Below are positions 1-50,947 of a stretch of 50,947 nt of DNA, one piece after another. Origin of the DNA: Nitrospira sp. (GTDB lineage Bacteria > Nitrospirota > Nitrospiria > Nitrospirales > Nitrospiraceae); assembly GCA_035968315.1 (NCBI GenBank), contig JAVYIN010000005.1, positions 1,037,501-1,088,447 of the forward strand, in the 5' to 3' direction. Positions within the stretch are counted from its first letter, which is position 1, and every line of letters starts with the position of its first letter. Below the pieces are notes generated by a model. It searched no databases. It saw nothing but the letters and a program-made list of their open reading frames with translations, and was not told the DNA's origin. Both the position numbers and the translations under genes were made by a program.

Positions 1-593
<593 letters not shown>

Positions 594-662
594 GTATTTT
601 TAAATTGGACCAAGGGCCACCACTTCAATACACCTTACACCTTGCTCAACTTCCTCTATTTA

Positions 663-676
663 GTTTTCAAAGAACA
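663..676 (-). promoter_or_regulatory. rRNA leader boxA antitermination site
   Basis: The minus strand reads TGTTCTTTGAAAAC, close to the canonical rRNA boxA (TGCTCTTTGAAAA). It lies about 70 nt upstream of the 16S 5' end and downstream of the promoter at 706-734. BoxA recruits the NusB/NusE antitermination complex in rRNA operons; the role here rests on sequence and position. Confidence 0.8.
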
Positions 677-705
677 ATCGCACACGTTCTTGATGCGAGT
701 CGCGC

Positions 706-734
706 ACTATACAGAGCGCAAACTCACATGTCAA
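706..734 (-). promoter_or_regulatory. rRNA operon sigma-70-type promoter
   Basis: On the minus strand a perfect -35 TTGACA (734-729) is followed after exactly 17 nt by a -10 TATAGT (711-706). The bases after the -10 are GC-rich (GCGCG), as in stringently controlled rRNA promoters. The start site would be near 699, giving a leader of about 105 nt that contains boxA. Just upstream of the -35, 737-757 is partly AT-rich and carries a CCCG/CGGG inverted repeat. Nothing else is recognised between 735 and 880. Confidence 0.8.
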
Positions 735-885
735 GGGACCCGCTCGAATTATTTTCGGGTAGTTTCCCTCTGAGAACCGCACCGTGACTCGCCGTCAGGC
801 GCGTTCAACAGGCAGACTCACAACAACCAGCGCACGAGTGGGAAGATACCAATATCCCTCCTGAGAGTCAAGCCCCATTTCGTTG

Positions 886-891
886 TATAAT
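886..891 (+). promoter_or_regulatory. -10 box immediately before the molybdoenzyme start codon
   Basis: A perfect TATAAT ends only 8 nt before the ATG at 900. Transcription would start at or within a base or two of the start codon, and there is no Shine-Dalgarno sequence in between. This suggests a leaderless mRNA. No good -35 is visible 16-18 nt upstream, so the promoter call is moderate. Confidence 0.45.
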
Positions 892-899
892 CAATTATT

Positions 900-1937
900 A
901 TGAAAAATGATCAAAACCTCCGCCAATTGCGCCGCCGGACGATTCTACAGGCCCTAGGACTCGGCACACTGGCCGGAATGACCGGTGGCTGCGATGCCAT
1001 CGGCTCTGTTTTTGGACGCATGTTCGCCATTCCGCCGCGCGACACCACCTATTTCACGCCCAATTCAAAGTTCTACGTCGTCAACTATGCCGATTCCGCC
1101 GTCTCCGTGTCGCGCGAAGTCAATATCGAACAGTGGAAACTTCAGATCAAAGGCGCCGTGAAAAATCCGCTCTCGCTGGGCTGGCGTGGCATTTTGAATC
1201 GCGACTCCTACGATCAAGTGTCCACCCTTATGTGCATCGACACACTCCCCGGCGGCGACAGCATGGGCACCGCAACCTGGCGCGGCATTTCCCTCAAAAA
1301 GCTCCTGCAAGATGCCGGCGCCGATGAAGAAACCGCGCGCGATGTGATCTTTCGCGGCATCGACGGCTATGACGACAGCATTCCCTTCGCGCGGGCCATG
1401 CAAGATGACGTAATGCTTGCCTTCCTCATGAACGGCGAAAAGCTTCCGAAGGAGCACGGCTTCCCGATTCGCCTTATCGTACCGGGGCTCTATGGCATTA
1501 AGAATGTGAAATGGATCACGGAGATCGAAGTCTATCCCGGAGATTATCAAGGGTACTGGCAGCGCAAAGGCTGGACCGACGATGCCACCATCAAAATTTT
1601 CTCGCGCATCGATTCACCCGGCCATTATCAAAGCCTGCGCGGGCCGCAGCAGAAGTTCCGCGGCATCGCCTTCGGGGGACCGAACAGTATCAGCAAGGTG
1701 GAATTGAGTTTCGATGCGGGAAATACGTGGAACGACTGCGAGATCGAACCGCCGATGTCGCCCTACTCCTGGGTCATCTGGCACTATACCTGGACGCCGC
1801 CCAGGCGCGGGAAATTCCAAACCGTCGTGCGCGCGACCGACACGAAAGGTCAGCTGCAAATCGCGGAAATCGTGAGACCGCAGCCAGCCGGAGCAAGCGG
1901 GCTGCACACGATTATCGCGGAAGTCGATCAGCTCTAG
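900..1937 (+). CDS. Tat-exported sulfite oxidase-family molybdopterin oxidoreductase
   Basis: A 345-residue protein of the sulfite oxidase/nitrate reductase molybdopterin family. The N-terminus has a twin-arginine signal (R11-R13, then TIL) and a hydrophobic stretch, so it should be exported folded to the periplasm. A weak lipobox-like TGGC ends at C31. The molybdopterin-binding domain spans about residues 55-215. C112 in the STLMCID segment is the likely Mo-ligand cysteine. The C-terminal part (about 225-340) resembles the Mo-cofactor dimerisation domain. No haem or cytochrome partner gene is adjacent, so electron acceptor and substrate are unknown; sulfite is possible but not shown. The gene stands alone between the rRNA promoter and a minus-strand toxin-antitoxin pair. 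Confidence 0.85.
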   Translation: MKNDQNLRQLRRRTILQALGLGTLAGMTGGCDAIGSVFGRMFAIPPRDTTYFTPNSKFYVVNYADSAVSVSREVNIEQWKLQIKGAVKNPLSLGWRGILNRDSYDQVSTLMCIDTLPGGDSMGTATWRGISLKKLLQDAGADEETARDVIFRGIDGYDDSIPFARAMQDDVMLAFLMNGEKLPKEHGFPIRLIVPGLYGIKNVKWITEIEVYPGDYQGYWQRKGWTDDATIKIFSRIDSPGHYQSLRGPQQKFRGIAFGGPNSISKVELSFDAGNTWNDCEIEPPMSPYSWVIWHYTWTPPRRGKFQTVVRATDTKGQLQIAEIVRPQPAGASGLHTIIAEVDQL

Positions 1938-2031
1938 CTGCTCCGCTCCGCTCCGCCCTCAATCGCTTGCCCACATCAAGGTATTCACTACCTACCCCTC
2001 GGCAGCCAAACTCTCTGCGACAAAACCAAAC

Positions 2032-2445
2032 TCATTTCTTCCTGGGCTTTTTGGCGAGGTTCCAGAACCCACGAGGATCGGTGATCGCCAAACCGGCAAC
2101 CTGCCCTGCGACATCCAGCAAGTCCTTGTCGCCTGTGACCAGCACATCCGCTTTGGATGCCAGCGCTGAGGCGAGCACCCACTGATCGTCCTCGTCTCGG
2201 ACTGGAATGGACGAGAGCGACTTCGGCTTAGGCTGAACGGTCTGATTTTCGAGGAAGGCAAGGATCTCTTGAATTTGCTCAGCAGGAAGCTGAATCTTCC
2301 GCTTCAACACCTGCTTCAACTCATGCAAGACGACTTCGCCTGTGATGAGCTGGTGTTCGGCGAGCACGAGTCGAATGACATCGGCACAGAGACCACGCGT
2401 GGTAAAGCCGCTGACCAATACGTTGGTATCGAGAAAAACTCTCAC
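2032..2445 (-). CDS. PIN-domain toxin (VapC-like ribonuclease)
   Basis: A 137-residue PIN-domain protein of the putative toxin family related to COG1569. It keeps the acidic residues expected of a metal-dependent ribonuclease: D6 in FLDTNVLVSG, E42, D84/D86/D87 in the VRDEDDQWV block, and D106 in TGDKDLL. It starts with GTG (2445-2443), which overlaps the TGA of the upstream antitoxin by 4 bases, so the two are translationally coupled. The C-terminus is basic (KKPRKK). Cleavage target is unknown; most relatives cut RNA. Confidence 0.85.
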   Translation of the reverse strand: MRVFLDTNVLVSGFTTRGLCADVIRLVLAEHQLITGEVVLHELKQVLKRKIQLPAEQIQEILAFLENQTVQPKPKSLSSIPVRDEDDQWVLASALASKADVLVTGDKDLLDVAGQVAGLAITDPRGFWNLAKKPRKK

Positions 2446-2660
2446 GACACGGCTTTGAACACGTCCTCGTCCGTGAGGAAGCCTCGTGCTTCCGCAAATG
2501 GCATTGCCTTATGGCGGAGCTGCTCAAAAGTCATCAGAGACAACTGTCTCCGGAGAGCATCTCGCACCACATCGCTTCGCTTCCGCTTCGAGCGACGGCA
2601 AAACTTGTCGAGCATCCGATCAAGGTCCTGATCGAGTCGTATTGTGACGGCGTTACCCAT
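2442..2660 (-). CDS. Ribbon-helix-helix antitoxin
   Basis: A 72-residue protein read from the ATG at 2660 (MGNAVTIRLDQDLDRML). An upstream in-frame start at 2696 adds 12 residues that do not look like the family. Residues 4-45 fit a ribbon-helix-helix DNA-binding domain: a short strand (AVTIRL), then two helices with a basic KRKRSDVVRDALRR segment. The C-terminal part (EARGFLTDEDVF) probably binds the toxin encoded 4 bp downstream. Such antitoxins usually repress their own operon. A perfect TGTA-T-TACA inverted repeat at 2670-2678, 10-18 nt before the start codon, is a candidate operator. Confidence 0.75.
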   Translation of the reverse strand: MGNAVTIRLDQDLDRMLDKFCRRSKRKRSDVVRDALRRQLSLMTFEQLRHKAMPFAEARGFLTDEDVFKAVS

Positions 2661-2669
2661 GTCTGACAA

Positions 2670-2678
2670 TGTATTACA
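2670..2678. promoter_or_regulatory. Candidate toxin-antitoxin operator
   Basis: TGTATTACA is a perfect inverted repeat around a central base, just upstream of the antitoxin start at 2660. Its place is right for an RHH autorepressor site. It is short and AT-rich, so chance is a real alternative. Confidence 0.3.
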
Positions 2679-2763
2679 AATACGCTCGAGACGCAAGCCG
2701 TCAGAGCAACTGCCCCCTCAGGTACAGTCACCAAACAGTTCTAACGCGCATTGGTTGATACCC

Positions 2764-3930
2764 CTACAGCATCCGCTGCACATCGGCCTTCACATTGGCC
2801 AAACACGGCTCTTGGTTGGGCTCGGAGGTTCTCGTCACCACAATGGCAGCCGGAACATTTTCCCAATGCCGCAGATCCGGTCTCAGCGCGCCTTCCAGCA
2901 CTTGAGGGGCCGTGCTCATCAGCGCGATCCCTCCCATCACGGACAACTGACACAACGCCCCTTTGCCATTGCCGGCCGCATCAACCGCACAGCCTCCGAC
3001 CATAATCCCTGCTCCTGCCGCCAGGGGAATCAGGCTATAGGTCAGACCGAATGGCAGCCTGATCCACGTCTGCACATTCAAGAGCGGATGATAGGCCTGG
3101 CTATGGCGCATCGCGACCTTCTCGAACCAGCTTTCCGTCGACAATCGGAGTCCGGTTTCTGACGCGCAGGTTTTCAGAAACGGCTGCGTGGGGGTGATCG
3201 AAAAATACCCGCTGGTCGAATTGGCAAATTGCAGATCCCAATCGAGTTGAGGAAACGTGCCGAGTTGATAGACCCGCCACGAGGCCCCGGCCTCATCACC
3301 GCGATCGATACGGCTCACCCGTTCCCCGGCAAAACGGCGAAGGGCCTCGTCCTCTTTCTTAGTCAGGCGCGGCAAGTCACGAAGCCGCAACCAATCGACT
3401 CGCGCCTCACCGATCTCTCCGAGCTGTTCCCAAAGAATGGCGGAAAGCAGAAGATTGACGGGATCTTCGCCGTAATTGTAGATCGGAGCAAAGAGTTCAT
3501 GATCCAGACGCCGCAGTTCCACCTTGGCCTCTTGATCCTTGTGCATCCGCAGATAGCTGGCCGCCAGCAGCGTATTCAGATAGCCCCGTTCGTAGCTTTC
3601 CATCACATATTCGATGAACGTGCCATCGGGGACAAAGACGTTCGCCGCTTCTCTGGTGAATGAAAAGGCTTTGTGCCGAAACTGGGATTGCGCGCCGGCT
3701 CCGTATTGCACCACCAGGCCATCGCAGTGGGAGGCGAACGCCTCCGACAACAGACTGAGGGTCTTGATTCGTTCCGAGAGATCGAAGGATTGCTCGATCA
3801 CCGAACAATCCCTGGCGCTCTGCTGCCGTACGCTCCCCGAATGACAACTGCTCAGGAGAAGACCGCAAAAACAGGCCAGGCCAATAGCTGCCGCGACGTG
3901 CGTTCGTATGCTGGCCCAACTGACAACCAT
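2764..3930 (-). CDS. Conserved lipoprotein, function unknown
   Basis: A 388-residue predicted lipoprotein. A hydrophobic signal (about residues 10-28) ends in the lipobox LSSC with C29 as the lipidated residue. Residues 60-240 are helical with TPR-like composition (for example GYLNTLLAASYLRMHKDQEA and NLLLSAILWEQLGEIGEARV). It resembles COG3014-type lipoproteins, but I cannot name a function. A glycine-rich hydrophobic segment follows at about 300-345. The SD is GGAGG, 4 nt before the ATG. It is divergent from the lipoprotein hydrolase at 4014, with 83 nt between them. Confidence 0.7.
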   Translation of the reverse strand: MVVSWASIRTHVAAAIGLACFCGLLLSSCHSGSVRQQSARDCSVIEQSFDLSERIKTLSLLSEAFASHCDGLVVQYGAGAQSQFRHKAFSFTREAANVFVPDGTFIEYVMESYERGYLNTLLAASYLRMHKDQEAKVELRRLDHELFAPIYNYGEDPVNLLLSAILWEQLGEIGEARVDWLRLRDLPRLTKKEDEALRRFAGERVSRIDRGDEAGASWRVYQLGTFPQLDWDLQFANSTSGYFSITPTQPFLKTCASETGLRLSTESWFEKVAMRHSQAYHPLLNVQTWIRLPFGLTYSLIPLAAGAGIMVGGCAVDAAGNGKGALCQLSVMGGIALMSTAPQVLEGALRPDLRHWENVPAAIVVTRTSEPNQEPCLANVKADVQRML

Positions 3931-4013
3931 CCGTCCTCCCCCACCCCCGGCTTGCTTCTCGCTGCAAATCTCGCTACTGGTAGTTCATCCGCTTCCTATT
4001 TCTGGAGGGCATT

Positions 4014-4934
4014 ATGGCACGGCGATTCCTCACATTCTCACTCCTCGTTCTCGGACTCATGGGCTGCGATCTGCGATCTCCGGCCCTGCAACAGGACAAG
4101 CTGGCATCCCCCGTATCAGCCCAGCCCCAGGCCTCGGCGCCCCACCGTAACGGGGAAATCCGGCGGCGCGCCGTGACGATCGATGGTGTCTCGCTCAGCA
4201 TTTTGGAGGCCGGCGCTGGCGAGCCCATCATCTTCGTGCATGGCGTCGTTACAACCAGCAACATTTTCCCCGCCTATCTCAGCGCGTACTCACCGGACTT
4301 CCGGGGCATTGCGGTCGACCTGCGGGGCTATGGCGATTCGGAGAAACCGGCGGGCGGATTCACGATCAAGCAATTCTCCAAAGACCTCATCGCGCTGGCC
4401 GACGCGCTCGGCATCGAGAAGCCCGTGTGGGTCGGCGTGTCCATGGGAGGGATGATTCTGCAACAGCTGGCCATAGATTACCCCGATCGCGTCCGCGCGC
4501 TGGTGCTGGTCTCGACGACGGACGGCGCCATGGTGCTCGACAAGGACCTGCCGACCATCGGCAACCCCAGAGATTTCCGCGACGTTTCGAGAAACATCAT
4601 CGTCGAGAGCTTCCCGCCCGGCACCGCGCCAGCCCTCTACCAGCCCTTGCTCGACCGCATTCCGACATGGAACGCCACCGTGCTGCGCGAGGCCTTGACG
4701 GACATGGCCCGCGCCAACGTCCATGGGCAGATTGCACAGATCACGGCACCGACACTCGTCGTGGTGGGCGCCAAAGACGAGGTGGCGACACCGGCGATCG
4801 CGCGCGGCATTCAATCGCAAATCGCAGGGGCCCGGCTCGTCGAGTTCAACACCGGGCACTTTATGATGGCCGAAGATCCGGAAGGATTTCGCACCGCGCT
4901 GGGACGCTTCTTGCAGAGCCTCAAGCCCGAGTGA
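4014..4934 (+). CDS. Alpha/beta-hydrolase lipoprotein
   Basis: A 306-residue alpha/beta-hydrolase fold enzyme. The N-terminal signal peptide ends in the lipobox LMGC (C18), so the enzyme should be anchored to a membrane. The hydrolase core runs from about residue 52 to 303. It shows the oxyanion region FVHGVVT, the nucleophile elbow GVSMGG with S143, an acid D255 in VVGAKDEVATP and H282 in NTGHFMMAED. These three form a complete catalytic triad. Substrate is unknown; closest in style to 3-oxoadipate enol-lactonase or haloperoxidase-like hydrolases. A GGAGG SD lies 6 nt before the ATG. Confidence 0.85.
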   Translation: MARRFLTFSLLVLGLMGCDLRSPALQQDKLASPVSAQPQASAPHRNGEIRRRAVTIDGVSLSILEAGAGEPIIFVHGVVTTSNIFPAYLSAYSPDFRGIAVDLRGYGDSEKPAGGFTIKQFSKDLIALADALGIEKPVWVGVSMGGMILQQLAIDYPDRVRALVLVSTTDGAMVLDKDLPTIGNPRDFRDVSRNIIVESFPPGTAPALYQPLLDRIPTWNATVLREALTDMARANVHGQIAQITAPTLVVVGAKDEVATPAIARGIQSQIAGARLVEFNTGHFMMAEDPEGFRTALGRFLQSLKPE

Positions 4935-4972
4935 CCGGCCAGCCTGCGGCTTGAGGCATCAGGCTCCGCCGC

Positions 4973-5755
4973 CTAGCGGCTTTTTGACTCAGCCCTTTCC
5001 TCATAGGCCCGCAAGAGATCGGCGAGCGAGAGCACGCCGATGATGGTTCTATCGGCCGTGACTGCCAAGTGGCGAATCCCTTCCTTCTTCATGAGGGCGA
5101 TAGCCTCGGCCAATGACTCGGTCTCTTCAATCGTCACTACAGGCTTGCTCATGCACATCATCACCGTGGTCGTATTGGGATCGAGCCCCTTGGCGACGGC
5201 CTTTCGGCTCAGGTCTGAATCCGTGACAATGCCGATGTAGCGGGAACCATCGTCCACGATCAATGACCCGACTTTGTATTTCAGCAGCAGGCGCCCCGCT
5301 TCCTTGATGGTGGCGGCCCGATGCACGCTGCGCACATCGTGGCTCATGTAGCCCTCGACCGTATGCCGTGTCAGCGATTGTCCCCCCAGGGCCGCCTGCC
5401 GGGAGACTTGAACCCGATACCGCATCTCCAGGTCGGACAAGCAGCTTTCGAGCACCTGCCGCCGCTGATGCAGGCTTTCCCGTTCGATGTCTTGCATCCC
5501 GCTCTCCTGGGCCTCTTCCGGAACCAGGGGTGCCTCGCCGGTCTTGGCGTAGATATAGGCTTCCAGCTCATCCGATGCCTGTCCGTACACCTGGCCGATC
5601 AATTCCTCCGCCGCATCGTCGAACACGTCGAGCGGCGTCGTCGATCGCTTGCGCGACAGAAACGGCTGAAACAGACCGAGCTGCTTGCGGAACCGCTCGA
5701 TGTACCGTTTGAGAATATCGGTCCGGACCAATCCAGTGCGCACTCGTTTTGGCAT
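4973..5755 (-). CDS. CBS-domain pair protein with helical N-terminal region
   Basis: A 260-residue cytoplasmic protein. Two CBS motifs fill about residues 132-250: YMSHDVRSVHRAATIKEAG...GIVTDSDLSRKAV, then MSKPVVTIEETESLAEAIALM...GVLSLADLLRAYEE. Such Bateman modules bind adenine nucleotides or related ligands. The N-terminal ~125 residues are charged and helical and I do not recognise them. The gene starts 82 nt after the nirA stop on the same strand with a good GGAGG SD, so it may be at the tail of the nirC-cynS-nirA transcript. It converges with the hydrolase gene at 4934. Confidence 0.8.
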   Translation of the reverse strand: MPKRVRTGLVRTDILKRYIERFRKQLGLFQPFLSRKRSTTPLDVFDDAAEELIGQVYGQASDELEAYIYAKTGEAPLVPEEAQESGMQDIERESLHQRRQVLESCLSDLEMRYRVQVSRQAALGGQSLTRHTVEGYMSHDVRSVHRAATIKEAGRLLLKYKVGSLIVDDGSRYIGIVTDSDLSRKAVAKGLDPNTTTVMMCMSKPVVTIEETESLAEAIALMKKEGIRHLAVTADRTIIGVLSLADLLRAYEERAESKSR

Positions 5756-5837
5756 AGGGCCTCCTGGTTAGACGATAGAGAATACCCCACCCTCCAACGG
5801 GGCTCAAGTCGTGCGCACTCGCCAGGCCGCCACGAAG

Positions 5838-7412
5838 TCAGGCCACTTGCCGCTTTGACGCCTCATAGGTTGCCTCACCGGCCTGCACGGCTTTTTTCGG
5901 TTCCCGGCCCCGGACGCGATGCATTTTGTCCCTGGTGTGATAGGGCAACAGCCCTTCCAAGACGGCCGGCAGCTTGTCACAGGGCACATCCTCCATAATC
6001 TTGATGGCCAGTTTCGGATCGGGCCCTGACCGCCCGCCGACGAAAATATCCACCGCCTCGACGACTTTTCCGTCGATCTTGGCCTTCTTCCCCAAGAATC
6101 CGACATCCGCGACCAGGTGATTGCCGCAACTGGCCGGACATCCTGACCAGTGCATGGTGATGGGCTTCAGCGCTCCGCTAAGCCGTCCCTCCAGCGCATT
6201 GGCCACCTCAACGGCCCGGCTCTTGGTTTCAATCACCGCCAGGTTGCAATAGTCGTTGCCGACACAACTCACCAGTCCCCGATAGAGCGCCGAGGGATTG
6301 TACGCGAACTGCTTCAGCAGCGGCTCTTCCGCCAGTTCGCCGATCTTCCTGTCGCTGATGTTCGTCACGATCAGCGCCTGCCCCGGAGTGATGCGCACTT
6401 CTCCGGTCCCGTACTTCTCGGCCAGGCTGAGAATCTTCACCAGATCATCCGCCTTCAGGCGCCCCACCAGCACTTTCAGCCCGACGTAGTTCATTCCCCG
6501 TTGCCGTTGACGAAAAATCCCGACGTGATCGGCCTCGCCCATCTTCCGCGCATCGGCGCCGGCCGGCGCCAGGCGCTTGCCGACCCGGGCTTCGACTTCG
6601 GCTCGGAACTTGGCCCCCCCCCAGTCCTCGATCAAAAACGCGAGCCGCGCCTGCGTGCGATTCTCCCGCGGCCCGTGATCCCGGTAGATCTCCAGCACCG
6701 CACGGCACAGGTCCAGTGCGTCGGCCGGATTGACGAAGACATCCAGCGGACTCGCAATCCGGTAGCCTCCCGATCCAAGCTTCCCGCCCACCAGCACATT
6801 GAACCCGAGGCACCGGTCATGCCCCAAATCGTAGTAGGCCGGAATCAGCGCCAGATCCTGCGTCTCCATGTGCACGCAGTTGTGCGGACAGCCCGTGACC
6901 GCCACGTTGAGCTTCCGCGGCAAATTGGAATAGGCCGGATTGCCGAGGATGTCGTCGTTGATCGCCCGTACGAGCCCGGACGTTTCAACCACCTCGTCGG
7001 GGCTCAGTCCGGCAACCGGGCATGTCATCACGTTTCGCACGTTATCCATGCCCGTTTGCAGCGACGTGAGCCCCACCGCCTCCATCTTGGCAAACACCGC
7101 CGGCACATCCTCGATCGTGATGTGCCGGAGCTGGATTTGCTGTCTCGTCGTCAGATCGAGCAGACCATTGCCATACGTGGAGGCAATCTCGGCCAGCGCC
7201 CGCAATTGATACGTGGTCGCATGCCCGCCGGGAATCCTGACCCGCACCATGAAGAACCCCGGCGTCGGATTGCGCAAGAACAGGCCATACCACTTGAGCC
7301 GCTGGACATCGCCCTCGGAAATCGACTCCCATCCCGTCGTCGCATAGCGGGCAATCATCTCCCCCACGGCCAATCCATCGCGCTCGGTCTTTATCGCCTC
7401 GATCTTGTTCAT
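5838..7412 (-). CDS. nirA: Assimilatory siroheme nitrite reductase
   Basis: A 524-residue nitrite/sulfite reductase family protein that would reduce nitrite by six electrons to ammonium, probably with ferredoxin. The start is the ATG at 7412, with GGAGG 7 nt upstream; a longer frame back to 7535 overlaps cynS and is not used. The C-x5-C...C-x3-C set that holds the 4Fe-4S/siroheme centre is complete: C383, C389 (SCVGNDYC), C425 and C429 (SGCPASC). Two ferredoxin-like half domains (about 45-110 and 300-360) match the family, and there is no diflavin domain. Context with nirC, cynS and glnA supports nitrogen assimilation rather than sulfite reduction. It is downstream of the nirC leader attenuators. 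Confidence 0.9.
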   Translation of the reverse strand: MNKIEAIKTERDGLAVGEMIARYATTGWESISEGDVQRLKWYGLFLRNPTPGFFMVRVRIPGGHATTYQLRALAEIASTYGNGLLDLTTRQQIQLRHITIEDVPAVFAKMEAVGLTSLQTGMDNVRNVMTCPVAGLSPDEVVETSGLVRAINDDILGNPAYSNLPRKLNVAVTGCPHNCVHMETQDLALIPAYYDLGHDRCLGFNVLVGGKLGSGGYRIASPLDVFVNPADALDLCRAVLEIYRDHGPRENRTQARLAFLIEDWGGAKFRAEVEARVGKRLAPAGADARKMGEADHVGIFRQRQRGMNYVGLKVLVGRLKADDLVKILSLAEKYGTGEVRITPGQALIVTNISDRKIGELAEEPLLKQFAYNPSALYRGLVSCVGNDYCNLAVIETKSRAVEVANALEGRLSGALKPITMHWSGCPASCGNHLVADVGFLGKKAKIDGKVVEAVDIFVGGRSGPDPKLAIKIMEDVPCDKLPAVLEGLLPYHTRDKMHRVRGREPKKAVQAGEATYEASKRQVA

Positions 7413-7503
7413 CCTGTCCTCCGTCCAGCCAGGCCTCTGTCTGTTATGAAGGGTGGGCTCCCTGCCCATCCCGCTCAGTCTGTCTCCTGCTGACGCGCTC
7501 TTC

Positions 7504-7944
7504 TTAGAATGTCTTGTACTCCAGCCACTTGCCATTCAGCGTGATCTTGCACCGGGCCTCGCCCTGGCTTCCGGTCACTTTTTCCATATCCAGCGTGAAA
7601 TCGATCGCGCTCATGATCCCGTCGCCGAACATCTCGTTCGCCTGTTCTCGCATCGAATCGCCATAGACCCCGATAATTTCCAGCAGCCGGTATTTGAAGG
7701 GATCCGTGGCGTTCGGGAAATCCGCTCGCACCGGAAACCGGCTCAACGACGCGGTTAACTCGTCATCCAGCCCCAACAGATCGCCGACTTTTCTGGCTTC
7801 GTCGGCCGCAAGCTTGTGATTACCCTGCAGCGCGGCCGCCACAAAAGTCGGGTTCTTGCCCACCACTTTGGCCACCTCGGCAATCGTCACCTTCTTGGCC
7901 AGCCGCTTCTCCTTAATCGCCTTCCGAATGTCATCCTTCGACAT
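7504..7944 (-). CDS. cynS: Cyanate hydratase (cyanase)
   Basis: A 146-residue cyanase, full length for the family. It converts cyanate and bicarbonate to carbamate, which decays to ammonium and CO2. The N-terminal helix-turn-helix-like domain covers residues 1-75. The catalytic residues R86, E89 and S112 are all present, in YRLLEIIGVYG and DGIMSAIDF. AAGGAGAG precedes the ATG. It sits between nirC and nirA, 48 nt after nirC and 91 nt before nirA, so the three genes form an operon supplying ammonium from nitrite and cyanate. Cyanate use by Nitrospira has been reported, and this gene fits that. Confidence 0.96.
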   Translation of the reverse strand: MSKDDIRKAIKEKRLAKKVTIAEVAKVVGKNPTFVAAALQGNHKLAADEARKVGDLLGLDDELTASLSRFPVRADFPNATDPFKYRLLEIIGVYGDSMREQANEMFGDGIMSAIDFTLDMEKVTGSQGEARCKITLNGKWLEYKTF

Positions 7945-7992
7945 GGTGCTCTCCTTGTGTGAATGTGAAGCTGTTCCCTCTCCGATCTCCGC

Positions 7993-8823
7993 TTACGACC
8001 GCGCCACCACCGGCGATACCGGCACCGCCACCGGGGCGGCCTCCACCTCCGCGACTCGATAGGGGCTCACCAGCCAGTAGAGCCCTCCGACAAACAATCC
8101 GCCGCCCACGACATTGCCCAGGACCACGAACAGCTGGTTGTACCAAAACCCGCCCCAGCTGATGCCCGCCCCATGCGGAAGGAACAAGGCCATCCCCAAC
8201 AACGATTGATTGGCGATGCTATGCTCAAACCCCGTTCCGATGAACGCGAAGAGGCACCAGAAGATCAGCAGGATTTTTGCCGCGTCGTTGCTGGTCCGGC
8301 CGGACATCCAGACCGCGAGGCAGATCAGCCAGTTGCAAAGAATGCCTCGGATGAACAATTCCCAGGCCGGCAGCGACATTTTCGCGGCCGCCACTGACCC
8401 GAGGAATTCCGCCGCCGGCCCCTTCGCAAAGACACCGGACTCCGCGATCAGCCAGGCCAGCGCCAGCGACCCGATCACATTGCCGATCCATGACCAGACA
8501 TTGAGTCCGATCACCTGCGGCCAGCTCACACTGCGGGAGAGTCCCCCGATCGCCCCCACCATGTTGTTGCCCGTAAAGAGCTCGGACCCGGCAAACATGA
8601 CCAAGGTGAGCGCAATGCCGAACGAGGCCCCCATGACCAGCTTCACAACCGGCGATCCCGCCGCCACCAACGGCCCGCCGAGGCTGAATATCAACGCGAT
8701 GCCGAATCCGAGATAGACGCCGGCCATCGCCGACAACAGCAGATATCCGCCCGGTGCCTGGTTCAGAAACCCGACTTTCAGTTTCGCCAGATCGGCGATT
8801 CGTTGATGATCTGCGAGATGCAT
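7993..8823 (-). CDS. nirC: Formate/nitrite transporter family channel
   Basis: A 276-residue FNT-family inner membrane protein with about six membrane segments. Family signatures are SELFTGNNM (the first half-helix loop) and NQLFVVLGNVVGGG near the end. The start is the ATG at 8823, preceded by AAGGAGGAG; the open frame continues upstream to 9003, but that part is the attenuator leader and is not coding. Being first in an operon with cynS and nirA, it most likely imports nitrite. Formate or cyanate cannot be excluded. The C-terminal ~20 residues are Ala/Val/Pro-rich. Confidence 0.9.
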   Translation of the reverse strand: MHLADHQRIADLAKLKVGFLNQAPGGYLLLSAMAGVYLGFGIALIFSLGGPLVAAGSPVVKLVMGASFGIALTLVMFAGSELFTGNNMVGAIGGLSRSVSWPQVIGLNVWSWIGNVIGSLALAWLIAESGVFAKGPAAEFLGSVAAAKMSLPAWELFIRGILCNWLICLAVWMSGRTSNDAAKILLIFWCLFAFIGTGFEHSIANQSLLGMALFLPHGAGISWGGFWYNQLFVVLGNVVGGGLFVGGLYWLVSPYRVAEVEAAPVAVPVSPVVARS

Positions 8824-8873
8824 TGGCTCCTCCTTGTTGAGGGTGAAGGCCCGCCGCCGGAGACCCGAATAAC

Positions 8874-8921
8874 ACAAAGGCGTCCTTATTCCCGCCAGGG
8901 AACAAGGACGCCTTTGTCCTT
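8874..8921 (-). promoter_or_regulatory. Second ANTAR-type hairpin and overlapping terminator-like stem in the nirC leader
   Basis: Minus strand: stem AAGGAC/GTCCTT closes the hexaloop AAAGGC at 8921-8904, with A1 and G4. Its loop and 3' arm also form the 5' arm (8917-8898) of a competing 20-bp stem whose 3' arm is 8893-8874, with one G-U pair and the loop TGGC. The tract after the long stem (GTTATT) is poor in T, so termination would be weaker than at the first unit. The expected upstream partner hairpin is only represented by a GC-rich stem at about 8945-8968 with a GAGC tetraloop, without the A1/G4 loop. Confidence 0.6.
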
Positions 8922-8984
8922 CCGTTGAAACACTGTTGCGCCTTAGGCGGGACGGCTCCGTCTCGCCCGGCACGCTGAAAATAA

Positions 8985-9072
8985 AAAGGCGCCCGCCATT
9001 CATTCCTGAATGACGGACGCCTTTGTCCGTTTCCTGTCTCGCATGGACGTTATCGAAGCGCCATTGCCTCGA
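8985..9072 (-). promoter_or_regulatory. ANTAR-type two-hairpin antiterminator with overlapping terminator, nirC leader
   Basis: Minus strand, in order. P1 is TCGAGGC/GCTTCGA with the hexaloop AATGGC (9072-9053). A 22-nt linker follows. P2 is ACGGAC/GTCCGT with the hexaloop AAAGGC (9030-9013). The P2 loop and 3' arm are also part of the 5' arm (9024-9008) of a 17-bp terminator stem whose 3' arm is 9001-8985, with two G-U pairs and the loop AGGAAT, followed by TTATTTT. P2 and the terminator exclude each other. Both loops carry A at position 1 and G at position 4, the hallmark of RNAs bound by ANTAR antiterminators. It should gate nirC-cynS-nirA. Confidence 0.8.
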
Positions 9073-9090
9073 CCCTGTCCATTATTGGGA

Positions 9091-9120
9091 GATGTACCAC
9101 AGCTCCCGGAAACCCGTCAA
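9091..9120 (-). promoter_or_regulatory. Candidate nirC-cynS-nirA promoter
   Basis: Minus strand: -35 TTGACG (9120-9115), an 18-nt spacer, and the -10 TACATC (9096-9091) preceded by TG one base upstream (an extended -10). The predicted start near 9084 is about 12 nt before hairpin P1 of the attenuator. The layout matches the promoter before the attenuator at 18542-18639. Read-through from glnA is also possible, as no terminator is seen between the glnA stop and this site. Confidence 0.5.
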
Positions 9121-9148
9121 CCCATACCGAAGAAAGGGCCCGAGCGCT

Positions 9149-10558
9149 CTAAATGTCGTAGTACAGATAGAACTCGTACGGGTGCGGCCGCAACCGCATC
9201 GTATCGACTTCCTTGGTCCGCTTATAGCTGATCCAGGCCTCGATCAGATCTTCAGAGAAGACCCCGCCCTTGAGCAGGAACTGATGGTCCTTCTCCAGGT
9301 TGTTGAGCGACTCGTCCAGGCTGCCTGGCATGGTCCTGATCTTGGCCATTTCCTTGGCCTCGAGATCGTACAGATCCTTCTCCGCCGGCTCGCCCGGGAC
9401 AATCTTGTTTTCGATCCCGTCCAGACCCGCCATCAACATGGCGGCGAAGGCGAGATAGGGATTGGCGCCGGGATCCGGGAAACGGACTTCGATCCGCTTC
9501 GCCTTGGGGCTCGGCGAGTACATCGGGATGCGGATGCCGGCCGACCGGTTCCGGCTGGAGTACGCCAGCAACACCGGGGCTTCAAATCCCGGCGTCAACC
9601 GCTTGTACGAGTTGGTCGTCGGGTTGGTGAACGCAGCCAAGGCCGGCGCGTGCTTCAGAATGCCGCCGATGTAATGCAGGCACATCTGTGACACACCCGC
9701 ATACTCCTTGCCCGCAAACAACGGCTTGCCATCCTTCCAGATGCTCTGGTGGGTGTGCATGCCGGACCCGTTATCGCCGAAAATCGGCTTCGGCATGAAC
9801 GTCGCCGTCTTGCCGTGGCGGCGCGCGACATTCTTGACGATGTACTTGTACATCATCATCTTGTCGGCGGTCCGCACCAGCGAATCGAAGCGGATATCGA
9901 TTTCCGCCTGGCCCGCCGTGGCCACTTCATGATGATGCTTCTCAATCGCGATGCCGGCCTTCTCCATTTCGAGCACCATTTCAGTCCGGATATCCTGCTG
10001 GGTATCCGTCGGCGCCACCGGGAAATAGCCTTCCTTGCTGCGGATCTTTCCGCCCAGGTTGAGGCCTTCCTGGCCCATATTCCACACGCCCTCTTCGGAA
10101 TCGATGAAGTAGTAGCCGCTGTGGTTGGTCTGATCGTACCGCGCCTGATCGAAAATGAAGAACTCGGCTTCCGGCCCCCAATAGGAGGTATCGCCGATCT
10201 TCGTGCTCTGCAGATACTTCTCCGCCTTCTGCGCGATATAGCGCGGATCGCGATCGTAGGTTTCCCTGGTGATCGGATCGACCACGTTGCCGATCAGGCT
10301 CAAGGTCGGCACCGCGCAAAACGGATCCATGCAGGCGGTCGCAGGATCGGGCACCACGAGCATGTCGCTGTTGTTGATCGCCTTCCAGCCGCGGATCGAG
10401 GAGCCATCGAGGCCCGACCCGTCCTTGAACAACCCTTCCGTCAACTCGCCGATCGGAATGGTAAAATGCTGCCATGTGCCGATCAGATCCACAAACTTCA
10501 AGTCCACGGCTTGAACTTTGTTCTTCTTCGCATACTCTAACACTTCACGAACGTTCAT
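9149..10558 (-). CDS. glnA: Glutamine synthetase type I
   Basis: A 469-residue GSI enzyme that makes glutamine from glutamate, ammonium and ATP. The length and motifs are standard: the N-terminal beta-grasp ([20 protein letters not shown]), [16 protein letters not shown], and NRSAGIRIP. Tyr397, in [11 protein letters not shown], is at the position adenylylated by GlnE in enteric bacteria, so covalent control of the beta-type enzyme is likely. No glnE is in the window. GGAGGAG precedes the ATG. glnD ends only 52 nt upstream, so glnA probably also receives transcripts from the amtB-PII-glnD genes. Confidence 0.97.
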
Positions 10559-10610
10559 CCCCTCCTCCTTTCAGGCTCTCCACATCGACTGCGTGAGACC
10601 TTCACCACGG

Positions 10611-13693
<3,083 letters not shown>

Positions 13694-13754
13694 TCATCGT
13701 GCGATTGCATGTGTGGAGACCTCTGACCCAGCACCTCGACCTCCGGCCCAACCA

Positions 13755-15131
13755 CTATGAGTAGGCTCGTTCGTTGTGTTGGCTCAAATCCAATCCGGTT
13801 GACTCTTCTTCCGGCTCCACACGAAGTGGCGTGATCCACCCGACAATCTTCAACAACGCAAAAGTTCCGACCCCGGAAAATACCGCCACGACGATCACGG
13901 TCAAGAACTGCACACCCAACAGAGACGGATTGCCGAACAATAATCCGTCGGCCCCCCCCGCATTGATCGCCTTGCTGGCAAACAACCCCGTCGCGAGAAT
14001 TCCGCACACCCCGCCCACGCCGTGGATTCCCACGACATCAAGGGAGTCATCATAGCCGAATTTCCCCTTCCACACAATTGCGAAATAGCACGCCAGGCCA
14101 GCGATTGCGCCGATCACCAACGCCGGAAACGGGCCAATATACCCGGACGCCGGCGTCACCGTCGCAAGGCCCGCCACGGCGCCGCTCGCCACGCCGAGCA
14201 CCGTCGGTTTTCCGCGATGCACCCACTCCACCACACACCAGACAACCGCGGCCATACAGGCGGCGGCATGCGTCGCCACAATCGCCGAGGCGGCCACACC
14301 GTTGGCGCCCAGCGCGCTGCCGCCGTTAAATCCAAACCACCCGAACCAGAGCAACCCCGCGCCCAGGAGCGTCATGGGAAGATTATGGGGCCCCATATAA
14401 TCGCTCCCATACCCCCGCCGCTTGCCCAGCACAATGGCGCACACCAAGGCCGCCACGCCTGAGCTGATATGAATCACCGCGCCACCGGCAAAATCCAGGG
14501 CGCCCATCTTGGCGAGCCACCCGCCCCCCCACATCCAATGCGCGAGCGGCACGTAGACCACGATGGACCACAGGGCTGAAAACAGCAGCATCGCGCTAAA
14601 CCGCTTGCGTTCCGCAAAAGCGCCCGCGATCAGCGCCGGGGTAATCGCCGCAAACATCATTTGAAACAGGAAAAAGACGGTATGCGGGATCGTCGGCCCG
14701 TAGACCGGATGCGGCTCCGCCCCAACCCCGCTCAACCCGGCCCATTCCAGCCCGCCGATGATTCCTCCGCGATCAGGACCAAAGGCCAAGCTGTACCCAA
14801 AAACAATCCACAGCAGACTGACCACGCTCAGGATCACAAAGCTCTGCATGATCGTCCCCAGCACATTTTTGCTCCGGACCAGCCCGCCGTAAAAGAGGGC
14901 CAAGCCCGGCACCAGCATCAGCAATACCAGCGCCGATGACATGAGCATCCATGCCGTATCGCCGGTATCGACCTTGAGCGCCGCCGATCCGCCGGGGTCC
15001 TGCGCCATGGAGACGCCCTCAAATAGGACCGCCAGAATCCCTAAGAACAGAGCCGCCCTGCTGAGACCGCCGGCATTCCGTACCGGCTGATACCGACTGC
15101 CGCCATTGCCATCTCGTGCCTGATCAATCAC
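13755..15131 (-). CDS. amtB: Ammonium transporter (second of tandem pair)
   Basis: A 458-residue Amt/Rh-family channel. I choose the GTG at 15131 because GGAGGAGGA lies just upstream; a GTG at 15158 in the same frame lacks an SD. A signal-like first helix (about residues 22-42) is followed by 11 membrane helices. The twin pore histidines are H221 (DFAGGAVIHISSG) and H370 (VVGIHGVGG). The tail ends in GLDLSQHNERAYS, almost identical to the tail of the neighbouring Amt and typical of PII-regulated channels. It starts 32 nt after the upstream amtB stop. Confidence 0.94.
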   Translation of the reverse strand: MIDQARDGNGGSRYQPVRNAGGLSRAALFLGILAVLFEGVSMAQDPGGSAALKVDTGDTAWMLMSSALVLLMLVPGLALFYGGLVRSKNVLGTIMQSFVILSVVSLLWIVFGYSLAFGPDRGGIIGGLEWAGLSGVGAEPHPVYGPTIPHTVFFLFQMMFAAITPALIAGAFAERKRFSAMLLFSALWSIVVYVPLAHWMWGGGWLAKMGALDFAGGAVIHISSGVAALVCAIVLGKRRGYGSDYMGPHNLPMTLLGAGLLWFGWFGFNGGSALGANGVAASAIVATHAAACMAAVVWCVVEWVHRGKPTVLGVASGAVAGLATVTPASGYIGPFPALVIGAIAGLACYFAIVWKGKFGYDDSLDVVGIHGVGGVCGILATGLFASKAINAGGADGLLFGNPSLLGVQFLTVIVVAVFSGVGTFALLKIVGWITPLRVEPEEESTGLDLSQHNERAYS

Positions 15132-15163
15132 TGTGTCCTCCTCCGCTACACACACCACACACG

Positions 15164-16546
15164 CTACGAATAGGCTCGTTCGTCGTGCTGACTCAGATCC
15201 AAGCCCATTCGCTCCTCTTCCTCGCTCACACTCAACCCCATCAGCCTATCGAGCACTTTCAAAATCACGACCGTTGCGATGAACGCAAATCCCACAGAGA
15301 TCACCACAGCCAGCGCTTGAATGCCGAGTTGGCCGGGATTGCCAAAGAACAACCCATCGGCACCGGCCGCATTGATGGCCTTCGAGGCAAAGAGCCCCGT
15401 CGCCAAGGCTCCCCACACACCGCCCACGCCGTGAATCCCCACCACATCGAGGGCATCGTCGTAACCCAGCCGGGCTTTACACAGCACCGCCCCGTAGCAC
15501 AGGACTCCCGCCCCGAATCCGATTACCAGCGATGCCATGGGGCCGACGAATCCTGAAGCCGGTGTGATAGCCACCAGGCCGGCCACCGCGCCGCTCGCCG
15601 CACCGAGCACCGTGGGCTTCCCGCGATAGAGCCACTCCGCGAGCATCCAAGCCAGCGCGGCGGCGGCGGAAGCCGTATTGGTCACGACAAAGGCGCTGGT
15701 CGCCAACGCCCCGGACGCCACCGCGCTTCCGGCGTTGAACCCAAACCATCCGAACCAGAGCAGCGAGGCCCCCAAGACCGTCATGGGCAGATTATGCGGG
15801 GCCATGTGCTCCTTGCCATACCCCAAACGCCGCCGCATCACCATCACACAGGCCAATGCCGATGCGCCTGAGCTGATATGCACCACCGTCCCGCCGGCGA
15901 AGTCCAAGGCGCCGAGATTTCTGACCCATCCCCCGACCGCCCACACCCAATGGGCCAGCGGATCGTAGACCAGCGTGGCCCAAAGGAGGGTAAATACCAG
16001 AAAGCTGCTGAACTTCATCCGTTCCGCAATGGCCCCGGTGATGAGCGCCGGCGTGATCACGGCAAACATCATCTGAAACATCATGAACGCCTGATGCGGA
16101 ATCGTCGCCGCATAATCCGCGTTGGGCTCGAGCCCGACGCCCGTGAGACCGAGCCATTCCAGCCCGCCGATCATGTGTCCCTTATCCGGCCCGAAAGCCA
16201 GACTATAGCCCCACAACACCCACTGCACACTGATCACACAGAGGATGATAAAGCTCTGCATGATCGTGCCCAACGCATTCTTCGACCGCACCATGCCGCC
16301 ATAAAAGAGCGCCAAGCCCGGCGCCGTCATCGCCAGCACCATGGCGGTTGAAACCAACACCCAGGTGGTATCACCGGTATCGATTTTCGGCGCCACGGGA
16401 GGCGCGGCTGGTGTGGCCGCCCCATCTGACACCACCGGAACCGGCACTCCGGTTTCTTCCGCCCCAACTCCTGTGACTCCTGCCGCCAAAACAAGACACG
16501 ACAGGATCGACAGCATCCAACGCATGATACCGACGCGCGTGATCAT
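15164..16546 (-). CDS. amtB: Ammonium transporter (first of tandem pair)
   Basis: A 460-residue Amt-family channel with a cleavable-looking signal (residues 1-29) and a Pro/Ala/Val-rich linker before the first core helix. The pore motifs DFAGGTVVHISSG and VVGIHGVGG carry the twin histidines. The C-terminal tail is GLDLSQHDERAYS. It is clearly a paralogue of the adjacent amtB, but diverged over the whole length, so the duplication is not recent. GGAG precedes the ATG at 16546. It follows the porin by 23 nt. Confidence 0.94.
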   Translation of the reverse strand: MITRVGIMRWMLSILSCLVLAAGVTGVGAEETGVPVPVVSDGAATPAAPPVAPKIDTGDTTWVLVSTAMVLAMTAPGLALFYGGMVRSKNALGTIMQSFIILCVISVQWVLWGYSLAFGPDKGHMIGGLEWLGLTGVGLEPNADYAATIPHQAFMMFQMMFAVITPALITGAIAERMKFSSFLVFTLLWATLVYDPLAHWVWAVGGWVRNLGALDFAGGTVVHISSGASALACVMVMRRRLGYGKEHMAPHNLPMTVLGASLLWFGWFGFNAGSAVASGALATSAFVVTNTASAAAALAWMLAEWLYRGKPTVLGAASGAVAGLVAITPASGFVGPMASLVIGFGAGVLCYGAVLCKARLGYDDALDVVGIHGVGGVWGALATGLFASKAINAAGADGLFFGNPGQLGIQALAVVISVGFAFIATVVILKVLDRLMGLSVSEEEERMGLDLSQHDERAYS

Positions 16547-16569
16547 CGCTTGCTCCTTTCGGCTCTTGT

Positions 16570-17907
16570 TTAGAACAGGTACACGACTTGGAACGACAAG
16601 GTTTCCTGGTTGTTGGTTCGCTCATTCCCATTGAGAAACACATTCTTATTCGAATGGTCATACCGGAATTCCGCCCGCGTGATCAGGGAAGGCACCGGCT
16701 TGTACTGAAGCGTATAGGTCGTCTCCCAAAGGGTTTGAGCCACGGCCGTCGCCGCCGCAGATGCGGTCGCACCAGCGCAGGTATTCCACCCACCTGGAGC
16801 ACCGGTAAACGCACCGACCGACCCCGCCACAACTCCGGTACAAGCCCTGGCCCCACCCGCATCCTCAAAGATCTCGCCCCGGAGCCGCATGCTCCATTGA
16901 TCATCGAAGTCATGGAGGTAATAGGCGCCTATTCCATTCCACCGGGCATTCTTTCCCGTCTGCCCCGCCACAAGGTTGGCGTTCGCTTCATTCGCATAGT
17001 ACGGCTCCAGGATGATCGTGTCTTGACTGGTGGCTTTAAACGTAATGATGGATCCCACGACTGTGCGTTGAGCGCTGGCATTTGTGCCCGCTCCCGAAAC
17101 GACCCCACCGACGGTATTGGATTGCTCCGGTCCGACGGACCCATAGAAATTCACCCCAAATCGTTCATGCGGGGTGATCGCCACGAGCCATTCGACTGTC
17201 TTGCCTTTATTGTTATCGTCGACATTGTCCCATCCGTTCACTACCCCCACGGAGGCCGTGACGACTGGATTGAAGGTATAAGTGAATCGAATGCCGGTCG
17301 TTGTGAAGGCTTGTCCGAGACCGAACATGAAGGTTCTGGAAAAGTTCGGATTTTCCCAGCTATTGATCACCTCATAGCCGATCAGCGTGTTGATCTTCCC
17401 CGCTTGCACTTTCAGGCCGTTGCCGACCGGAAGAATGTACTCGGCATAGAGTTCTTGAAAATCCATTTCGGCGCCGGCCACACCTGGTTGGTAGTTGGTT
17501 CTGGCGCGCGTGACGCGCGCATCCGGCCCGAAATTCAACCGCGCACGGAACCCCGCGCGATCAAGGGCGCTTCCCCCTGCGTCGGCAGGCCGCTCCAGCA
17601 TGAGCTGCGCCATATGCGGCATGAACGAACTCGCGTTCGTATCAAAGATGTGCAGTTGATTGAGGTTGGTACTCGGATTATTGAAGTTATGGGTATAGGC
17701 GACATCCACAAATCCTGACACCTTGAATCCCAGTGTCTTCCACAGCGATGGCGCCTCCGCTTTTTTCTCAAGCGCCTCCAGACGCTCCTGAACGGTGGGC
17801 CCCGCCGCTGGCGCAGATGCGGGCGGCACCTGCGCCAACACAGAGTGGCTGCCGACTAGCGACACCCACGCACACATTCCAATTCCGATCACACTGCGTA
17901 CTGACAT
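16570..17907 (-). CDS. Outer membrane beta-barrel porin
   Basis: A 445-residue outer membrane protein. The signal peptide ends at about A25 (SHSVLA-Q). A short heptad-like stretch (VQERLEALEKKAE) follows, then a series of amphipathic strands, ending in a terminal phenylalanine (FQVVYLF) as needed for barrel insertion. It resembles the OmpL-like putative porin-2 family. Just upstream of two ammonium transporters, it may let ammonium or another small solute across the outer membrane; that is inference. GGAGG precedes the ATG. Confidence 0.8.
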   Translation of the reverse strand: MSVRSVIGIGMCAWVSLVGSHSVLAQVPPASAPAAGPTVQERLEALEKKAEAPSLWKTLGFKVSGFVDVAYTHNFNNPSTNLNQLHIFDTNASSFMPHMAQLMLERPADAGGSALDRAGFRARLNFGPDARVTRARTNYQPGVAGAEMDFQELYAEYILPVGNGLKVQAGKINTLIGYEVINSWENPNFSRTFMFGLGQAFTTTGIRFTYTFNPVVTASVGVVNGWDNVDDNNKGKTVEWLVAITPHERFGVNFYGSVGPEQSNTVGGVVSGAGTNASAQRTVVGSIITFKATSQDTIILEPYYANEANANLVAGQTGKNARWNGIGAYYLHDFDDQWSMRLRGEIFEDAGGARACTGVVAGSVGAFTGAPGGWNTCAGATASAAATAVAQTLWETTYTLQYKPVPSLITRAEFRYDHSNKNVFLNGNERTNNQETLSFQVVYLF

Positions 17908-18081
17908 GGTGACGTCCTCCTTCGTCCGAGTTGGTGATCCCGTTGCTTCGATGCCTTGCCTCTCTCACCTCGACGACGTCGTCGCCACGCACGCCATTGT
18001 GCGCATCCTCGCCACTCTTCCCCGTCCATCTGACGGTTCGTCTCATATCGATTCCCAACTGCCCCCAACGCTCCCCTTTTC

Positions 18082-18432
18082 CTACTTCAACAGGTCTCGA
18101 TGCCCCAGGGCTAACAGTTCAGCCTCCGCAGCGGCTCGTGTATACATGCCCACGAGGCTCTCGCAGTGTTGAAGGAAATCGATTTTGGGAGAAACGACAC
18201 CCCTGGTGGTGGGGCCAGGATTCCTTCGATACTCTTCCGCCATAGCCGCCATCTCTTTCGCATGGAGACGAAGATGCGCCGCTTCTTTCTCATACCAAGT
18301 TGCCAGTGCCATGTGGTCATTTTTAGCAATCAGACCTTCGGGAGGATTCGCAATCACCGCGCAGGCGACAAACCCTATCAGTACCACCCCCCACAACATG
18401 CCACGCGTCATCCACTTGCCCTGAATTGTCAT
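18082..18432 (-). CDS. Small exported protein of unknown function at the head of the nitrogen cluster
   Basis: A 116-residue protein, not recognised. Residues 8-28 form a hydrophobic signal (MLWGVVLIGFVACAVIA); C24 is preceded by VA but the lipobox is weak. The mature part is helical and rich in Ala, Glu and His (H40, H53, H57), with one Cys at 89. It is the first gene after the ANTAR-type attenuator, 149 nt downstream of the terminator stem's 3' end. CGGAGGG precedes the ATG at 18432. The porin gene starts 174 nt further on, with no terminator seen between them. Confidence 0.65.
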   Translation of the reverse strand: MTIQGKWMTRGMLWGVVLIGFVACAVIANPPEGLIAKNDHMALATWYEKEAAHLRLHAKEMAAMAEEYRRNPGPTTRGVVSPKIDFLQHCESLVGMYTRAAAEAELLALGHRDLLK

Positions 18433-18541
18433 GATGCCCTCCGGTTAGAGTGACCGCTCCCCTTCATGACTCCATCTCCCAGTGGTGGTGATCCCATTCG
18501 CATCAAATGCACCATCCCAATTCACCCACCACATCGCTGGA

Positions 18542-18639
18542 CAAAAAAAAACGCCCTCTCGCCCCGATAAGGAGCAGGAGGACGTCATTGTCCGGTTCCT
18601 GAAATCTGAAACCCCGCAGGAAACGTCGTTGTTTCCCGC
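18542..18639 (-). promoter_or_regulatory. ANTAR-type two-hairpin antiterminator with overlapping terminator, amt-cluster leader
   Basis: Minus strand, in order. P1 is a 9-bp stem GCGGGAAAC/GTTTCCTGC (one G-U) with the hexaloop AACGAC (18639-18616). P2 is GGAC/GTCC with the hexaloop AATGAC (18593-18580). The terminator is a 15-bp stem, arms 18585-18571 and 18565-18551, with three G-U pairs, one mismatch and the loop TTATC, followed by nine T. The P2 3' arm shares six bases with the terminator's 5' arm, so only one can form. Both hexaloops have A1 and G4. This should gate the genes for the exported protein, porin, amtB, amtB, PII, GlnD and perhaps GlnA. Confidence 0.82.
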
Positions 18640-18652
18640 GCGAATATTTGCT

Positions 18653-18682
18653 CTTCTAACACGCTTCAAGAAATTCTGTCAA
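18653..18682 (-). promoter_or_regulatory. Promoter of the amt-glnB-glnD-glnA cluster
   Basis: Minus strand: perfect -35 TTGACA (18682-18677), an 18-nt spacer, and the -10 TAGAAG (18658-18653) preceded by TG one base upstream (extended -10). The start near 18646 is 7-8 nt before hairpin P1 of the attenuator. No sigma-54 promoter could be found here, although rpoN is in the window. Confidence 0.6.
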
Positions 18683-18694
18683 TATTGATCTCCG

Positions 18695-18709
18695 TGCCAC
18701 TCTGGTGGC
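18695..18709. repeat. Inverted repeat between divergent genes
   Basis: The region holds GCCAC-TCTG-GTGGC, upstream of the -35 box of the amt-cluster promoter and just before the plus-strand start at 18713. It could be an operator. It has no T-tract that would make it a terminator. Confidence 0.3.
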
Positions 18710-18712
18710 CAT

Positions 18713-19762
18713 ATGACACCGCCCAACGAGCCCACGGCACACAGACCTAGTGGCGCCCCCCAACTTATGCTAAGCTCCCCCCTATCAATGACTTCCCCGC
18801 GACACACGGTACCACCGCGTTTTTACACGATCTTTCTGGTGTGGCTCTGCCTCATCAGCACCGCCTGTGGAACGTCACCGCCGGCTCGAACCATTCTCGT
18901 TGACGAGGCGCGCGGGACCGTATCCCTTCAGAGACTTCCCGGTCAGTCAATCCAATCCAGCCACCCGATAACTCTGGACACCTCCGTGATCGCCCGCGTC
19001 TTGCGAGGACTGCACGTCCAAGAACGGCAGCGAGTTCTGCAAGAAATGTTGGGAGGATCCTCTGCGGCGGCCCCGGTCTTTTCAGAAGAACACATTCAGT
19101 TTCTCGCGCCACAGATTGCCCGTGCCCTGGCCACTGCCACCGAGCGAGATTCCGTGGCGTTTCTCGTGCGCACTGCTCGCCCCCGGTCGGGGCAAGCGGA
19201 CCGCCCGGTCATGGAAACGACCACCGGATCCCTCTATGCATACGGCTTGTCGCTCTATGTCACGCTCTCGCAGTATCGCTACTCGGCGGACCAGCCTCAG
19301 ACAGATAGCATGGCCCACCGACACCTCCCCGACACATCAGGCCTCTCTAACCGCACCTTGCAGTTTATTCCGCGTATAGCCCAACGCCCGGATAACTTTT
19401 ACCAGCCACTCGCAGGGGCGCCGACAGACAGAATGGTTGCGATCGATTACCAACAGCTGCAACATGAGCCCCCATCAGAACCCGTGGTTGAGCGAGCGCT
19501 CCCTCGAACAAAGCCGGACGCCCCTCCGGCTCCCCAGCCGAAAGGGTCGCCTGGCGAATCGGACGTGTCTGCTCACATGAACGCCGTCCTGGCGGCGCGC
19601 GAGAACGAGATCCGCACACTCAAGGATCTCGTCATTCAAAAAGATTTGGAATTGGACTCACTCAGGAAGGCACTGCAAGCCCTTCAGCAACAACTCGACC
19701 AGCAACGTCTCAAGCAGGAACGCCCCAAACGCAAATCAACTCCGCCCTCGCCGGCTCCCTAA
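18713..19762 (+). CDS. Predicted lipoprotein with C-terminal coiled coil, function unknown
   Basis: An open frame of 349 codons. The true start is uncertain: ATGs at 18713, 18767 and 18788 are in frame. The one at 18788 gives the shortest leader before the hydrophobic segment FYTIFLVWLCLISTAC, whose Cys (C52 of the long form) may be lipidated. The middle is without recognised domains. A Pro-rich stretch at about 245-275 is followed by a heptad-rich coiled coil (about 290-335, Leu/Gln/Lys rich). It is divergent from the nitrogen cluster and convergent with nadE, ending 12 nt from it. No function can be assigned. Confidence 0.6.
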   Translation: MTPPNEPTAHRPSGAPQLMLSSPLSMTSPRHTVPPRFYTIFLVWLCLISTACGTSPPARTILVDEARGTVSLQRLPGQSIQSSHPITLDTSVIARVLRGLHVQERQRVLQEMLGGSSAAAPVFSEEHIQFLAPQIARALATATERDSVAFLVRTARPRSGQADRPVMETTTGSLYAYGLSLYVTLSQYRYSADQPQTDSMAHRHLPDTSGLSNRTLQFIPRIAQRPDNFYQPLAGAPTDRMVAIDYQQLQHEPPSEPVVERALPRTKPDAPPAPQPKGSPGESDVSAHMNAVLAARENEIRTLKDLVIQKDLELDSLRKALQALQQQLDQQRLKQERPKRKSTPPSPAP

Positions 19763-19774
19763 CCATCACGCAGA

Positions 19775-21547
19775 CTAGCAATTGCGATAGCCGTTCGTGA
19801 TCGGCATCCGCCGATCCTTCCCGAACGCGCGATGGGTGATCTTGATTCCAATCGGCGCCTGGCGGCGTTTGTATTCACTGCGATCGACCAGCGCAATCAC
19901 CCTCGCCGCCACCGCCCGCTCAAAGCCCATCGCCACAATCTCTTCCAGAGACCGATCCTCTTCCACATAGGCCTTCAAAATGGGATCCAGGATCGGATAC
20001 GGCGGCAGGCTGTCTTCGTCTTTCTGGTTTGGCCGCAATTCCGCGGTGGGAGCCCGATCCAGCACGCGTTTGGGAATCACGGCCGAAGCCCCACGGGCAT
20101 TGCGCAGCCGTGACAGGTCATAGACCATCGTCTTCGGCACATCCTTGATCACCGCAAAGCCGCCGGCCATGTCGCCATAGAGCGTGGCATAGCCGACACT
20201 CATCTCGCTTTTGTTCCCAGTCGTTAGCACGAGATGGCCGAACTTATTTGAAAAGGCCATCAGAAAGTTCCCCCGAATGCGGGCCTGGAGATTTTCCTCC
20301 GTCGTATCGACAGGCCGGCCGGCAAAGGACGCCGCGAGCGACTGCCGACAGGCGTCGAAGACCGAAGTGATCGCGATCGTGTCGTACGCCATGTGGAGGC
20401 GGCGAGCCAACTCTGCCACATCCTCACCGCTCTCCTGAGAGGTGTAGGGTGAGGGCATGAACAGCCCCACGACGTTTTCGGCGCCGAGCGCATCAATCGC
20501 GATCACCGCCGTGAGCGCTGAGTCGATGCCCCCGCTCAAGCCGATGACGGCTTTTTTGAATCCATTCTTGCGGACATAGTCCTGCACGCCGAGCACGAGG
20601 GCGTCATAGACCTCTTCCAACTCTTCCCGTGGAGCCTGAAGAGACGGCACCACCCTGGCCCGCTTCGAGGGGGCCGGTAATTTCACCATCACCCGCTCAA
20701 CCACACTGGCCAACTTGCCCCCCAGCGCCTTGGCCCGCCGTTGCGCCATCCGCTGGCGAACCACCGCATCCACGTTCACATCGGCAACCAGAAAATCTTC
20801 TTGAAAGGCCTTTCCCCGTGCAATCACCGTCCCCGTCTGATCGAGCACAAGACTGTTCCCGTCGAACACCAATTCATCCTGCCCGCCGACCGTATTGGTG
20901 TAGGTCACAATCACCCCGTTCTCCCGCGCCCGCGTCGCCAGCATCTGCTCGCGAGTCCGGCTTTTTCCGATCTGAAACGGGGAGGCATTGATGTTGACGA
21001 TCACTTCCGCCCCGGCGGCGGCCAACAAGCGAGTCGGCCCGTCAGGGAACCAAATGTCTTCACAGATATTGATGCCGATCGTCGCCCCGCGAAGGGTCAG
21101 CAACGGCAGCGTCCGCCCAGGGTGAAAATACCGGCTCTCATCGAAAACGCCATAATTCGGGAGGATCCACTTGCTATAACTGGCAACCAGACCTCGTTCG
21201 TTCAACACAGCCGCAGCATTCGACAATTCATGCTGGCCCTCGGCGACCACAGGGCGACGGGTCGCCCTGTCGCTGGCCCGTCCTTGCCCGACATAGCCGA
21301 CCACGGCGAGCAGCCCCCGACAGTCCTTGGCAATCTCATCGAGCGCGCGCAGATTGTCCGCAATGAACCGCGGCTTCAGCAGCAAATCCTCCGGGGGATA
21401 TCCCGTCACCGCCAATTCCGGAAACGCCACGACATCGGCCTTGGCTTTGCGCGCCTCTTTGATCCAGGATTTGATCGCACGAGTATTCCCGGCGATATCA
21501 CCGACGGTGGGATTCATCTGGGCCATGGCCAGCCGAAGGATTTGCAT
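19775..21547 (-). CDS. nadE: Glutamine-dependent NAD+ synthetase
   Basis: A 590-residue two-domain enzyme that amidates deamido-NAD to NAD using glutamine nitrogen. The N-terminal nitrilase-type glutaminase domain has the triad E44 (FPEL), K126 (YSKWILP) and C162 (NICEDIWFP). The C-terminal synthetase domain carries the ATP-binding loop GLSGGIDSALTA. The length is usual for the glutamine-dependent form. It is the last gene of an aroB-ANTAR-nadE run, starting 27 nt after the regulator's stop. Confidence 0.95.
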   Translation of the reverse strand: MQILRLAMAQMNPTVGDIAGNTRAIKSWIKEARKAKADVVAFPELAVTGYPPEDLLLKPRFIADNLRALDEIAKDCRGLLAVVGYVGQGRASDRATRRPVVAEGQHELSNAAAVLNERGLVASYSKWILPNYGVFDESRYFHPGRTLPLLTLRGATIGINICEDIWFPDGPTRLLAAAGAEVIVNINASPFQIGKSRTREQMLATRARENGVIVTYTNTVGGQDELVFDGNSLVLDQTGTVIARGKAFQEDFLVADVNVDAVVRQRMAQRRAKALGGKLASVVERVMVKLPAPSKRARVVPSLQAPREELEEVYDALVLGVQDYVRKNGFKKAVIGLSGGIDSALTAVIAIDALGAENVVGLFMPSPYTSQESGEDVAELARRLHMAYDTIAITSVFDACRQSLAASFAGRPVDTTEENLQARIRGNFLMAFSNKFGHLVLTTGNKSEMSVGYATLYGDMAGGFAVIKDVPKTMVYDLSRLRNARGASAVIPKRVLDRAPTAELRPNQKDEDSLPPYPILDPILKAYVEEDRSLEEIVAMGFERAVAARVIALVDRSEYKRRQAPIGIKITHRAFGKDRRMPITNGYRNC

Positions 21548-21574
21548 CCGGTCCCGTTACCAGTTCGTCACGGC

Positions 21575-22837
21575 CTACACACTACGCTTTTCGGCCCGCT
21601 CTTCGATATCGCCGGCAAGCAAAATCGCTTCGGCGATTTCACGCATGGACTTCCGCAAATCCATGCTCTGCCGCTGAATGAGTTTGAAGGCCTCTTCTTC
21701 TGTGAGCCGCTTGGATCGCATGAGGTACCCCTTGGCGCGATCTAAAAGTTTTCGCACGGCGAGGGCTTCCTGCATTTCAAAAGACTTTTCCAGCAAGGTG
21801 GTATGTTCAATGGAAATCGCCGCCTGATTGGCAATGGCTTGCATCAAGCGCACCTCTTCGGACGTAAAGCTGTGCGGAACCGACGTATAACTGTTGATCA
21901 CGCCGATGGCCTTGTCCCGCATCATCATCGGGACAGAGAGCAACGAACACAGGCCTTCCTTCGCGGCCAAATCAGGATACATATAATCCTGCTCTTTGGT
22001 CACGTCAGGCACAATGATCGGCCGCCGCTCCTGAACCACGCGTCCGCTGATACTCTGTCCGGTTTTGAGATGGGGCTTGCGCCGGTACTGCTCACTCAAA
22101 CTCTGAGTCGCCGCAATCTTGAGTTCTCCGGATACTTCGTCCAGCAGCATAATCGAGCAAATTTTCGACCCCAACATTTGAGCGGTCATTGTCACGATCA
22201 ATTGCAGCACGTCATCGATAATCCGGTTGGAGACAACCGTTTCAGACACCTGCGACAACGTCTCCAACTGCACGGCCTTTCTGCGCATTTGATCGTACAG
22301 CCTGGCATTCTCAATCGCACCGCCCACCTGATTGGCAATAGTGGTCAGCAGCGCCAACTCGTCCTCACGATACCGGCGCGCCCGCTTATGCTGCACATTG
22401 ATGACGCCGGTGACTTCCTTCTTGACGAGGATCGGCACCGACACGAATGCCTGATAGCGATCTTCCGGGAGGTTATTGAAAAACTTGAATCGCGAATCTT
22501 CGCTGGCGTTACTGGGGATCACGACACGGGTGCGCTCACGCGCCACCCACCCGGTAATACCTTCGCCTAAGCCGATGGTGATGCGGCCAATGAGACGAGG
22601 ATGGGGGTTTTTCGATGCCCGCAAGACCAACTCATCACGCCCCTCGGACAACAGATAGAGCAGGCACGCATCGGCTTTGGTCACTTCCACGACGACATCG
22701 ACGATATGCCGCAACACCGCCTCAAGATCCAGAGTATTGCTGATCGATTCACTGATGCGATGCAAGACATCCACTTCACGTGTTTTTTCTCGCAAGGCCT
22801 GCTCAAGTTGTGCGGAAGAGAGCTTTTTGCTTTCCAT
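21575..22837 (-). CDS. GAF-GAF-ANTAR antitermination regulator
   Basis: A 420-residue cytoplasmic regulator. After a short N-terminal helix come two GAF sensor domains (about 25-165 and 185-335; for example GRITIGLGEGITGWVARE and SISGRVVQERRPIIVPDV). A C-terminal ANTAR domain follows (about 355-412) with the family pattern LLDRAKGYLM...LTEEEAFKLIQRQSM...MREIAEAIL. ANTAR proteins bind paired hexaloop hairpins and stop terminators from forming. No histidine kinase or receiver domain is present, so the signal should be a small ligand or redox state felt by the GAF domains. It lies between aroB and nadE, about 3 kb from the nitrogen cluster whose leaders carry matching hairpins. Confidence 0.9.
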   Translation of the reverse strand: MESKKLSSAQLEQALREKTREVDVLHRISESISNTLDLEAVLRHIVDVVVEVTKADACLLYLLSEGRDELVLRASKNPHPRLIGRITIGLGEGITGWVARERTRVVIPSNASEDSRFKFFNNLPEDRYQAFVSVPILVKKEVTGVINVQHKRARRYREDELALLTTIANQVGGAIENARLYDQMRRKAVQLETLSQVSETVVSNRIIDDVLQLIVTMTAQMLGSKICSIMLLDEVSGELKIAATQSLSEQYRRKPHLKTGQSISGRVVQERRPIIVPDVTKEQDYMYPDLAAKEGLCSLLSVPMMMRDKAIGVINSYTSVPHSFTSEEVRLMQAIANQAAISIEHTTLLEKSFEMQEALAVRKLLDRAKGYLMRSKRLTEEEAFKLIQRQSMDLRKSMREIAEAILLAGDIEERAEKRSV

Positions 22838-22849
22838 ATCTCCGAATCG

Positions 22850-23995
22850 CTACTGTGATGCCATACGGCGAGAAGAAACCTGCTTCCGACGCCCTGCTGA
22901 ATCTCCCTGCGAAGCCCGAAACCAGTCCAGAAACACCTGGCGTTCAAGCGGTGCCATACGCACCCGGCCGATCGCCTCAGGCCACACACCGATGACTTTC
23001 CCTTGAGAAACCTTTTTATCGTGCTGCATCGCCGACCACACCTTCGCCGCTGAACGAGTGGTCGCACAATCGGATAGCCCTGCGGCCAGGACCACCTTTC
23101 GAATGCGTGTCACCGTCTTGTCGTCACAATATCCCTGGCTTCGCGCCAATTCCGCCTCTAGTACCAACCCGATGCCTACAGCTTCCCCATGAACTAACGC
23201 CCGATACCCGCCCATGGCTTCAAGCGCATGACCAATCGTATGGCCATAGTTCAAAATTCTCCGACGGTCCGATTCACGCTCATCTTCCGCTACCACCTGC
23301 GCCTTGATCTCGCATGAGCGTTTGACGACCTGCATAACCACCTTCTGCTCAAGCCGCAATAACGCAGGCATCGTCCGTTCAAGATACGCAAAGAAGGCGC
23401 GGTCGGCAATAATGCCGTACTTGATCACTTCCGCAAGTCCTGCAACCCATTCCCGTTTCGGAAGCGTTCGCAATAATTGCGGATCAATCCACACAGCGCG
23501 GGGCTGATGAAAAGCGCCGATGAGGTTCTTGCCCAACCGGTGATCCACGCCGGTCTTTCCGCCGACACTGGAATCAACCTGGGCCACTAAGGAGGTCGGG
23601 ATTTGCACAAACGGCATGCCGCGTTGATAAATCGCCGCCGCAAATCCTGTGAGATCGCCGATCACCCCGCCCCCGAGTGCCACGAGAACCGATTGCCGCT
23701 CGAACCGGTGCTTGGCGAGCACATCCAGTATTTTCCCAATGGTTGCGAAAGTTTTGGTTTCTTCCCCCGGCGGGAGAATGATCGGCACCGGAGTAAAACC
23801 CGCTCGTTTCAGCTGGATCAGTGCCGGCTTGAGATAATGGCGCGCCACATGACGATCCGTCACCACGCCGACTAATCCGGAAGCCGTGAGCGCTCGCAGC
23901 CGTACGCCAAGCTCTCGGAGAAGTCCCGGACCGATTGTAATCGTATAGCTCCGATCTCCCAGAGAAACCGGCACCTGAGTCGTTCGAATGACCAT
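22850..23995 (-). CDS. aroB: 3-Dehydroquinate synthase
   Basis: A 381-residue enzyme of the shikimate pathway, converting DAHP to 3-dehydroquinate. Motifs include the NAD-binding GGGVIGDLTGFAA, QIPTSLVAQVDSSVGGK and the metal-binding RRILNYGHTIGHALE. The C-terminus is about 20 residues longer than typical, basic and probably flexible. It is the first gene of the aroB-ANTAR-nadE run, ending 12 nt before the regulator. Confidence 0.96.
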   Translation of the reverse strand: MVIRTTQVPVSLGDRSYTITIGPGLLRELGVRLRALTASGLVGVVTDRHVARHYLKPALIQLKRAGFTPVPIILPPGEETKTFATIGKILDVLAKHRFERQSVLVALGGGVIGDLTGFAAAIYQRGMPFVQIPTSLVAQVDSSVGGKTGVDHRLGKNLIGAFHQPRAVWIDPQLLRTLPKREWVAGLAEVIKYGIIADRAFFAYLERTMPALLRLEQKVVMQVVKRSCEIKAQVVAEDERESDRRRILNYGHTIGHALEAMGGYRALVHGEAVGIGLVLEAELARSQGYCDDKTVTRIRKVVLAAGLSDCATTRSAAKVWSAMQHDKKVSQGKVIGVWPEAIGRVRMAPLERQVFLDWFRASQGDSAGRRKQVSSRRMASQ

Positions 23996-24065
23996 GATTC
24001 GTATCCATCAAGAGGCCCTGCCCAAAAGACACCGTGTCCCTTGAGGCCTTCTCTCCGCTCTGCTC

Positions 24066-24095
24066 CCTATAATTCCGATACACACAGAATTCCAA
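24066..24095 (-). promoter_or_regulatory. Candidate promoter of the aroB operon
   Basis: Minus strand: TTGGAA (24095-24090), an 18-nt spacer, and TATAGG (24071-24066), about 70 nt before the aroB start. Both boxes match consensus at four of six positions, so this is tentative. Confidence 0.35.
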
Positions 24096-24187
24096 CCGGG
24101 CTGGCTAAGGCGGAATGGTAACACAGTACTGGCGATACTAAAAGGTGACGGGGACGAACGAAGAGAGGCCAAGGAAATGCGGGCCGT

Positions 24188-24237
24188 CAAAACAACATGG
24201 CCCGTCCCCACTGCCATCGGCAACGGGAACGGGCCAC
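24188..24237 (-). terminator. Terminator of the pilMNOPQ operon
   Basis: Minus strand: TGGCCCGT...ACGGGCCA forms an 8-bp GC-rich outer stem (24236-24229 with 24205-24198). CCC/GGG pairs lie inside, and TGTTGTTTTG follows. It lies about 50 nt after the pilQ stop and before the aroB promoter, as expected for an intrinsic terminator. The loop is longer than usual. Confidence 0.55.
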
Positions 24238-24289
24238 GCACCTGCTATTTCCTCAACAACACCTAAACCGACACCCTCAATCGTGCAGG

Positions 24290-26263
24290 CTAAATCGCCC
24301 GCATGATCGTCGGCGTGAGGAAAATCAACAATTCCTGCTTCGACACCGTTTCAGACTTATTTTTGAACAACCAACCGAGCACCGGAATTCGTGACAGATA
24401 CGGCACACCCTGCACGTTGTTCCCCTGCGTATCGACAAACACACCACCAATCACCATGGTCTCCCCATCGCGCACCACCACTTGCGTGGTGGCCTCGCGA
24501 CGATCGATACTGGGCCCAGCAGGATTGCTTCGCGCACCCACAGAGTTTCTCGTAGCGCGCACTTTCAACATAATCTGCTTGCCGATTTCCCGCGGGTCTC
24601 TCGATGTAATCTGCGGCGTCACATTCAACTCAAGATTCGCATCCACAAATGTGGTCTGTGTACCCTGAAGCGAGGTGGTCTGGAAGGGAATCGACTCACC
24701 CTGCGAGATTTTAGCTTCCCGCTTATCCAATGTCGTCACCTTGGGAGACGCGATCACCTTCGTCAATCCCAACAGTTCCCCAGCGGATAACCGCATGTCG
24801 AGGGCAAATCCCGGAGCCAACTTGCCGAATTGATAGCCAATGGCCGGGACAGCGGGAAGACCGCCCACCTGCGCAGGAAGATTTACGATGAAATCGCGGG
24901 GAATTGTTCCTGTTCCGCTTTGACCTGCAGCAGTACCACCTAATGGTGCAAATGCGCCCGTGGCATTCCCAAAGAAATTAAACTTATTGCTGCTAAAATC
25001 CGCATTCTGAACACCCCACTGAATTCCCAAGCCTCTCGCATAGGCCGTATCAGCTTGCACAATGCGTGCTTCGATCTGCACCTGCGGGACCTGCAAGTCC
25101 AGCCCATCCACCAACTGTTTCAGAACCGCAAGCTTGGTCTCAGTCTCGCGTACGATCAACGCGTTGCTGCCTTGGCTAATCGTCATCACTCCTCGGGGGC
25201 TCAAATACTGCTTGAGCGATGTCATGAGTTCTTGCGCGGGAAGATTCCGGATATAGAAAACACGATCCACCAATTCTTCCGCCTTGACCTTCGCCTCTTT
25301 CGCTTTCGCTTCCTCATCCTGCTGTTTGGCAATGTTGGTCAACGTGTCCACCCACACAATGGTGCCCTGCCGGATCATGCCCAAGCCATTCATCTTCAGG
25401 AGCATGTCCAAGGCTTGATCCCACGGCACACTCACCAGCTTCATGGTCACCTTGGCTTTCACGCCTTCACCGACCACAATATTGAATCCACTCACCTCAG
25501 CAATCAGGCGAAGAATATTCGTGATATCGGCCTGCTGAAAATCAAGCGAGACCCTGCGACCAACATACCGAGTCTGTCCCGCCACAACATCTTGTGTCTG
25601 GACGTCATCCGACGGATTGGGTTCTCCCGCCATTTGAACAGTGCGCACCTTGAACTTTTCCTGGGCCACACCAATAAACCGGGAGCCTCGAACGGGCGGC
25701 CGCGCGGATGTTTTCGAGCCTACTCCCTCGATATCCAAGTCGCTCTGAGAAATGGCCGCCGATGAAAGCATTGGGCTACCGGCTGCAGGCTTAAGCGTCA
25801 CCAAAACCTCCCTGCCGGAAGATCTCACCGTAAAGGCAGGCTGCTCAAGGAGATCAAAAACCAGGCGAACTTTTTCGGCATGATCCCCCACCCTTACTCG
25901 CTTCAGCAACGGATGCTGCCCAAGAATCACCGACGATTTGAGGGCCGATGACACCGCCACAAGATCGACCACCAACCGATTGTCGTCCAATCGTTTAACA
26001 TCGTGAAATAACTTTCCATCACCTGTGACGACCACGGTAACCTGATCTCCATCTGGCCGAATTGACACATTCGTCACAGCCTGTGCAGGCAACGTCGCCA
26101 CATCGTCTCTCTCGACGAGGTTTTCTTGAGTCCTCGCCTCCGCCCTGGAGTCAACCGCCCAATCCCCGGCCTGCGCGATTGACGCACCAAGGATCAAGCT
26201 TGCCGTTCCAATGAGCCATGCCCGACCAAAATACTTGCCTGGAACTGCCAATGATGTGTTCAT
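24290..26263 (-). CDS. pilQ: Type IV pilus secretin
   Basis: A 657-residue outer membrane secretin that forms the pore for type IV pili. A signal peptide (to about A32) precedes an AMIN domain (about 50-150, peptidoglycan-binding type). An STN/secretin N0 domain (RRVSLDFQQADITNILRLIA) and an N1 domain (VFYIRNLPAQEL) follow, then the C-terminal secretin barrel (for example VTPQITSRDP and PVLGWLFKN). The ATG overlaps the pilP stop by 4 nt (ATGA). It is the last gene of pilMNOPQ and is followed by a terminator. Confidence 0.95.
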   Translation of the reverse strand: MNTSLAVPGKYFGRAWLIGTASLILGASIAQAGDWAVDSRAEARTQENLVERDDVATLPAQAVTNVSIRPDGDQVTVVVTGDGKLFHDVKRLDDNRLVVDLVAVSSALKSSVILGQHPLLKRVRVGDHAEKVRLVFDLLEQPAFTVRSSGREVLVTLKPAAGSPMLSSAAISQSDLDIEGVGSKTSARPPVRGSRFIGVAQEKFKVRTVQMAGEPNPSDDVQTQDVVAGQTRYVGRRVSLDFQQADITNILRLIAEVSGFNIVVGEGVKAKVTMKLVSVPWDQALDMLLKMNGLGMIRQGTIVWVDTLTNIAKQQDEEAKAKEAKVKAEELVDRVFYIRNLPAQELMTSLKQYLSPRGVMTISQGSNALIVRETETKLAVLKQLVDGLDLQVPQVQIEARIVQADTAYARGLGIQWGVQNADFSSNKFNFFGNATGAFAPLGGTAAGQSGTGTIPRDFIVNLPAQVGGLPAVPAIGYQFGKLAPGFALDMRLSAGELLGLTKVIASPKVTTLDKREAKISQGESIPFQTTSLQGTQTTFVDANLELNVTPQITSRDPREIGKQIMLKVRATRNSVGARSNPAGPSIDRREATTQVVVRDGETMVIGGVFVDTQGNNVQGVPYLSRIPVLGWLFKNKSETVSKQELLIFLTPTIMRAI

Positions 26264-26892
26264 TCTAAGCCCTCTTTCGGATGGAGAAGCTTGACGTATT
26301 CCCGCTCCTGTTTTTTGCCATAGACATCAGTAAACCGCTCTTGCACAATAATGCCCCGCTCTGTGATCGCGCTGACCACGCCGTTATTCTGCCCCATTCG
26401 AGTCCCACGCCTCACCGTATATCCATACCCCTCAGGTGTTTGAACCATCGCGGTATATCCATAGGCGCCCCACACAATAGCAATCAGATTCAGTTCCGTT
26501 AAATTGACTCGCTGTAAAGGAGGCAAATTAACGTCCACCTTCCCAAGCTGAAGCTGCTGTACAACCGGGGCAAACGGATCACGACGCCCAGCAGGATCGT
26601 ATCCAAACCCAGCTCCCGTTTCAGTCACCGATAAATCCACAGGAAGAGCACTGACAATTTCTCCCTGAGCCTGACTCGATGTCGGAATGATCGGCTGGCG
26701 TTGAAGGTCTTGGACAGGAGCCACCTTGATAGACTCTTGTCTCATCGGATTGATTTGGCTAGGAGGCGAAACCGGACCACCAGCCAAAACCTGTGCGACT
26801 CCGGCCAACACACAGAATATCCCGCCCCCCAGTAATACCGTCCGCCGATACTGGCAGCGGGATATTTCATCATACGAGCTGAACCTTCGCAT
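26260..26892 (-). CDS. pilP: Type IV pilus assembly lipoprotein/periplasmic protein
   Basis: A 210-residue PilP, read from the ATG at 26892, which has GAGGAG just before it; an open frame to 27045 overlaps pilO and is not used. There is an N-terminal membrane segment (VLLGGGIFCVLAGVAQVLA) without an evident lipobox cysteine. The folded domain holds the family signature GRRDPFAP. The C-terminal beta domain (LNLIAIVWGAYGYTAMVQ) binds the PilQ secretin in known systems. Confidence 0.88.
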   Translation of the reverse strand: MRRFSSYDEISRCQYRRTVLLGGGIFCVLAGVAQVLAGGPVSPPSQINPMRQESIKVAPVQDLQRQPIIPTSSQAQGEIVSALPVDLSVTETGAGFGYDPAGRRDPFAPVVQQLQLGKVDVNLPPLQRVNLTELNLIAIVWGAYGYTAMVQTPEGYGYTVRRGTRMGQNNGVVSAITERGIIVQERFTDVYGKKQEREYVKLLHPKEGLE

Positions 26893-26905
26893 AACTCCTC
26901 GATTT

Positions 26906-27547
26906 CTATTTGCCAGGCTGAACTGGCTTTGCGAGATTGGCCGTCGGCACAGCAGCAACTTGCTTCTCAGGTGGAGCGGCATAGGCCACGAGATCGAACT
27001 GCGTTTGCGAAACCACCCGCCCTTGATCCATCTTTGGAGACCCAATTTTCAGCCCGGAGACCGTGATAATCTGGGGCAAGTGATTGATGCGATCAAAAAA
27101 GAGCGCGGCCGTATGGTACGCCCCCGAGACTTCCACATTAACAGGCATCTTCACGAAAAGTTTGGACGCATCCTCCGCTTGGGATCCAGGTTTCCATAAC
27201 TTAATATTGAGCCCTAACCGCACCCCCAAATCTGACACTTGCTTCAGCAACATGACGGCTTCTTCCTCCGGAGGCAGGCGCTCCTTCTTTTTTGCCAATT
27301 CGATCTCAAGTTGCTTATTCGCCGCCACCAGCTCATCCAAATGCTTCACCTTGATCGTCAAGGTCTGCACCTCGCCATCCAGCCGCGCATTCTCGGCATG
27401 GAGCGCCTCAATCGCCGCCGACTTTGGCTCAGCGATATAAAAATAAAATCCGGCCACCATGACGCCAACACATAGGCTCAACAGGGCCACCTTCTGCATG
27501 GCGGGAATATTCCGCAACACATCGAGATTGATCGTAGGCGCAGCCAT
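26906..27547 (-). CDS. pilO: Type IV pilus inner membrane protein
   Basis: A 213-residue bitopic protein. One membrane helix (about 17-34, KVALLSLCVGVMVAGFYFYI) is followed by a coiled coil (about 45-95) and a ferredoxin-like periplasmic domain. It pairs with PilN and PilP to link the inner platform to PilQ. It starts 3 nt after the pilN stop. The C-terminus is Pro/Ala/Lys-rich. Confidence 0.88.
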   Translation of the reverse strand: MAAPTINLDVLRNIPAMQKVALLSLCVGVMVAGFYFYIAEPKSAAIEALHAENARLDGEVQTLTIKVKHLDELVAANKQLEIELAKKKERLPPEEEAVMLLKQVSDLGVRLGLNIKLWKPGSQAEDASKLFVKMPVNVEVSGAYHTAALFFDRINHLPQIITVSGLKIGSPKMDQGRVVSQTQFDLVAYAAPPEKQVAAVPTANLAKPVQPGK

Positions 27548-27550
27548 ACC

Positions 27551-28102
27551 TCAACCTTTCAGGCGAAATGCCAACTTGAATTGATAGATATTGATCGCGC
27601 TTTCAACGGCTGCCCGGCTTTCCTGAAGATTGATATTCGAGAAGAAATCGGTCCGACGAAGATTATTGACAAACTCTACGACGTCATCATTGGTGAGGGC
27701 CCGGCCTTCCAATTCGACAGAGTCTGTGGAAATCTTCAAGCTGGTCAGCCACACCTTGAGAGGCTCCAGACTCTGGCTCACATAGTCGAGCACCTTGACA
27801 GGGCCTACCCGCGACTTTTCCAGCTGATCGATCACACGATTCTTATCTTCGAGCAGTTTCTTTTTCTGTTCAAAATCCTGAACCTGCTTTACTTGCTCTT
27901 TTAATTGGGCGACCTGCTTCTCCTTATCCCGCTTTTCCTCTTGCCGCGCTTCAATTTCGCTGTCCAAAGCAGCCGTATACCACCAACACCCTGCCACGGT
28001 AATCAGAAGCACTCCGATCCCCAATAGCGCCTGAGCCCGAACATCATATTGAGGCTTTGCTGTTCGGCCCTTGGGTCCTGGAAGAAGATTAATGCGAATC
28101 AT
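27551..28102 (-). CDS. pilN: Type IV pilus inner membrane protein
   Basis: A 183-residue bitopic protein. It begins with the conserved INLLPG motif (residues 4-9) that docks into PilM. A membrane helix (about 27-48) and a Lys/Gln/Glu-rich coiled coil follow, then a small periplasmic domain. The start overlaps the pilM stop by 4 nt. Family and order pilM-N-O-P-Q are unambiguous. Confidence 0.92.
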   Translation of the reverse strand: MIRINLLPGPKGRTAKPQYDVRAQALLGIGVLLITVAGCWWYTAALDSEIEARQEEKRDKEKQVAQLKEQVKQVQDFEQKKKLLEDKNRVIDQLEKSRVGPVKVLDYVSQSLEPLKVWLTSLKISTDSVELEGRALTNDDVVEFVNNLRRTDFFSNINLQESRAAVESAINIYQFKLAFRLKG

Positions 28103-29211
28103 CGGTCCCCCACGAATCTCATGGCCAATCCCACTGCAACAGAAGCAAGCGGCGCCATGGCAGCCAATTCGTCCTGATCAACACCGCTTCTAGTCGTATC
28201 GATTTCCTCGAAGGGGTTCGCCACTTCGACTGGTGTGTGCATATGCTCGCCTAATTGCTGTACTAAGCCTTTCATGCGCGCAACACCGCCACAGACCAGC
28301 ACACGATCCAGGCCGACATCGGGAGCCGATGTCTTGAAGTAATCGACCGTGCGCGCGATTTCAGACGCCACCTCTCCATTCACGCCATCCAGCACCTGTT
28401 TGATCGATCCATTTCCAGCATGGCCGCCCCCTTCGCCCTTCTTCGCCTCTTCGGCCTCTTCGTACGACAAGCCCATTTCACGTTGAATCGCCTCGGTATA
28501 ACGATTCCCTCCAAGGGGAATATCACGGGTAAAGAGCGACACCCCGCCGCGGATAATGTTCACATTCATCACACTGGCGCCAACGTTGACCAGCGCCGTC
28601 GTTTCCTCTTGCCCCGTGGGATAATTGATGGCATGCATATTCTCAATGGCAAAGGCGTCCACATCCATGATCAACGGCACCAATCCCGCGCCCTTTACAA
28701 GCTCGGTCAACTCATTGATCTTTGCCTTCTTTGCCGCCACCAGAATGACGGATATCTCGCCACCTCCCCCCTCTACATCGGCAGGATCAGGAGGCAGCAC
28801 GTGAAAATCGATATTCACTTCATTGATATCGAACGGAATGTATTGTTCAGCCGCAAGCTTGACCTGGCCCTCCAATTCCTCATCCGGCATAGGAGGGAGA
28901 CTGATTTTTTTCACGATGACGGCATGCCCCGAGATAGACACCGCCACCTGATTATTCTTCACTTTCAATTCATCGAACAATTCACGAATGGCCGAGATAA
29001 CACGCCCCTCGTCCATGACCTCCCCATCGACAATCACTTCAGGCTCAAGCGGCTTGACCCCAAACTTCTGCAAACTATACCGCCCCTTGGACTCTTTCAG
29101 CTGCACCAGCTTGATGGCGCTGGATCCAATATCCAAACCTACAAGCTGACGCTTTGGCGTCAGGAGTGAAACGATATCGGTCTCAAACACATTTTTAAAT
29201 GAACTCAGCAT
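28099..29211 (-). CDS. pilM: Type IV pilus actin-like ATPase
   Basis: A 370-residue cytoplasmic actin-fold protein of the PilM/FtsA group. LVGLDIGSSAIKLVQL is the phosphate 1 motif, TTALVNVGASVMNVNI the phosphate 2 motif, and RVLVCGGVARMKGL the adenosine motif. I choose the ATG at 29211, with GGTGAGG upstream; a TTG at 29223 is the alternative. First gene of the pilMNOPQ operon. Confidence 0.92.
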   Translation of the reverse strand: MLSSFKNVFETDIVSLLTPKRQLVGLDIGSSAIKLVQLKESKGRYSLQKFGVKPLEPEVIVDGEVMDEGRVISAIRELFDELKVKNNQVAVSISGHAVIVKKISLPPMPDEELEGQVKLAAEQYIPFDINEVNIDFHVLPPDPADVEGGGGEISVILVAAKKAKINELTELVKGAGLVPLIMDVDAFAIENMHAINYPTGQEETTALVNVGASVMNVNIIRGGVSLFTRDIPLGGNRYTEAIQREMGLSYEEAEEAKKGEGGGHAGNGSIKQVLDGVNGEVASEIARTVDYFKTSAPDVGLDRVLVCGGVARMKGLVQQLGEHMHTPVEVANPFEEIDTTRSGVDQDELAAMAPLASVAVGLAMRFVGDR

Positions 29212-29382
29212 AGGCCTCACCAACCAACTCTACAGGACAAACTGTTAGGCGTGAATACATTCCTCAATTTCACCAAACCCTATCGGTCATCGCCCTTCTC
29301 TTTCACGAATCTCTTGGGGAAAGCCCATTGGTTGCGTGTTGCAGCGGCTCGCGGGTAAGTCATTTTCTCTAGGCACAAGAGA

Positions 29383-29410
29383 AGTATAATCCATATGCTA
29401 TACCTGTCAA
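29383..29410 (-). promoter_or_regulatory. Promoter of the pilMNOPQ operon
   Basis: Minus strand: perfect -35 TTGACA (29410-29405), a 16-nt spacer and -10 TATACT (29388-29383). A start near 29376 leaves a 5' UTR of about 165 nt before pilM. This is the strongest promoter-like site in the 29224-29928 gap. Confidence 0.65.
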
Positions 29411-29928
29411 GAAATGCCGCAAGTCAGACAAAGCCGCGCTACGGGCAGAAGCGCTGGCACATTTCCTCCACCCCTGCCTTCCTCCCTAAGCCACCCACAT
29501 CGCAATATACCCACCTTCATGCATGATATATCGCTGCCCGCCATCTTCCCTCGCCACTAATTCGCCTTCTCCTGCATCGCCAATCTCTATCCCTACTACC
29601 ATGTCGGCATAGCCATTTATGAACTTGAGCCTCTTCTCTCAACACTGATTCGACCACACCATTGGAGGCGCCGCCATCACCATCAAATACCGCCCTCTAT
29701 TCCTGGACAGTGGAGCAGACCAGCCCCGTATTCTTGCAAATCTTGATGACCGGCTCCTCTCTTGCGAGCAATTGATACCCTCTAGATGCGTTAGATATTC
29801 CGCAATGCCTGAGGATGTGTGTGACCAGCTGGCCACACCCATCGAGAAGAAAACCCAGGAGCTTAAAAAGTTTTGAGACTGACTCGCCGGTGAGAAGAGG
29901 GCGGGCAAATCGAGCCCGGCTGTACGGC
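29411..29928. other. Stretch without an intact gene; possible gene remnants
   Basis: Beyond the pilM promoter no intact gene is recognised up to rapZ. Two pieces look coding but are short. On the minus strand, 29602-29486 encodes 38 residues (MVVGIEIGDAGEGELV...), and the same frame stays open about 12 codons further upstream. On the plus strand, about 29647-29877 reads without stops for some 75 codons, ending EKKTQELKKF, but has no usable ATG near its start. Both may be remnants of decayed genes. I do not recognise a family. Confidence 0.35.
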
Positions 29929-30795
29929 CTATGATTTATGAAGATCTCGATGCTTGAGCATCACATCTAAATTCAGCGCTGAGAGGCTTTCCCGCAGACG
30001 GCCGGCAATGGCTACGGACCGATGCCGCCCGCCAGTGCACCCAATGGCAATTGTCAGATAACTGCGCTGCTCTCGCTGGTAGAGGGGAATCAGGAACTTC
30101 AGCAGGCCTTCAAGCTGACTTATCAGCGCGATCGCATCGGAATCGGTAAGCACATAGGTGCGAACACGCGGATCATCCCCGGAAAGAGGCTTGAGATCGG
30201 GGACGAAAAATGGATTCCGGAGAAACCGGACATCGAAGAGCAAATCAATATCGTATGGCACACCAAACTTATATCCGAAGGTCAACAACGTCACCGCAAG
30301 TTTCCGAGCTGCCGATCCCCGAGCACACTCCTTCGCCAATACCTCGCGAAGTTCATGGACTGTCAGATCCGACGTGTCGATAATCCGATCGGCCTGTCGG
30401 CGCAACTCCGCCACGCGCTCTTTCTCGTAACGAACCCCTTCGATGACCGGCACCTGAGGGAGCACGGGATGTGGACGGCGAGACTCGGAAAACCGCCTAA
30501 CCAGCACCTCCTCTCTGGCTTCCAGAAAAAGCAGGCGAATCGAATACCCCAGCGTCTTGATCCGCTCAAGCGTCCCAACCAAATCGGGGAAAAATACCCG
30601 CTCACGGATATCAACCCCCAACGCCACATTCGAAATCTCCCCCCCTTGCTGATTGCAGAGATCGACGAAGGTTGGGATCAGGGTCGGCGGAAGGTTATCG
30701 ATACAGAAATATCCCGCATCCTCAAACGCCTTCAGCGCATGAGATTTCCCGGACCCGGATAGTCCGCTGACGATGACGAGATTGAGCTGTGCCAT
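29929..30795 (-). CDS. rapZ: RNase adapter / nucleotide-binding protein
   Basis: A 288-residue RapZ/YvcJ-family protein. The Walker A loop GLSGSGKS is at 11-18, followed by the family motif FCIDNLPPTLIP. The C-terminal domain has IAIGCTGGRHRSVAI. In enteric bacteria RapZ guides RNase E to the GlmZ small RNA and so controls amino-sugar synthesis; whether that applies in Nitrospira is unknown. It is the last gene of the lptC-A-B-rpoN-hpf-rapZ run. Confidence 0.93.
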   Translation of the reverse strand: MAQLNLVIVSGLSGSGKSHALKAFEDAGYFCIDNLPPTLIPTFVDLCNQQGGEISNVALGVDIRERVFFPDLVGTLERIKTLGYSIRLLFLEAREEVLVRRFSESRRPHPVLPQVPVIEGVRYEKERVAELRRQADRIIDTSDLTVHELREVLAKECARGSAARKLAVTLLTFGYKFGVPYDIDLLFDVRFLRNPFFVPDLKPLSGDDPRVRTYVLTDSDAIALISQLEGLLKFLIPLYQREQRSYLTIAIGCTGGRHRSVAIAGRLRESLSALNLDVMLKHRDLHKS

Positions 30796-30937
30796 AGGAG
30801 TGTTTAACCGGCCGACTGGCTACCAACATCGACACACGCGTGAAACAGCCGCTTCCCTGCGCGACACTCTGGGGCAACACTCCAGTGTCCGCAGAGGGCA
30901 TTCTCGGCTACAGCCGAACAACCGGAACGCCCAGGGA

Positions 30938-31501
30938 TTATGCCTTCGTACTGGTTCGTGATCGGGGCCGTGCACTCTCTGAATAGGGCTCTAGCAGCAC
31001 CACTTGTCCACCAGCCAACCGCTGAGCGACACAGATCTTTCCCGATTCCGCATTCGTGAACAACATGAACGGCTCAAGATGGTCGCTGAAGTGGTCATGC
31101 ACCGCGGAGAGCGACAGCGTCGGAACGGCACATCGCTCCACCTCAACCGGCGGCGCCGATGGCAACTCAGCGGCCAATGCCCGTACCGACCGCGGCCTTG
31201 TCGCCTTCTCCGGTTTATGACTGGCCAACCGTTCTTTCAGCTTCCGCAACTGAACATCGACCCGATCCGACAGGGCATCGATCGTCGCATACATCTCCCG
31301 CGTTGCCGTCTTCGCCTGAACCCGTTTCCCACTGACGGTGCAGACGGCTTCCGCTTTATGCTGCAGCTTTTCAACACTCAGCACCACTTGGACCGTCCCG
31401 ACCTTCAATCCGTATCGATCCAGCCGATCAAACCGCGTTTCGAGATAACGGCGCAATGCCGGCGTGACATCCATATGCCGACCGGTAATTCTCAGTTTCA
31501 T
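30938..31501 (-). CDS. hpf: Long-form ribosome hibernation promoting factor
   Basis: A 187-residue protein. The N-terminal ~100 residues form the ribosome-binding domain (MKLRITGRHMDVTPALRRYL). A linker follows, then the C-terminal dimerisation domain (about 135-175, EPFMLFTNAESGKICVAQR), which marks the long form that makes 100S ribosome dimers. It lies between rpoN and rapZ as in many Gram-negatives. No ptsN gene is present between hpf and rapZ, where it is often found; the 142-nt gap holds only small inverted repeats. Confidence 0.92.
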   Translation of the reverse strand: MKLRITGRHMDVTPALRRYLETRFDRLDRYGLKVGTVQVVLSVEKLQHKAEAVCTVSGKRVQAKTATREMYATIDALSDRVDVQLRKLKERLASHKPEKATRPRSVRALAAELPSAPPVEVERCAVPTLSLSAVHDHFSDHLEPFMLFTNAESGKICVAQRLAGGQVVLLEPYSESARPRSRTSTKA

Positions 31502-31552
31502 GTCGTCCTTCCCCCTACGCTACAGGAATAAGCGCCCCACCGGGCGTACTAG

Positions 31553-33064
31553 TTAAAAGAATCGCTTCCGCTGGCTTGCCGACGGAATATTCTCCTCGGC
31601 GCGATACTTGGCCACCGTCCGCCGCGCAATCAAGACCTGCTGGGTCTTAAGGCGCGCGGCAATTTCCTCGTCCTTCAAAGGACGCTGTGAATCTTCCTCC
31701 GCAATCATCTTGCGAATCATCTCTCGCACCGTAACGGAAGAAAGCATGTCGGACGGCTGATCCACTCGTTGCAGCCCGGCATTGAAGAAAAACTTGAGCT
31801 CCAACATGCCCTGAGGACAATACATATACTTATTTGCCGTGACTCGGCTGATCGTCGATTCATGCATCCCGATATCTTCCGCAACCTGCTTCAGCACCAA
31901 CGGCTTGAGATACTGCACCCCTTTTTCGAAAAACTGCTCCTGGAACTTCACGATGCTGGTCACGACTTTCACAATGGTCTTGTTGCGCTGTTCAATGCTT
32001 CGGATCACCCACTGCGCCGCCCGCAACTTCTCATCGAGATAGGACTTGGTTTCCTCCGCCCCTCCCTGCCCGGATGCCATCAATTGCTTGTAGTAGGGGC
32101 TAATGCGCATGCGCGGCAAACCATCGTCGTTCAACAGCACCACCCACTCGCCTTCGTTTTTCACGACAAACACATCCGGCACAATCACATAATTTTGCGT
32201 ATTGCTGAAGGGGCGCCCAGGCTTTGGCTCCAAATCCCCGATAAGTTTGGTCGCCTCAAACACTTCTTCGACCGTCACATCCAGCGCCTTCGCAATCTTG
32301 CTATATTGTTTCTTCTCCAAATCTTTCAAATGATGCAGCACAATCCCTTCGACCACCGCCCCCTTGAGGGCTCCCGGTCTCGCCCCAAGCGACCCCATGG
32401 GGTTCTTCCCCAGATGGCCTAACTGAAGCAGGAGACATTCCGGCAAATCACGAGCCCCCACACCCGTCGGATCGAACGTCTGAATGTCCCTTAAAACCGA
32501 CTCGGCTTCGGCAACCGAAAACTCCGTGCCATTCACCACCTCGGCCAGCGTAATGCGCAGATAGCCGTCATCATCGAGATTTCCAATGATGAGCCGGCCG
32601 ATCGCTTTCTCCCGCTCGGATAAACCGGATAACGAAAGCTGCCACAAGAGATGCTCTTCCAGCGACGTCGCCTTGGCCACCGTCTGTTCATAGGAGGGAA
32701 ACTCATCTTGGGAAGAGGATGAGGGATATTCGGATCCTCCCGATCGGCGATCACTGCCAAAGTACTCTTCCCAGCCGGAGGCGGAAAACTCTTCCGGCGA
32801 TCCCCGCTCTTCAAGAGTCCCTGATTCTTCCGGAGAGTCCTGGGCGGTCTCAGCAGGCGCACTCTCGGTCTTCTCTTCCGCCGTACTCGCTTCGGCTTCT
32901 TCAGCCTCTGCCGCCACTTCGTCCAACAAGGGATTCTCAAGGAGATGTTGCGACAGACTTTGCTGCAACTCCAACCGAGAGAGCTGCAACAGCTTGATCG
33001 CCTGCTGCAACTGCGGCGTCATGATCAATTTTTGACTGAGCTTGAGGTCAAGACGAAGCTTCAT
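31553..33064 (-). CDS. rpoN: RNA polymerase sigma-54 factor
   Basis: A 503-residue sigma-54. Region I is glutamine/leucine-rich (KLSQKLIMTPQLQQAIKLLQ). An acidic Ser/Glu-rich region II covers about 48-125. The core-binding domain follows, and the C-terminal RpoN box ARRTVAKYR recognises -24. It directs enhancer-dependent transcription, often of nitrogen genes. No clear -24/-12 site was seen before the nitrogen cluster in this window. It starts 18 nt after lptB. Confidence 0.95.
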   Translation of the reverse strand: MKLRLDLKLSQKLIMTPQLQQAIKLLQLSRLELQQSLSQHLLENPLLDEVAAEAEEAEASTAEEKTESAPAETAQDSPEESGTLEERGSPEEFSASGWEEYFGSDRRSGGSEYPSSSSQDEFPSYEQTVAKATSLEEHLLWQLSLSGLSEREKAIGRLIIGNLDDDGYLRITLAEVVNGTEFSVAEAESVLRDIQTFDPTGVGARDLPECLLLQLGHLGKNPMGSLGARPGALKGAVVEGIVLHHLKDLEKKQYSKIAKALDVTVEEVFEATKLIGDLEPKPGRPFSNTQNYVIVPDVFVVKNEGEWVVLLNDDGLPRMRISPYYKQLMASGQGGAEETKSYLDEKLRAAQWVIRSIEQRNKTIVKVVTSIVKFQEQFFEKGVQYLKPLVLKQVAEDIGMHESTISRVTANKYMYCPQGMLELKFFFNAGLQRVDQPSDMLSSVTVREMIRKMIAEEDSQRPLKDEEIAARLKTQQVLIARRTVAKYRAEENIPSASQRKRFF

Positions 33065-33082
33065 AACAACCCGACTACACCC

Positions 33083-33865
33083 CTAGAGTTTGAACCGGTC
33101 TCCGAGATAGACCGCCCGAGCTGTTTCACTCTTCACAATCGCGTCCGGAGACCCGGCCTCTAAAATCTGCCCTTCATTGATAATATACGCTCGATCCACG
33201 ATCGAGAGTGTCTCCTGAACATTATGATCCGTGATCAGAATGCCAATCCCCTTCTCTTTCAGCCGGAGAATGATCTGCTGAATATCGGCCACAGCGATTG
33301 GATCAATCCCGGCAAACGGCTCATCCAGCAGCATAAATGACGGATTGGTCGCCAGCGCGCGGGTAATTTCCAAGCGCCGCCGTTCTCCTCCGGATAAGGC
33401 ATAGGCCATACTTTTGCGGATGTGCACCAGATCGAGATCCTTGAGCAGCGCATCGACTCGCTCAGCCCGCTCACCCCGAGGATACCCTAGGACTTCCAAA
33501 ATCGCCAAGACATTATTCTCCACCGAAAGCCGGCGAAACACCGACGATTCTTGCGGCAGATAGCCAATGCCTCTTCTGGCCCGTTGATACATGGGCAGCT
33601 TCGTGATGGATTCTCCGCTAAACGTAATCTCCCCCTCATCAGGCTGACAGAGGCCGACCATCATATCAAAGATGGTTGTTTTTCCGGCTCCATTTGGCCC
33701 GAGAAGACCGACGACTTCGCCAGCGAACACCTCGATGGCAACGCCTTTGACCACCTTGCGTCCACGAAAGCTTTTGACCAATCCTCCGGCCTGCAGGCAT
33801 TCGAGGGGGGGCTCCGCCTGGGATATGGGCAACGCGCCAGCCTCTATTGATGCGCCTTGGGTCAT
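33083..33865 (-). CDS. lptB: LPS export ABC transporter ATPase
   Basis: A 260-residue ABC ATPase of the LptB2FG complex, which drives lipopolysaccharide transport to the outer membrane. Walker A GPNGAGKTT, signature LSGGERRRLEI and Walker B FMLLDEPFAGIDP are all present, with the family-typical LPQESSVFRRLSVENN Q-loop. The N-terminus is about 20 residues longer than usual. The start overlaps the lptA stop by 4 nt. Confidence 0.94.
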   Translation of the reverse strand: MTQGASIEAGALPISQAEPPLECLQAGGLVKSFRGRKVVKGVAIEVFAGEVVGLLGPNGAGKTTIFDMMVGLCQPDEGEITFSGESITKLPMYQRARRGIGYLPQESSVFRRLSVENNVLAILEVLGYPRGERAERVDALLKDLDLVHIRKSMAYALSGGERRRLEITRALATNPSFMLLDEPFAGIDPIAVADIQQIILRLKEKGIGILITDHNVQETLSIVDRAYIINEGQILEAGSPDAIVKSETARAVYLGDRFKL

Positions 33866-34461
33866 TGACTCCCGCCTCCCTCGCCATCAATGCGTAGATG
33901 GGTTCCGCCCTCGACAACACTTCGGTCCTCATCGAGGTAGATAATGATCTTTTCTCCGGTGACACGGGTGCCTTTTTCCCAAGCCACCGGATCACCCGTC
34001 AAGGTCACAATTCGCCGGCTGTTATCAAACACCGCCTTGTTTGAGGTCGCCTTGCCGCCCTCACGCTCGATTCGTACATGGCCCGTCGCCTCAATCTGCT
34101 TGACCGATTGACCGGATGAGCCAGGCATGACGTCAGATCTTTTGGAAAGCTCTGGCGAAGAAGCCCCTCCGGTGGATTTGGAATCCGCAGGACGATCGCT
34201 TTGCTCTCCAGCACCACGAGGGTGAAATAAAACGACCATCTTATCCGAATACACCATTAACGTTCCCTGAGTGAGGACCACCGTCCCCTCAAAGACCGCC
34301 TGACTCTCCTGATTCCGAACGGTCATTTTCTTTGCCGTAATATTTGTGGGAGGAGCGGCGGGCTCCTGAACCTTTGATGCGCCACCATCCGGAGACAGCA
34401 CCGCCAAGGCAATACCCGGCGAGAGAAGACTAAGAAGCAGGAGACAGATCCACATGTACAT
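33862..34461 (-). CDS. lptA: LPS transport periplasmic bridge protein
   Basis: A 199-residue OstA/LptA-type protein. I use the ATG at 34461, which gives a normal signal peptide (MYMWICLLLLSLLSPGIALA) with GAGGTG upstream; a longer open frame reads back through lptC. The beta-jellyroll repeats (ITAKKMTVRNQESQAVFEG and IEATGHVRIEREGGKATSN) are split by an insert of about 45 Ser/Gly/Pro-rich residues (about 90-135), which is unusual. It overlaps the end of lptC by 32 nt. Confidence 0.85.
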   Translation of the reverse strand: MYMWICLLLLSLLSPGIALAVLSPDGGASKVQEPAAPPTNITAKKMTVRNQESQAVFEGTVVLTQGTLMVYSDKMVVLFHPRGAGEQSDRPADSKSTGGASSPELSKRSDVMPGSSGQSVKQIEATGHVRIEREGGKATSNKAVFDNSRRIVTLTGDPVAWEKGTRVTGEKIIIYLDEDRSVVEGGTHLRIDGEGGGSQ

Positions 34462-35002
34462 TATCCAACACCTCAAACTCTTCGGACTCCATATGGCCCA
34501 ACAGGCCGCGCCCGGTAATTTCGAGCCCATTGCCGACAATCCGGACGGCATCGTCCGTGCGGAGAAGCTTTGTCGCGTCAGTCCAGGCCAAATGATTCGT
34601 ATAGATGATGTACCCGCTTCCCGTTTCGATTACCAGCGGATCCGTCCGATTCGACAACACAAAATCTTTTGTTGCCGTATCAAGCGCCCCTTCCTCGCCT
34701 GAAACTGTAAGCTCTTTTCCCGCCTGGCCATACAGCGTAACCTGGACATCATTTAACACTGCCCGCTTCTCCTGCTCAAACAAACGCGCCTGTTTGGCCT
34801 CCACCTTCCACTGCACCACATCGCCCTTGGTCTGAGTAAAGGCAAACTCCGAAATCTTGGCATCAGCTTGCTCAATGGCGCCAGGCGCTGCCGAACGGCT
34901 TACAGGAACTGAATCTGCATTAGTAAAGAGAAGGTACCCGAGAAATACCGCCAGGACTCCGCTTAGGGCAAGAAGACTTCGCCTCGCTAGCACCTCCCAC
35001 AT
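34430..35002 (-). CDS. lptC: LPS export inner membrane protein
   Basis: A 190-residue LptC-like protein read from the ATG at 35002. There is one N-terminal membrane helix (SLLALSGVLAVFLGYLLF), then a periplasmic jellyroll (ISEFAFTQTKGDVVQWKVEA). It transfers LPS from LptB2FG to LptA. Upstream codons to 35098 are open but Cys/Tyr-rich and unlike the family. It begins the lptC-lptA-lptB-rpoN-hpf-rapZ run. Confidence 0.85.
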   Translation of the reverse strand: MWEVLARRSLLALSGVLAVFLGYLLFTNADSVPVSRSAAPGAIEQADAKISEFAFTQTKGDVVQWKVEAKQARLFEQEKRAVLNDVQVTLYGQAGKELTVSGEEGALDTATKDFVLSNRTDPLVIETGSGYIIYTNHLAWTDATKLLRTDDAVRIVGNGLEITGRGLLGHMESEEFEVLDNVHVDLSPAS

Positions 35003-35098
35003 ATCGATACAAAATTCCTTATAAAGACAAGACCATCCACAGTACGATGGATAGTAGCACTCAGGATGCGGCAAGTAAACGTCTGTTGGGGAGGGCAT

Positions 35099-35138
35099 AA
35101 AAAGGGCTTCTCACGGCTACACCGTGAGAAGCCCTTTG
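35099..35138 (-). terminator. Terminator at the end of the ribosomal protein supercluster
   Basis: Minus strand: AAAGGGCTTCTCACGG and its perfect complement form a 16-bp stem with a 5-nt loop, followed by TTATG after the stem's own TTT (five T in a row). It lies 21 nt after the rplQ stop. A textbook intrinsic terminator. Confidence 0.92.
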
Positions 35139-35159
35139 AGAATGCTCTACGAAATACAA

Positions 35160-35591
35160 CTATGCGGTTGGCTCTGAAGGAGCGGCAGGAGCCGGCGCAG
35201 CCGGCACACTGGCCTTCTTGCTAAGCGGCTTTGCCACCATCGTAACCAGCTCAAGCGCGACCATTTCGGCACCATCACCGATACGGCGGCGTGTCTTGAT
35301 CATTCGCGTATACCCGCCGGACCGATCCGTAAACCGCCCCGCCACATCGCTAAACAATTTCGAGACGACATCCTTGCTCCGCAAAAACGCAAGCGCCCGG
35401 CGGCGAGCGGCCAAGGTGCCTTCCTTGCCCAGCGTAATCATCCGGTCCGTAAATCCCCGTACTTCTTTGGCCTTGGCTTCAGTCGTTTCAATCCGCTCAT
35501 GGTCAATCAACGACGTGACCATGTTCCGAAACAATGCCGACCGATGCTTCGTCTGCCGACCGAGTTGCCGACCTTTTTTTCTGTGTCGCAC
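35160..35591 (-). CDS. rplQ: 50S ribosomal protein L17
   Basis: A 143-residue L17. The N-terminal core is canonical ([20 protein letters not shown], then [22 protein letters not shown]). The last ~20 residues are Ala/Pro-rich and likely disordered. It sits near the peptide exit tunnel. It is the last gene of the alpha operon part, directly after rpoA and before a strong terminator. Confidence 0.97.
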
Positions 35592-35612
35592 GGCGTTCCC
35601 CTTCGCTGAGAA

Positions 35613-36614
35613 TTACTCTGACTGCTGGCTGCCATTGCCGGAGGCATCGGTATCAACCTTGCCGCCCAGCGTCAAACCCATTTCAGACAAGATCTCCTTG
35701 ATTTCATTCAGGGACTTCTTGCCGAAATTTTTCGTTTTCAGCATTTCATTTTCCGTCTTTTGCACAAGATCTCGAATCGTCTTGATGTTCGCATTCTTCA
35801 AACAATTGGCGGCGCGCACAGACAGCTCCAGCTCATTCACGCTGCGCGAAAGGTTTTTATTCTCCTCGTGCAGCGACTCTTCATAACCCGCCTCCCGCTT
35901 TCCTTCGCCGCGTTCTTCTGGATTAATGAAGATATCCAGATGGTCGCGAAGAATTCCGGCGGCCGTGGACAAGGCGTCCCTCGGGCTGATCGTGGCATCC
36001 GTCCAAATCTCCATCGTCAGCTTATCGTAATCCGTCATCCGCCCGACACGCGCATTCTCGACATGGAAATTAACGCGCTTGATGGGTGAGAAGACGGAGT
36101 CGATGGCGATGACCCCGATCGGCAGCCCTTCTTCCTTATTCCGCTCGGCCGGCATATAGCCGCGTCCGTGCTTGATGGTCATTTCAATATCGAGTGTCGC
36201 GTCCTTATCAAGCGTCGCAATATGCAGATCTGGCGTAAGAATCGTGACGTCCGCATCATGGATAATGTCAGACCCCTTCGCCTCTCCTGGCCCCTTCTTC
36301 CGCAAACGGATCGTCCGCGGCTTGTCGGTATGCAGCGCCAGACGCAGGCTCTTGATATTGAGAATGATGGACGTGACATCTTCCGTGACGCCAGGAATCG
36401 TGGAAAACTCGTGCAACACACCTTCGATCTTTACCGTGGTCACTGCGGCCCCAGTGAGCGAAGACAGCAGAACACGCCGCAATGCGTTTCCAATCGTTGT
36501 GCCGAAACCCCGTTCAAATGCCTCGGTGGTGAATCGGCCAAAGGTTGGGGAATGCGCATCACTGTCGACTTCCACCCGCATCGGGACCTGAAAGTCTTTC
36601 ATCGCTTTAATCAT
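35613..36614 (-). CDS. rpoA: RNA polymerase alpha subunit
   Basis: A 333-residue alpha subunit. I use the ATG at 36614 (MIKAMKDFQVP), preceded by GGGGGAG; a TTG at 36644 would add 10 unlikely residues. The assembly domain carries GFGTTIGNALRRVLLSSL and the C-terminal domain has ELSVRAANCLKNANI, which contacts UP elements and activators. It lies between rpsD and rplQ as in most bacteria. Confidence 0.97.
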   Translation of the reverse strand: MIKAMKDFQVPMRVEVDSDAHSPTFGRFTTEAFERGFGTTIGNALRRVLLSSLTGAAVTTVKIEGVLHEFSTIPGVTEDVTSIILNIKSLRLALHTDKPRTIRLRKKGPGEAKGSDIIHDADVTILTPDLHIATLDKDATLDIEMTIKHGRGYMPAERNKEEGLPIGVIAIDSVFSPIKRVNFHVENARVGRMTDYDKLTMEIWTDATISPRDALSTAAGILRDHLDIFINPEERGEGKREAGYEESLHEENKNLSRSVNELELSVRAANCLKNANIKTIRDLVQKTENEMLKTKNFGKKSLNEIKEILSEMGLTLGGKVDTDASGNGSQQSE

Positions 36615-36699
36615 GACTCCCCCTTGACTACCATCGAGTGACAAGCCGACCGATTAGAAGTGCGCCACTGAGCGGCACCCACTCCTTTTCGGGAAAACT

Positions 36700-37326
36700 C
36701 TATCGCGAATACAATTCGACGACCATCTGTTCGTTGACAGGCAGCGTGATTTGATCCTTCGTCGGCAACGCGCGAACCGTGCCCTTGAGCGCGCCCTTAT
36801 CGAGCTCCAGCCAATCGGGAATCCCTCGCCCATCAACCCCTTCCAAGGCCGCCTGAATAGACGGGACATTCCGGCTCCGCTCGCGAACCTGAATAACATC
36901 GCCAGCCTTCACAATGGCACCGGCAACCGTGATCCGCTTGCCATTCATCGTGAGATGTCCATGGCTCACAATTTGGCGGGCCTGTTTTCTGGAAGCGCCA
37001 AATCCGAGCCGGTACGCCACATTGTCCAGCCGGCATTCCAATAACCGCAAGAGGGCGTCACCCGTGACGCCTGACTGCCGCTCAGCCCGCTCAAACACGC
37101 CACGGAACTGGCACTCTTGGAGTCCATAGATACGCCGCAACTTCTGCTTTTCCCTCAACTGCTGGCTATAGTCTGAGATCCGAGGACGTGCCTGACCGTG
37201 CTGGCCAGGTGCATAGCTCCGTCGCTCGATGGCGCACTTCTCGGTCATGCACCGAGTGCCCTTTAAGAACAGCTTTTCACCTTCGCGCCGGCAAAGCCGA
37301 CAGACTGGACCCCGATACTTAGCCAC
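36700..37326 (-). CDS. rpsD: 30S ribosomal protein S4
   Basis: A 208-residue S4, the primary 16S 5'-domain binder. The N-terminus keeps four zinc-knuckle cysteines (C9, C12, C26, C31). The S4 RNA-binding domain (ECRLDNVAYRLGF...ARQIVSHGHLTMNGKRI) is intact. In many bacteria S4 represses the alpha operon; no specific leader structure was identified here. Confidence 0.97.
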   Translation of the reverse strand: MAKYRGPVCRLCRREGEKLFLKGTRCMTEKCAIERRSYAPGQHGQARPRISDYSQQLREKQKLRRIYGLQECQFRGVFERAERQSGVTGDALLRLLECRLDNVAYRLGFGASRKQARQIVSHGHLTMNGKRITVAGAIVKAGDVIQVRERSRNVPSIQAALEGVDGRGIPDWLELDKGALKGTVRALPTKDQITLPVNEQMVVELYSR

Positions 37327-37404
37327 TACTCTACCTCCGGTTACAGGACGCCTGCTGTCAGACGCCCATATTACGACTGTCGTGAATCATTCACCGTACG
37401 GATA

Positions 37405-37788
37405 TTACACACGCCGACGCTTGGGAGGCCGGCATCCATTGTGCGGAATCGGCGTCACATCGCGGATCAAATTGATGCGCAACCCTGCGGCCTGGAGCGA
37501 GCGAATGGCCGACTCGCGGCCGGATCCTGGCCCGTTCACATACACATCGATCTGCCGCATCCCGCTTTCCATCGCCTTGCGCGCAGCCGTTTCTCCCGCA
37601 CGCTGCGCGGCAAACGGAGTGCTCTTGCGGGATCCCTTGAACCCTTGATTGCCGGCGCTCGCCCAGACCACGGTATTCCCGCTCATGTCCGTGATCGTGA
37701 CGATCGTATTATTGAAAGAGGCCTGAACATGCGCCACGCCGTTTTGGACAATCCGGCGCTCTTTCTTCTTACCCTTCTTCACACTCAT
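37405..37788 (-). CDS. rpsK: 30S ribosomal protein S11
   Basis: A 127-residue S11 of normal length. Characteristic segments are [18 protein letters not shown] near the start and the terminal [14 protein letters not shown], which contacts 16S rRNA on the platform. It follows rpsM by 39 nt in the conserved order rpsM-rpsK-rpsD-rpoA. Confidence 0.98.
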
Positions 37789-37827
37789 ACAGACTCCTTC
37801 ACTCGTTCACAAGAGCTAGATGCTCGG

Positions 37828-38211
37828 TTAGGCTTTCGCGGTTGGTCTCGGCTTGCTTCCCACCCCTGACCGGCGTCCCTTCCGAGTCCTGGCGTTGGTC
37901 TTGGTGCGCTGGCCGCGAACCGGCAAGCCTTTGCGATGGCGCAATCCACGATAGGATCCCGTGTCGATTAAACGCTTGATGTTCAGGGACATCTCTTTTC
38001 TGAGATCACCCTCAACGCGATGATCGCGATCAATGATTTCCCTGAGCTTGACAATCTTATCTTCGCTCAAATCCTTGATGCGGATCGATCCATCCACACC
38101 GGCTTCTTTCAAAATTTTGCGGGCAACGGCTCTCCCGATTCCGAAGATATAGGTGAGTCCGATATCCGTCCGCTTCTCTCTCGGCAAATCAATGCCTGCG
38201 ATACGTGCCAT
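37828..38211 (-). CDS. rpsM: 30S ribosomal protein S13
   Basis: A 127-residue S13. It starts [14 protein letters not shown], has the helix-two-turn-helix [16 protein letters not shown], and ends in a basic tail after [14 protein letters not shown]. It forms the head bridge to the 50S subunit. Standard neighbour of rpmJ upstream and rpsK downstream. Confidence 0.98.
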
Positions 38212-38268
38212 GATCTCTTCCCTTCCTACCTAAGTCCGTAGACGAGCATGGGCGCTTGCTGCCCAGCC

Positions 38269-38382
38269 TTACCCTTGTCGCTGCTTATGCCTGGGGTTCT
38301 CGCACAAGATCCGAACCACGCCCTGGCGACGGACCACTTTGCATTTCGCACAAATCGGCTTCACTGAAGACTTTACTTTCAT
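38269..38382 (-). CDS. rpmJ: 50S ribosomal protein L36
   Basis: A 37-residue L36, found by reading the gap between infA and rpsM. It starts [17 protein letters not shown] and ends NPRHKQRQG. It is the zinc-binding (C+) form with C11, C14, C27 and H32. Length and neighbours (infA, rpsM) are exactly as expected. Confidence 0.96.
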
Positions 38383-38400
38383 GACTCGTCCGCGCTCCTA

Positions 38401-38619
38401 CTACTTGAATCGGTATGTGATCCGCCCTCTTGTCAAATCGTATGGAGACATCTCCACCGTGACTTTGTCGCCCGGAAGAATCCGGATAAAATGCATCCGC
38501 ATTTTCCCTGAAATATGCGCCAAGAGGATATGCCCATTATCGAGTTTGACCCGAAACATTGCATTGGGTAACGTTTCGGTCACTGATCCCTGCACTTCGA
38601 TAATATCTTCTTTTGCCAC
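38401..38619 (-). CDS. infA: Translation initiation factor IF-1
   Basis: A 72-residue IF-1, a single OB-fold that binds the ribosomal A site during initiation. The typical [19 protein letters not shown] start and the [13 protein letters not shown] end are present. It lies between map and rpmJ in the spc-alpha region. Confidence 0.98.
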
Positions 38620-38637
38620 GTACTCCTAGTCCCCTAC

Positions 38638-39414
38638 TCACGCATGCCGTTCGGCAGCTTCTCCGACACGTTGACTCAGCACACGGGCAGCCCCGTCCGC
38701 CTGGATTGCGACGGTATGTTCAAAGTGAGCGGAGAGACTGCCATCAGCCGTCACAGCCGTCCATCGATCCTCGAGAACCCGAACGGCGCTCCCACCCATA
38801 TTGACCATCGGCTCGATCGCTAACACCATCCCAGGCTGTAACCGCGGCCCCTGCCCAGGCTTTCCATAGTTGGGCACTTGCGGCTCTTCATGGAGTTGCC
38901 GCCCGATTCCATGCCCGACAAACTCTGTAACTACGGAATAGCCGGCTGCTTCAACATGCCGCTGCACGGCATGGGAGATATCTGTCAGCCTCTTTCCAAC
39001 AACCGCTTGAGCAATACCGAGATCCAAGGCTTCCTTTGTCACCTGAATCAGCCTGGCCACTTTCTCATCCACTCGCCCCACTGCCACCGTCACGGCAGAA
39101 TCACCGTAAAATCCGCCAACGATGGCGCCGAGATCGAGTCCGATGATATCGCCGTCCTTCAACTTTCGCTTGGACGGAATACCGTGGACAACCTGTTCAT
39201 TCACGGACGCGCACAGCGTTTTCGGATAACTGCGATACCCCTTAAACGCCGGAACCGCGCCTCTCGACCGGATCGCTTCTTCAGCAATGCGGTCGAGGTC
39301 ATCTGTAGTCACACCCGCTCTGACTTCACGCCTGACAATCTCAAGGGCTTCGGCAACCACCCGCGACGCCTCAGCCATCACGGCAACTTCTTCAGGCGTC
39401 TTGAGAATGATCAT
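38638..39414 (-). CDS. map: Methionine aminopeptidase type I
   Basis: A 258-residue enzyme that removes N-terminal Met from new proteins. Metal ligands are in the usual segments: GLDLGAIVGGFYGDSAVTV (two Asp), EFVGHGIGRQLHEEPQVPN (His), AIEPMVNMG (Glu) and HFEHTVAIQ (Glu). There is no N-terminal SH3 or zinc extension. The start overlaps the adk stop by 4 nt. Confidence 0.97.
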   Translation of the reverse strand: MIILKTPEEVAVMAEASRVVAEALEIVRREVRAGVTTDDLDRIAEEAIRSRGAVPAFKGYRSYPKTLCASVNEQVVHGIPSKRKLKDGDIIGLDLGAIVGGFYGDSAVTVAVGRVDEKVARLIQVTKEALDLGIAQAVVGKRLTDISHAVQRHVEAAGYSVVTEFVGHGIGRQLHEEPQVPNYGKPGQGPRLQPGMVLAIEPMVNMGGSAVRVLEDRWTAVTADGSLSAHFEHTVAIQADGAARVLSQRVGEAAERHA

Positions 39415-40067
39415 GCCGTCTTACACGCCGCCAACACCTTCGTCAGATTCTGTGAGACCGATTCAACGGAGCCGCCACCATCAAGATTCGATAGCAGCCC
39501 CTTCTTTTCATAGAAGCTGATTAACGGTGCCGTCTGCTCATCGTACACTTTCAAGCGAGTCTCAATAGCCTCTCGCTGGTCGTCGCTCCTCTGCACAAGG
39601 CCGCCGCCGCAACGATCACAAATCCCGTCCACTTTCGATGGCGCAAAGTCGAGATGAAACGTCGCCTGGCATTTAGAACAACTGCGTCTTCCCGTGAGAC
39701 GCTTGACCACATCTTCACGAGAGACTTGAAAGTTAATGACGCGGTCCAAACCGATATTACGAGAAATAAGAGCCTTCGCTAACTCCTCAGCTTGAGGAAC
39801 CGTCCGCGGAAATCCATCAAGGACAAATCCTTTTCCACAACTGGGATCGCTCAACTTTTCCCGTACAAGCCCAATCACAACAGAATCGGGGACCAGCTTT
39901 CCTTGGTCCATAAAGCCCTTGGCTTCTAATCCTAGCGCCGTCTTATTTCTGACTGCCTCGCGCAGCAAATCGCCGGTAGAAATCTTGAGCACACCATACA
40001 AAGCGGCTACTTTGTCGGCCTGCGTCCCTTTTCCTACCCCAGGCGCTCCAAGAAACACAAGACGCAT
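39411..40067 (-). CDS. adk: Adenylate kinase, zinc-LID type
   Basis: A 218-residue long-form adenylate kinase, balancing ATP, ADP and AMP. The P-loop is GAPGVGKGT (7-15) and the core motif DGFPRTVPQAE is present. The LID carries CSKC...CDRC, a four-cysteine zinc site, in place of the His/Ser/Asp/Thr set of enteric enzymes. It lies 6 nt after secY. Confidence 0.97.
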   Translation of the reverse strand: MRLVFLGAPGVGKGTQADKVAALYGVLKISTGDLLREAVRNKTALGLEAKGFMDQGKLVPDSVVIGLVREKLSDPSCGKGFVLDGFPRTVPQAEELAKALISRNIGLDRVINFQVSREDVVKRLTGRRSCSKCQATFHLDFAPSKVDGICDRCGGGLVQRSDDQREAIETRLKVYDEQTAPLISFYEKKGLLSNLDGGGSVESVSQNLTKVLAACKTA

Positions 40068-40073
40068 ACGACT

Positions 40074-41393
40074 TTACCCACTCCGGCCGCGTAAGGGGCC
40101 CATCCCCTTGCCCAGAAACCCCTCATAATTACGCATGAGCATATGGGATTCAATCTGTTGGGCCGTGTCCAGCCCCACACCAATCACAATTAACAGCGAC
40201 GTACCCCCGAAGTAAAACGGGACATTCAGCTTATAAATTAAGAACTCAGGAATAACACAAACGATGGCCAGATATATAGCCCCGGCAAATGTTATTTTCG
40301 TTAGAACGCTGTAGATATAGTCCGACGTACGCTGGCCAGGCCTGATTCCAGGAATAAAGCCGCCGTACTTTTTCATGTTATCGGCCATATCGACAGGGTT
40401 TAAGACCACGGCCGTATAAAAGAAGCAAAAGAAGACGATAAGCCCCACATACATCAAGGTATACAGCAAGGACCCCGGAGCCAACTGAGCTCCGATGGCC
40501 TTCACCCATGGTGTTTCAAAGAACCCGGCGATCGTTGCAGGGAAGGCAATAATCGATGACGCGAAAATAGGCGGAATGACGCCGGCTGTATTGATCTTCA
40601 ATGGGATATGCGTGTTCTGTCCACCATACACCCGCCGGCCAACGACCCGTTTGGCATATTGGACGGGAATTTTCCTCCGCCCACTTTCCAGGAACACAAT
40701 GGCGGCGACGACACCGACCATCAGAAGCGCCAACCCAACCAACAAAATAATATTGAGCTGACCAATCCGATATAAATCAAACGTCTGAGCTACCGCCGCA
40801 GGAAGGCGCGCAACGATACCAGCAAAAATGATGAGCGAGATACCGTTGCCGATGCCACGTTCGGTAATCTGCTCACCGAGCCACATCAAAAATCCAGTGC
40901 CTGCCGTCAGGGTAATCACCGTCATCAGACGGAAGGCCCACCCAGCATGGAGCACAAACGCGCCCTGATTCATTTGCTCAAGACCGATCGCAATGCCGAA
41001 TCCCTGAATCAAGGCAATAACAATGGTCCCAAACCTAGTGTACTGAATAATCTTTTTACGGCCACGCTCTCCCTCCTTGGCAAGCTTGGAGAGATGCGGA
41101 ATGACGACCGTCAACAACTGAAGAATGATCGACGCGCTGATATAGGGCATGATGCCAAGCGCGAAGATCGTCAGGCGAGAGAGCGAACCTCCAGAGAATA
41201 TGTCCAGAAAACCAAGCAACGCACCGCCTTGCTTCTGGAGAAAATCTGAAAGCGCATCGCCATTGATTCCAGGTGTCGGGATATGGGCGCCAACCCGATA
41301 CACCACGAGCATGACAAGGGTAAAGAGCACCCGTGTCCGCAGCTCAGGAATCTTGAAGATATTCTGAAAGCTGGTAAGGAGCCGCTCAAACAC
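40074..41393 (-). CDS. secY: Protein translocase channel subunit
   Basis: A 439-residue SecY with ten membrane helices. I use the GTG at 41393 ([19 protein letters not shown]); the frame is open back to 41474 but that part lies inside rplO and is not SecY-like. Signatures are the plug region GGSLSRLTIFALGIMPYISA and the cytosolic loop GGFIPGIRPGQRTSDY. It overlaps the rplO stop by 8 nt, suggesting translational coupling. Confidence 0.96.
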   Translation of the reverse strand: MFERLLTSFQNIFKIPELRTRVLFTLVMLVVYRVGAHIPTPGINGDALSDFLQKQGGALLGFLDIFSGGSLSRLTIFALGIMPYISASIILQLLTVVIPHLSKLAKEGERGRKKIIQYTRFGTIVIALIQGFGIAIGLEQMNQGAFVLHAGWAFRLMTVITLTAGTGFLMWLGEQITERGIGNGISLIIFAGIVARLPAAVAQTFDLYRIGQLNIILLVGLALLMVGVVAAIVFLESGRRKIPVQYAKRVVGRRVYGGQNTHIPLKINTAGVIPPIFASSIIAFPATIAGFFETPWVKAIGAQLAPGSLLYTLMYVGLIVFFCFFYTAVVLNPVDMADNMKKYGGFIPGIRPGQRTSDYIYSVLTKITFAGAIYLAIVCVIPEFLIYKLNVPFYFGGTSLLIVIGVGLDTAQQIESHMLMRNYEGFLGKGMGPLRGRSG

Positions 41394-41835
41394 CGCCGAT
41401 AACCTCGACTCGGCCACCAGCGGCCTGGATCTTTTCCGCGGCAGTCTTGCTGAACTTGTGCGCCTGGATAACAAGTGCTCGCTTCAATTCGCCGTTGCCC
41501 AAAATCTTGATCGGGAGACTCTTGCGCTTGACCATGCCCGCATCAACCAACGCTTGCGGGGTCACCGTGTCAGGACCAGCCCACGACTCAAAGTTCTTGA
41601 CATTGATGATCGTAAATTCCGTTTTGAATGGATTGGTAAAGCCAAACTTGGGCAGCCGCCGCACGAGCGGCATCTGACCACCTTCAAACCCAGGGCGCTT
41701 CGCGCCGCCAGATCTGGCCTTTAAACCCTTGTGTCCCTTCGTCGCCGTCTTTCCATGGCCTGAACCAGGACCACGTCCAATGCGCTTCCGACGCTTTTTC
41801 GCTCCCCGTGCAGGGGTTAAATCATGCAGATTCAT
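41386..41835 (-). CDS. rplO: 50S ribosomal protein L15
   Basis: A 149-residue L15. The Gly/Arg-rich N-terminal extension ([20 protein letters not shown]) reaches into the 23S core, and the C-terminal globular domain ([20 protein letters not shown]) is intact. The start overlaps rpmD by 4 nt; its end overlaps secY. Confidence 0.98.
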
Positions 41836-42050
41836 GGTTTCCCAACCTCAAGAAGATAGCCTACCTTGTGAATCATCCCACGAACCTGTGGCGTATCAGG
41901 ATGAACTGCGGTCTGCCGAATATGCCTGAGCCCAAGCCCTCGCAGAACGAGGCGATGCTTCTCAGGTGTGCCAATAGGACTCCTCATGAGCGTCACGCGC
42001 ACCCCGGGAGCAGTGGATTTCGAAGCGGTAGATTGCTTTGCTGAGCTCAT
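41832..42050 (-). CDS. rpmD: 50S ribosomal protein L30
   Basis: A 72-residue L30. The core [20 protein letters not shown] and [20 protein letters not shown] are canonical. About 15 N-terminal Ser/Ala/Lys/Thr residues come before the usual start. The start overlaps the rpsE stop by 4 nt (ATGA), which supports the extended start. Confidence 0.93.
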
Positions 42051-42559
42051 CCGACAATAGCCCTTTCACGCTGTCCGCTTCCGGCTTCACGCCGAAGGCG
42101 AAGCACTTCTTCTGGATTACGTAATTGGCAGAGGCCTTCGAGCGTGGCCCTGACCGTATTAAACGGATTCCCGCGTCCGAGCGTTTTCGAAATGATATTA
42201 TGCGCGCCGACCAGTTCGACGACCGCTCGCACCGCACCGCCGGCAATGATGCCTGTTCCGTCGACCGCCGGCTTGAGCAACACATGTTCGGCGCCGAAGA
42301 GACCATGAACTTCATGCGGAATCGTCCCGCCCTTGAGCGAAACGTGCACAAGATGCTTCTTGGCCTGCTCGACCGCCTTGGCTATAGCGACTGGCACTTC
42401 CGCGGCTTTTCCCTTGCCGATCCCCACCCAGCCATTGCCATCGCCAACGACGACCAGAGCGCAGAAATTGAACCGCTTGCCGCCCTTCACCACTTTAGCG
42501 ACGCGATTAATGAAGACGACCTTGTCTTTCAGATTTAGCTCATCTGGATTTACTCGCAC
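42047..42559 (-). CDS. rpsE: 30S ribosomal protein S5
   Basis: A 170-residue S5, involved in decoding accuracy and mRNA unwinding. The double-stranded RNA-binding domain ([18 protein letters not shown]) and the [19 protein letters not shown] segment are typical, as is the [19 protein letters not shown] part. The C-terminus is regular length. Confidence 0.98.
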
Positions 42560-42619
42560 GCGAATCCTCTCTTCTTCCTTCCCACCGCCGTTAGGGTGAG
42601 AGTCACTAGAGTAAGCGAT

Positions 42620-42985
42620 CTAAAACTGAAGCCCACCCTCGCGAGAAGCCTCCGCGAGAGCCTTGACCCGCCCATGATACATTCGACCGCCGCGGTCAAA
42701 CACGACCGAGGAGACTTTCGCCGTTTTAGCCCGATCGGCCAAGAGTTTTCCAACAGCCTTGGCCGCCTCAATGCTTCCGGTCGACTTCAAGGAAGCCTTC
42801 AAGGATTTATCGAGCGAGGATGCAGCAGCCAGCGTCGCGCCCTTCAGGTCGTCAATGATTTGCGCATAGATATGGGATCTGCTGCGAAATACATTCAGAC
42901 GGGGGCGCTCGGTGGTGCCAAATACCCGCTTACGGACTCGCTGCCTTCGCTGTTCAAGTTGTCGTGCTTTTTCTGCTGTATTCAT
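42620..42985 (-). CDS. rplR: 50S ribosomal protein L18
   Basis: A 121-residue L18, the 5S rRNA binder, read from the ATG at 42985 ([20 protein letters not shown]). Upstream in-frame codons to 43108 fall inside rpl[15 protein letters not shown] and the ending [19 protein letters not shown] are canonical. Confidence 0.97.
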
Positions 42986-42992
42986 GGTGCGC

Positions 42993-43529
42993 CTATTTCC
43001 CCGTCTTGCCTTCCTTCTTTCGCAACGTTTCGCCCATATACCGCACGCCCTTCTGCTTGTACACATCGGGAGGCTTAATGGCGCGCAGATTCGCGGCAAC
43101 TTGCCCAACGAGCCGCTTGTCGATCCCCTTCACATTGATGAGCGTCTGCTTGTCGACCTTGACGTCAATCCCGGTTGGAACCTGATAGACCACGGGATTG
43201 ATGTACCCGACGTTGAAACTCATCGTCTTGCCCTGCAATGCCGCCTTATAACCGACTCCGGTGATTTCCAATGAACGCTCATACCCCTTGGTCACACCAT
43301 GGATCATGTTATTCAGCTCAGCCCGGACCAACCCATGAAGCGCGCGCACCTTTTGATCATCACTGGACCGGCTGACGACGACGTTCCCGCTTTCGACTGC
43401 AACCGCAACCCCCTCAACCAGCGACCAGTCTAACTTGCCAAGCGGGCCCTTGACCGAGACCGTCGGGCCAGCGACTTTCACTTCCACTCCGGCTGGAATG
43501 GCAATCGGCTTTTTCCCAATCCGTGACAT
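42993..43529 (-). CDS. rplF: 50S ribosomal protein L6
   Basis: A 178-residue L6, with two similar domains. [17 protein letters not shown] and [20 protein letters not shown] are typical, and the C-terminal rRNA-binding loop ([14 protein letters not shown]) is complete. Usual place between rpsH and rplR. Confidence 0.98.
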
Positions 43530-43568
43530 GATGGTCTTTCCTTAATTCTTAGCCTTGATGCGAATCAC

Positions 43569-43964
43569 TTACCATACAGAACAGAGTACTTCACCGCCCA
43601 ATCCGTTCTTGCGGGACTCTGCATCCGTCATAATGCCTTTTGAGGTCGACAGGATCGCCACACCAATCCCGTTTCTCACCTTGGCAATTTCCTTGCTGCC
43701 AACATAGACGCGCCGGCCAGGCTTGCTGATGCGCTGCATGCCCGTAATCATAGGCTGGCCTTCGCCCACATAGCGTAGCTGAACGGACAACACAGGATGC
43801 CCATCTTCCGTCGCCGACTCCACACCATCCACATAGCCTTCCTTTTTCAGGATGTCCAGGACGGCCCGCTTCAATTTTGACGCAGGCACCGAAATGGTGT
43901 CGTGACGGCGCTGAGAGCCATTTTTCAATCGAGTGAGAAGATCGCTAATTGGATCAGTAACCAT
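43569..43964 (-). CDS. rpsH: 30S ribosomal protein S8
   Basis: A 131-residue S8, starting MVTDPISDLLTRLKNGSQRR and ending in the family motif of glycine-rich GLGGEVLCSVW. It binds the central domain of 16S rRNA and in enteric bacteria represses the spc operon; no such site was identified here. Confidence 0.98.
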   Translation of the reverse strand: MVTDPISDLLTRLKNGSQRRHDTISVPASKLKRAVLDILKKEGYVDGVESATEDGHPVLSVQLRYVGEGQPMITGMQRISKPGRRVYVGSKEIAKVRNGIGVAILSTSKGIMTDAESRKNGLGGEVLCSVW

Positions 43965-44008
43965 GCTGTTCCCTTTTCTTTCCCTTCTATCTCAAATGCC
44001 AGCGGCCA

Positions 44009-44194
44009 CTACCAGCTCGACTTGCGAATTCCAGGGATATCTCCCTTGAGACTCAATAGCCGGAAGCAAATCCTGCACATGCGGAACCGATTTAAAAATC
44101 CACGCACACGCCCGCACAACGGGCATCGGTTATAGCACCGGCATCCAAACTTTGGCTTACTGACCGCCTTATTCCGTAGCGCTAAACGTGACAC
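44009..44194 (-). CDS. rpsN: 30S ribosomal protein S14, zinc-binding type
   Basis: A 61-residue S14 of the short type Z. Four cysteines (C24, C27, C40, C43) form the zinc site, and [11 protein letters not shown] is the typical end. Its length separates it from the ~100-residue zinc-free form of enterics. Usual place between rplE and rpsH. Confidence 0.97.
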
Positions 44195-44238
44195 ATGAAC
44201 TCCTTCTGCTCAATGGCCCAGTCTTGGCCTAATTTGCC

Positions 44239-44892
44239 TCAGACTCTGAAAGGCATGCCGAGATGCTTCAGCAGCGCTTTCCCCTCATCATTCGTATTGG
44301 CGGTCGTCACGATCGTAATGTCCATGCCGTGAATCGACGCCACTTCATCATACTTAATTTCTGGAAAAATCAACTGCTCTTTCAGGCCCAGCGTATAATT
44401 TCCGCGGCCGTCAAAGGCCTTGGGGGAAACTCCACGGAAGTCCCGAATACGAGGCAACGCAAGCGTCACCAGGCGGTCGAAGAATTCATACATGCGGCGG
44501 CTACGGAGCGTGACTTTGGCGCCGATGGGAAGGCCCTGCCGCAACTTGAATCCTGCAATAGCCTTCTTCGCTCTGGTGATGACCGGCTTTTGGCCCGTGA
44601 TCGTGCCGAGCTCCGTTACCGCGCCCTCGAGCAACTTGGCATTCTGAATCGCCTCTCCCATCCCGACATTGAGCACGATCCGCTCAAGCTTAGGCACCTG
44701 CATCACATTCTTATAGCCAAACTCTTTCATGAGAGCAGGCACGACTTTCTGCTGGTACGCATCCCGGAGCCGCGGCTTAAAGCTCGACTCATGACTACCC
44801 TCGTCCAATGCCTGAGGCGATGCAACGCCGTCCTTCTTGGAAGTCTTTCGTTCTGACGGTTTCGCTGTGCGCCCTTTTTCAACCTTCGCCAT
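44239..44892 (-). CDS. rplE: 50S ribosomal protein L5 with N-terminal extension
   Basis: A 217-residue L5; most are about 180. The extra ~37 N-terminal residues are Lys/Ser/Glu-rich with no recognised domain. GAGGAG lies just upstream of the ATG at 44892 and no internal ATG precedes the L5 core ([20 protein letters not shown]), so the extension should be translated. The rest, including [20 protein letters not shown] and [16 protein letters not shown], is canonical. Confidence 0.95.
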
Positions 44893-44907
44893 GCGTTACT
44901 CCTCAAC

Positions 44908-45237
44908 CTACTCGACAGTCTCGTTCGATTTTTTGCTGTACCGGACCCGCCGGCCATCTTCCAGCTTGCGCATTCCCAGACGCGTTGGCTTCTGAGTGAC
45001 CGGACAGAAGAACATCACATTGGAGATGGCGATCGGAGCCTCGCGCTCAAGAATACCGCCCTGCTTCGCCTTTTGACTGGGCTTGGTGTGGCGCTTGATC
45101 ATGTTGAGCTTCTCAACGATCAGCTTCCCCTTGCCCAAATCGACGGACAAAACCTTTCCTGACTTTCCGGACTCGCGACCGGAAATCACCACCACCGTGT
45201 CACCTTTTCTAATTCTGCTTTTCCGAAGTGCTTGCAC
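44908..45237 (-). CDS. rplX: 50S ribosomal protein L24
   Basis: A 109-residue L24, an early assembly initiator. The KOW motif (KGDTVVVISGRESGKSGKVL) and the VEKLNMIKRHTKPSQ segment are typical. It lies between rplN and rplE, with 15 nt to the latter. Confidence 0.97.
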   Translation of the reverse strand: MQALRKSRIRKGDTVVVISGRESGKSGKVLSVDLGKGKLIVEKLNMIKRHTKPSQKAKQGGILEREAPIAISNVMFFCPVTQKPTRLGMRKLEDGRRVRYSKKSNETVE

Positions 45238-45259
45238 AGCGTCCCCCGCGAAATCGTCC

Positions 45260-45628
45260 CTATAACACTTCAGGTGCCAGGGAGATGATTTTCATGAATT
45301 TCTTCCAGCGCAACTCGCGCGCAACCGGGCCGAAAATACGAGTCCCGATCGGCTCTCCATCCTTATTGATCAACACGCAGGCATTCCGGTCAAACTTGAT
45401 GTAAGAGCCATCTTCTCGGCGGACTTCTTTCGTCGTCCGAACGATCACCGCACGGCTCACATCACCCTTCTTCACACTAGCCTGCGGAATAGCTTCCTTC
45501 ACCGCCACCACAACGATATCTCCGAGCGACGCATAGCGGCGGCGAGTTCCGCCGAACACATGGAAACACATCGCCTGCTTGGCCCCGGAGTTGTCAGCGA
45601 CATCCATATAGCTATAGTTCTGAATCAT
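45260..45628 (-). CDS. rplN: 50S ribosomal protein L14
   Basis: A 122-residue L14, starting [17 protein letters not shown] and containing [14 protein letters not shown] and the near-universal [20 protein letters not shown]. Full length and in the usual place between rpsQ and rplX. Confidence 0.98.
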
Positions 45629-45674
45629 GCTCGCGATCTTCCTTACCAGCTAGAGAACCGAATCAGTGAACGGC

Positions 45675-45926
45675 TTACTTCCCAATCACTTCCACGACGC
45701 GCCAATGCTTATCTTTGCTGATCGGGCGGGTCTCAACCATTCTCACCCGATCGCCGATCTTGCATACGTTCTGTTCATCGTGCGCCTTGAACTTTGTGAT
45801 CCGGCGAAGGACCTTGCGATAGATGGGATGAATCACCGACCGCTCGACGGCCACCACCACCGTCTTGTCCATCTTGTTGCTCAACACGCGGCCAACCCAC
45901 TCGCGCTTACTGCCTGCATCTGACAT
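45675..45926 (-). CDS. rpsQ: 30S ribosomal protein S17
   Basis: An 83-residue S17 with an OB fold. [20 protein letters not shown] and [19 protein letters not shown] are typical. It helps fold the 5' domain of 16S rRNA. Usual order rpmC-rpsQ-rplN. Confidence 0.97.
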
Positions 45927-45950
45927 AGTCTCTATCCTTTACCCTAAAGT

Positions 45951-46148
45951 TCAAACCTTTGAGACTTCCCGCAAGACGGTCTTGATCCTCGCCAGATCGC
46001 GCTTGGCCTTCCGAATCTGCATCGGATTTTCAAGCCGACCCGTGCCGAGCTGGAACCGAAAGTTAAACAGCTCCTGAACAAGCTGTTTTTCCTTTTCGAG
46101 CAGCTCTGGGGCCGTCAATTGTCGCAATTCTTTCACATCCAACGCCAT
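45951..46148 (-). CDS. rpmC: 50S ribosomal protein L29
   Basis: A 65-residue L29 read from the ATG at 46148 (MALDVKELRQLTAPELLEKE), with a SD-like GGAGTGA upstream. The frame open to 46208 overlaps rplP. Its helix hairpin (LFNFRFQLGTGRLENPMQI) is the part near the tunnel exit that binds SRP and trigger factor with L23. Confidence 0.95.
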   Translation of the reverse strand: MALDVKELRQLTAPELLEKEKQLVQELFNFRFQLGTGRLENPMQIRKAKRDLARIKTVLREVSKV

Positions 46149-46183
46149 ATACGTCACTCCTCGCCGAACAGATCCCGCTTCGG

Positions 46184-46597
46184 TTAGAACTCTCCGCGCG
46201 CGACACACTTCGTCGCGACCGGCAACTTGTGCGATGCCAAGCGAAACGCTTCCTTCGCCACATCTAAAGGCACGCCGTCCATCTCATAGAGAATACGCCC
46301 TGGCTTGACGACGGCAACCCAGTACTCGGGATTGCCCTTTCCTTTACCCATTCGAGTTTCCGCCGGCTTTTTCGTAATGGGCTTATCCGGGAAAATCCTG
46401 GTCCAAACCTGGCCGCCTCGCTTCACAAAGCGGGTAATCGCGATTCTGGCGGCTTCGATTTGGCGGCTGGTCACCCACCCTGGCTCCAACGCCTTCAAAC
46501 CGAATTCGCCGAGCGTGATTTGTCCGCCGCGATACGCCTTGCCGGTCATCCGGCCCTTCTGCATTTTTCTAAACTTAACTTTCTTTGGCGCTAACAC
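46184..46597 (-). CDS. rplP: 50S ribosomal protein L16
   Basis: A 137-residue L16, placed by the A-site tRNA elbow. [19 protein letters not shown] and the [20 protein letters not shown] block are canonical. Full length; between rpsC and rpmC. Confidence 0.98.
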
Positions 46598-46615
46598 AGT
46601 GCGTTCTCCTTACCC

Positions 46616-47281
46616 TTATCGCCGTTCCAGCATGGCTTCTGATTTCATCGGTTGCGCAGGAAGCAATTCGCCCTTGAAGAGCCACGTCTTCACCCCGATT
46701 TGGCCCATTGTGGTATGCGCTTCGGCAAAACCATAATCGACTTCCGCTCGGAGCGTATGGAGAGGAACCCGTCCCTCGCGATACCATTCCGTTCTGGCGA
46801 TTTCAGCTCCACCCAATCGGCCAGCTACCATGATCTTGATGCCCTGAGCGCCAAGCCTGAGCGCGGACTGCACGCTGCGCTTCATCGCCCGGCGGAAGGC
46901 CACACGCTTCTCAAGCTGCGTGGCCACATTTTCGCTGACCAATTGCGCATCAAGCTCCGGCTTCTTGATTTCCTTCACGGTAATATAAACTTGCCCGCCG
47001 TACTGCTTCTCCAATTCGGCCTTCAACTTATCGACTTCAGCGCCTTTTCGGCCAATGATGATGCCGGGCCTGGCCGTATGAATGATCACACGAGTCTGGT
47101 CGCCGGATCGTTCAATTTCCACCTTGGAGACTCCGGCGTGGTACAGCTTGGCCTTGACCATTTTCCGGATCTTGATATCCTGATGGAGCAACTTGGCGTA
47201 GTCTTTTCCGGCATACCACCGTGAATTCCACGTGTAGTTGTAGCCGAGCCGGTAACCGATTGGATGTGTTTTCTGACCCAT
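46616..47281 (-). CDS. rpsC: 30S ribosomal protein S3
   Basis: A 221-residue S3. The KH domain contains [20 protein letters not shown] and the C-terminal domain has [20 protein letters not shown]. It lines the mRNA entry channel. Usual order rplV-rpsC-rplP. Confidence 0.98.
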
Positions 47282-47340
47282 ACGACGTTTGCCTCAATAT
47301 GCGGTGACGGTTTTTCTACAGGAGCCCACTTGCCGATCGT

Positions 47341-47697
47341 TTACTTGGTTCCATCTCCAACCGCCGGTGCCGAGACCACGACGGTGATATGGCTGGTCCG
47401 CTTCTGAATCGAATTGGCGCGCCCCATCGAGCGGGCACGAAACCGCTTGTAAATCGGCCCATGATCCACAAAGGCCTTTGACACCACCATCGACTCACTG
47501 TCGCCCATCTCCTTCTGCTCGGCATTGGCCACCGCAGACCGAAGAACTTTCTCGATCACTCGAGCAGCCTGCCGAGGAGTATGCTTCAGCATCGACAAGG
47601 CCATGGGAACCTGCTGGCCGCGAATCATGTCAACGACTGGTCGTGCCTTCCGAGGCGCAACACGGACGAATCTGAGAATTGCATGTGCTTCAGTCAT
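47341..47697 (-). CDS. rplV: 50S ribosomal protein L22
   Basis: A 118-residue L22. The globular part (AILRFVRVAPRKARPVVDMI) and the beta-hairpin that reaches into the exit tunnel (about 80-105, YKRFRARSMGRANSIQKRTS) are present. Full length; between rpsS and rpsC. Confidence 0.98.
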   Translation of the reverse strand: MTEAHAILRFVRVAPRKARPVVDMIRGQQVPMALSMLKHTPRQAARVIEKVLRSAVANAEQKEMGDSESMVVSKAFVDHGPIYKRFRARSMGRANSIQKRTSHITVVVSAPAVGDGTK

Positions 47698-47743
47698 GTC
47701 CTATCCTTTACCAGATCACCAGCCGGAGAATCCGGCCCACTGA

Positions 47744-48031
47744 TTACTTAAGAGCAACCGCCTTTTCAGTCTTCGCCTGACCATGCCCCTTGAAAAAGCG
47801 GGTGGGCGCAAACTCTCCCAATTTGTGGCCGACCATATTTTCCGTCACAAAAACAGGAATGAATTTTTTCCCGTTATGGACGGCGAAGGTATGGCCGATC
47901 ATATCCGGAATCACCGTCGATCGACGCGACCAGGTCTTGATGATCTTCCGGTCCTTATTTTGATTCATTTGCTCAACCTTCTTAAGCAAATGATCGTCGA
48001 TAAACGCGCCTTTACTGATTGATCTAGGCAT
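47744..48031 (-). CDS. rpsS: 30S ribosomal protein S19
   Basis: A 95-residue S19 read from the ATG at 48031 ([20 protein letters not shown]). Upstream in-frame codons to 48169 lie inside rplB. Its start overlaps the rplB stop by 8 nt. [15 protein letters not shown] and [13 protein letters not shown] are canonical. Confidence 0.97.
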
Positions 48032-48866
48032 TGCGCACTCCTGACTTGCGTCGAGCGATAATGAACTTATCGGTCTTCTTATTCTGTCTAGTCTTATAAC
48101 CCTTTGTCGGCAGGCCCCACGGCGACACCGGATGCGGGTTACCCTGGCCCGACTTACCTTCACCACCACCGTGCGGGTGATCGACAGGATTCATCACGAC
48201 ACCGCGAACGTGAGGGCGCTTGCCCTTCCAGCGAGTCCGACCGGCCTTCCCCACACTCACATTCTCGTGATCCACATTGCCAACCTGGCCGACGGTGGCC
48301 ATACAGGATGAGAGCACTTTGCGCATTTCACCAGACTTCAAGCGAATCTGGACATACTCACCGTCACGCCCCATCACCTGCGCGGATCCTCCGGCGCTTC
48401 GGATCAATTGGCCGCCCTTGCCGGGCTTCAATTCGATATTGTGAATCGTCGTACCCAACGGCATGCTGGCCAAAGGAAGGGCATTCCCAGGACGCACCTC
48501 TGACGTAGGGCCGGACTGAATCTGGTCATTCACACTCAATCCAACAGGCGCCAGAATGTAGCGCTTCTCTCCATCGGCATAATTCAAGAGCGCAATACGG
48601 GCCGAGCGATTCGGATCGTACTCAATTGAGGCTACTCGGGCAAGAATGCCGATCTTGTCACGGCGGAAGTCGATCTTCCGATACAGCCGCTTGTGTCCGC
48701 CCCCACGAAAGCGAATCGTGGTCCGTCCGTCGGTATTTCTTCCGCCGGTCCGCAGATGAAACGCGGTTAACGACTTTTCAGGCTTCTTTTTGGTCAGATC
48801 TTCCGTCGTGACGGCTGTCATGCCGCGGCGGCCAGCCGACGTCGGTTTATACGATTTCAATCCCAT
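48024..48866 (-). CDS. rplB: 50S ribosomal protein L2
   Basis: A 280-residue L2, needed for subunit joining and peptidyl transfer. It includes the conserved [13 protein letters not shown] segment with the catalytic-region histidine and [20 protein letters not shown]. Full length and in the usual place after rplW. Confidence 0.98.
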
Positions 48867-48890
48867 GCTCGATCCTACCTTCCCTCGACG

Positions 48891-49184
48891 CTACGCGCTT
48901 TCGTACATCTCAAGCTTTTCACCCTTCTTCAGAGTGACGAAAGCCTTCTTCCAATCTGACCGCTTCCCGGAAAATCGTCCAAGGCGTTTCGTTTTCCCCT
49001 GAACATTCAAGACATTGACCTTCTCAACCTTGACCTTCAGAAGAGTTTCGACGGCCTGCTTGATTTGGAGGCGATTTGCATCGGGATGCACCACAAATCC
49101 GACCGTATTAGTCTTCTCCCGAAGACCGGTAATTTTTTCCGTCAAGAGCGGCTGAACCAACACCGCATGCATGCTCACCTTCAT
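48891..49184 (-). CDS. rplW: 50S ribosomal protein L23
   Basis: A 97-residue L23 using the ATG at 49184, which has GAGGTG 5 nt upstream; a GTG at 49190 would add two residues. LLTEKITGLREKTNTVGFVV and IKQAVETLLKVKVEKVNVLN are typical. It overlaps the rplD stop by 4 nt. It docks SRP and trigger factor at the tunnel exit. Confidence 0.96.
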   Translation of the reverse strand: MKVSMHAVLVQPLLTEKITGLREKTNTVGFVVHPDANRLQIKQAVETLLKVKVEKVNVLNVQGKTKRLGRFSGKRSDWKKAFVTLKKGEKLEMYESA

Positions 49185-49804
49185 GACCACACCTCATTCA
49201 CGCGGGCCAGCTCTCGCTCAGGGATCAATACGATCTCGGCACGCACCACATCATAGACGTTCAAGCGGTCTGGATGCAGCACGGTCAGAGTCGAAAGATT
49301 CCGGGCCGCCTGCAAGACGTTAGGCTGCGCATCACCGGCCACCAAGAGCGCATGCTGATTGGCCCCGAACTGCATCAATGCCTTCGCCAGCAACTTCGTC
49401 TTCGGCTGCTCGATAGACAGATCAGACAGCACGATCACTTTTCCGTCTGCGAACTTGGCCGATAAGGCGCTCTGCAAAGCGGCGCGATACTTTTTCTTCG
49501 GCATCGTATAGGAATAACTTCTCGGCTTTGGCCCAAAAACGGTACCGCCATGACGCCACACAGGAGACCGAAGAGAGCCCGCTCTGGCCCGGCCGGTGTG
49601 CTTCTGCTTCCACGGCTTCTTCCCAGAACCACTGACCTCTCCACGACGCAACGTGGAGGCCGTACCTTGACGCTCGCAGGCCCGCTGCATAACCACCGCC
49701 TCATGAACCAAGGCAGCTCTGGCCTCACAACCGAACACGGCTTGCGACAAGTCCACCGTGCCAACCTTCTTCTTCTTCAAATCGATAACATCGACCGTGG
49801 GCAT
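49181..49804 (-). CDS. rplD: 50S ribosomal protein L4
   Basis: A 207-residue L4. The extended loop that reaches the exit tunnel (SGSGKKPWKQKHTGRARAG, then SPVWRHGGTVFGPKPRSY) and the C-terminal domain are complete. In enterics L4 controls the S10 operon; no such leader can be judged here. It starts 3 nt after rplC. Confidence 0.98.
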   Translation of the reverse strand: MPTVDVIDLKKKKVGTVDLSQAVFGCEARAALVHEAVVMQRACERQGTASTLRRGEVSGSGKKPWKQKHTGRARAGSLRSPVWRHGGTVFGPKPRSYSYTMPKKKYRAALQSALSAKFADGKVIVLSDLSIEQPKTKLLAKALMQFGANQHALLVAGDAQPNVLQAARNLSTLTVLHPDRLNVYDVVRAEIVLIPERELARVNEVWS

Positions 49805-49807
49805 GAC

Positions 49808-50428
49808 CTAACCCTTCTTCGACTTTCTCACGACAATAAGGCCATTCGTTGCGCCAGGGATCGCTCCGCGCACAAACAGCAAATTCTCTTCTGGCCGAGA
49901 CTCGATAACCTTCAAACGCTGGGCCGTCACACGCTCCGCACCCATATGCCCAGGCAGCGTCTTTCCCTTCCAGACCCTTGAAGGGAATGAGCTGGCACCG
50001 ATCGACCCCGGTGCGCGATGGAACATCGAACCATGAGACTCAGGACCACCGGCATAGTGATGGCGCTTCACGACACCCTGAAACCCCTTGCCCTTCGACA
50101 CACCGATCACATCAACCCAGTCGCCCTTCTTGAAAATTCCAACGGTGACAGACTGGCCGACCGTGACCTCGCCATCCGCCTTGAATTCCCGCAACGTCTT
50201 CGTTGCAGGCGCATCATTCTTCTTCAAATGGCCCAATTGCGCCTTTGAAAGCTTGCGCTCCTTCACTTCGCCGAAAGCCAGCTGAACCGCCTCGTAGCCG
50301 TCACGCTCTTTCGTCTTAACCGTCACCACGCGGCAGGGCCCAGCCTCAATCACAGTGACAGGCGTCAACCGACTCTCGTCGAACACCTGGGTCATACCTA
50401 ATTTTTTACCGAGCAACCCGTTTGTCAT
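49808..50428 (-). CDS. rplC: 50S ribosomal protein L3
   Basis: A 206-residue L3 read from the ATG at 50428 ([19 protein letters not shown]). A longer frame back to 50479 overlaps rpsJ. The internal loop near the peptidyl-transferase centre ([20 protein letters not shown]) and [11 protein letters not shown] are canonical. Confidence 0.97.
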
Positions 50429-50456
50429 TGCATTCAGTCCTTCAACAGCGCCCAGA

Positions 50457-50768
50457 TCACAACTTGATTTCGACGTCAACGCCGGCAGCCAAATTCAACT
50501 TCATCAAAGAATCCATCGTCTCCGGAGTCGGCTCCATGATGTCAAGCAACCGCTTATGCGTCCGCATCTCGAATTGCTCACGAGACTTTTTATCGACGTG
50601 AGTCGATCGCTGGACGGTAAACTTTTCAATCTTCGTCGGAAGCGGAATTGGCCCGACGACCTTCGCCCCGCTGCGCCGAACCGTCTCAACGATTTCAGCG
50701 ACGGATTGATCGAGGACGCGATAATCGAATCCTCTGAGCCGAATTCTAATTCTTTGATCGACCTTCAC
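50457..50768 (-). CDS. rpsJ: 30S ribosomal protein S10
   Basis: A 103-residue S10 (NusE) with a GTG start at 50768. [18 protein letters not shown] and [17 protein letters not shown] are typical. Besides its ribosomal role it joins NusB in boxA-dependent rRNA antitermination, relevant to the boxA at 663-676. First complete gene of the S10 region, 37 nt after tuf. Confidence 0.98.
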
Positions 50769-50805
50769 GCTCTACTCCCCATCATATCGGCTAATGAATA
50801 TTGCC

Positions 50806-50947
50806 CTACGCCAGAATTTCAGTGACGACGCCGGAGCCGACGGTCTTGCCGCCCTCGCGGACCGCGAAGCGCAACCCCTGCTCCATCGCGATCGGGCTGA
50901 TCAACTCGCCCGTGACACTCACGTTGTCGCCCGGCATGACCATCTCC
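50806..50947 (-). CDS. tuf: Elongation factor Tu, C-terminal fragment (cut by window edge)
   Basis: The last 46 codons of EF-Tu, ending at the TAG 50808-50806. [20 protein letters not shown] and [20 protein letters not shown] are the conserved domain III end. The 5' part lies beyond the window. Its position before rpsJ is the common str-S10 junction. Confidence 0.96.

Follow-up and report, generated by a model that had tools for sequence, protein, structure and literature searches.

A probable ANTAR-controlled attenuator with two serial units ahead of the nirC-cynS-nirA genes of a Nitrospira

How is transcription of the genes for nitrite and cyanate assimilation controlled in Nitrospira, major nitrifiers for which a literature search found no described mechanism of choice among ammonium, urea, cyanate and nitrite? 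The question is raised by the leader of a nirC-cynS-nirA operon in the 50,947-nt stretch of a Nitrospira sp. genome analysed here (the window). This leader is encoded on the minus strand, flanked by glnA, whose stop is at 9149, and by a nirC-type transporter gene that begins at about 8829. An initial annotation had proposed an extended -10 promoter, a hairpin P1 with loop AATGGC and a hairpin P2 with loop AAAGGC at this place, and all three were confirmed on the minus strand at 9120-8985. We consider it probable (about 0.85) that the nirC leader acts as a transcription attenuator under ANTAR control, within a one-component nitrogen-limitation antiterminator regulon. The following features of the window are used below.

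9092-9120, minus strand: promoter, with -35 TTGACG (9120-9115), an 18-nt spacer and extended -10 TG-G-TACATC (TGGTACAT, 9099-9092)
9052-9073, minus strand: P1 hairpin, 8 bp, GTCGAGGC-AATGGC-GCTTCGAT, hexaloop at 9065-9060
9031-9051, minus strand: P1-P2 linker
9013-9030, minus strand: P2 hairpin, 6 bp, ACGGAC-AAAGGC-GTCCGT, hexaloop at 9024-9019
8978-9024, minus strand: intrinsic terminator 1, stem 9024-8985 and U-tract, then TTTTTATTTT
8946-8967, minus strand: P1', degenerate in the window; can be read with hexaloop GGAGCC, the minimum free energy (MFE) fold favouring a tetraloop
8904-8921, minus strand: P2', hexaloop AAAGGC at 8915-8910, conserved in relatives
8869-8915, minus strand: terminator-like hairpin 2, 18 bp (8915-8876), weak U-tract
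7993-8829, minus strand: nirC-type formate/nitrite transporter (Pfam PF01226), predicted first gene controlled
7504-7944, minus strand: cynS, cyanate hydratase (Pfam)
5838-7535, minus strand: nirA, ferredoxin-type nitrite reductase (Pfam and NCBIfam, the NCBIfam score being just below the curated cut-off)
18552-18638, minus strand: sister attenuator upstream of a porin-amt-amt-glnB-glnD-glnA run (P1 18638-18617, P2 18593-18580, terminator from 18586)
21575-22837, minus strand: GAF-GAF-ANTAR protein, 420 aa, probable antiterminator

Anatomy of the leader

By its anatomy the nirC leader is an ANTAR-target RNA, an RNA device of known kind. Two short hexaloop hairpins follow each other, both loops carry A1 and G4 above a C:G closing pair, and P2 overlaps an intrinsic terminator with which it is mutually exclusive. 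The 5' arm of terminator 1 is the entire P2 loop plus the P2 3' arm, and the two structures therefore cannot coexist. The 17-bp terminator stem of the initial annotation was recovered, with 17 pairs by alignment and 18 in the terminator scan and the MFE fold. Its 22-nt linker depends on where P1 is ended: counting 8 bp for P1 leaves 21 nt, and a shorter P1 leaves 22-23 nt. The loop-to-loop distance between P1 and P2 is 41 nt, a spacing shared by 12 of 27 tallied seed sites. In the MFE fold of the window, P1 is extended by an outer stem between ATGGAC, upstream of P1, and the linker segment GTCCAT; the aligned columns show no conservation of this stem, and it was rejected.

Nascent-chain folding gave P1 and P2 as the first structures formed (-29.0 kcal/mol for an RNA ending at 9013), and the fold changed to P1 plus terminator at 8985 (-51.3). 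The leader is far more stable than its dinucleotide shuffles (z-score -6.4). When the 50.9-kb window was scanned strictly for a pair of hairpins topped by C[ANNGNN]G, with a terminator overlapping the second loop, exactly two places were returned, the nirC leader and the leader at 18.6 kb; 200 Markov-simulated windows of equal dinucleotide make-up returned none. This bears out the earlier view that the nirC leader repeats the plan of the leader at 18542-18639. The promoter was not called by a generic promoter scan; its support is conservation, TTGAC and TGnTA-A being invariant across the leaders of 12 relatives.

A second P2/terminator unit, absent from the initial annotation, was found at 8921-8876 on the minus strand, about 100 nt downstream. 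The covariance model matched 8904-8967 with 27.4 bits (E 6.8e-4 genome-wide), this unit being outside the training set. The terminator scan made no call for hairpin 2 (8915-8876). Since P1' is degenerate in the window and the U-tract is weak, the strength of this second unit is uncertain. Nine relatives have the second unit with a P1' of the form CAGGYC-GTGGCA-GRCCTG, whose loop keeps G4 and has mostly G instead of A at position 1. The Rfam P11 model also recognises the second unit in several relatives, and the G071 leader is devoid of it. Between both attenuators, locus L028 (2824-2945) and eight relatives share a third conserved hairpin, GAGGCTTC-TTCGTC-GAAGCCTC. Its hexaloop starts with T, although G4 and the C:G closure are present.

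The leader was compared with characterised systems. It shares with the eut leaders bound by EutV and the nasF leader bound by NasR the pair of A1/G4 hexaloop hairpins with C:G closure, the overlap of the second hairpin with a terminator and the location before nitrogen genes (PMC7496416, PMC8934654 and main text of PMC3369931). Linkers of eut leaders are 5-12 nt long, against 21 nt here, and the two attenuator units in one leader are unlike both eut and nasF leaders. The regulators also differ, EutV being a receiver-ANTAR and NasR a NIT-ANTAR protein. As judged from the domains of the sole ANTAR protein of the genome, the pattern of NasR or NasS-NasT (a NIT-ANTAR protein, or an ANTAR response regulator with NasS) does not apply.

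The closest plan is that of RF00625 P11 of Pseudomonas, with a P1 loop AACGau, a P2 reading GGAC-AAAGGC-GUCC and an overlapping terminator. Its loop-to-loop distance, counted on the printed consensus, is also 41 nt, which eases the worry that a 21-nt linker breaks the eut rule. P11 differs by an extra hairpin in the linker, and Pseudomonas uses NasS-NasT. The leader is not a member of the P11 family: the gathering score is 70 bits, whereas the window reached 26.9 and no score in the genus exceeded 35.4. In Pseudomonas, P11 is located before nirB. Work by Romeo in 2012 is said to have found the Pseudomonas nirB operon to be controlled by antitermination. An Rfam search of our sequence at gathering thresholds gave 16S rRNA as the sole match, and a plasmid DNA similarity search gave none.

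Conservation and co-occurrence with the ANTAR gene

A failure of close relatives to keep the two hairpins had been set beforehand as one result that would refute the attenuator. In the close-relative set (12 glnA-downstream leaders of the same genus), P1, P2, the terminator and the promoter core were kept in 12 of 12. Over these leaders, 98.7% of the P1 and P2 cells and 100% of the terminator cells were paired, against 25-58% for slid structures; the leaders of G069 and G003 have one P1 mismatch each. Both loops keep A1 and G4, as had been anticipated.

Covariation was analysed on 29 sites, comprising the 12 glnA-downstream leaders and the other sites of those genomes. Seven of the eight P1 pairs vary on both sides, which none of 500 shuffles reached, and P1 covaries likewise when the set is widened to 58 distinct model hits, in an alignment that leans towards the model. 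The four core pairs of P2 are invariant over the 29 sites, so P2 is without covariation support; it rests on loop and terminator conservation. The initial suggestion of selection on RNA structure, with compensatory changes, thus held for P1, the invariant P2 core being uninformative. Among 59 wider hits, which lean towards the model, A1 and G4 were kept in 51 and 53 P1 loops and in 50 and 58 P2 loops, and C:G closure in 54 P1 and 58 P2 hairpins.

A single ANTAR domain was found in the genome, that of the GAF-GAF-ANTAR protein in the same window. Only three sites were found by the covariance model in this genome: the amt-side leader and the two within the nirC leader. The ANTAR gene is present in 14 of 79 genus genomes. 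Covariance-model sites (E<1e-3) occurred in 14 of 14 ANTAR-positive genomes and in 2 of 65 ANTAR-negative congeners, the model (R1) having been trained partly on the tested genomes and the p-values ignoring phylogeny. The two ANTAR-negative genomes with a site are G011 (87% complete) and G019. The G019 genome is 99% complete without an ANTAR gene, and its site (contig C17, 157108-157171, minus strand, locus L091) is strong with a weakened terminator. With no nitrogen gene recognised nearby, it seems to be the remnant of an NAD-synthetase leader that was lost.

Because some of the genomes tested had also served to train R1, the Pseudomonas family P11 was used as independent test. In a P11 scan of the whole 3.1-Mb genome, the nirC leader ranked first and the amt-side leader second. 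Throughout the genus, every P11 match with E <0.009 fell either in G011 or in one of 11 ANTAR-positive genomes. Three weaker P11 matches (E 0.0097-0.027) were located in G008, G041 and G058, genomes without an ANTAR gene.

The regulator and its regulon

The nirC-leader switch is most likely worked by this single sensor protein encoded 12 kb away. Its ANTAR domain could be aligned with those of Rv1626, EutV, NasR and AmiR. The residues of EutV that contact RNA are known (PMC8934654). In the alignment, K143, M172 and R175 are retained, while Y164 is changed to F, N173 to D (as in NasR), R168 to Q and R177 to S. GAF1 is closest to the GAF structures 3e0y and EI-Ntr (PtsP; 3ci6, 2.8e-24) and GAF2 resembles NifA-like GAFs (TIGR01817; 4g3k, 2.9e-9), both likenesses being sequence similarity only, with scores far below the full-length family cut-offs. 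GAF2 also matches NreA, a nitrate sensor, in part and weakly. The protein has neither a NIT nor a receiver domain. Homologues span the phylum, down to 45-48% identity. As of 2012, the main text of PMC3369931 reported no characterised GAF-ANTAR protein, and our literature search found no characterised GAF-ANTAR regulator.

For the wider survey, the surroundings of the ANTAR gene were examined in 80 named loci, of which nearly all are from Nitrospirales. These loci contain 59 sites, 57 of which share the strand of the ANTAR gene. The first identified gene behind a site is an NAD synthetase in 23 cases, a porin/urtA urea-transport operon in 16 (urtA and urtB identities were confirmed by NCBIfam) and a porin-amt run in eight. 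The remaining 12 sites have another first gene or none recognised, one of them (L106) preceding a nirB-type nitrite reductase. In the genus set, further sites were found ahead of an ABC transporter and cynS. A single RNA-binding regulator thus appears to run nitrogen scavenging.

ANTAR leaders before P-II, amt, urea and nitrite genes had already been predicted in many bacteria, and 13 ANTAR elements were predicted in six nitrogen units of Desulfotomaculum acetoxidans (main text of PMC3369931). The D. acetoxidans regulon likewise has many ANTAR leaders ahead of nitrogen genes and more elements than units; it differs in belonging to another phylum and in being known from predictions only. Nitrospira is unmentioned in the main text of PMC3369931, whose supplementary tables may list single sites, as Ca. 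N. defluvii may be among its genomes. No paper found in our search connects the nitrogen genes of Nitrospira with ANTAR or antitermination; PMC12342949 contains neither of the strings 'ANTAR' and 'antiterm', and PMC6606698 does not contain 'antiterm'. New here are the phylum-wide GAF-GAF-ANTAR regulator, the order-wide regulon and the serial double attenuator on a nitrite/cyanate operon. With respect to these the initial idea was incomplete rather than wrong, as it missed the second unit, the regulator and the wider regulon.

Several sites deserve separate mention. The commonest first gene, a glutamine-hydrolysing NAD synthetase (23 sites, in L100, L117, L110, L157 and others), is unexpected in a nitrogen regulon. 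In the window, the NAD synthetase gene (19775-21547) lies directly behind the ANTAR gene, without a site. At L125 (site 12355-12422), genes for a NarX-like histidine kinase and a LuxR-type response regulator intervene before the porin/urtA-like genes. Poor U-tracts were seen at sites of L125, L127, L129, L133, L139, L142 and L144, possibly reflecting attenuator loss or rewiring in comammox-type Nitrospira; L125 is from Nitrospira sp. CG24A, which we take to be comammox. L119 has tandem sites (12368-12425 and 12468-12517, minus strand), the only two of the 59 opposite to the strand of the ANTAR gene, and the nearest recognised gene is more than 1 kb away.

Mechanism, signal and alternative readings

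In the proposed mechanism, the nascent RNA would by default fold into the long terminator and transcription would halt before nirC-cynS-nirA. The active GAF-GAF-ANTAR protein would bind the A1/G4 hexaloops of P1 and P2. Bound P2 would stay folded, its loop and 3' arm would be withheld from the terminator and polymerase would read through. The second P2'/terminator unit would have to be passed as well, giving a tighter off state, and any readthrough from glnA would meet the same gate. Control by the same protein would extend to the amt-side leader; in relatives it would also take in NAD synthetase, nirB and the transport of urea and cyanate.

Two other readings of the structure were considered and rejected. 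It might be merely the intrinsic terminator of glnA, with P1 and P2 incidental: it shares its strand with glnA, lies 29-164 nt beyond the glnA stop and is the only terminator called by the scan between glnA and nirC. This is very improbable given that P1 covaries and the loop rule is kept, that a conserved promoter stands between glnA and P1, that the same plan occurs ahead of genes not located behind glnA and that the presence of the element tracks the ANTAR gene. Hardly better placed is the idea that the leader mainly yields a terminated, trans-acting small RNA. A terminated leader is a short RNA, and there is weak full-length similarity to P11, which Rfam files as an sRNA; however, the element stands in cis beside the first gene of many differing operons, and the P2/terminator exclusivity serves attenuation.

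On the signal, the main rival keeps the same ANTAR device and makes it respond to nitrite or nitrate, i.e. substrate induction. The operon does include nitrite genes, NasR (PMC7496416) and NasS-NasT (PMC3795266) respond to nitrate/nitrite, and the partial NreA match of GAF2 points the same way. We regard this reading as unlikely: sites also precede genes for ammonium, urea and cyanate transport and NAD synthetase, the regulator is without NIT or receiver domain, and nitrite, the constant energy substrate of these cells, would make a poor switch. The predicted shared control of amt, NAD synthetase, urea, cyanate and nirB genes instead makes nitrogen limitation the likely signal of the proposed attenuator. 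The earlier expectation that nitrite and cyanate assimilation answer to the same signal as ammonium uptake agrees with one ANTAR protein and three sites in the genome; binding by this protein, antitermination, and the identity and direction of the signal are the parts that we infer.

The PtsP GAF binds glutamine (PMC4848567) and the NifA GAF binds 2-oxoglutarate (PMC8219145). The likeness of the two GAF domains to these, being one of sequence, may serve as a lead on the signal rather than a test of it. Our guess is that the GAF domains sense the signal as glutamine and/or 2-oxoglutarate, or that it arrives via P-II. A broader proposal is tentative, and we would call it conceivable rather than favoured: the GAF-GAF-ANTAR protein would be the ancestral one-component nitrogen-status regulator of Nitrospirota, its PtsP- and NifA-like GAFs sensing glutamine and/or 2-oxoglutarate directly, antitermination driving nitrogen scavenging and the serial attenuators forming a stringent nitrite/cyanate gate.

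N. moscoviensis has the system, and the regulon, RNA sites and likely regulator can be tested in this cultured species. When it was grown with nitrite as sole nitrogen source and without cyanate, cynS was among its 100 most expressed genes and most of this gene region was strongly expressed (PMC6606698). In a study without ammonium-grown comparison, this fits what is expected of readthrough under ammonium shortage, and the regulon could explain high cyanase expression without cyanate.

Follow-up and report, generated by a model that had tools for sequence, protein, structure and literature searches.

A probable ANTAR-type attenuator before the ammonium and glutamine genes of Nitrospira, and its absence from most comammox relatives

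In a Nitrospira contig we analyzed a leader, 18682-18543 on the minus strand, that is very probably an ANTAR-target RNA attenuating the operon porin-amt-amt-glnK-glnD-glnA through antitermination by a GAF-GAF-ANTAR protein; two more leaders (leaders 2 and 3) in the window, which is the whole stretch of 50,947 nucleotides analyzed here, would act likewise on nirC-cynS-nirA. Based on the comparative evidence, the element can be identified as an ANTAR-target attenuator with high confidence, and from it we infer the binding, the direction of control (activation) and the signal. Most comammox relatives in the window's genus have lost the switch, the ANTAR protein and the transporters together.

Leader 1 and the operon behind it

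Leader 1 was read directly from the sequence as a promoter, two hexaloop hairpins and a terminator (Table 1). The arms of the first hairpin, P1 (18640-18631 and 18624-18615), pair over 9-10 bp around the loop at 18630-18625, and a linker of 22-23 nt leads to the second hairpin, P2, which consists of GGAC (18593-18590), the loop AATGAC (18589-18584) and GTCC (18583-18580). The terminator has its 5' arm ACGTCCTC at 18585-18578, its 3' arm GAGGGCGT at 18558-18551 and nine T at 18551-18543, and the six bases 18585-18580 are common to it and to P2. An earlier sequence-only reading had described the promoter, hairpins, loops and nine-T terminator, and its anatomy is right almost base for base; the six bases that it had the 5' arm of the terminator share with the second hairpin are seen as well. 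The -10 element TAGAAG matches TATAAT in four of six positions.

In the minimum-energy fold P1 and the terminator are formed and P2 is not; the fold has a z of -5.6 and no shuffle folds equally well. Three copies of the exact P2 pattern, GGACANNGNCGTCC, lie in the window, all of them on the minus strand, where 0.00 were expected, and the two sites beyond leader 1 (9015-9028 and 8906-8919) are both absent from the sequence-only reading. Our covariance model R1 matches leader 1 at 18578-18641 with 63 bits, leader 1 being one of its seeds. At gathering thresholds no Rfam family passes at leader 1, and its promoter and terminator do not appear in the output of a generic promoter scan and of a terminator scan.

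The features by which ANTAR targets are recognized were found for leader 1: both stems have 3 bp or more and end in hexanucleotide loops, A1 and G4 are present in both loops (AACGAC and AATGAC), P2 overlaps an intrinsic terminator, which is the antitermination type, compensatory changes preserve the stems, the genome encodes an ANTAR protein and the linker is in the range of the known family. The -24/-12 consensus of a sigma-54-dependent promoter (strict pattern) was not found within 200 nt upstream of the leader.

The cluster behind leader 1 had been named amt-PII-glnD-glnA. Those genes are present, and the actual order is porin-amt-amt-glnK-glnD-glnA, with a 116-aa ORF and a BBP2-type porin first. 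The 116-aa ORF shows an N-terminal hydrophobic stretch and has relatives in four other Nitrospira contigs. The second porin paralogue of the genome (G000:C5:444753) sits in a chemotaxis cluster without a leader. In one genome amt2 is apparently in two pieces (L144, G051:C43, 7599-9175). A partial 16S rRNA gene lies at the edge of the window (1-593, minus strand).

Table 1. Positions of the leader parts and genes in the window.
Feature	Position	Strand	Basis
GAF-GAF-ANTAR regulator, presumed antiterminator	21575..22837	-	PF03861, E 3e-19
Glutamine-dependent NAD synthetase nadE	19775..21547	-	
Leader 1 promoter, TTGACA-N18 (spacer ending TGn)-TAGAAG	18653..18682	-	direct reading
Leader 1 promoter elements	-35 TTGACA 18682-18677; TG 18661-18660; -10 TAGAAG 18658-18653	-	direct reading
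Leader 1 hairpin P1, loop AACGAC (A1, G4)	18615..18640	-	direct reading and model R1
Leader 1 hairpin P2, loop AATGAC (A1, G4), putative antiterminator hairpin	18580..18593	-	direct reading and pattern count
Leader 1 intrinsic terminator, nine T, 5' arm overlapping P2	18543..18586	-	-23.4 kcal/mol
116-aa ORF, first ORF after leader 1	18082..18432	-	no Pfam match
BBP2-type outer-membrane porin	16570..17907	-	
Ammonium transporter amt1	15164..16546	-	
Ammonium transporter amt2	13755..15158	-	
PII protein (glnK/glnB)	13292..13630	-	
PII uridylyltransferase glnD	10611..13295	-	
Glutamine synthetase glnA	9149..10558	-	
Leader 2 promoter, TTGACG, 18 nt, TGn, TACATC	9091..9120	-	
Leader 2 dual hairpin, P1 loop AATGGC, P2 loop AAAGGC	9013..9076	-	58.6 bits, R1 seed
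Leader 2 terminator over P2, T-rich tail	8978..9024	-	-30.4 kcal/mol
Leader 3, tandem copy, good P2 (AAAGGC), degenerate P1	8904..8970	-	23.8 bits, E 4e-5, not R1 seed
Leader 3 perfect 12-bp stem over P2, without clean T run	8876..8915	-	
Nitrite transporter nirC (FNT family)	7993..8823	-	
Cyanase cynS	7504..7944	-	
Ferredoxin-nitrite reductase nirA	5838..7535	-	

Two further leaders and the ANTAR regulator

Leaders 2 and 3 are ANTAR-type leaders that lie in tandem at 9120-8876 on the minus strand, between glnA and nirC-cynS-nirA. Leader 2 (9076-8978) has all the parts of an attenuator, including a promoter of its own. A search of the window's own genome with R1 gave three clear elements, all of them inside the window.

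The regulator gene, which the sequence-only reading did not mention, is found 3 kb upstream of leader 1 and is the sole ANTAR gene in the genome. Its ANTAR domain aligns with those of EutV (6wsh), NasR (4akk) and Rv1626 (1s8n). Nine residues of EutV are described as touching the RNA (PMC8934654) and, with the EutV numbering mapped onto the chain by hand, five of them are identical in our regulator (Arg142, Lys143, Lys149, Glu160 and Arg175), two are replaced conservatively (Lys147 by Arg and Tyr164 by Phe) and two are different (Arg168 by Gln and Asn173 by Asp); we count the kept residues for the ANTAR reading and the two different ones against it. The AlphaFold model of the regulator (mean pLDDT 79.8, pTM 0.45) shows two GAF domains, each followed by a coiled coil, and three helices at the end. 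The closest likeness of the first GAF domain noted here is to those of PtsP, which is the nitrogen-related PTS enzyme I (3ci6, TM 0.80-0.85 by target; also by NCBIfam). The GAF domains of PtsP respond to glutamine, and a glutamine-type signal for the regulator is a lead only.

Conservation of the leaders

Model R1 was built from 11 leaders, two of them from the window; in other Nitrospira the porin-amt operon is preceded by leaders with the same parts as leader 1. R1 matches were found in 106 of the 147 genomes of the family and in all of its genera, about 22 in number. When the 11 leaders were aligned without the use of structure, six of 14 pairs had both partners changed, and every shuffle stayed below the observed values. 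A larger alignment holds 71 distinct R1 matches, with regions fetched from about 20 genera; it is fitted to R1, which favours the structure, and in it 91.5% of the pair cells are standard and 174 cells show changes on both sides. Its covariation score is 0.433 against 0.177 in shuffles, none of 500 shuffles being as high, and the score falls to about 0.04 when the partners are slid by one column. The four inner pairs of P2 are invariant, so only P1 and the outer P2 pairs are informative on covariation.

In the loops, likewise counted on the R1-fitted alignment, position 4 is G in all 69 P1 and all 71 P2, and position 1 is A in 65 of 69 P1 (94%) and in 61 of 71 P2 (86%), otherwise G. A covariance search of homologous leaders had been proposed beforehand, and it gave covarying stems with near-fixed A1 and G4. 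In several genera the nadE leaders have GATGAC or GAAGAC as their P2 loop, with G1 in place of A1 (L142:4376, L130:6198, L151:4891, L138:3649, L163:5082 and also L136:2768). The linkers between P1 and P2 are mostly 16-28 nt across the leaders of the family. A conserved hairpin in the linker was considered and rejected, as the linkers are mostly unstructured (mean z -0.3).

Outside the family, R1 matches were found in 68 of 296 genomes of the phylum, including 13 of the sister family f2, and ANTAR proteins in 118 of the 296. In the f2 genomes inspected, some leaders separate ANTAR from nadE and others precede a porin and urtA. Since R1 is tuned to the window's family, an absence of matches further out means little.

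Gene context and promoters

Nitrogen-acquisition genes stand behind 65 of the 72 leaders examined. The first recognized nitrogen gene is nadE in 18, amt in 14, nirC in 11, an nrtABC-like transporter with cynS in 11, urtA in seven and cynS in four; of the rest, six are followed by an SH3-like lipoprotein, in tandem pairs, and one is at a contig end. The lipoprotein is the only target class without an obvious nitrogen role, and its tandem leaders are at L143:7119-7275, L153:3187-3387 and L159:13297-13450.

A terminator overlaps P2 in 53 of the 72 leaders, against 31 of 720 control positions (4%). A sigma-70-type promoter (score of at least 10) is found just upstream of P1 in 48 of the 72, against one of 360 control stretches; the commonest has TTGACA or TTGACG, 18 nt, TGn and a TA-rich -10, and several of the promoterless leaders are inner copies. 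It had been claimed that ammonium uptake and glutamine synthesis are under attenuation rather than sigma-54/NtrC control, which is borne out in part: none of the 72 leaders has the sigma-54 consensus (strict pattern) within 200 nt upstream, but 108 of 109 good genomes carry rpoN, so that sigma-54 is available, though apparently not used by the leaders.

Co-occurrence with the ANTAR gene and loss in comammox genomes

Among the 147 genomes of the family, 98 have both an ANTAR gene and a leader, one has ANTAR only, eight have a leader only and 40 have neither. Six of the eight leader-only genomes are incomplete; two of the eight belong to the window's genus, and the R1 match in one of these two (G033) was rejected as spurious, with no terminator seen behind the match and no operon. 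All 40 genomes with neither belong to the window's genus. A Fisher test of co-occurrence was run, and its value is not taken as a probability because the genomes are related; since the family's genomes without ANTAR sit in one main clade, few independent events stand behind the co-occurrence.

In the window's genus 34 genomes have AmoA (PF02461), and none of these has ANTAR; in a second genus, g9, AmoA is present in 12 genomes, where all 12 have ANTAR and 11 have a leader. Comammox clade A is described by Koch et al. (PMC6311188) as having an Rh-type transporter and clade B an Amt-type one. By our own assignment, the AmoA-positive members of the window's genus match clade A and g9 matches clade B. 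In 29 genomes of the window's genus that were searched, an intact related Amt was found in all nine genomes with ANTAR and in none of the 20 without it, by a search that is blind to more distant transporters.

In genomes with ANTAR the locus reads pilQ-aroB-ANTAR-nadE-amt-glnK-glnD-glnA, with variations. In three ANTAR-less genomes inspected it reads pilQ-aroB-nadE-glnK-glnA-CBS, with GlnD and nirC-cynS-nirA also missing from the stretch. In these three, glnK and glnA stay behind a plain promoter and amt, glnD, ANTAR and the leader are all gone; such a joint loss fits the ANTAR model. The promoter has the form TTGAGN-N17-TATGAT, at about -150 (L148), -173 (L149) and -123 (L150) relative to glnK. 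The sequence GGATGGGCTATGATG, which contains the TATGAT, resembles the codons of the Amt GYD motif and could be left over from the lost amt gene.

Traces of the circuit are seen in the AmoA-positive genome G019, where the N-terminal residues 1-59 of the ANTAR protein and fragments of amt, glnK and glnD remain (L147, G019:C50, 12790-16316), together with an orphan leader that has a terminator and no gene close behind (L185, G019:C17, 10109-10175). In a nadE tree the main ANTAR-less clade has G019 branching off first (99/99), and two long-branched ANTAR-less rows are placed outside that clade; based on these placements, the loss amounts to one or a few events. The sequence-only reading had offered, as a finding that would speak against it, leaders that lose the hexaloops where the genes are kept. 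This was looked for, and leaders were missing where the ANTAR gene is missing.

Comparison with known systems

The dual-hexaloop ANTAR target was defined by Ramesh et al., 2012 (PMC3369931), who also reported that diverse bacteria have ANTAR leaders ahead of genes for P-II, ammonium transporters and glutamine synthetase, so that both the kind of element and the kind of target were already known. The antitermination mechanism is established for EutV (PMC3369931, PMC8934654). The eut leaders of Enterococcus faecalis have, as here, two A1/G4 hexaloop hairpins with P2 over an intrinsic terminator. They differ in that EutV is a phosphorylated response regulator and our regulator a GAF-GAF-ANTAR protein, and in the targets, which here are ammonium, nitrite, cyanate, urea and glutamine genes. 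The linker here is also about twice as long. The eut linkers are 5-12 nt, and with a linker of 14 nt or one lengthened by 20 nt function was lost or much reduced (PMC3369931, PMC8934654); the long linkers were counted against the ANTAR reading. Searches for actinobacterial ANTAR targets used linkers of 2-25 nt, a range that takes in the 22-23 nt of leader 1.

Another similar RNA is P11 (RF00625). In its consensus the hairpin loops are AACGau and AAAGGC, about 20 nt link the hairpins, a terminator overlaps, and there is also what reads as a sigma-54 promoter. Of all Rfam families, P11 matched best in both nirC/nrt-type leader regions that were tested (E 5e-4 and 4e-5). The P11 scores of the leaders ran from 19.9 to 30.1 bits, below the gathering score of 70 bits. 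An Rfam search of longer stretches of six other leader loci gave no P11 match, so the resemblance is strongest for nirC/nrt-type leaders. Aligned to L144:13783-13923, the P11 consensus is itself a dual A1/G4 hexaloop leader, and Rfam lists it as a free Pseudomonas sRNA. NalA, the leader of nirBD in Pseudomonas, controls nitrite assimilation; its transcription starts at a sigma-54/NtrC promoter, and its reader is the ANTAR protein NasT once NasS has released it. By this comparison P11 appears to be NalA, hence an ANTAR target filed as a free sRNA, and its linker of near 20 nt gives a precedent for the long linkers here. Unlike NalA, our leaders have a sigma-70-type promoter and stay below the P11 cut-off.

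The predicted ANTAR regulons of Desulfotomaculum acetoxidans (PMC3369931) likewise have several leaders before nitrogen-metabolism genes in one genome, in another phylum and with other gene sets, and with no link to nitrification or to loss of the system. Koch et al. (PMC6311188) described the same nitrogen-assimilation cluster of Nitrospira and the same contrast between canonical and comammox members, and the passages searched do not address the regulation of the cluster. No report of ANTAR control in Nitrospira was found in the open-licence papers searched. What is new against the literature searched is the Nitrospirota-wide regulon and its dismantling in comammox.

Proposed mechanism and alternatives

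Taken as an ANTAR-type attenuator, leader 1 would work as follows. Transcription would start at the sigma-70-type promoter, a few bases before P1, and by default the nascent RNA would fold the terminator, which takes the 3' arm of P2, so that transcription would stop near 18543. An activated GAF-GAF-ANTAR dimer would hold P1 and P2 by their A1/G4 hexaloops; a P2 so held could not give up its 3' arm, no terminator would form and the operon would be read. Leaders 2 and 3, upstream of nirC-cynS-nirA, would answer to this protein too, so that one regulator would govern how ammonium, nitrite and cyanate (in relatives also urea) are taken up and assimilated. The signal would most likely be nitrogen limitation, sensed through the GAF domains.

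The attenuator reading is supported by the covariation, the near-fixed A1 and G4, the terminator overlap, the gene context and the co-occurrence with ANTAR. Its weak points include leader 3, with a poor P1 and no clean T run, and the G1 in several P2 loops of nadE leaders.

One other option is that the RNA is bound by ANTAR in the opposite sense, so that binding promotes termination, or that it acts in trans, for example as an ANTAR sponge. The orphan leader that persists in G019 and the filing of the similar P11 RNA as a free sRNA would suit this option, yet we regard it as improbable: with bases shared between P2 and the terminator, a stabilized P2 should prevent termination, the great majority of the leaders stand upstream of nitrogen genes, and there is no start-codon overlap at leader 1. 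It is less likely still that an ordinary intrinsic terminator closes the nadE transcription unit, with the hairpins adjacent by coincidence. The terminator is really present and nadE does end about 1.1 kb upstream on the same strand, but the leader has its own conserved promoter directly before P1, covarying stems and near-fixed loops, and in other genera the element lies before nadE, which is itself behind an ANTAR leader, and not after it. The least credible is a leader read by another RNA-binding protein or ligand, for which a sub-threshold Rfam match to a PyrR site on the same strand (20.9 bits, E 0.5-0.7) could speak, but this is far under the gathering score of 54, no Rfam family reaches its threshold at leader 1, and the leader and the ANTAR gene co-occur and are lost together.

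Meaning for Nitrospira and comammox

On balance we lean towards a wider proposal, that nitrogen assimilation in Nitrospirota has its master control in GAF-GAF-ANTAR antitermination at sigma-70-type promoters, which fills the role that NtrC and sigma-54 have in proteobacteria. This control would have been dismantled during comammox evolution in the window's genus, where the ANTAR gene and its leaders would have been lost together with Amt, GlnD and the assimilation of nitrite and cyanate, and glnK-glnA moved to an unregulated-looking promoter. How nitrifying Nitrospira time their nitrogen assimilation is apparently undescribed in the literature searched, and a single regulator with mapped RNA targets makes this question testable. 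The AmoA-positive members of the window's genus have lost the whole circuit and the other AmoA-positive genus has kept it, a contrast that gives a tangible genomic marker for the change of nitrogen economy in comammox.
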